DNA of 32,268 nt from Gammaproteobacteria bacterium. Lineage in GTDB: Bacteria; Pseudomonadota; Gammaproteobacteria; Thiohalobacterales; Thiohalobacteraceae. The notes beneath the pieces were generated by a model that had not been told where the DNA came from, did no database searches, and was given only the letters and a program-made list of their open reading frames with translations. The translations under genes and the position numbers were made by a program. Shown here one piece after another: positions 1 to 32,268 of the stretch (its first letter is position 1; every line of letters begins with the position of its first letter). The stretch is taken from NCBI GenBank assembly GCA_016218375.1, contig JACREG010000001.1, positions 1-32,268 of the forward strand. Reading direction: 5' to 3'.

Positions 1-774
1 CAGACTGCGCACGACCGTCGTGCCGACCGCCCCCACACGCCCGCCGCGCGCCTTCGCTGCGGCGATCCGCTCACAGGTTTCGGCACTCACGTCGACGCGC
101 TCGGCGTGCATGACATGCGCGTCCAGACGCTCGACCCGCAACGGTTGGAACGTTCCGGCGCCGACATGCAAAGTCACATACGCACACTCGACACCGCGCG
201 CCCGCAATAACTCCAGCAGGGCGGCATCGAAATGCAGGCCCGCGGTCGGCGCCGCCACCGCACCCGGTTCGCGCGCGACCACGGTCTGATAGCGCTCGCG
301 GTCGGAAAGCACATCGGCGCGCGTGATATACGGCGGCAAGGGCATGTGCCCGTGCCGCTCCAACTGCGTCAGCACGTCGTCCTCGCCGGCGAATTCCAGC
401 ACGAAAAACTCGCCTTCGCGTCCCAGCACATGTGCCTCGATGGCGCCTTCCAGGTGCAGACACGCCCCGTCGCGGGGCGTCTTGCTGGCACGCACCTGGG
501 CGAGGATGCGTCGGCTATCCAGCACCCGTTCGACTAGCACCTCGATCCGACCGCCGCTATCCTTGTGTCCGTGCAACCGCGCCGGGATCACCCGCGTATC
601 GTTGAGCACCAGCAGATCGCCCGGACGCAGCAGCTCCGCCAACGCGCGAAAGGCGCGATCACCGATGCGACCCTCGGCATCCAGACACAACAAGCGACTC
701 GCCGCGCGCTCGGCGAGCGGCGCCTGGGCAATCAGTTCGGGGGGAAGCGCGAAGGCAAAATCGCTGCGGTGCAT
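1..774 (-). CDS. queA: S-adenosylmethionine:tRNA ribosyltransferase-isomerase, C-terminus cut by window edge
   Basis: QueA transfers and isomerises the ribosyl part of S-adenosylmethionine onto 7-aminomethyl-deazaguanine in tRNA, giving epoxyqueuosine in the cytoplasm. The frame is open from an ATG at 774 to the left edge, giving 258 residues of a family usually near 340-350, so about the last quarter is missing. The N-terminus reads [20 protein letters not shown], the usual QueA opening. Further in are the family blocks [24 protein letters not shown] and the [16 protein letters not shown] stretch. The part seen is intact. It is divergent from the tRNA-Leu gene, about 100 bases away, and both must be expressed from that short gap. 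tgt commonly follows queA, but that side lies outside the window. Recognition is from motifs and is firm. Confidence 0.96.
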
Positions 775-800
775 GGCGCGGCATGGTAGCACAGCGCGGC

Positions 801-828
801 TTGCCGATCCGTTCGGATGGCTTATACT
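801..828 (+). promoter_or_regulatory. Sigma70-type promoter of the tRNA-Leu gene
   Basis: A -35 like TTGCCG (801-806) and a -10 like TATACT (823-828) are separated by 16 bases and lie about 45 bases before the tRNA. The bases after the -10 are GC-rich (AGCGCCC), resembling the discriminator of stable-RNA promoters under stringent control; that link is inference. The spacer contains a small palindrome (ATCCG-TT-CGGAT). Confidence 0.6.
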
Positions 829-873
829 AGCGCCCTTGCCGATCCCCGGGTTGCCATGGTGATCGGATAGCAG

Positions 874-960
874 GCCGGGATGGCGGAATCGGTAGACGCA
901 GTGGACTCAAAATCCACCGCTGGTAACAGTGTGCGAGTTCGAGTCTCGCTCCCGGCACCA
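874..960 (+). tRNA. tRNA-Leu, anticodon CAA, CCA encoded
   Basis: An 87-base class II tRNA. The acceptor strand GCCGGGA (874-880) pairs with TCCCGGC (950-956), followed by A and an encoded CCA. The anticodon stem GTGGA/TCCAC encloses the loop CTCAAAA, so the anticodon is CAA and the tRNA reads UUG codons. A variable arm of leucine-tRNA size follows, and the T-loop is GTTCGAG. A run of seven T starts immediately after CCA (961-967), giving a possible transcript end. It stands alone, 134 bases before glgP. Confidence 0.97.
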
Positions 961-1094
961 TTTTTTTATTTCCCTCCGCGCGGACTCAGCGCATCGGTTA
1001 CTGGCATGGAACCTGCACTCTTCCGGGTTCGAAGCGACTAGCCCAAAAACTTTGACGCCAGCCCAATCCATCCGCCAAGAGTGACAACGATATT

Positions 1095-3656
1095 ATGGTA
1101 GGCACACGCTTTTCCATCGAGGTTCAGCCCAAACTGCCCGGCCGCCTGAGCCGCCTGCAAGAGCTCGCCGAAGACCTGATGTACAGTTGGGACCGCCAGG
1201 TACGCGGCCTGTTCTTCCGCCTCGACCGCAACCTGTGGGAAACCAGCGGCCACAACCCCAAGCTGTTCCTGCGTCGCGTGGCGCAGCAGCGTCTGGAGGA
1301 TGCCGCCGAGGACCGCGTGTTCCTCGAAGACTACAACCGCACACTGTCGAGCTTCGACACCTATCATCAGGAAAAACTACGCGCCGGCATCGAGGAATAC
1401 CTCGACCCCGAGACCGATCTGGTCGCCTATTTCTGTGCCGAGTTCGGTCTGCACGAGAGCTTGCCGATCTATTCCGGCGGCCTCGGCATTCTCGCCGGCG
1501 ATCACTGCAAAGCGGCCAGCGACTTAGGCATCCCCTTCGTCGGCGTCGGCATGATGTACCGCCAGGGTTATTTCAACCAGACCATCGACGGCCACGGCAA
1601 TCAGATCGCGCATTACACCCCGACCAATTTCGCCAACCTGGCCATCAAGCCGGCGACGCTCGACAACGGCCAGGAAGTGCATGTGTTCGTCGACATGCCC
1701 GGCCGCCGGGTCATGCTCAAGGTGTGGAAGGCCACGGCCGGTCATATCACCTTATACCTGCTCGACAGCGACCTGCCGGAAAACCAGGACGCCGATCGCG
1801 CCATCACTTATCAGCTCTACGGCGGCGATATCACCACCCGCATTCAGCAGGAGATCGTACTCGGCATCGGCGGCGTGCGCGCCATCCGCGCCCTCGGTCT
1901 GAAGCCGACGGTGTGGCATATCAACGAAGGTCACGCCGCGTTCATGGTGCTGGAACGCTGCCGCGAGTGGGTGCGCAAAGGCCAGATGAATTTCGCCGCG
2001 GCATTGGAGATGGTCGCCGCCGGCACGGTGTTCACCACGCATACCCCGGTCGCCGCCGGCCACGATATTTTCGATCACAATCTGATCAGCGCCTACTTCG
2101 CCGATTACATCCCGGAGCTCGGTATCAGCATGGAGGAATTCCTCCAACTCGGCGCCAGCCCCAGCAATCAGAACGGCTTCAATCAGACCGCACTGGCCTT
2201 GCGCATCTCACGCTTCCACAACGGCGTCAGCCGCATTCACGGCCAAGTCGCCTCGCAGATGGAAAGCTACATCTGGCCGCAGATTCCGCATCGCGAGAAT
2301 CCCATCCGTCACGTCACCAACGGCGTGCACGTGCCGACCTTCCTGGCGCGTGACTGGATGAATCTCTACGACATGCGCTTCGGCCGCGAATGGCGCAACG
2401 AACTCATCAACGACGCCTACTGGGAACGCATCGATCATATCCCCGATCACAGCTTCTGGAGTTTGCGTCAGTCGCTGAAGGCGGAACTGCTGGAAGACGT
2501 GCGCCGCCGCGTGACGCTGCAATACCGGCGCAACGGCTATTCCGATGCGCTCATCGACCGCATGACCCAATTCCTGTCGCCGCACGAGACCGATATTCTC
2601 ACCCTCGGTTTCGCGCGCCGCTTTGCCACCTATAAGCGCGCGACTCTGCTGTTCTCGGACCCGAAACGGCTGGAACGGCTGCTCAACGATATCAACCGTC
2701 CGGTGCTGTTCATGTTCGCCGGCAAGGCCCATCCGAACGATCTACCCGGACAGCATCTGATCCAGGTGATCCACGAATTCGCCCGCCGTCCGGAATTCAT
2801 CGGCCGCATCATCCTCATCGAAGGTTACGACATGGCGCTGGCGCGCAAACTCGTCACCGGCGTGGACGTGTGGTTGAACACGCCGGAATACCCGATGGAG
2901 GCCAGCGGCACGTCCGGCCAGAAGGCCGGCTTGAACGGCGTCATCAATCTCAGCGTGCTCGACGGCTGGTGGGGCGAAGGCTACAACGGCGAGAACGGCT
3001 GGGCCATCGCACCTCACGGCCAGCAGTTCGACGCCAACTTTCGCTTTCTAGTGGAAAGCACCGAACTGCTGGATATCATCGAGCGCCAGGTCATACCGCT
3101 GTACTACCAGCGCAACGGTCACGGCTATTCCGACGGCTGGGTGCGTATGTCCAAGGCGTCGATCAAATCCATTCTGCCGCAGTTCAATTCGATGCGCATG
3201 GTGATGGACTACATCCGCGATTTCTACAGCGCCGCCAGCGGCCAATGCCGCAAGCTGGCCGGTAACCAGTTCAACGGCGCGCGCGAACTCGCCGAATGGA
3301 AGGCCAAGGTACGCCGCACCTGGCCGCGGGTATCGTTGCATCTCGGCGAGAAACTGCCCGACGCGATCACCTCGGGACACACCCTGCCGATCACCGTCGC
3401 CGTGCAGTTGCACGACCTCGGCGCCACCGACGTGCGCGTCGAATGCGTCGTCGGTATCGAGGATGCGCACGGCGAATTCGTCGCCCAATCGCATTTCGAT
3501 TTCGCCCCGGCCGGCACTAACAGCAACGGCGAAACCCTGTTCCGCCTCGACCTGATCCCGCCGCTCGCCGGCCTGCAATACTACAAACTGCGCATGTTCC
3601 CCACCCACAAACTGCTCAGCCATCCATTCGAGACCGGCTGCATGTTGTGGTTGTAG
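1095..3656 (+). CDS. glgP: Glycogen/alpha-glucan phosphorylase (GT35)
   Basis: This cytoplasmic enzyme releases glucose-1-phosphate from the non-reducing ends of glycogen or maltodextrin, using pyridoxal phosphate. The 853-residue protein belongs to the branch with an extra N-terminal domain (DUF3417-like, residues 1-110) before the catalytic core. Family blocks seen are EFGLHESLPIYSGGLGILAG, WHINEGHAAF, FTTHTPVAAGHD and ASGTSGQKAGLNG; Lys610 in the last is the expected cofactor lysine. A Gln stands before it where many relatives have Met. The start at 1095 has only a weak purine-rich stretch upstream, but the next residues match the family N-terminus. It is not contiguous with the other glycogen genes at 14150-21191 yet should act on the same polymer. 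A GC-rich hairpin follows the stop. Confidence 0.95.
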   Translation: MVGTRFSIEVQPKLPGRLSRLQELAEDLMYSWDRQVRGLFFRLDRNLWETSGHNPKLFLRRVAQQRLEDAAEDRVFLEDYNRTLSSFDTYHQEKLRAGIEEYLDPETDLVAYFCAEFGLHESLPIYSGGLGILAGDHCKAASDLGIPFVGVGMMYRQGYFNQTIDGHGNQIAHYTPTNFANLAIKPATLDNGQEVHVFVDMPGRRVMLKVWKATAGHITLYLLDSDLPENQDADRAITYQLYGGDITTRIQQEIVLGIGGVRAIRALGLKPTVWHINEGHAAFMVLERCREWVRKGQMNFAAALEMVAAGTVFTTHTPVAAGHDIFDHNLISAYFADYIPELGISMEEFLQLGASPSNQNGFNQTALALRISRFHNGVSRIHGQVASQMESYIWPQIPHRENPIRHVTNGVHVPTFLARDWMNLYDMRFGREWRNELINDAYWERIDHIPDHSFWSLRQSLKAELLEDVRRRVTLQYRRNGYSDALIDRMTQFLSPHETDILTLGFARRFATYKRATLLFSDPKRLERLLNDINRPVLFMFAGKAHPNDLPGQHLIQVIHEFARRPEFIGRIILIEGYDMALARKLVTGVDVWLNTPEYPMEASGTSGQKAGLNGVINLSVLDGWWGEGYNGENGWAIAPHGQQFDANFRFLVESTELLDIIERQVIPLYYQRNGHGYSDGWVRMSKASIKSILPQFNSMRMVMDYIRDFYSAASGQCRKLAGNQFNGARELAEWKAKVRRTWPRVSLHLGEKLPDAITSGHTLPITVAVQLHDLGATDVRVECVVGIEDAHGEFVAQSHFDFAPAGTNSNGETLFRLDLIPPLAGLQYYKLRMFPTHKLLSHPFETGCMLWL

Positions 3657-3668
3657 GCTGAAAATAGA

Positions 3669-3699
3669 CAGGGTGCGGCGGCATTGCCGCCGCACCCTG
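3669..3699. terminator. GC-rich hairpin after glgP
   Basis: A near-perfect palindrome starts 13 bases after the glgP stop. CAGGGTGCGGCG (3669-3680) pairs with CGCCGCACCCTG (3688-3699), and the complementarity continues toward the centre. No U-run follows on the plus strand, so it may be a weak or factor-assisted terminator, or a stabilising 3' hairpin. Confidence 0.5.
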
Positions 3700-3809
3700 C
3701 TCCATTGACCGCTGCCATCCCGCCCTATGCGGATGCCCCCTCCATTTCCACCATCACGGGCCGCTATATAGCCCGAGAGTACGCTATTCCCATCGATCCC
3801 GGACAGACA

Positions 3810-3917
3810 CGGCAATAGCAGGCAAACCGCTCAAGGAAAACAAATCAGTACATTGTTTTCCTTAGGCTTTCGAATCAAGCCTCCGCTACTGGCGTGTAAA
3901 TCGTCCGGCGATTGCTG
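3810..3917 (+). promoter_or_regulatory. Candidate structured 5' leader of the polysaccharide operon
   Basis: Three helices can form in one transcript. P1 pairs 3810-3819 with 3908-3917 (nine pairs with one G-U, plus one A-G mismatch). P2 pairs AAGGAAAACAA (3833-3843) with TTGTTTTCCTT (3853-3863), 11 perfect pairs. P3 pairs AGGCTT (3864-3869) with AAGCCT (3877-3882), directly abutting P2. The fold ends 26 bases before the epimerase start, just ahead of its AAAGGG ribosome-binding site (3929-3934). P2 could equally be a DNA operator for a dimeric repressor. I do not recognise it as a known riboswitch class. Confidence 0.45.
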
Positions 3918-3943
3918 GCGAAAGCTCGAAAGGGTGGCACGAC

Positions 3944-4927
3944 ATGCACGTTTTGATCACGGGTGGCGCGGGCTTTATCGGATCGCATTTGGCAGAACAC
4001 CATCTGGCGCTCGGCGATAAAGTTTATGTGGTGGACAATCTGAGCACCGGTTCCCTCGCGAACCTGAAACCGTTCCGCGGCAATCCCGCTTTACGCTTCG
4101 CCGAGGCGGATATCTTGCGCTGGGACGGGCTGAGCGAAGCGGTCGCCTGGGCGGACCGTATCTATCACATGGCCGCGGTCGTCGGCGTGAAGAAGGTGCT
4201 GGAAGATCCGGTATCCGTCATCGCAACCAACATGTCCGGCACGGAGCGCATCCTGCGCGCCGTCCACCACGGCGGTTGGAATCCGCAGGTCATCGTCGCC
4301 TCGACCTCGGAGGTGTACGGCTTCAACCCAAAAGACAGTTTCGCCGAGACCGACAACATCGTGCTGCCGTCCGCCGGCCGCCTGCGCTGGACCTATGCCG
4401 TGACCAAACTGGCCGACGAGTTCCTCGCCTTTTCCTATGCGCGCAAATATGGCCTGAATATCGTGGTCGTGCGTCTGTTCAATACCATCGGACCGAATCA
4501 GGTCGGTCATTACGGCATGGTGGTGCCCAGCTTTATCAAACAGGCGGTGCACAACGAACCGATCACCGTCTATGGCGACGGCGAGCAGACGCGCTCTTTC
4601 TGCGACGTGCGCGATACCGTGGTGGCGCTGGATCGTCTCGCCGGCTGTCCGGCGGCATGGGGCGAGGTCGTGAACGTCGGCAACGCGCAGGAAATCTCCA
4701 TTCGCGGCCTGGCCGAACTGATCGTGCAATGCGCACACAGCACGTCGCCGTTGCGCTTCATTTCCTATAAGGATGCATACGGCGAAGAATTCGAGGACGT
4801 CACGCACCGGCGTCCGGTGCTCGACAAACTTCGGACACTGACGGGCTTTACGCCGGAGTGGACCTTGACCGATACGCTGAACGACCTGATCGAGAGGGAG
4901 TGCGCAAAAAATCTATATGTAGCCTAG
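3944..4927 (+). CDS. NAD-dependent sugar-nucleotide epimerase/dehydratase
   Basis: A 327-residue extended-SDR protein, a normal length for GalE/WbpP-like UDP-sugar 4-epimerases and related dehydratases. The Rossmann motif GGAGFIGSH is at residues 7-15. The active site shows STSEVYG (Thr121 as the likely catalytic hydroxyl) and the Tyr151-x3-Lys155 pair in WTYAVTK. The substrate cannot be read from sequence; UDP-GlcNAc/UDP-GalNAc or UDP-Glc/UDP-Gal interconversion are both plausible. The start has a good ribosome-binding site (AAAGGG nine bases upstream). It is first in a tight unit, with the glycosyltransferase starting 11 bases after its stop, so it probably supplies the donor sugar for that enzyme. 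Fold and enzyme class are sure; the reaction is inferred. Confidence 0.88.
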   Translation: MHVLITGGAGFIGSHLAEHHLALGDKVYVVDNLSTGSLANLKPFRGNPALRFAEADILRWDGLSEAVAWADRIYHMAAVVGVKKVLEDPVSVIATNMSGTERILRAVHHGGWNPQVIVASTSEVYGFNPKDSFAETDNIVLPSAGRLRWTYAVTKLADEFLAFSYARKYGLNIVVVRLFNTIGPNQVGHYGMVVPSFIKQAVHNEPITVYGDGEQTRSFCDVRDTVVALDRLAGCPAAWGEVVNVGNAQEISIRGLAELIVQCAHSTSPLRFISYKDAYGEEFEDVTHRRPVLDKLRTLTGFTPEWTLTDTLNDLIERECAKNLYVA

Positions 4928-4938
4928 AATGATCCTTC

Positions 4939-6330
4939 ATGGCTACTACGCCCTATTTCATCCTCAGCCCGAACACGGTGCTGAGTATCGTCGGCCTGAT
5001 CCACGGGCCGGACAAAACCGTCCCCAACCCGGCGGAGGATTGGCGCACCGCCAGCGTCGATGTAGTGATCCCCGCCTTCAACGAAGAAAGCAACATCCCC
5101 TTGTGCCTGGCTTCGCTGGCACGCCAGACCCGCAAGCCCACGCGCATCATCCTGATCGACGACGGCAGCCGCGATCGCACAGTCGAATACGCTCAAGCCT
5201 TCTGCGACCTGAACGGCATGGAACTGATCGCGATCCGACGCGCCCATTCCATCGGCAAGACGCCGACCCTGAAACGCCAGTCGCGCGAGTTCGACTCCGA
5301 TGTCGAATTCATTCTCGACGGCGACACGGTGCTGGAATCGGATAACTACATCGACCGCGTGGTGGAAGAACTCTACAAGGGCGCCGGCATCGCCTGTGCC
5401 TGCGGCACGGTGTTGCCGTTGCGCGACCGCGACCGGCACGACATGCTCAAAACCGAAGCGCTGCAAAAATTTCTCGGTGCGCATCCCGAAGCGACTATCT
5501 ATCCCAAGGTAGGTTGGTTTCACCATCTGCAACGCGGCATCACCGACATGTACCGGGATGTCCTGTATTTCTTCCTGCAGAAATTCGTGTACGTGGGGCA
5601 GATGACGTTCTTCGGCAGCATCCTCAACCCGGTGGGTTGCGCCGTCGCGTATCGTCGAGATGTGCTGAAAACCATCGTGTTCGACCGCTACGAGCCGATG
5701 CTCGGCGATGACCTCACCAACTCGGAAGACATCTTCATTGGCTTCGCCATGAACGACAACGGCTACCGCAATATTCAGCTCACCGACGTCTGCGCGCGCT
5801 CGCAGGAACCGGAAGTCGGCCGCGTGCCGGGACAGATCTATCTGTGGTCTTCATCCTTTCTGCAAAGCTGCTACTACTTCGATGAACTGATGCGCAGCCC
5901 GTTCAAGGCGCTCAAACGCCGCCGCCGCAAAAAGCGCGAGCAAGCCGAACTGGCGGCAGGGCTCGCAGACAAACGCATTTATCACGAACAATACCGTCAG
6001 CCCTTCGGCATCGACTACACAATACAATACGGTCGCCCCATCGGTTGGGTGCTGTTCATGTCGGCACTCGAGAAAGTGGCCTTCCCGACGGCGCTGGTGA
6101 TTATGCTCTTGCTACAGTTGTGGGAACCGCTGGCGATCACGCTGATTGCCGAAACGGTCATCGCCACCGGCATCCTGGTCAGCGTGGCCAAGGGACAACG
6201 GCTGGAATATTTATTCAAGGGATTGCTGGTGACACCGCTGCGTTATGCCGTGCTGTTGTTCGACTTCGTCACCATCGGCCGCTTTGCCGCCGACCTGTGG
6301 ATATTCCGCACCCGGAAGTGGCGCAAATGA
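4939..6330 (+). CDS. Family 2 glycosyltransferase with C-terminal membrane segments
   Basis: A 463-residue GT2 enzyme. The GT-A domain begins near residue 36 with VVIPAFNEESN, then IILIDDGSRD. The metal-binding DGD is at 127-129 and a TNSED acidic motif follows later. Where processive synthases have QxxRW, this protein has QIYLW (299-303), keeping Gln and Trp but not Arg. About three hydrophobic segments lie in the last 100 residues; there is no N-terminal membrane segment, unlike PgaC. The basic tail ends RTRKWRK. It sits between an epimerase and a TPR/barrel exporter, which suggests polymer synthesis at the inner membrane. The alternative is a non-processive transferase. No clear ribosome-binding site precedes the ATG, suggesting coupling to the upstream gene. 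Confidence 0.87.
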   Translation: MATTPYFILSPNTVLSIVGLIHGPDKTVPNPAEDWRTASVDVVIPAFNEESNIPLCLASLARQTRKPTRIILIDDGSRDRTVEYAQAFCDLNGMELIAIRRAHSIGKTPTLKRQSREFDSDVEFILDGDTVLESDNYIDRVVEELYKGAGIACACGTVLPLRDRDRHDMLKTEALQKFLGAHPEATIYPKVGWFHHLQRGITDMYRDVLYFFLQKFVYVGQMTFFGSILNPVGCAVAYRRDVLKTIVFDRYEPMLGDDLTNSEDIFIGFAMNDNGYRNIQLTDVCARSQEPEVGRVPGQIYLWSSSFLQSCYYFDELMRSPFKALKRRRRKKREQAELAAGLADKRIYHEQYRQPFGIDYTIQYGRPIGWVLFMSALEKVAFPTALVIMLLLQLWEPLAITLIAETVIATGILVSVAKGQRLEYLFKGLLVTPLRYAVLLFDFVTIGRFAADLWIFRTRKWRK

Positions 6331-8138
6331 AGCTACACTGGATACTCATCCTGGTTTTATTTTGCAGCGCACCACCGACCCTGGCCGCGCCGCCCATTCC
6401 CGATGCCGGCCTGCGCGCCGAAATGCAGGACCAGTGGGCGGATGCAGTAGCCATTTACGAACAGGCGCTGCAAACCAACCCGGCGCAGGCCCCTCTCTGG
6501 GAACGCATCGCCGACATTCGCGCCACCCGGCTCAATGATCCGGCCGGCGCGGCGCAAGCGTTAAGCGAAGCCGTGAAACACGCCCCCAACGATGCGCGGC
6601 TTCACGCCAAGCTGTCGCAGACCCATGCCGTCGCACAGCAAGCGCCGGCCGCGCTGGTTGCGATCGATCGCGCCGTGGAACTCGACCCCGACAATGCTAC
6701 TTACCTGCGCGCCCGCGGCGAGATCGCCGCCTGGAACGGCAACCATGCCGTCGCGCTGGACAGCTATCGGCGCCTGCTCGTCATTGCGCCGAACGATGCC
6801 GACGCGCGTCTCGGCATCGCCCGGATCAACCACTGGCGCGGCGATCTGGCGGAGTCCGAACGTGCCTATCACACGTATCTGTTGCAGCGGCCCGATGCCG
6901 AGGCCGCTTGGATGGAATACATCGCGGTCGTCACCGAACTCGGCGACTACGCACGCGCGCTGGACATGCTGGAAGCCCATGTCCGACGCTTCGGCGACAG
7001 CAGCGCCGCACGCATGCAGACGGCACGCGTGCTGTCCTGGGCACAGCGGCCGACCCGCGCGCTCGCCCTCGTCGAGTCGCTCGATCCAACCCTGCGCGAC
7101 GATTACGCGCTGGGCTACACCCGCACCGTCGCGCTGCACTATGCGCATCGCCCGCGCGAAGCCCTGGCCAGTCTCGCCGACGTCGCCCACCTGCGTCCGG
7201 ACAGCCCGGAAAGCACCGACCTCGCGCGCTTCGTCCGCACCCCGCTGCGTTCCAGCGCCACCCTCGGCTTCACATACGTCGCCGGCTCCGACGACGTATG
7301 TGTGCGCCGCTTCGGTGCGCGCGGGGAATATGTCATCAACCCCGAGACGCGCCTGTTCGGCGGCGGCGATCGGCAATGGTTGCACGCCGACACCGGCAGC
7401 GGTTTTGAAAAACCGGACGGCGGCACCGCCTTCGGCTACAACCGGGCGTGGCTGGGCATCCAGCATCGGCTGTCGCCCGCGCTCTCGTTGGACGGCCAAG
7501 TGGGTAACGGCAGCGGCGAAGGCGACGGCCGCTTCATTTATCAACTCGGCGCGGACATCCAGCCGGTCGACGCATTGGCCCTGCGCTTGTCGCGCCGGCA
7601 GGATCTGCACACGGTGTCGCCGCGCGCCGCCGCACTCGGCATCGAACGGCGCGCCAACACCCTCGACGCAACCTGGACACCCGATCTGCGCTACACCGTC
7701 GCCAGCCGCTTCGCCTACGACACTTTCTCCGACGACAACGACCGCTGGGAAGCCCAACTCGCGCCGCGCCGCGCGGTCCTGCGCACCCAACGATTCAACC
7801 TGGATATGGGTATCAGCGGCGTCTGGTTCGGTTACGACCGCGATCCGGGCAATGGCTACTATGCCCCATCGCGCTACCAGCGCTATGCGCTGACCGCCTT
7901 CGGCTACTGGAAAATCAGCGACGACGACGGCGTCAGCGTGGCGCTCGGCTTCGGCCCCTACAAAGACAACACCCTGGGCGGTTACCGCACCGGCAGCGAC
8001 ATCTCGGCCGAAGGCTTCTTCGGCATTTATCGCGACTGGTATCTCAACGTGAAGGCTGGAGTATCCGACTACGGCGGCGGCGACACCGGCGCCTACCGCT
8101 CGCGTCTATTCGAGGTCAATCTGACACGCCGCTTTTGA
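6327..8138 (+). CDS. TPR-repeat outer-membrane beta-barrel protein (YaiO/BcsC/PgaA-like)
   Basis: The ATG at 6327 overlaps the glycosyltransferase stop in an ATGA. This start gives 603 residues with a clean signal peptide (MKLHWILILVLFCSAPPTLA); the same frame is open further upstream, but that part lies inside the glycosyltransferase. Residues about 22-300 are helical TPR-type repeats. Residues about 315-603 look like a beta-barrel with alternating aromatic and charged residues, a GYYAPSRYQ stretch reminiscent of BcsC barrels, and a terminal Phe (LTRRF), as in many outer-membrane proteins. BcsC, PgaA and related proteins use this periplasmic TPR plus outer-membrane barrel design to export polysaccharide. 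Here it is inferred to secrete the product of the preceding glycosyltransferase. Architecture is secure; the polymer is unknown. Confidence 0.85.
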   Translation: MKLHWILILVLFCSAPPTLAAPPIPDAGLRAEMQDQWADAVAIYEQALQTNPAQAPLWERIADIRATRLNDPAGAAQALSEAVKHAPNDARLHAKLSQTHAVAQQAPAALVAIDRAVELDPDNATYLRARGEIAAWNGNHAVALDSYRRLLVIAPNDADARLGIARINHWRGDLAESERAYHTYLLQRPDAEAAWMEYIAVVTELGDYARALDMLEAHVRRFGDSSAARMQTARVLSWAQRPTRALALVESLDPTLRDDYALGYTRTVALHYAHRPREALASLADVAHLRPDSPESTDLARFVRTPLRSSATLGFTYVAGSDDVCVRRFGARGEYVINPETRLFGGGDRQWLHADTGSGFEKPDGGTAFGYNRAWLGIQHRLSPALSLDGQVGNGSGEGDGRFIYQLGADIQPVDALALRLSRRQDLHTVSPRAAALGIERRANTLDATWTPDLRYTVASRFAYDTFSDDNDRWEAQLAPRRAVLRTQRFNLDMGISGVWFGYDRDPGNGYYAPSRYQRYALTAFGYWKISDDDGVSVALGFGPYKDNTLGGYRTGSDISAEGFFGIYRDWYLNVKAGVSDYGGGDTGAYRSRLFEVNLTRRF

Positions 8139-8163
8139 TTGCGGCTATCCGATATTCGCATCT

Positions 8164-8201
8164 GGTCGATTCCAGCGGTCGATTCCAGCGGTCGATCCCA
8201 G
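8164..8201. repeat. Three tandem copies of a 13-base repeat
   Basis: GGTCGATTCCAGC occurs at 8164-8176 and 8177-8189 as perfect copies, with a third copy altered at one base and at its end (8190-8201). It lies just after the barrel gene stop. It may be simple slippage; no function is evident. Confidence 0.8.
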
Positions 8202-8254
8202 TAGCCAATCCAGACTCCCGAAATTCACTCAACTCGAATCGCTCGAGCTCCGCT

Positions 8255-9049
8255 CTACTTCACCGCCGGCGGCTGCTCCCGACCACGCAACACACCCCCG
8301 GTCATGCTGGCGAGGTTGTTGCGGATGAAATTTTCCTGTGCGCCGAGCGCGTTAAACATGCCCGCGACGGTTTGTTGGGTAACGTACTCTTCCAAATCGG
8401 TGGCGGGCTTGGCGACGGGTGCGGTCGGCGCTGCCGGTGTTTCCGCGGGTGTTGCAGCGTTCGGTGCCGGATAGGCATCGAGCAGTTCCTTGTACACCAG
8501 CGGCGCGCCGCTGGTGGCGAGCTGTTAGGAAATGACTGGGCTCAGCGCCATCTCCAGGATCGATGCGGTCTTGTCTTTAAGTGCCTCGGTGCCGGCAGTC
8601 TTGTCGCCGTCGAGCAACTGGCGTGCTTCGGTCGGCGTGAGCTGCGACAGCGCGGCTTGAAGGATCGGCGCGGCGCCGGGGATGGCGTGTTCGGCGGCTT
8701 GGTTCATCAACACCGACAAGAGTTTCGCCTGCGGATCGGCGTTGAGATCGCGCGCCACGCCGAGAACCATTCCAAGGGGCGGCGGCAACAGGATGCGCGC
8801 GACCGGGTTGTCGAGATAGCCGCCCGGTCTGGCCAGGTTGGTCACGACGGTCGTCACGCCCTTGCCGAGTTCGCGCGTGTAAACGCTGGCCAGCGTCTTT
8901 TTCAATTGTTCTTGCGCCGAGCGGGTCAGATCCTGTTGCAGCGTATCGAAGCTGGTCGGCGCACACGCCAGTAACAGCGCGCAGAACGGCAGCATCGACG
9001 CTAGCGGCACACGTCTACGCGGGGCCTGCGGGTGCGGGTGTTTGTGCAT
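8255..9049 (-). pseudogene. DUF4197-family lipoprotein gene interrupted by one in-frame stop
   Basis: Starting at the ATG at 9049, an arginine-containing n-region and hydrophobic stretch end in the lipobox LLAC (Cys29), so the product would be a lipoprotein. The DUF4197 pattern follows: a KGVTTVVTNLARPGGYLDNP block, then IPGAAPILQAALSQLTPTEA. At codon 175 a TAA (8525-8527) stops translation, and the same frame continues without shift. The continuation carries the family's C-terminal part: YKELLDAY, a low-complexity Ala/Pro insert, then LEEYVTQQTVAGMFNALG. A single base change would restore a 264-residue protein. An in-frame GTG at 9103 could extend the N-terminus but spoils the signal peptide. 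The family function is unknown. A sequencing error or readthrough cannot be excluded. Confidence 0.8.
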
Positions 9050-9075
9050 GGCTGGGCTCGTAGAGAACGTATGCG

Positions 9076-10404
9076 ATGGCTTATGATAGCCGAATGAACG
9101 CACCGCATGCAGGTCAAGACGACATCGCCAAAACCCTGGGACTTGCCACGTCCACCGCCCAGCGCAACTGGCGTAACCGGCGCTGGCGACGCTGGGGTGG
9201 TCTGGCCGCAGTGGTGACGATAGGTGTTGCCGCGCTGCTGCTGTGGAATGCCGGTGAACGCGGCGCGGCGCCGCACTATCAGACCCAGGAGGCGCGGCGT
9301 GGCGATCTGACCGTGATGGTCACCGCCACCGGCAATCTGCAACCCACCAATCAAGTGGATGTGGGCATCGAGGTCTCCGGCACCGTCGCCAGCGTCGAGG
9401 TCGACTACAACGATGCGGTACGCGTCGGTCAAGTGCTGGCGCGCCTGGATACCAGCCGCTTGGAGGCGCAAGCGCACAAGGCCGAGGCCGGTCTGGACGC
9501 CGCGCGGGCGCGGGTGACGCAAATGCAGGCGACGTTGACCGAGACCGGCACCACCCTCGCCCGGCTGCGCGCCATGCACAAAAAGACCGGCGGCAAAGTG
9601 CCCTCGCAACAGGATCTGGATACCGCCGACGCGGCGTTCAAACGCGCGCAAACCGAGGTCGCCAGCGCGCAGGCCGCCGTCGCCGAATCCGCGGCGACCC
9701 TCAAACTCACGCAGACCGATCTGACCAAGGCGGTGATCCGCTCGCCCATCGACGGCATTGTGCTGGTGCGCGCGGTGGAACCCGGACAGACGCTGGCTGC
9801 TTCGTTCCAAGCGCCGGTGTTGTTCACGCTCGCCGAGGATCTGACCAAAATGGAATTGCATGTAGACGTGGACGAAGCCGATGTCGGTCAGGTCAAACAA
9901 GGGCAGACGGCGACGTTCAGCGTCGACGCCTATCCGGACCGGCGTTTCCCGGCGCAGGTGGCGCAGGTGCGTTACGGCGCGCAAGCCGTCGAAGGCGTGA
10001 CCACGTACAAGACCGTGTTGAACGTCGACAACACCGATCTGGCCTTACGTCCGGGCATGACCGCCACCGCCGATATTCTCGTGCAGAAGGTCGGCGATGC
10101 GCTGCTGATTCCCAATGCCGCGCTGCGCTTCACACCGCCTGCGCAGACCGACGCAGCCACGGATACCGGCAGCGTAGTCGGCATGCTGCTGCCGCGTCCG
10201 CCACGTAGTGCGTCCAAAACATATACGCAGGAACCCAATCACGGTGCCGATCAACGCGTCTGGGCGCTGCGCGACGGTCAAGCGCACGAAGTCGCGATCA
10301 AAGTCGGCGCCACTAACGGCGTGCTGACCCAAGTGCTGTCCGGTGCCATCGAACCCGGCATGGCCTTGATTACCGATGTCGTGAATCCAACCGCAACGCC
10401 ATGA
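9076..10404 (+). CDS. MacA-like periplasmic adaptor of an ABC efflux pump (HlyD/RND adaptor family)
   Basis: A 442-residue membrane-fusion protein. A basic N-terminus and one membrane helix (about residues 40-57) anchor it. A lipoyl/barrel-sandwich half follows (GNLQPTNQVDVGIEVSGTVA), then a long coiled coil (about 130-215) with Ala-rich heptads and the second lipoyl half (IRSPIDGIVLVRAVEPGQTL). A beta-barrel and membrane-proximal domain complete it. It would link the inner-membrane permease to a TolC-type channel, which is not encoded here. The start at 9076 is preferred because GAGAA lies upstream; 9094 is an alternative with no ribosome-binding site. It is divergent from the DUF4197 gene by 26 bases. 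Its stop overlaps the ATPase start in ATGA, so the three genes form one operon. Confidence 0.92.
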   Translation: MAYDSRMNAPHAGQDDIAKTLGLATSTAQRNWRNRRWRRWGGLAAVVTIGVAALLLWNAGERGAAPHYQTQEARRGDLTVMVTATGNLQPTNQVDVGIEVSGTVASVEVDYNDAVRVGQVLARLDTSRLEAQAHKAEAGLDAARARVTQMQATLTETGTTLARLRAMHKKTGGKVPSQQDLDTADAAFKRAQTEVASAQAAVAESAATLKLTQTDLTKAVIRSPIDGIVLVRAVEPGQTLAASFQAPVLFTLAEDLTKMELHVDVDEADVGQVKQGQTATFSVDAYPDRRFPAQVAQVRYGAQAVEGVTTYKTVLNVDNTDLALRPGMTATADILVQKVGDALLIPNAALRFTPPAQTDAATDTGSVVGMLLPRPPRSASKTYTQEPNHGADQRVWALRDGQAHEVAIKVGATNGVLTQVLSGAIEPGMALITDVVNPTATP

Positions 10405-11117
10405 GCGACACGCACGCCAACACGCCCTTGATCGAATTGCAGGGCGTGACCAAAGTCTACGGCCGTGGTGCGGCGGCGATGCAGGCGCTGCGCGGCGTGG
10501 ATCTGCGCATCGACGCCGGCGAGTTCGTCGCGGTGATGGGACCGAGCGGCTCGGGTAAATCCACCTGTCTGAATATTCTCGGCTGTCTGGATACGCCGAC
10601 CGCCGGCACCTATCGCTTCGGTGGCGTCGAGGTCGGCGGCCTGTCGCGCAATCAGCGCGCGGAGCTGCGCCGGCATTATCTGGGCTTCGTGTTTCAAGGT
10701 TTCAATCTGCTCAACCGCACCACGGCGCTGGAAAATGTCGAACTGCCGCTGTTATATCGCGGCATTCACCTCGCCGAACGGCATCGCCTGGCACGCGAGG
10801 CCTTGACCGCCGTCGGCCTGGCGGAGTGGGCGACGCACACGCCCGGCGAACTGTCCGGCGGCCAGCAACAGCGCGTCGCCATCGCGCGCGCCATCGTCAC
10901 CGCGCCGGATGTGTTGTTCGCCGACGAACCCACCGGCAATCTCGACAGCGCGCGCAGTCGCGAGATCATGGAACTGCTGACGCGCTTCAACCGCGAGCGC
11001 GGTCTCACCATCGTCATGGTGACGCACGAAGCGGACATGGCCGCGTTCGCCAGCCGCAGCGTGCGTTTCGTCGACGGCCGGGTCGCCGCCGACACCCGCA
11101 GCACGGAGGCCGCCTGA
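10401..11117 (+). CDS. MacB/LolD-type ABC transporter ATPase
   Basis: A 238-residue nucleotide-binding subunit complete in all motifs: Walker A GPSGSGKST (47-55), signature LSGGQQQR (from 151), Walker B VLFADEP (Asp175-Glu176) and the H-loop VTHE (His209). The sequence around the Q-loop (LGFVFQGFNLL) is characteristic of the MacB/LolD/FtsE branch. It hydrolyses ATP at the cytoplasmic face to drive the type VII (mechanotransmission) permease encoded immediately downstream. In MacB proper, ATPase and permease are one chain; here they are separate, as in many related operons. The substrate (macrolide, peptide, lipoprotein or other) cannot be told. The start codon overlaps the adaptor stop. Confidence 0.95.
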   Translation: MSDTHANTPLIELQGVTKVYGRGAAAMQALRGVDLRIDAGEFVAVMGPSGSGKSTCLNILGCLDTPTAGTYRFGGVEVGGLSRNQRAELRRHYLGFVFQGFNLLNRTTALENVELPLLYRGIHLAERHRLAREALTAVGLAEWATHTPGELSGGQQQRVAIARAIVTAPDVLFADEPTGNLDSARSREIMELLTRFNRERGLTIVMVTHEADMAAFASRSVRFVDGRVAADTRSTEAA

Positions 11118-12323
11118 ATGGTCTGGAATGCGCTGCTGCTGGCCCTGCGCGAGATTCGCCGCAATGTGCTGCGGTCGTGTCTCACCATCCTCGGCATCGT
11201 CATCGGCGTCGCGGCGGTGATCGTCATGGTGACGCTGGGCGGCGGCGACACCGCGCAAGTGACGGCGAAGATCGCCAGCCTCGGCACCAATCTGCTGATG
11301 GTGCGGCCGGGACAACGCATGGGCTTCGGCCAGATGTCCACCGCGGCGCAGTTCGATCTCGCCGACGCCGAGGCCGTCGAACGCGAGATCCGTTCCGTGC
11401 TCGCCATCTCGCCGGCCTCGACCGCGCCGACCACCGCGGTATTCGGCAATCGCAACTGGTCCACCAGCGTCACCGGCATCGATAACCGCTATTTCGGCGT
11501 GCGCAACTGGACGCTGGCGAGCGGCCGCGAATTCACCGACAGCGAACTGCGCGCCGGTTCGTCGGTGTGCATCGTCGGCGCCACGGTGCGCAAGGAATTG
11601 TTCGGTGCTCAAGACCCGCTCGATAACAAACTGCGTCTGGAAAAACTGTCCTGCACGGTGATCGGCCTGTTGCAGGCCAAGGGCCAATCCACCATGGGCT
11701 CGGACCAGGACGACTTGGTGCTGATGCCGCTGCGCGCCTTTCAACGCCGCATCGCCGGCAACCAGGATATCGGCCTGATCCAAGTGTCGGTACGCGACGG
11801 CGCATCGACCGAACAAGTGAAGCAAGACATCGAAGACCTGCTGCGCACGCGCCGCCACATCGCGCCCAGCGAAGACGACGACTTCCAGGTGCTGGACATG
11901 AAGGAGATCACGCAAATGCTCGCCGGCACCACTCAGGTGCTGACGGCATTGCTCGGCGCGGTCGCCGCCGTGAGTCTGCTGGTCGGCGGCATCGGCATCA
12001 TGAATATCATGCTGGTGTCGGTCACCGAGCGCACCCGCGAGATCGGCATCCGTCTGGCCATCGGCGCGCTGGAACGCGAGGTGCTGATGCAGTTTCTGGT
12101 CGAGGCCGTCGTGCTCGCGTCGTTCGGCGGACTGACCGGCATCGTGCTCGCACTCGCCGCCTCGGTGGTGCTCGCCGATCTGATGAGCATCCCGTTCGTG
12201 TTCAATCCCGGAATCGTTGTGTTGGCATTCCTGTTTTCCGCTATAGTCGGCGTGGTTTTCGGCTTCTTTCCCGCGCGCACGGCGGCCCGGCTCGATCCCA
12301 TCGAGGCACTGCGCCACGAGTAA
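11118..12323 (+). CDS. MacB-like ABC transporter permease (FtsX family)
   Basis: The start codon follows the ATPase stop with no gap. The 401-residue protein has the MacB permease layout. The first membrane helix (about 20-40, SCLTILGIVIGVAAVIVMVT) leads to a large periplasmic domain of about 220 residues. Three further helices sit near the C-terminus, including SLLVGGIGIMNIMLVSVTER, and the FtsX-type tail ends PARTAARLDPIEALRHE. It would couple ATP hydrolysis to movement of the periplasmic adaptor rather than carry substrate through the membrane. Together with the two genes before it this is a complete inner-membrane tripartite efflux unit lacking only an outer-membrane channel. Confidence 0.94.
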   Translation: MVWNALLLALREIRRNVLRSCLTILGIVIGVAAVIVMVTLGGGDTAQVTAKIASLGTNLLMVRPGQRMGFGQMSTAAQFDLADAEAVEREIRSVLAISPASTAPTTAVFGNRNWSTSVTGIDNRYFGVRNWTLASGREFTDSELRAGSSVCIVGATVRKELFGAQDPLDNKLRLEKLSCTVIGLLQAKGQSTMGSDQDDLVLMPLRAFQRRIAGNQDIGLIQVSVRDGASTEQVKQDIEDLLRTRRHIAPSEDDDFQVLDMKEITQMLAGTTQVLTALLGAVAAVSLLVGGIGIMNIMLVSVTERTREIGIRLAIGALEREVLMQFLVEAVVLASFGGLTGIVLALAASVVLADLMSIPFVFNPGIVVLAFLFSAIVGVVFGFFPARTAARLDPIEALRHE

Positions 12324-12327
12324 TGTC

Positions 12328-12388
12328 TATAATCTCTAGAGTCTGAACCCGCTCACACTTTGCCGAAACAAATTCGGAAATAATTTGT
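12328..12388 (+). promoter_or_regulatory. Candidate -10 box and palindrome before the diguanylate cyclase
   Basis: A consensus TATAAT (12328-12333) begins four bases after the permease stop. No good -35 is visible. About 35 bases further on is a palindrome, ACAAATT (12368-12374) with AATTTGT (12382-12388), separated by seven bases. It could be an operator or a leader hairpin. The short AT-rich gap (117 bases) suggests the cyclase gene has its own promoter. Confidence 0.45.
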
Positions 12389-12440
12389 CGCATACTGGTG
12401 TACGCAACACGGGACGAACGACTTGGGAACCTTGGCCATT

Positions 12441-13454
12441 ATGCACGCCATCACCAGACAAACCGCCTTGACCGCGCGCATACTCGCACAGCAGTTTCTG
12501 TTCGAAGGCGAACGCGCGGACCTGATCGACTGGCTGCTGCCGCACTGCCAGTTACGTCAGCTCGCGCCCGGGTGTGTGCTGCTCACACCCAAACAAACCG
12601 CGGATCGCATCTATCTCATTCTGCAAGGCGAGGTCGAAGTGCGCGTGGGCCGGCACGGCGGCCAACTCATCGCCACCTTGGGAAGCGGGCAATGCGTCGG
12701 CGAGATGTCGGTGATCGAAGGCATGCCGCCCTCGGCGGAGGTGATTGCGCGCGGCGCCTGCACGGCGATTACCATCGAAGGCGCGGCCTTACGCACCCTG
12801 CTCGATCATTCCCAGGTGTTCGCGCGCAACCTGCTCCGACTGCTCTCCCGCCGTCTGCGCCACGACAATCAACTGGTACGCCAGAGCCTGGAATCGCAAG
12901 CCCTGTCCGAACAAGACGCGCGCCGCGATCCGCTCACCGGACTGCACAACCGGCGCTGGCTGAACGAGACCCTGCCCAAGTTGATCGGACACCGCGGCGC
13001 GCGGTGCAAGCTGTGTCTGCTGATGCTCGATATCGACCATTTCAAACGCTACAACGACAGCGTCGGCCATATCGCCGGCGACCAGGCGCTGATCGCCGTG
13101 GCCAACACCCTCGAAGCCCAGATTCGCGACGGCGACCAGGCCGTGCGTTTCGGTGGCGAGGAATTCCTGGTCGTGTTGCCCGATACGAATCTTAAAGATG
13201 CACGACCGATCAGCGAACGACTGCGTCACAGCGTGCAACAGACCGCCATCTTCGACCGTGACGGCGACGCGTTACCCAGTGTGACGCTGTCGATCGGATT
13301 GGCGGAATGGGCCGCGTTCGAAACGCCCGAACAGCTCATCGCCCGCGCCGATGCCGCGCTGTATCAAGCCAAGCATCAAGGCCGCAACCGCGTGGCACTC
13401 AGCCCCGCCGCCCTGCCTGGACCGGCGCGGCTGCGGCGGGTGAAGAATGCCTAA
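12441..13454 (+). CDS. Diguanylate cyclase with N-terminal cyclic-nucleotide-binding-like domain
   Basis: It makes cyclic di-GMP from two GTP. Residues about 20-130 form a CRP-like cNMP-binding domain (DRIYLILQGEVEVRVG, then GQCVGEMSVIEGMPPSAEV); no DNA-binding domain follows. The GGDEF domain (about 165-330) starts RRDPLTGLHNRRWL and has an intact GGEEF active site (238-242). The inhibitory site RDGD (229-232) is exactly five residues upstream, so product inhibition is expected. There is no membrane segment, so the protein is cytoplasmic. The ATG at 12441 is chosen over a TTG at 12423. Whether the sensor binds cAMP, another ligand or none is unknown. It is a possible regulator of the exopolysaccharide unit at 3944-8138, which is inference only. 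Confidence 0.92.
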   Translation: MHAITRQTALTARILAQQFLFEGERADLIDWLLPHCQLRQLAPGCVLLTPKQTADRIYLILQGEVEVRVGRHGGQLIATLGSGQCVGEMSVIEGMPPSAEVIARGACTAITIEGAALRTLLDHSQVFARNLLRLLSRRLRHDNQLVRQSLESQALSEQDARRDPLTGLHNRRWLNETLPKLIGHRGARCKLCLLMLDIDHFKRYNDSVGHIAGDQALIAVANTLEAQIRDGDQAVRFGGEEFLVVLPDTNLKDARPISERLRHSVQQTAIFDRDGDALPSVTLSIGLAEWAAFETPEQLIARADAALYQAKHQGRNRVALSPAALPGPARLRRVKNA

Positions 13455-13462
13455 GGGTGTTT

Positions 13463-13488
13463 GACGGCGTGTGGCAACGCTCGCCGTC
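13463..13488. terminator. Hairpin between two convergent genes
   Basis: GACGGCG (13463-13469) pairs with CGCCGTC (13482-13488) across a 12-base loop, in the 72-base gap between the convergent cyclase and glycine-zipper genes. There is no clear U-run on either side, so termination is possible but not proven. Confidence 0.35.
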
Positions 13489-13526
13489 TCATTCACCGTT
13501 TACTCGCAAAACCAGGTGGTATGCGT

Positions 13527-14084
13527 TTACGGTACAGCGGGTGCAGGGGCGGGCGCGGTAAGCACCAGTTGACCGTTTTCCACCGGGATGCGATCGCCCG
13601 GTTTATGGTCCATGCGGACTTTTCCTTGAGTGTCGCCGAGACGGTAGCTGACGTCGTAGCCGATGACTTCTTTATGGGTATCGGTCACGGTCTGGCAGCG
13701 TTGCTCGGTGGCCGTGTAGGTGTCGTTGGCCTGCATGTTTTTCTGCACGGTATTGCCGGCATAACCGCCGGCCGCGGCACCGGCAACCGTCGCCAGCTTC
13801 TTGCCGGTACCGCCGCCCACCTGATTACCCAGCACGCCACCGATCAGTGCGCCGGTCACTGTGCCGAGCACTCGATGCTCGTCCTTGACCGGTTTCTGCC
13901 GGGTGACCGCGACATCCTCGCAGACCTCCCGCGGCGTTTGCACGGTCTGGGTGATCTCTTTGACGTTCAGCACATCGGCATACGCGGGTTGTTTATTCGC
14001 CAACAGATTGTAGCCGGCGAGCGTACCACCCGCGGCCGCCACAACTACGCCAATCACGATTCCGGTTAACATCGACTTGTTCAT
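13527..14084 (-). CDS. Glycine-zipper 2TM envelope protein (SlyB/17-kDa antigen-like)
   Basis: A 185-residue exported protein. The N-terminal hydrophobic stretch (MLTGIVIGVVVAAAGGTLAG) acts as a signal anchor or uncleaved signal; there is no lipobox Cys. The central glycine zipper (about 93-122, GTVTGALIGGVLGNQVGGGT then AGAAAGGYAGN) matches the family that inserts in or stabilises membranes. The C-terminus (about 130-185) has a Cys-containing region and a VSYRLGDTQGKVRMDH segment typical of these proteins, with an Ala/Pro tail. A very strong ribosome-binding site AGGAGG sits just upstream of the ATG. It faces the cyclase gene convergently. The role is probably envelope integrity; the exact function is not known. 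Confidence 0.85.
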   Translation of the reverse strand: MNKSMLTGIVIGVVVAAAGGTLAGYNLLANKQPAYADVLNVKEITQTVQTPREVCEDVAVTRQKPVKDEHRVLGTVTGALIGGVLGNQVGGGTGKKLATVAGAAAGGYAGNTVQKNMQANDTYTATEQRCQTVTDTHKEVIGYDVSYRLGDTQGKVRMDHKPGDRIPVENGQLVLTAPAPAPAVP

Positions 14085-14149
14085 GGGATTTCCTCCTGGC
14101 GCGCTTGACCGTCGTCACAGCAATGCCAACGCTAGACATAGTTGGAATT

Positions 14150-15643
14150 CTAGCAAAGGCCGGCGCGACCGTAGAGCTCCACCAACTGCCGCAACCGTTC
14201 GGCGAGATCGTCCGGCACCTGTTCCCAGACGAAACGCCAGCGCCAGTTGCCTTCGGTCACGCCCGGCGTGTTCATGCGGTGTTCCGAGTCCAGCGCGAGT
14301 GCATCTTGAAGTGGAATAACGGCGAGCGCGGCGACCGAGGCGAAGCTGGCGCGAATCAGCGGCCAGGGCATGGCCTCGGTGGGATGACCGAGATAGTCCT
14401 GCGCATGGGCGCGGGTGCGTTCGTCGAGGCCTTGATGCCAACCCAGCGTGGTGTCGTTGTCGTGGGTGCCGGTATAGACGACGCTCAAGCGCTCATGGTT
14501 GTGCGGCAGATAGGGATTGTGCGCATCGCCGCCGAAGGCGAATTGCAGAATCTTCATGCCGGGCAGGCCGAAACGCAGCCGCAGCGCGTCGACCTCGGGG
14601 GTGATGATGCCGAGGTCTTCCGCCACCAACGGCAGATCGTGAAAGCGGTCGAGCAGCGCCTGAAACAGGCGTTCGCCCGGCGCGCTCACCCAGCAACCGT
14701 CGATGGCCGTCTCGGCGGACGCGGGAATTTCCCAGTGCGCCTCGAAGCCGCGGAAGTGATCGATGCGGATCAGATCGAACAACTCGCGCTGGGTTCGCAT
14801 GCGGTCGATCCACCAACGGAAACCGTCCTGCTCGATGCGATCCCAACGGTAATGCGGATTGCCCCAGCGCTGGCCAGTGGCGGAAAAATAATCCGGCGGT
14901 ACGCCAGCCACGACTTCCAACCGGCCTTCGGCATCGACACGGAAATATTCGCGGTGCGCCCACACCTCGGCGCTGTCGTAGGCGACGAAGATTGGTACAT
15001 CGCCGAACAGCAGCACGCCGCGCTCGTTGGCGTAGCGGCGCAGGTCGTGCCACTGGCGGAAGAACACGAATTGGTTGAAACACGCCTGTTCGATCGGCAC
15101 GGCGAAGCGGCGCCGCGCTTCGACCAACGCCCGCGGGTCGCGGTCGCGCAGCGGCGGCGACCAGTCGAACCAACCCCGCCCCTGCTGATCGGCGCGCAGT
15201 GCCTCGTAAAACGCAAAGTCGTCCAACCAGGCGGTGTGAGTCGCGCGGAAGTCGGCGAACTCGGCGCGTTCGGCGGCGCTGGCGGCGCCCTGGAATCCGG
15301 CATAGGCGGCGCACAGTTGATTGCAGCGCCAGTCGTTACCGCAACCGGCATCCATCGCGCCCGTGTTGGTCAGCCAGCCCCACTCGATCAGCCGTTGCAG
15401 ACTGATGAGTCGCGGATTGCCGGCATGCACCGAGGTGCATTGATACGGCGAACGGTCGGCATGGGTCGGGCCGAGCGGTAGCATCTGCCACACGCCGATG
15501 CCGGCGCTGGCGAGAAAATCCACGAAGCGGAATGCCTCCGCGCCGAGTTCGCCACCGTCGCCGTCGCCCGGCAACGACGTGGGATGCAACAGGATACCGG
15601 CGCGGCGTTGCGCGAAGAGGCTGTTGGGATCGGCCGGCGACAT
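14150..15643 (-). CDS. malQ: 4-alpha-glucanotransferase (amylomaltase, GH77)
   Basis: This cytoplasmic enzyme moves maltosyl and longer glucan units between alpha-1,4-glucans, turning short maltodextrins into longer substrates for phosphorylase. The 497-residue protein opens with the family block RRAGILLHPTSLPG and SPYQ. All three acidic catalytic residues are visible: Asp295 in RIDHFRGFE, Glu342 in VAEDLG and Asp395 in GTHDNDTT, spaced almost as in the Thermus enzyme. It starts six bases after the GH57 stop, so it is the third gene of the glgC-GH57-malQ operon. Its stop lies 65 bases from the glycine-zipper gene start, in the same orientation. Confidence 0.96.
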   Translation of the reverse strand: MSPADPNSLFAQRRAGILLHPTSLPGDGDGGELGAEAFRFVDFLASAGIGVWQMLPLGPTHADRSPYQCTSVHAGNPRLISLQRLIEWGWLTNTGAMDAGCGNDWRCNQLCAAYAGFQGAASAAERAEFADFRATHTAWLDDFAFYEALRADQQGRGWFDWSPPLRDRDPRALVEARRRFAVPIEQACFNQFVFFRQWHDLRRYANERGVLLFGDVPIFVAYDSAEVWAHREYFRVDAEGRLEVVAGVPPDYFSATGQRWGNPHYRWDRIEQDGFRWWIDRMRTQRELFDLIRIDHFRGFEAHWEIPASAETAIDGCWVSAPGERLFQALLDRFHDLPLVAEDLGIITPEVDALRLRFGLPGMKILQFAFGGDAHNPYLPHNHERLSVVYTGTHDNDTTLGWHQGLDERTRAHAQDYLGHPTEAMPWPLIRASFASVAALAVIPLQDALALDSEHRMNTPGVTEGNWRWRFVWEQVPDDLAERLRQLVELYGRAGLC

Positions 15644-15649
15644 CGCGGG

Positions 15650-17368
15650 TCAGCTCTGCGGCTGACCGTGGCGCATCACGCCGCCGGCGGCCGGTCCGGG
15701 ACCGCTGGTGCCGTGCGAGAACGCGTGGGTGAGATACTCCGGCGGTTCCTTGCCGAGCAACTGATAGAGATTGGCCAGATGCATGCGGAACAGACGGTCG
15801 AAATCCTGCACGCTGTCGGCCGGGTTGTAATCGCCGAACCACCAGAACCAGTCCGAACCCTCGCAGATGGACAACTGATGCTGCGCGGCGGCGAGCTGCT
15901 CGGAATCCATGCGGCCACCGCTGGTCGCCGCGTCGAACATGCGCTTGGCGTCGCCGAGCATGTCCCAGCCACGGTTCTTGTCGCGGTCGCCGATCCAGGT
16001 GGAAAACGTGCCGTACACCCAACTGCCCGCCACCAGCGATTCGATCTCGGCGGCACCGTTGCCGGCGTCGAGATATTCCGAGAAGGTGGTGAGCTTGATG
16101 TGCGGGTGCGCCGCCAACTGTTGATACAGCGCATTGAGGAAGTAATAACCGTTCTCCGGGTAATACTCCCAGGCGTTCTCGCCATCGAGGATGATGGAGA
16201 CGATGCGGCGCGCGTCCGGTTCGCCGGAGGTGCGGATGTTTTCGAGGTGATGAATGAAATTGGCGACGGCATCGTCGGCATGCCAATCGGCGTAGGTAAA
16301 ACCCACCATGTCCGACAGCCCGTCGTCGCGAAAGAAACACGCCAGTTTGCCGTTCTGCACATGATACGGCTGGAACAGCAGCGCCTCGCGCGCACGTTCC
16401 TTAAGCTTTTCGTCGCGCGCCACGCTGTGGAACAACACGCTCTCGCCGCTGGCGGCCCAGCGGAAGCCGTGTTTCTCCAGCAGATGCAGTGTGGCGGTGC
16501 TCACGCTGCCTTCCGCCGGCCAGCAGCCGCGCGGCCGGAAATCGAAATATTGCTCGCAACTGTTGATGGCCTCGCGGATATGCCACTCGGACCGCTCCAA
16601 TCCGCCCGGATAGGCCTGTAGATCGGGCAAAGGCGCGGCCGGCATGGCCTCGTGCGCGGACTTGATGTCGAGCAGCAACGGCATGATCGGGTGCGCGTAA
16701 GGTGTCACCGCGATTTCCACCTTGCCCTGCTTGGCGAGACGCGCATAGCGGTCGATCACGCCCGACAGCAGTTCGCCGATAACGCCGACTAGGGTGCGGC
16801 GGTCGTGGAGCGAATAATTGCCGCCCTGATCGATGAGTTTGCGTATCCGCAGATCGCTGCGGCGCACGGTCTCGCCCATCCAGGCGAGGTGATACCACAC
16901 CAGCAGATCGACCAGGAACTGATCGCTGAGATAACTCATACAGTCCGGATGCGCGCTGGACCAGCGCGCCATCTCCGCCAGGCGATGAAAGTGCGGAAAC
17001 CGGTCGATGAGACGCTTCTGGTTCGCGCGCAGACAATCCTTGATTAATTTCAGGCGCGACTCGGGCTGGGTCGGCAATGTCGCCGTGGCCAGCGCATCGA
17101 GCAGCGGATCGCGGATGGTCTTGCCCTCGCGCAAAAAACTGCGCACCTGACCGGCGTAGTCGGATAATTGATCGAGCAGGATCGGCGCGAAGTTCACCAC
17201 TGCGCGGGCGTTGGGCACCGCTTCGATATGCGCCGCCATGTCGACGTAATCTTTGATGGCGTGCAGATAGGACCAGGGCTGCTGATACTCGCCGCTCATC
17301 ATGTTGCAGTACTGCGGCTGGTGCATGTGCCAGCACAATACGACGTTCAGCTTCGGCTTAGCCGGCAT
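15650..17368 (-). CDS. Glycoside hydrolase family 57 (alpha-amylase-like glucan hydrolase/transferase)
   Basis: A 572-residue cytoplasmic protein without signal peptide. GH57 conserved regions appear in order: HMHQPQ (14-19), the TPYAHPIMPLL block, CWPAEGS with the expected nucleophile Glu286, and IILDGENAWEYY with Asp395 in the region expected to carry the acid/base. GH57 includes amylopullulanases, 4-alpha-glucanotransferases and branching enzymes, all retaining and acting on alpha-glucans; the specific activity cannot be set from sequence. Its place between glgC and malQ argues for glycogen or maltodextrin trimming. The ribosome-binding site (AAAGGTGATG before the ATG) lies inside a long inverted repeat whose other arm is at the end of glgC, so translation may be regulated or coupled. 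Confidence 0.9.
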   Translation of the reverse strand: MPAKPKLNVVLCWHMHQPQYCNMMSGEYQQPWSYLHAIKDYVDMAAHIEAVPNARAVVNFAPILLDQLSDYAGQVRSFLREGKTIRDPLLDALATATLPTQPESRLKLIKDCLRANQKRLIDRFPHFHRLAEMARWSSAHPDCMSYLSDQFLVDLLVWYHLAWMGETVRRSDLRIRKLIDQGGNYSLHDRRTLVGVIGELLSGVIDRYARLAKQGKVEIAVTPYAHPIMPLLLDIKSAHEAMPAAPLPDLQAYPGGLERSEWHIREAINSCEQYFDFRPRGCWPAEGSVSTATLHLLEKHGFRWAASGESVLFHSVARDEKLKERAREALLFQPYHVQNGKLACFFRDDGLSDMVGFTYADWHADDAVANFIHHLENIRTSGEPDARRIVSIILDGENAWEYYPENGYYFLNALYQQLAAHPHIKLTTFSEYLDAGNGAAEIESLVAGSWVYGTFSTWIGDRDKNRGWDMLGDAKRMFDAATSGGRMDSEQLAAAQHQLSICEGSDWFWWFGDYNPADSVQDFDRLFRMHLANLYQLLGKEPPEYLTHAFSHGTSGPGPAAGGVMRHGQPQS

Positions 17369-17540
17369 ATCTCATCACCTTTCGTCGCGAGACGGTTCGA
17401 GGGTGTGGCATGGATGGCTTTCGCGACCAAGGAGCGCGCAGGCATAGCTGGCACTATGTCGAGCACTCCGACCGAGCTAAAGCCAGACAGGGTGCGCCAT
17501 CGGGCCGTCGCAGTAGGAAGGTGATGGGATATGCAGGCTA
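17359..17540 (-). promoter_or_regulatory. Long inverted repeat joining glgC stop and GH57 start
   Basis: The arms at 17359-17381 and 17518-17540 are complementary at 21 of 23 positions. One arm covers the GH57 ribosome-binding site and first codons; the other begins with the glgC stop codon. Further shorter pairing continues inward (GCGA/UCGC, CGG/CCG, UGGCUUU/AAAGCCA). In the minus-strand mRNA the upstream arm contains CAUCACCUU, which would pair with the GH57 Shine-Dalgarno and AUG. A candidate translational control hairpin; not a known class. Confidence 0.6.
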
Positions 17541-18806
17541 TCGGACATGGTGCAACTCCTGGCCGAGCATTTCCGGCGTCACCAACACCACGCCGCCTTT
17601 GGATACATGAAAGCGTTTGGCATCGACCGCGACATCCTCGCCGATGACGGTGTCCGGCGGGATACGGCAGCCCTTGTCGATCACCGCGCGGGTAATGCGG
17701 CAGTTCTCGCCGATTTCGACATTGGGCAGCACCACGGCGTCCTCCAGTTTGGTCCGCGAATGGACTTTGACATTCGAGAACAGCAGCGAGTGGCGCACTA
17801 GCGCGCCGGAGATGATGCAGCCGCCGGAGACCATAGAGTCCACTGCCATGCCGCGGCGATCATCGTCGTCGAAGACGAACTTGGCCGGCGGCAGTTGCTC
17901 CTGATAGGTCCAGATCGGCCACTGGGCGTCGTAGAGATTCAGTTCCGGCGTGATGCCGATCAATTCCAGATTGGCCGCCCAGAAGGCGTCGACCGTACCG
18001 ACGTCGCGCCAATACGCCTGCTTGCCGGTCTCCTCGTCGCGGAACGGATAGGCGATCATCTTGTGCAATTGGATGACGTTGGGAATGATGTCCTTGCCGA
18101 AATCGTGGGACGAGGCGTCGTTGTCGCTGTCCTCGATGAGGATCTGGTACAGGAACTCGGTGTTGAAGACATAAATGCCCATCGAGGCCAACGCCACGTC
18201 CGGCCGTCCCGGTATGGACTGCGGGTTGTCGGGCTTTTCCTGGAACTCGACGACGCGGTTGTCGGCATCCACACTCATCACGCCGAACTCGCGCGCGCGC
18301 TCCAGCGGCACTTCGATGCAACCTACGGTCATGTCCGCGCCGCGTTTGACGTGGTCGGCGATCATCGGGCCGTAGTCCATTTTATAGATATGGTCGCCGG
18401 CCAGGATCAGCACGAACTCGGGATGGTGATTGCGGATGATGTCCAGATTCTGATAGACGGCGTTGGCGGTACCTTCGTACCAAGAGGTCTCGATGCGTTG
18501 TTGCGCCGGCAACAGCTCGACGAACTCGTTGAACTCGCCGCGCAGGAAATTCCAGCCACGGTGGATGTGCTGGATCAGCGAATGCGCCTTGTATTGGGTG
18601 AGCACGCCGATGCTGCGGATGCCGGAGTTCATGCAATTGGACAGCGGGAAGTCGATGATGCGGAACTTGCCGCCGAAGGGCACCGCGGGTTTGGCGCGCC
18701 ACAGAGTCAGATGTTTGAGGCGGGAACCGCGCCCCCCCGCCAGAATCAGCGCCAGGGTGTTGCGGGTAAGACGGCTGACGAAACGCCGCGTCTGGCCGGG
18801 AATCAT
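17538..18806 (-). CDS. glgC: Glucose-1-phosphate adenylyltransferase (ADP-glucose pyrophosphorylase)
   Basis: GlgC makes ADP-glucose from ATP and glucose-1-phosphate, the committed step of bacterial glycogen synthesis. The 422-residue length matches the family (E. coli 431). The N-terminal nucleotidyltransferase motif [17 protein letters not shown] and the [20 protein letters not shown] block are intact. Further family blocks are [31 protein letters not shown] and the FQEKP motif. The C-terminus carries left-handed-helix hexapeptides ([20 protein letters not shown]). A strong ribosome-binding site, AAAGGAG, precedes the ATG. It heads the glgC-GH57-malQ operon and is divergent from glgB, about 200 bases away. 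Allosteric control is expected from the family but cannot be read here. Confidence 0.97.
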
Positions 18807-19004
18807 GCTCGCATATCTCCTTTATTTTAGGCATTCACACCGCGCTGGAACGAATCCTGCCAAACCGTAAAGCTGCCGGCCGTGACCCACAGCCGTTCCC
18901 TGCACCGGTCTATGGTACCATTTGGCCATCAACTTGGAATGACATCCCTGCCCCACGCATCGACCCTGCCGGGCAGACCCGCACCCCCCACTCGGTACTG
19001 CGCC

Positions 19005-21191
<2,187 letters not shown>

Positions 21192-21192
21192 T

Positions 21193-21732
21193 TTATTTCT
21201 GCTTCGGCCGGAACGCCTTGACGAAGGCTTCGTCGGTAACGAGAAACGGACCGCCGATGAGATCGACGCAATACGGCACGGCGGGAAACACCGCCTCCAG
21301 ACACTCGGCGATGGCGGTGGGTTTGCCCGGCAGGTTGATGATGAGCGAACCACCGCGGATACCCGCGAGCTGCCGCGACAGGATCGCGGTCGGCACATGC
21401 TTGAGCGACACCGCGCGCATCTGCTCGCCGAACCCCGGCATGAGTTTTTCGATCACCGCCTCGGTCGCCTCGGGCGTGACATCGCGCGGCGCCGGGCCGG
21501 TGCCGCCGGTGGTGACCACCAGGCAACACGCTTCGTCGTCGCATAACGCCTTGAGCGTCGCCTCGACCTGCGCGCGTTCGTCGGGAATCAGCCGCGCGAC
21601 CGCTTCCCAGGGCGAAGTCAGCGCGTGCGACAACCACGCGCGGATGGCCGGCCCGCCGAGATCTTCGTAATCGCCGCGACTGGCGCGGTCGGAGACGGTG
21701 ACGATACCGATACGGGCAACGGCTGAACTCAT
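21193..21732 (-). CDS. mog: Molybdopterin adenylyltransferase (Mog/MoaB family)
   Basis: The family adenylates molybdopterin before molybdenum insertion, in the cytoplasm. The 179-residue protein opens MSSAVARIGIVTVSDRASRG and carries the diagnostic VTTGGTGPAPRDVTPEAT block and the SLIINLPGKP segment. The same frame is open beyond 21732, but the chosen ATG matches the family start and has a CGAGG stretch upstream. E. coli Mog is slightly longer (about 195), and MoaB proteins share these motifs; the RDVTPEAT form and the C-terminal GGPFLVTDEA favour Mog. It faces glgB tail-to-tail and is divergent from a MoaD/ThiS-like gene. Confidence 0.9.
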   Translation of the reverse strand: MSSAVARIGIVTVSDRASRGDYEDLGGPAIRAWLSHALTSPWEAVARLIPDERAQVEATLKALCDDEACCLVVTTGGTGPAPRDVTPEATEAVIEKLMPGFGEQMRAVSLKHVPTAILSRQLAGIRGGSLIINLPGKPTAIAECLEAVFPAVPYCVDLIGGPFLVTDEAFVKAFRPKQK

Positions 21733-21908
21733 GCGCGAAACCTCGGGAATTGTTCGGGTGCGGCAGTATAACAAAGCCATCGTGTCGTAGGCCAAACTCA
21801 ATCGTAGACCGGAGGAATCGCACGCGCAAACCCGCAGAGCACCTGTTGTTGACCTTCCGCGCACCAACCGGACAATACAGCCCACATCGCTCCCACAGGA
21901 ATCGAATC

Positions 21909-22160
21909 ATGGCCAAGGTACTCTATTTCGGCAGCCTGCCCGACCGCATCGGTCGCGGCGCCGAGGATTTGTTTCTGCCCAAGACCGTGCACACCACGCG
22001 CGAACTGCTGCGCTACCTGCGCGAACGCGGCAAGGCCTGGGAAGAAGCCTTGAATGACGAGCAACTCACTATCACCGTGAACAAACAATTCCTCGATCTG
22101 GATCATCCGATCAGCGATCAGGACGAGATCGCGTTGATCTCCAAGGGGCTGGGGCGGTAG
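21909..22160 (+). CDS. MoaD/ThiS-family ubiquitin-like protein lacking the C-terminal Gly-Gly
   Basis: An 83-residue beta-grasp protein with the MoaD pattern: KVLYFGSLPDRIGRGAE at the start, a helical TRELLRYLRERG segment, TITVNKQF, and ISDQDEIALISKGLGR at the end. Sulfur carriers of this family end in Gly-Gly, which is adenylated and turned into a thiocarboxylate. Here the end is GLGR followed by the stop, so it does not have the normal tail. It may be a structural homologue, need trimming, or be an inactive copy. The ATG at 21909 has CAGGAA upstream. It is divergent from mog; no moaA, moaC or moaE is nearby. Confidence 0.82.
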   Translation: MAKVLYFGSLPDRIGRGAEDLFLPKTVHTTRELLRYLRERGKAWEEALNDEQLTITVNKQFLDLDHPISDQDEIALISKGLGR

Positions 22161-22242
22161 TGACATCGCCATTTATTGCGACTTACATAAGAACATGGCA
22201 CCTGCTTGTAGGAGCGGGTTGTTAACGCGTTGGAGCATAGCT

Positions 22243-22818
22243 TTGGAAGCCTTCCTTATTTCCACGGGCATCGTCGCCCTCGCCGAGATCGGCGATAAAA
22301 CCCAACTTCTGGCCTTTATCCTGGCCGCCAAATTTCGCAAACCGCTACCGATCGTTGCGGGCATTCTGGTCGCCACCGTCGCGAATCACAGCTTCGCCGG
22401 CGCGCTCGGCGCCTGGATTACTGCGCTGCTGGCCCCACAGACATTGCGCTGGATTCTCGGTCTCTCGTTTGTCGCCATGGCGGTCTGGACATTGATCCCC
22501 GACGAGTTCGACGAGGACGACGCCAAGCTCGCGCGCCTGGGCATCTTCGGCACCACACTGGTGGCATTCTTCCTCGCCGAAATGGGCGACAAGACGCAAG
22601 TTGCCACCGTCGCGCTGGCGGCTCAATATCGGGCCATCGTCCTGGTTGTCGCCGGCACCACCTTGGGTATGCTGATCGCCAACGTACCGGCCGTGCTGTT
22701 GGGCGACCGCATCGCCCAGCGCATGCCGGTGCGGCTGGTGCATGGCATCGCCGCAGGTGTCTTTGCGCTACTGGGCATCGCCACCCTGCTCGGCGCCGGC
22801 GCAGACCTGGGATTTTGA
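22243..22818 (+). CDS. GDT1/UPF0016-family membrane cation exporter (probable Mn2+)
   Basis: A 191-residue integral membrane protein of six expected helices made of two similar halves, each with the family's acidic motif: EIGDKTQ (15-21) and EMGDKTQ (113-119). Members such as yeast Gdt1, human TMEM165 and bacterial MneA move Mn2+ or Ca2+ out of the cytoplasm. The start is probably a TTG at 22243 with GGAG seven bases upstream, giving the usual opening MEAFLISTGIVALAEIGDK. An ATG at 22195 would add 16 residues of non-family sequence. The acidic loop DEFDEDD lies between the halves. A CDF exporter gene follows after 35 bases, so the two may be cotranscribed. Confidence 0.88.
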   Translation: MEAFLISTGIVALAEIGDKTQLLAFILAAKFRKPLPIVAGILVATVANHSFAGALGAWITALLAPQTLRWILGLSFVAMAVWTLIPDEFDEDDAKLARLGIFGTTLVAFFLAEMGDKTQVATVALAAQYRAIVLVVAGTTLGMLIANVPAVLLGDRIAQRMPVRLVHGIAAGVFALLGIATLLGAGADLGF

Positions 22819-22853
22819 GTCCACCATTTGCACGCATGACAAAGGGTCACACT

Positions 22854-23813
22854 ATGCATACGCACGACTTGTCCAATTGGACTCACGAACACGTCTTCGA
22901 CGCGGGCAATCGTGCGGCGGAGCGCAGTACCCGCGCCGTGATGTGGATCACCGCCGCCATGATGGTCGTGGAAATTGCCGCCGGCTGGTGGTTCAACTCC
23001 ATGGCGCTGCTCGCCGACGGCTGGCATATGAGTTCGCATGCCGTGGCGATTGGTTTAAGCGCCTTCGCCTACGCCGCCGCGCGCCGCTATGCGCGCGATC
23101 CGCGTTTCGCCTTCGGCACCTGGAAGATCGAAATCCTCGGCGGCTTCGCCAGCGCGATCTTCCTGCTCGGCGTCGCCGCCATGATGGTGTTCGGTTCGGT
23201 CGAGCGCATTCTGGCGCCGCAGCCGATTCACTATCAAGAAGCGATGATCGTCGCGGCGCTGGGTTTGGTCGTGAACATCGTTTGTGCAATGATCCTCGGC
23301 AACGCGCACGATCATCACGGTCACGACGATTACCATCATAGTCATGGTCATGCGCACGATCACGATCACCACCACCACGACCTAAACCTCAAGTCGGCCT
23401 ACCTGCACGTCATCGCCGACGCCGCCACGTCGGTGCTCGCCATCGTCGCATTGGCCGGCGGCTGGCTGTACGGCTGGTCCTGGCTTGATCCGGTCATGGG
23501 CATTGTCGGCGCCACGCTGGTCGCTGTGTGGGCCAAGGGTCTGCTGATCGAAACCGGCAAGGTCTTGCTCGACCGCGAAATGGATCACCCCGTCGTCGCC
23601 GAAATCCGCGAAGTCATCGAAACCGGCGCCGATGCCGACGCAACGCGCATCGCCGACCTGCACGTCTGGCGCGTCGGCCGCGGCGCTTACGCCTGCGCCG
23701 TCAGCATCGTCACCCACAACCCGAATCTCACTGCCGAGCGCGTGCGCGAACAACTCGCCGTGCACGAGGAAATCGTGCATAGCACGATTGAGATTCAGCG
23801 ATGTTGTACCTAA
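22854..23813 (+). CDS. CDF-family divalent metal cation exporter (DmeF-like)
   Basis: A 319-residue cation diffusion facilitator that exports Co, Ni, Zn or similar ions by proton antiport. The N-terminus has a His-rich start (MHTHDLSNWTHEHVF) typical of DmeF proteins. Metal-site motifs are seen in helix 2 (LLADGWHMSSH) and helix 5 (HVIADAATS). Between them is a long cytoplasmic loop very rich in His and Asp (about residues 150-180), which probably buffers or senses metal. A soluble C-terminal domain (about 225-319, ADLHVWRVGRGAYACAV) follows. The start at 22854 has AAAGGG upstream; 22836 and 22815 are in-frame alternatives. It follows the GDT1 gene in the same direction. Confidence 0.93.
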   Translation: MHTHDLSNWTHEHVFDAGNRAAERSTRAVMWITAAMMVVEIAAGWWFNSMALLADGWHMSSHAVAIGLSAFAYAAARRYARDPRFAFGTWKIEILGGFASAIFLLGVAAMMVFGSVERILAPQPIHYQEAMIVAALGLVVNIVCAMILGNAHDHHGHDDYHHSHGHAHDHDHHHHDLNLKSAYLHVIADAATSVLAIVALAGGWLYGWSWLDPVMGIVGATLVAVWAKGLLIETGKVLLDREMDHPVVAEIREVIETGADADATRIADLHVWRVGRGAYACAVSIVTHNPNLTAERVREQLAVHEEIVHSTIEIQRCCT

Positions 23814-24029
23814 GCAAGCCCCGCGTAGTCGAACCGTCATGCCCACGTAGGAAACCAGCGCGACTTGCGCAGCGGGCCACCGCCGTCTATACCTCGTGGG
23901 TCGGATCAGGGCTATCCCGGTCAGACGACACCTGAAACCGTACCGCACGGTTCCCGTCCTGCCGACGCTCGCACGGCCTCACCCGCGCCGCGGGTGCCCC
24001 TCTGTAATCCGAAACAAGGAGTACACACT

Positions 24030-24341
24030 ATGCGCAAGACGCACATGACCACCACGATTGCCACGCTGGTTCTGCTGGCCGGTGGCCCCGTTCAGGCCCG
24101 GCAGCAAAGCGCCGATTTCCAGACTCTGGACACCGATGCCAACGGCTACATCTCGCAGGAAGAGGCCGCCGCCAATCCGGATATCAGTACCCGCTGGATG
24201 AACCTGGATACGGACAAAAACAATGTGTTGGACAAGTCCGAATTCAGCGCCTTTGAAACCGGCACCGAAGACATGATGAACCAGGACAGGCCTATGCAGG
24301 ACGGCGGCACGGCGCCTGCCATGCCGGGACGTCGCTATTAG
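24030..24341 (+). CDS. Small exported EF-hand protein
   Basis: A 103-residue protein with a signal peptide (about 1-24, TTTIATLVLLAGGPVQARQQ). Two EF-hand loops follow. The first is canonical: Asp34, Asp36, Asn38, Gly39 and Glu45 in DTDANGYISQEE. The second has Asp60, Asp62, Asn64 and Glu71 but Asn instead of the usual Gly at loop position 6. It should bind calcium in the periplasm; the partner is unknown. The Gly/Pro/Met-rich tail is probably unstructured. A strong ribosome-binding site AAGGAG precedes the ATG. The 216 bases upstream contain no gene I can support. Confidence 0.88.
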   Translation: MRKTHMTTTIATLVLLAGGPVQARQQSADFQTLDTDANGYISQEEAAANPDISTRWMNLDTDKNNVLDKSEFSAFETGTEDMMNQDRPMQDGGTAPAMPGRRY

Positions 24342-24378
24342 TCAGGAGTTTATGAATCGGTACGGGCCGGCGACCGGA

Positions 24379-24873
24379 TCAGGAGGTCTTGTCGTCGGCC
24401 TGGGCGACCCGCTCGGTGCAATTACTCAGCACCAGTTTGGGAGGGTTCATGGAAAAGATGAATGGCGCGGCCTGGCGCAGTGCGCTAAGCCCAAGAATCT
24501 GCCGGGTCTTGCCCGGAAACACCGCTGCCTCGACATCCCGAAGCAGGCAAGACTCGCCAATGCGCAGTTGGCTGATGCGATAAACCGGCACCTTCATGGA
24601 GCTGCCATCGGCCAGTACGCCCGACAGGTCTTTGACATAACTGGCACCGCCGGATTGCAGCAAGGTCTTCAGTGTTTCTTCGTTGATAGTCATATAGCCG
24701 GAGCCGGTATCGACCATCAGATCCACCGCCCCCACACCGAGGATTTCCCCCGCAACATAATAAGTTGCGGCACCTCTATCCAGCATCGGCACATTGCTGT
24801 CGAAATCGACGGCCGCCGCGGTACCGGCGCCCAACACCATGCTGGCTATTACCCACCTGATAATTTGCTGCAT
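24379..24873 (-). CDS. Periplasmic retropepsin-like aspartic protease
   Basis: A 164-residue protein of the clan AA single-domain aspartic protease type, which acts as a dimer. A signal peptide (about 1-21, IIRWVIASMVLGAGTAAA) indicates export. The catalytic motif is DTGSG (55-59) in DLMVDTGSGYMTI. A flap-like region (GVLADGSSMKVPVYRI) and the ILGLSALRQAAPF block follow, as in bacterial TIGR02281-like proteins. GAGGGA sits upstream of the ATG. Its tail faces the EF-hand gene convergently, with about 37 bases between them. A CRP-type palindrome lies 326 bases upstream of its start and could belong to its promoter. The substrate is unknown. Confidence 0.86.
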   Translation of the reverse strand: MQQIIRWVIASMVLGAGTAAAVDFDSNVPMLDRGAATYYVAGEILGVGAVDLMVDTGSGYMTINEETLKTLLQSGGASYVKDLSGVLADGSSMKVPVYRISQLRIGESCLLRDVEAAVFPGKTRQILGLSALRQAAPFIFSMNPPKLVLSNCTERVAQADDKTS

Positions 24874-25271
24874 ACATCCCTCATGGTACTGCTGGGCTTC
24901 GGCGGATCTCGATCAAACCAGTGCAACTATCAGACCAATCGTCATTGGGGGCTACCGTCCAACGTCCATGTTTTCCGCTATCTATCTGGACGATATGCAG
25001 ACCTAACCCTACCGCTGGGCGGAGGCATTGTCTCGCTCTCACCTATCTCTTCGGCCGGAAACGCCAAGCCTTGATCGCCACAACCACGTTGGGCAGCGTA
25101 ACACTGACGACTCTATCGGTCGCCCTGCGTATCAAGCGATCTACATGACATATGACTTGTCGAGCACCTATTCCATATCTACAAGCTATGCACGCTGCTG
25201 TGACGCACATCACAACGGAGCGCGCCCGCCCAGAGCGATCAGGGGATTGTGGATATCGATAAAGAGGGAAA
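24874..25271. other. Gene-free stretch between the aspartic protease and radical SAM genes
   Basis: About 400 bases with no protein frame I can support; short open frames here lack family similarity and ribosome-binding sites. It looks less GC-rich than its surroundings. The only clear signal is the CRP-type palindrome at 25199-25214. It must hold the promoter of the leftward protease gene and could also hold a small RNA. Confidence 0.6.
25199..25214. promoter_or_regulatory. CRP/Vfr-type binding palindrome
   Basis: TGTGA-CGCACA-TCACA has both perfect half-sites and the correct six-base spacer of the CRP consensus. It lies upstream of the leftward aspartic protease gene (326 bases from its ATG) and 57 bases past the stop of the radical SAM gene. 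No -10/-35 pair could be fixed to it by eye. Confidence 0.5.
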
Positions 25272-26369
25272 TCAAGCGTACGCGGATAAACGCACCAGTT
25301 GCCGCTGGGCGCCCCACTGCCCCGGTTGCGCCTCGAACACGCCGGGCAACGCGGTTCCGCAAGCCTTGCAGCGGCCATCGGCGGTGAGGTTCCAGTCGCC
25401 GAGCACATACCAATCGCGGCCGATCAGCAGCTTGCCGCAGGTATGGCAGTAAGTACTTTCACCTTTGGCATCGTGCACGTTGCCGGTGTAGGCGTAACGC
25501 ACGCCGTTGGCGAGCGCGATGTCGCGGGCACGGGTCAGGGTTGCGGGCGGGGTGGGCGGCACGTCGAGCATTTTCCAATCGGGATGGAAGGCGCTGAAGT
25601 GCAACGGCACGTCCGGGCCGAGGTGTTCCACAACCCATTTGCTCAGCGATTCGATTTCGCTGCTGGCATCGTTATGACCGGGGATCAGCAGCGTGGTGAT
25701 CTCGAACCACACCTGGGTCTCGTGCTTGAGGTATTCCAGTGTCTCCAGCACCGGCTGCAAGTGTCCGCCGGTGAGTTTCCAATAGAAATCCTCGGTGAAC
25801 GCCTTCAGATCGACGTTCGCCGCGTCCATGTACCGGTAGAACTCCTGGCGCGGCTCGGCCGTCACGTAGCCCGCCGTGACCGCCACGGATTTGATGCCGC
25901 GCGCGTGACAGGCCTGCGCCACGTCGATGGCATATTCGTGAAAGATCACCGGGTCGTTGTAGGTAAATGCGACGCTGCGACACCCGAGCTCGACGGCAAC
26001 CCGGGCGATCTTCTCCGGCGAGGCCGCATCCGCCAGCGTGTCGATTTCGCGCGACTTGCTGATATCCCAGTTCTGGCAGAACTTGCAGGCCAGATTGCAG
26101 CCGGCGGTACCGAACGACAGCACCGGCGTGCCGGGCAGAAAATGATTCAGCGGCTTTTTCTCGATGGGGTCGATGCAGTAACCGCTGGAACGGCCGTAGG
26201 TCGTCAGCACAATGGCGTTGTTCTGATTGGCGCGCACGAAGCATAGCCCGCGCTGACCTTCGTGTAACTTGCAGAATCGCGGGCACACATCGCATTGCAC
26301 CCGGCCGTCGTCGAGCATGTGCCAATATTTGGTGGGAACCACCGTTGCGGCTGACCCGTCGTTTGTCAT
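25272..26369 (-). CDS. AmmeMemoRadiSam system radical SAM enzyme
   Basis: A 365-residue radical SAM protein. The cluster-binding motif is CNLACKFC (Cys91, Cys95, Cys98). An N-terminal Cys group (Cys26, 29, 33, 43 in CDVCPRFCKLHEGQRGLC) and a C-terminal zinc-ribbon-like pair (CHTC near residue 315 and CKAC near 345) are typical of this subfamily. The middle includes VAFTYNDPVIFHEYA and NVDLKAF, as in pyruvate-formate-lyase-activase-like enzymes. The family occurs with Memo and AMMECR1 proteins, both encoded divergently next door, and its reaction is not established. GGAG lies upstream of the ATG. The 132-base gap to the Memo gene must hold promoters for both directions. Confidence 0.93.
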   Translation of the reverse strand: MTNDGSAATVVPTKYWHMLDDGRVQCDVCPRFCKLHEGQRGLCFVRANQNNAIVLTTYGRSSGYCIDPIEKKPLNHFLPGTPVLSFGTAGCNLACKFCQNWDISKSREIDTLADAASPEKIARVAVELGCRSVAFTYNDPVIFHEYAIDVAQACHARGIKSVAVTAGYVTAEPRQEFYRYMDAANVDLKAFTEDFYWKLTGGHLQPVLETLEYLKHETQVWFEITTLLIPGHNDASSEIESLSKWVVEHLGPDVPLHFSAFHPDWKMLDVPPTPPATLTRARDIALANGVRYAYTGNVHDAKGESTYCHTCGKLLIGRDWYVLGDWNLTADGRCKACGTALPGVFEAQPGQWGAQRQLVRLSAYA

Positions 26370-26501
26370 ACATCCAACTCCAACACTGCTGATAGGAGAA
26401 GTATAGGCCGTATCGTAAAGCGTATCGCAGGGCTCAGGGCTACTTGATTTCGGCGCGCATCGGTGCCATTTAATAGCTATCGCATTGCGCAGGTTTTTCC
26501 C

Positions 26502-27299
26502 ATGCAGACCATCCGCCCGCCGGCCGTCGCCGGTATGTTCTATCCCGCCGACGCCGGGGAATTACAAACCCAGGTGAACGATTTCCTGCGTAGCGCGGCG
26601 GCCACAAACATCGCTACGGACGCGCCGCCCAAGGCGCTGATCGCGCCGCACGCCGGTTATATCTATTCCGGGCCGATTGCGGCGAGTGCCTATGCGCGGG
26701 TGCGCGCGCTGCGCGAACAAATCACTCGCGTGGTGCTGCTCGGCCCCGCGCACCGGGTCGCGTTCCGCGGCCTAGCCGCCAGCAGCGCCCGCGCGTTCCG
26801 CACGCCGTTGGGCGATATCCCCGTGGATAGCGCCGCGCTGTCCGCGCTGAGCACTTTGCCGCAGGTGCGAACCCTCGACGAGGCACATGCCCAGGAACAC
26901 AGCCTGGAAGTACAACTGCCGTTTCTGCAAACGGTACTCGATAGCTTCACGCTACTGCCGCTGGTGGTCGGCGATGCGACCTATGCCGAGGTCGCCGAGG
27001 TGTTGGAGCACGTCTGGGGCGGCCCGGAAACCTTGATCGTCATCAGCTCCGATCTCAGCCATTACCACGATTACGTCACCGCGCAACGCATGGACACGGC
27101 CACCTCGCACGCCATCGAGACGTTGCAACCGGAACGCATCGATTACGAACACGCCTGCGGTCGCACGCCGGTCGGGGGGTTGCTGACAGCGGCGCGCGCA
27201 CATGGCTTGCACGCGGAGATCGTCGACCTGCGCAATTCCGGCGACACCGCCGGTCCACGCGATCAAGTGGTCGGTTACGGTGCGTATGTCATCCACTGA
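26502..27299 (+). CDS. AmmeMemoRadiSam system protein B (Memo family)
   Basis: A 265-residue Memo/LigB-like protein. Family blocks are RPPAVAGMFYPAD, IAPHAGYIYSG (His50), LLGPAHRVAF (His84), EHSLEVQLPF, ISSDLSHYHDY and HACGRTPVGG (Cys219). His50, His84 and Cys219 match the metal-binding trio reported for human MEMO1 (His49, His81, Cys244), so a metal site is likely. No signal peptide is seen, so it should be cytoplasmic. The ATG at 26502 gives the family start; an upstream ATG at 26463 adds 13 unrelated residues. Its 3' end overlaps the AMMECR1-like gene by 14 bases, suggesting translational coupling. The bacterial function is unknown. Confidence 0.94.
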   Translation: MQTIRPPAVAGMFYPADAGELQTQVNDFLRSAAATNIATDAPPKALIAPHAGYIYSGPIAASAYARVRALREQITRVVLLGPAHRVAFRGLAASSARAFRTPLGDIPVDSAALSALSTLPQVRTLDEAHAQEHSLEVQLPFLQTVLDSFTLLPLVVGDATYAEVAEVLEHVWGGPETLIVISSDLSHYHDYVTAQRMDTATSHAIETLQPERIDYEHACGRTPVGGLLTAARAHGLHAEIVDLRNSGDTAGPRDQVVGYGAYVIH

Positions 27300-27855
27300 A
27301 ACAACGCTCGACACCGCCAGTCGTCAACGCCTAGTGCAAATCGCGCGCGATTCCATTGTGCATGGGTTGAAACACGGTCGCGCCTTGCCGATCGATGCGC
27401 GCGATTATCCGGACACCCTGCGCGTGCCCCGCGCAACTTTTGTGACGTTACATAAAGACGGCGAACTGCGTGGTTGCATCGGCACGCTGGAAGCGCATCG
27501 GCCACTGGTGGAGGATGTCGCGGACAACGCCTTCAATGCAGCCTTCCACGACCCGCGTTTCGTGCCGCTGCGTGCCGAGGAATTCCCGCACCTGGACATG
27601 CGCATCTCGGTACTCAGCCCACCCATGCCGATGACGTTTCGCGACGAGGCCGATCTGCTCGCGCAACTGCGTCCCGGTATCGACGGCCTGATCCTCGCCG
27701 CGCCCGATCATTACGGTACGTTCCTGCCCTCGGTCTGGGAATCGCTGCCGCGTGCCGAGGATTTTCTTCGTCACCTCAAACGCAAGGCGGATTTGCCGGC
27801 GGACTACTGGTCATCTGAGCTGCAGATGCAGCGTTACACCACGGAAGCGTTTTAG
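27286..27855 (+). CDS. AmmeMemoRadiSam system protein A (AMMECR1 family)
   Basis: A 189-residue AMMECR1-domain protein. The hallmark GELRGCIGTLEA block is at about 60-71, followed by NAFNAAFHDPRF, LDMRISVLSPP and the C-terminal GTFLPSVWESLP segment. The start ATG at 27286 lies inside the end of the Memo gene (14-base overlap in another frame), with no separate ribosome-binding site, so translation is probably coupled. Together with the divergent radical SAM gene it completes the three-part system. Biochemical function is not established for the family in bacteria. A weak hairpin follows the stop. Confidence 0.94.
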   Translation: MSSTETTLDTASRQRLVQIARDSIVHGLKHGRALPIDARDYPDTLRVPRATFVTLHKDGELRGCIGTLEAHRPLVEDVADNAFNAAFHDPRFVPLRAEEFPHLDMRISVLSPPMPMTFRDEADLLAQLRPGIDGLILAAPDHYGTFLPSVWESLPRAEDFLRHLKRKADLPADYWSSELQMQRYTTEAF

Positions 27856-27881
27856 AAATACGCTATTAACCGTACAGAACC

Positions 27882-27904
27882 GCGCCTTCGAGCCAAAAAG
27901 GCGC
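27882..27904 (+). terminator. Hairpin after the AMMECR1 gene
   Basis: GCGCCTT (27882-27888) pairs with AAGGCGC (27898-27904) across a nine-base loop, then TTTGT. It lies 26 bases after the stop. The U-run is short, so it may be a weak intrinsic terminator. Confidence 0.5.
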
Positions 27905-28144
27905 TTTGTATGTGCGAACCGCAAACGTTTCGAACCCGTTAGAACTATTAGAGAGCTCTTATATTTACCCGTCAGACATTCTGTCCGATTGCTTACGGAT
28001 ATGAGACAGGCTAAATTCGAACGCAGGGTTGCAACCGTAACCACGCAAGGCTTGGAGAATCCGTCCAGCAACGATCGGCGGTACGAACCGCCAGCAAATA
28101 CTGCCGATGCTTATAACAAACAATCATAAATATTGGAGGAGCAC

Positions 28145-28804
28145 ATGGAATCGTACGACTATTGCAATCTTCTCAAGATAACCAGGTCGAGGCTGCTTGT
28201 ATTCGCGCTTACTGCGCTCACCCCACTGACATCCCATTCCGGAAGCTTGCTGGGCCATATAGACGCCCTCAATAACTCTGGGTATATCGTTACAGCTACG
28301 ATGTCCTTCTATGATACAAACAATGATCTGATAGATCGGCAAAGCGCACGCGCCGAAAGCCTATTCGGTAGCGCGATAAACACAGGGACAACCATCTTGT
28401 TTGGCGGCTCATTGAGTTTCCCAACACCCTTCCCATTCATGCCTGGAGGATCGGGTGGGGCGCCCATAACGCTGCATGATTTCGAGGTGGATCTCTCGAC
28501 ACTGAATGCCTATATTGACAGAGTGCATGTTCAGATGGATTGGTTTGCTGGCACAGATTCGTTCACGCAGGACTGGTCTGAGACGGTTGGCGATGACTTT
28601 GTAAACGGGATCGCATACTACTTCTACGGGCAGTCTTATTACCCAGGCCCGGAGGGTGAGTTAATATCCTACGGTTATTACGCAGATCTTCAGATGACAT
28701 TTGCATCGGGAATTGCACCAGTTCCGGTTCCTGCGGCCGTCTGGTCGTTTGGGTTCGGCATAATGGCTCTGATCGCCGTAGGCCGACGCAGCAAAGCGGC
28801 GTAA
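28145..28804 (+). CDS. VPLPA-CTERM sorting-signal protein, putative surface/matrix protein
   Basis: A 219-residue exported protein with a hydrophobic signal (about 16-32). The C-terminus has the tripartite sorting signal: VPVPAAVW (193-200), a hydrophobic helix (SFGFGIMALIAVG) and a basic end (RRSKAA). This is the VPLPA variant of PEP-CTERM, which an exosortase is expected to process; no exosortase is in the window. The body is rich in Ser, Thr, Gly, Tyr and Asp and matches no domain I recognise. The gene and its leader are visibly less GC-rich than neighbours, suggesting transfer or relaxed codon use. GGAGG precedes the ATG at 28145. Such proteins are usually linked to extracellular polysaccharide. 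Confidence 0.85.
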   Translation: MESYDYCNLLKITRSRLLVFALTALTPLTSHSGSLLGHIDALNNSGYIVTATMSFYDTNNDLIDRQSARAESLFGSAINTGTTILFGGSLSFPTPFPFMPGGSGGAPITLHDFEVDLSTLNAYIDRVHVQMDWFAGTDSFTQDWSETVGDDFVNGIAYYFYGQSYYPGPEGELISYGYYADLQMTFASGIAPVPVPAAVWSFGFGIMALIAVGRRSKAA

Positions 28805-28822
28805 TTTGGTAAGCAGAGAAAA

Positions 28823-28848
28823 CGGCTCCTTCGGGAACCGCTTTTGTT
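28823..28848 (+). terminator. Intrinsic terminator after the VPLPA-CTERM gene
   Basis: CGGCTCC-TTCG-GGAACCG (28823-28840) is a stem with one mismatch and a stable UUCG-type loop. It is followed by CTTTTGTTT, starting 19 bases after the stop codon. Confidence 0.7.
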
Positions 28849-28890
28849 TGGCGTTCGATCTCGGTGTTCGGCAATGTCCCCAGCCAGCCA

Positions 28891-28920
28891 AAGCCGGCGC
28901 AGTTTGTGCGTCGGCTTTTT
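28891..28920 (+). terminator. Second, stronger intrinsic terminator
   Basis: An 11-pair stem (28891-28901 with 28907-28917, one G-U) around a five-base loop, running into TTTTT ending at 28920. It lies about 40 bases after the first terminator with no gene between. It may back up the first, or end a small RNA that starts after it. Confidence 0.75.
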
Positions 28921-29093
28921 CATACATCCGAAGCAGCCGGTAAACGACTGTATTTTGACGTTTACGAGTAAATATCGAGGCCAAAAGAGGGCTCGCGGCA
29001 GACCCTGTGCGGATGTGCGACGCTGTTCACAGTTTTGAACGGCGCATTGACGAGAATGGGCCACGTTCGTGGACGACGGCAAGGGAGAGACTC

Positions 29094-29333
29094 ATGCTTA
29101 AGATGGCTTTTATCGTTGGATTGTTCGCCGTGCTCAGCGTCAGCGGTTTTAGTCTGAGCGACTTGCTTTTCGGCCTGATCGGTTTGGCTCTCGCACTGCT
29201 TATGCTGGCTATCGTGATCGATGTCGTCGCAGGGATTCTGGAGTGGGTCGCACGCCAATGGGTCTCACACCCGGGGAATGGCATGCGTCACGACTTCTCT
29301 GTCCGCCCGCAGCGCTCCCGTTCCGTGGTGTGA
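29094..29333 (+). CDS. Small hydrophobic membrane protein, unknown
   Basis: A 79-residue protein I do not recognise. Two hydrophobic segments are visible (about 5-22, AFIVGLFAVLSVSGFSLS, and about 25-47, LLFGLIGLALALLMLAIVID), followed by an amphipathic stretch and a basic tail (RPQRSRSVV). It is therefore probably a two-helix inner-membrane protein. The ATG at 29094 is supported by GGGAGAG upstream; the frame extends back to 29007 but without such support. The two terminators at 28823-28920 separate it from the VPLPA-CTERM gene. It faces the pentapeptide gene convergently. Confidence 0.65.
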   Translation: MLKMAFIVGLFAVLSVSGFSLSDLLFGLIGLALALLMLAIVIDVVAGILEWVARQWVSHPGNGMRHDFSVRPQRSRSVV

Positions 29334-29348
29334 AGCCGCTCATCGATC

Positions 29349-29376
29349 CACGTGGGTCTTGAGTCGGACCCGCGTG
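29349..29376. terminator. Hairpin after the small membrane protein gene
   Basis: CACGTGGGTC (29349-29358) pairs with GACCCGCGTG (29367-29376), ten pairs with one G-U and an eight-base loop. Only CGTTTGC follows, so the U-run is weak. It sits 15 bases after the stop. Confidence 0.5.
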
Positions 29377-29415
29377 CGTTTGCTGACGAGAACATCCGCA
29401 GTATCGCGCAGTACC

Positions 29416-29450
29416 GTAGGGCGCAATTCGCTGCGTACGTTGCGCCCTAC
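29416..29450. repeat. Palindromic repeat, copy 1 (REP-like)
   Basis: GTAGGGCGCAA (29416-29426) and TTGCGCCCTAC (29440-29450) are perfect inverted arms with a 13-base centre. The minus-strand reading resembles the element at 32112-32140: both share GTAGGGYGCAA at the left and AGCGAATTGC inside the right half. It overlaps the stop codon of the leftward pentapeptide gene. Confidence 0.7.
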
Positions 29451-30367
29451 TGACACCGCCCCACCGAGCCGGCCTTGCAGGTCCGGCCGTCGATCCAGAT
29501 CGCGCTGTCGAAACGCGTTTCCGCCAACACGGCACCGTCCAGATGCGCCTCGCGCAAATCGGCATAAGACAGATCCGCACCGGCCAGGCGTGCGCCGCGT
29601 AGATCCGCGCCACGCAGACCGGCGCCGGTCATGCGCGCGTTGCTGAGATCGGCGTGGCGCAGATCGGCGAGACTCAACAGCGTATAGGCAAGATCGCTGC
29701 CGATCAGATTGGCACCGACCAACCGTGCGTTGGTCAAATCCATATTGCGCGCCTGGGCGGCACGCAGATTGGCCTGCTCGGCCTCCAACCCCGGCATCTT
29801 GCAGTTGTTCCAATTCACTTGCGGCGCGGCCGGCGCGCTGCAATCGGTATGTCCCTCGGGCGCATCGGGCGTGAATACGACGAACACCAGCGCCAACAAG
29901 AAGACGACAGCCAACACAATCTTGCATTGCGGACCGCATAGACGGGTATCGTCGAGGGCATGACCGGCCTCTATTACCCGGCCACGGCGGATCTTGCGCT
30001 GACGCACGACCTCGCCCGTTTCGCCCGTTTCACCTTGGCGCCGATCACCTTCGCGACGCCGTTCGCCGGCATCCGCGCTCATGCGTTCGCTGCCCAAGCG
30101 GCGCTCCCCGCCGCGGCGTTCGTCGGCACGCATGCGCGCCTCTTGCAAACGCTGCCGTCCCTCTTCGGTATCGGCGTGCTTCATGATGTCCGGGATCAGT
30201 TGCGGCAGATCGCGCACCAGCGTCCAAATTTCCCGGTCGGTGCTCAGCGTGTCGTCTTGGCGAATCCGTCCGAGCAGGATGTATTGGCTGATCTGCGCCT
30301 GCGGAAAGGGGCCGCGCACATGGCCGTCGCGGCGCATGTACCACCGATGTTCCTGAGCCTCCGTCAT
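29447..30367 (-). CDS. GYF_2-like / transmembrane / pentapeptide-repeat protein
   Basis: A 306-residue protein in three parts. Residues about 8-56 resemble the GYF_2 (DUF4339) domain, with WYMRRDGHVRGPFPQAQI followed by GRIRQDDTL. Residues about 75-130 are a highly charged Arg/Glu linker with repeated ERR and DRR groups. One membrane helix (about 149-166, IVLAVVFLLALVFVVF) leads to pentapeptide repeats of the A(D/N)LxxA type (about 190-290), such as ADLRHADLSNARMTGAGLRG. The repeats probably form a quadrilateral beta helix in the periplasm, with the GYF_2-like part inside. Function is unknown. The ATG at 30367 is divergent from fliK, 61 bases away; the frame is open further upstream but through the fliK region. 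Confidence 0.8.
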   Translation of the reverse strand: MTEAQEHRWYMRRDGHVRGPFPQAQISQYILLGRIRQDDTLSTDREIWTLVRDLPQLIPDIMKHADTEEGRQRLQEARMRADERRGGERRLGSERMSADAGERRREGDRRQGETGETGEVVRQRKIRRGRVIEAGHALDDTRLCGPQCKIVLAVVFLLALVFVVFTPDAPEGHTDCSAPAAPQVNWNNCKMPGLEAEQANLRAAQARNMDLTNARLVGANLIGSDLAYTLLSLADLRHADLSNARMTGAGLRGADLRGARLAGADLSYADLREAHLDGAVLAETRFDSAIWIDGRTCKAGSVGRCQ

Positions 30368-30428
30368 CGTGCGTCCTCGCTCGCTTTGCCCTGTGTGCCC
30401 TATGTGCGGTACAAAGGTGCCTATGGTT

Positions 30429-31817
30429 ATGAACACACCGCCCACCGGACCGATGCTGCCCCTGCCTGCCGCCACGCCCACGACGTCGGTGACACGCAGC
30501 GAGCCGCAGGCGACCTGGCGCGTCGGGCAGGTGTTGGCCGCCATGGTAGTCGCCAATCCGCAACCCGGCGTGGCGGATCTGCGCATCGGCAGTCTGCTGG
30601 TCAAGGCCCAAACCGGCGGCCTGCCCTTGTCTCCCGGTCAGACGCTACGCCTTGAGGTCGCCAGCCTCAAGGAAATGCCGGTGCTGAAACTGCTCGGTCT
30701 GATGCAGCAAAATCCCTTGCAGCAGGCACTGCGCGATGTATTGCCGCGTCAGCAGCCACTGCCGCTGCTGTTCACGGCGTTGGCACGTCTGGCCACACCG
30801 ACGCCGATGCCGACCGCTCAACGCACGCCAAACCTGTCGCCCGAAATCGTCCGCCTGGCCCAAGAGCTGCTCGCCAAACTCCCGGACACCGCGCGCGCCT
30901 CCACCGGCGATGGCTTGCGTCAAGCCATTCGCGACAGCGGCCTGTTTCTCGAATCCAAGCTTGCGCCCTCCACATCATCGACTGCTCAAGCGCAAACGCC
31001 CACGACCAAACCCGCGGAACTGGCGAGCGACTTTAAGGCCAACCTGCTGCGGCTGGTCCAGGCGATACGCGATAACGCTGCAAATTCCGCGCCCGCGGCT
31101 GCGCGCGCGAATCCCTTATCGAGCGCCGGACTGAGCGCCGGCGCGCCCGCCACATCCGCACTGCCCACGCCGCCGCTTCCCACGGCGCTGACGACCGCAC
31201 TGGCTGCGGCAACCGTCGCCGCGCGTCTGCCCGCGAGCGCGGCGATCGGTCCCGGTACTCTCGATCCTGGCGCGCCCTTGCAACGCGGTTTGCCGCCGCT
31301 GCCGCCGGTACCGCTGGCGCAACTCGTCAAAGGTCAGGAACTCGCCTTCTCGCTGAACGAACTGCAACGCTTCGCGGAAGGCGCGTTGGCGCGGGTGCAG
31401 TTGCACCAGTTATCGTCGTTGCCGCAAGAACGCGCGCCGCTGCCGGAATGGCTGATCGAATTGCCGATACGCCGCGACAACGAAACCGACATCTGGAGTC
31501 TGCGCATCGGCCGCGACGCCGAACGCGAACGCGATGCGCCCGTCGACGCCGACCCAGTCTGGTCGGTGATGCTGGCCTTCGACCTGCCCGGCATCGGCCC
31601 GATGCAAAGCCGCATCACCCTGCGCGGAGATCGAGTCACCGCGCAGTTCTTCAGTCGCACCCAAGGCGTGCTACCGCTGGTCGCGGAACACCTGCCACTG
31701 TTGCAAGCGCGCCTGCAACAGGCCGGTCTGCGCGTGGAGGAACTCACCTGCCATCACGGCGAGATCCCCAAACCGAAACCGCCGCCACAGACGCGCATCC
31801 TGGACGAACATGCATGA
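30429..31817 (+). CDS. fliK: Flagellar hook-length control protein FliK
   Basis: FliK measures hook length and switches export specificity by contacting FlhB. The 462-residue protein has a long low-complexity middle rich in Ala, Pro, Thr and Leu (about 120-310). Its conserved C-terminal domain (about 370-445) contains WSVMLAFDLPGIGPMQSRIT and the LPLLQARLQQAGLRVEELT segment. Two ATGs are close together; 30429 has AAAGGTG at suitable spacing, while 30423 is too near it. The stop overlaps the next start in ATGA, giving the common fliK-fhlB pair. The rest of the flagellar genes are outside the window. Confidence 0.85.
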   Translation: MNTPPTGPMLPLPAATPTTSVTRSEPQATWRVGQVLAAMVVANPQPGVADLRIGSLLVKAQTGGLPLSPGQTLRLEVASLKEMPVLKLLGLMQQNPLQQALRDVLPRQQPLPLLFTALARLATPTPMPTAQRTPNLSPEIVRLAQELLAKLPDTARASTGDGLRQAIRDSGLFLESKLAPSTSSTAQAQTPTTKPAELASDFKANLLRLVQAIRDNAANSAPAAARANPLSSAGLSAGAPATSALPTPPLPTALTTALAAATVAARLPASAAIGPGTLDPGAPLQRGLPPLPPVPLAQLVKGQELAFSLNELQRFAEGALARVQLHQLSSLPQERAPLPEWLIELPIRRDNETDIWSLRIGRDAERERDAPVDADPVWSVMLAFDLPGIGPMQSRITLRGDRVTAQFFSRTQGVLPLVAEHLPLLQARLQQAGLRVEELTCHHGEIPKPKPPPQTRILDEHA

Positions 31818-32104
31818 GCGACACCAATAACACTTCACCACCGCCGCGGCGCGAACTGGCCGTCGCCCTGAAATACGACGGCGCGCATGCCCCGCGCGTC
31901 ACCGCCAAGGGCAGCGGCCAGATCGCCGAACAGATCGTCGCGCTGGCGCTGGAGCACAATATTCCCATGCAGGAAAACGCCCTCATGGCGCAGACCTTGT
32001 CGCAGTTGGAGTTGAACGAGGAAATCCCGCCGGCCTTATACCTCGCCGTCGCGGAGATTATCGCGTTTGCGTATTACTTGTCGGGGAAAGTGCCGGGACG
32101 TTAG
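31814..32104 (+). CDS. FlhB C-terminal-domain-like protein (FhlB type)
   Basis: A 96-residue cytoplasmic protein matching only the cytoplasmic export-gate domain of FlhB/EscU: AVALKYDGAHAPRVTAKGSG, then IAEQIVALALEHNIPMQEN, and a C-terminal YLAVAEIIAFAYYLSGK. The self-cleaving NPTH motif is missing; at its place is DGAHAPRV, so it should not autocleave. Homologues next to fliK are common and can partly stand in for the FlhB C-terminus. Its start overlaps the fliK stop. It is followed by a repeat-rich gap to the window end. Confidence 0.9.
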   Translation: MSDTNNTSPPPRRELAVALKYDGAHAPRVTAKGSGQIAEQIVALALEHNIPMQENALMAQTLSQLELNEEIPPALYLAVAEIIAFAYYLSGKVPGR

Positions 32105-32111
32105 GGACGTT

Positions 32112-32140
32112 GTAGGGTGCAATGAGTAGCGAATTGCACC
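32112..32140. repeat. Palindromic repeat, copy 2 (REP-like)
   Basis: GGTGCAAT (32116-32123) and ATTGCACC (32133-32140) are inverted arms with a nine-base centre, preceded by GTAG. It matches the 29416-29450 element in outer arms and the AGCGAATTGC inner block, allowing C/T changes that keep pairing. Confidence 0.7.
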
Positions 32141-32180
32141 GGATAGGTTGGCGGGGAAAGCCTCCGGTACTGGACGGCAT

Positions 32181-32255
32181 GCTCCGACGGTGGCGTTAAT
32201 CGCTCCGCCTCCGAGCTGCGCTAGTCGGCTTCGCGATTAACGCCACCGTCGGAGC
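32181..32255. repeat. Perfect 23-base inverted repeat at the right edge
   Basis: Arms at 32181-32203 and 32233-32255 are perfect reverse complements (starting GCTCCGACGGTGGCG on the left) separated by 29 bases. No gene is visible in it. It is unlike the 29416/32112 family in sequence. It may be a REP-type element or a small non-autonomous element. Confidence 0.8.
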
Positions 32256-32268
32256 GTAGAGCGTCACG

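Follow-up and report, generated by a model that had tools for sequence, protein, structure and literature searches.

Among described exopolysaccharide systems, PgaABCD of Escherichia coli makes poly-beta-1,6-GlcNAc with a GT2 enzyme and a porin built from TPRs and a 16-strand barrel, and one protein, PgaB, combines deacetylase and glycoside hydrolase functions. The Bcs cellulose system likewise has a GT2 synthase (BcsA), a TPR and barrel protein (BcsC) and a periplasmic glycanase (BcsZ), together with BcsB and PilZ. A system of few parts is also known from E. coli, the NGR system (NfrA-NfrB-YbcH with WecB), in which a GT2 enzyme and a TPR outer-membrane protein are accompanied by one donor-making enzyme, a 2-epimerase, and NfrB has its own c-di-GMP control (PMC8669472). 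Here, we analysed a window of 32,268 nucleotides from a gammaproteobacterial genome of the family Thiohalobacteraceae, in which three adjacent genes form a compact unit comparable with these systems. The features considered are as follows.

3657..14149 (no strand): insertion of ~10.5 kb between glgP and malQ, carrying the unit; absent at the site in three same-family genomes
3944..4927 (+): NAD-dependent SDR, predicted UDP-uronate decarboxylase (first read as an epimerase); 327 aa; Pfam Epimerase; UXS/ArnA-type active site
4939..6330 (+): GT2 synthase of the processive type; 463 aa; Pfam Glycos_transf_2; 3 C-terminal membrane helices predicted
6327..6330 (+): ATGA stop/start overlap of the GT2 and TPR-barrel genes, seen in the sequence and kept in relatives
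6327..8138 (+): TPR array and 16-strand outer-membrane barrel, PgaA/BcsC-like exporter, short form; 603 aa; Pfam TPRs and a weak PgaA_barrel match
12423..13454 (+): cyclic-nucleotide-binding and GGDEF protein, putative diguanylate cyclase, in the same insertion

Open reading frames and Pfam matches confirmed the three genes and their coordinates as given in the preliminary description, including the 11-base gap between the SDR and GT2 genes and the ATGA overlap between the GT2 and TPR-barrel genes. The overlap likely couples the translation of the latter two genes and recurs in every listed locus except L060, in which the GT2 frame is interrupted. The three genes are one conserved unit. A GT2 similarity scan of 84,980 genomes returned 29 loci, mostly from Thiobacillus and also from Sulfuriferula, Formivibrio, Extensimonas and a Lysobacter, and 28 of them have the SDR, GT2 and TPR/barrel genes in this same arrangement (the L057 contig ends within the third gene), which rules out that the homologues occur mostly apart. 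The exception is the Lysobacter locus L061, in which a GT2 of 41% identity has neither partner nearby. In a second collection, locus L064 (genome G051; GT2 51%) encodes the same functions in the order TPR-barrel, SDR, dehydrogenase, GT2. When 397 other genomes sampled from the phylum were searched at E 1e-60, the GT2 was found in none, indicating that the system is rare.

Most relatives carry further genes next to the unit. A secreted polysaccharide deacetylase ORF (PF01522) lies directly after the TPR gene in 21 loci, with the CE4 motifs TFDD, NHTxSH and RHP intact, and a GH10-family protein was also detected in 19 of these 21 (>320 bits). Thiobacillus thioparus DSM 505 (L050) is one carrier of the complete set of five genes. 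The deacetylase and the hydrolase are separate genes, unlike the single PgaB, and GH10 replaces the PgaB hydrolase domain. The family has the Pga logic of donor, synthase, deacetylase, hydrolase and porin, of which the window copy is a reduced version. Genes for a deacetylase, a hydrolase or a PilZ protein are missing from the window unit, and the window's genome (86% complete) yielded neither a GH10 nor a homologous deacetylase. The preliminary description had reported this absence correctly for the window unit, but relatives carry the deacetylase and hydrolase next door; the unit therefore looks secondarily reduced rather than minimal by original design. The same description held that known systems (Pga, Bcs, Pel) need more parts, and overlooked NGR/NfrAB. 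It also credited the unit with donor, polymerase and exporter; the synthase and exporter are indeed encoded there, but the predicted donor also needs a dehydrogenase encoded elsewhere.

Other differences from the known systems are evident. PgaD is missing, PgaB is absent in the window, and an extra SDR, with a dehydrogenase, would make a special donor. Compared with Bcs, there is no BcsB or PilZ, the donor enzymes are different, and the GH10 of relatives does not belong to the BcsZ family. A PilZ, PgaD-like or BcsB-like gene, for a c-di-GMP receptor or copolymerase, is missing from the window unit, which has a GGDEF gene in its vicinity; such a receptor or copolymerase is not universal among synthase-dependent exopolysaccharide systems. 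Membership of NfrAB/NGR was rejected because no specific NfrA or NfrB sequence match beyond the TPRs and no NCBIfam match was found. YaiP, also considered as a relative, shares the GT2 domain only.

The third protein resembles a PgaA/BcsC-type exporter, a periplasmic TPR scaffold joined to an outer-membrane barrel. Its AlphaFold2 model (pLDDT 91) combines a TPR array of helices with exactly 16 strands, and Foldseek retrieved BcsC, PelBC and the PgaA barrel 4y25 (TMt 0.83). In hhalign profile comparisons, the barrel aligned with E. coli PgaA (82%), and the comparison with NfrA gave nothing beyond the TPRs. YaiO as the exporter family gave no match. The exporter scores 70 bits on the PgaA equivalog model against a cut-off of 367 and is thus PgaA-like but not PgaA; the PgaC model gives 46 against 422 on the unit.

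The SDR was first described as an epimerase. Its residues suggest instead a UDP-uronate decarboxylase of the UXS/ArnA type, and the epimerase reading is unlikely. We compared the SDR with Table 3 of PMC12820599, which lists Thr118, Ser119, Glu120, Arg144, Tyr147, Lys151, Asn176 and Arg277 for the decarboxylase hUXS1, and Thr432, Ser433, Glu434, Arg460, Tyr463, Lys467, Asn492 and Arg619 for ArnA. The window SDR has T121, S122, E123, R148, Y151, K155, N180 and R289 (or the neighbouring R288) at these positions. The family signature is S[T/S][S/A]E, Y-x3-K, Asn and R-x-P, with an Arg three residues before the Tyr in most members; several relatives have SSSE as the triad, and L064 has SSAE. The S[T/S]SE and R[R/K]P elements are common to the SDR, ArnA and UXS and missing from TviC-like proteins and GalE, and RmlB, GalE and the TviC-like epimerases do not have the residue combination of this family. 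In the tree, the family groups with ArnA and UXS (96/95) on long branches. The SDR is ~37% identical to an annotated UXS and 28–37% identical to the references compared, forming a separate subfamily with a predicted activity. Work on EvdS6 cautions that the conserved Arg and Glu can be dispensable (PMC10338323), so the residue match is a signature and not a proof.

The chemistry from UDP-GlcNAc to UDP-XylNAc, by a 6-dehydrogenase and a decarboxylase (UXNAcS), is known from Bacillus cereus, according to a passage of PMC5078965 citing Gu 2010. With this enzyme and the UXS/ArnA decarboxylases, the SDR has in common its active-site residues and its pairing with a UDP-sugar 6-dehydrogenase. A TviB-type nucleotide-sugar 6-dehydrogenase adjoins the unit in the distant relatives L056, L058, L059 and L064. 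In the window genome (G000), a TviB-like dehydrogenase is encoded on another contig, C93 (646 bits against the curated TviB cut-off of 592), and similar proteins (63–67% identity) are encoded elsewhere in the genome in 10 of 11 other unit-bearing genomes; none was found in the L034 genome at the threshold used. The copies in relatives score 368–506 bits, below the curated cut-off, and models of UDP-glucose dehydrogenase score far lower than TviB on the unit-linked dehydrogenase. The decarboxylase signature together with the TviB-like dehydrogenase leads to UDP-N-acetylxylosamine as the predicted donor; the choice of the SDR between UDP-GlcNAcA and UDP-GlcA is unreadable from sequence.

From the gene content, conservation, predicted folds and motifs, we lean with modest confidence towards a Pga-like exopolysaccharide system of five to six genes, here in reduced form, with a UDP-XylNAc donor, for which we infer the following order of steps. 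The TviB-like dehydrogenase would convert UDP-GlcNAc to UDP-GlcNAcA, and the SDR would strip C6 as CO2, yielding UDP-N-acetylxylosamine. The membrane GT2 would polymerise this sugar and pass the chain over the inner membrane, with a linkage that is probably beta-1,4 because the hydrolase of relatives is a GH10, and the TPR/barrel protein would take the chain over the outer membrane. In the full form, the periplasmic CE4 deacetylase would take off N-acetyl groups and the GH10-like enzyme would trim the chain, as PgaB does on PNAG.

The GH10 proteins of relatives provide a further clue to the polymer. These proteins closely resemble genuine xylanases, and both catalytic Glu residues are retained. 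The residue before the acid/base Glu is Asn in 30 of 30 control proteobacterial GH10s and Ala or Ser in all 18 readable unit-linked copies; the YNDYN position was dropped as a marker because it varied in the controls. In xylanases, the 2-OH of the subsite -1 sugar is presumably in contact with this Asn, and a literature search found nothing supporting such a role. Its loss is as expected if the sugar carries nitrogen, amino or acetamido, at C2, or it could reflect reduced activity instead. The deacetylase in relatives also implies an N-acetyl sugar. These three lines, the dehydrogenase with the decarboxylase, the GH10 change and the deacetylase, meet on a beta-1,4 N-acetylxylosamine chain. We tentatively propose that the polymer may be a secreted homopolymer of this kind, chitin minus the C6 group, that is partly deacetylated and trimmed by a re-tooled GH10. 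The window form, which is devoid of deacetylation, trimming and about five TPRs, would export a fully acetylated chain. The literature searched contained neither a XylNAc polymer nor a GH10 in an exopolysaccharide operon.

Alternatively, UDP-GlcA might give UDP-xylose as the donor for a bacterial xylan, which a GH10 xylanase would trim, with the CE4 enzyme as an acetyl-xylan esterase. The SDR clusters with UXS/ArnA, the GH10 is close to true xylanases, the CE4 family includes acetyl-xylan esterases, and G000 encodes a second, distant dehydrogenase at C162, all of which would suit a xylan. We nevertheless consider a xylan unlikely because the linked dehydrogenase is TviB-like, the GH10 is devoid of the Asn presumed to touch the 2-OH, and no O-acetyltransferase gene was noticed beside the unit. 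It is more doubtful still that the SDR is a UDP-GlcNAcA 4-epimerase giving a GalNAcA-containing polymer like the Vi antigen. Pairing with a TviB-like dehydrogenase is indeed the Vi/b-Cool arrangement (PMC12407052), but in 4-epimerases such as TviC or WbpP the last residue of the SxSE motif is Ser, where this family has Glu, and the RxP arginine is missing; a Ser in uronate epimerases that is Glu in decarboxylases is the reported difference between the two (PMC7984243). TviC-like proteins also form a separate clade in the SDR tree. GH10 enzymes, in addition, work on xylan-type backbones.

Two plasmid loci contain the same SDR subfamily in other contexts. L067 (5768-12155; Legionella adelaidensis) encodes a dehydrogenase, an SDR of the subfamily (43.5%), a glycosyltransferase and an outer-membrane barrel, as in the system analysed here, but the barrel is annotated as YaiO family and a HEAT-repeat protein and a second SDR are present; it is possibly a parallel exopolysaccharide system. 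In L066 (5566-12811; Streptomyces), the SDR and a dehydrogenase accompany MraY-like, TagA-like and LCP proteins, which suggests the same sugar in a wall polymer.

The proposed reduction is accompanied by a change in the exporter. Complete TPR proteins have 769–774 aa where the deacetylase is present (943 aa in L056; in L060, the interrupted GT2 frame accounts for the computed 849 aa), and 514–602 aa where it is absent (window, L034, L041, L054, L055 and L058). The usual difference of 170 aa corresponds to five TPRs; in L034, the C-terminus of the protein is truncated as well, and a contig end cuts the L046 protein. The correlation is imperfect, since L064 has a long TPR array without the deacetylase. 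No true GH10 was found anywhere in the short-form genomes (just 26–28 bit matches in two). A single origin of the short form is unsupported: deacetylase absence is scattered over the SDR+GT2 tree with 6 label changes, at least 3 of them forced by well-supported branches. The barrel tree groups the window, L041 and L054 as a clade (100/99), indicating that some of the short-form copies belong to a single type that has spread; L055 and L058 provide additional cases of the short form. The TPR domain of PgaA binds polymer and modulates PgaB (PMC9384988), and, by analogy, the joint loss of deacetylase, hydrolase and TPRs would fit this picture.

The missing deacetylase and hydrolase and the shortened TPR array might also mark the window copy as the decaying remnant of a five-gene system. 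This is quite improbable: all three frames are intact, three or more lineages carry the short form, and the SDR, GT2 and TPR-barrel genes are under purifying selection (omega ~0.09–0.29, window copy against other short-form copies), which argues that the short form is not debris.

The predicted structure of the GT2 supports an inner-membrane synthase of the processive type. Its AlphaFold2 model (pLDDT 79) has three long C-terminal helices, and the best full-length Foldseek matches in the PDB are Chlorella virus hyaluronan synthase (HAS) and bacterial cellulose synthase BcsA (E ~1e-11), with the lipid-glycan enzymes ArnC and dolichol-phosphate mannose synthase (DPMS) far lower; the TM-scores are moderate (0.45–0.6) and thereby support the class and not the substrate. 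The DDG, DGD and ED motifs are intact, and Q(Q/R)xRW is present as Q-I-Y-L-W with its Arg replaced. The altered motif, Q[IVL][YF][LM]W with Leu or Met for the canonical QxxRW Arg, occurs in 19 of 20 aligned copies. An alternative in which the GT2 adds sugars to a lipid or protein acceptor and the barrel serves as an unrelated exporter or adhesin, as the altered QxxRW and the solitary Lysobacter homologue might hint, is very improbable given the match of the GT2 fold and membrane part to processive synthases, its constant coupling to a PgaA/BcsC-like porin, and the deacetylase and endo-hydrolase of relatives, which imply a long chain. Assignment as a synthase-dependent exopolysaccharide unit is well supported.

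The unit was probably acquired laterally, within the insertion in the glycogen cluster. In three same-family genomes, malQ comes immediately after glgP, with GH57, glgC and a glgA-like gene next in line, whereas the window has between glgP and malQ the three-gene unit, a DUF4197 gene, a MacAB-type exporter and the cNMP-binding GGDEF protein; no long repeats flank 3657-14149. In most Thiobacillus-type loci, the unit is also a few kb from a glycogen cluster. Identity between these and the window is ~41–63% for glycogen genes and 81–88% and 84–91% for SDR and GT2, which indicates lateral transfer of the unit. Contamination of the MAG as the source of the contig was ruled out, as the contig also encodes a GlgP with 97% identity to that of a same-genus genome and 71–80% to others in the family. 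The GGDEF protein is a possible regulator of the unit. The same-genus genome L069 has a different GGDEF-type gene after glgP. The MacAB-like exporter adjoining the unit (9076-12323) comprises an HlyD-type adaptor, an ABC ATPase and a MacB-type permease; the DUF4197 gene (8525-9103, minus strand) starts just within the MacA-like ORF, and a tRNA gene (874-957; Rfam RF00005) lies upstream of glgP.

In summary, the locus encodes a known kind of machine that belongs to a hitherto undescribed family of Pga-like systems, for which an unusual donor is predicted and which possibly makes a new polymer. If the proposed pathway is true, it would represent a new class of synthase-dependent exopolysaccharides made from UDP-XylNAc, a donor for which the literature searched reports no polymer, and the GH10 subfamily with its changed active site would be a direct handle on the substrate. 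The role of the TPR scaffold is a question already raised for PgaA (PMC9384988), and the paired presence and absence of the deacetylase, the hydrolase and five TPRs in this family is a natural experiment on that role.
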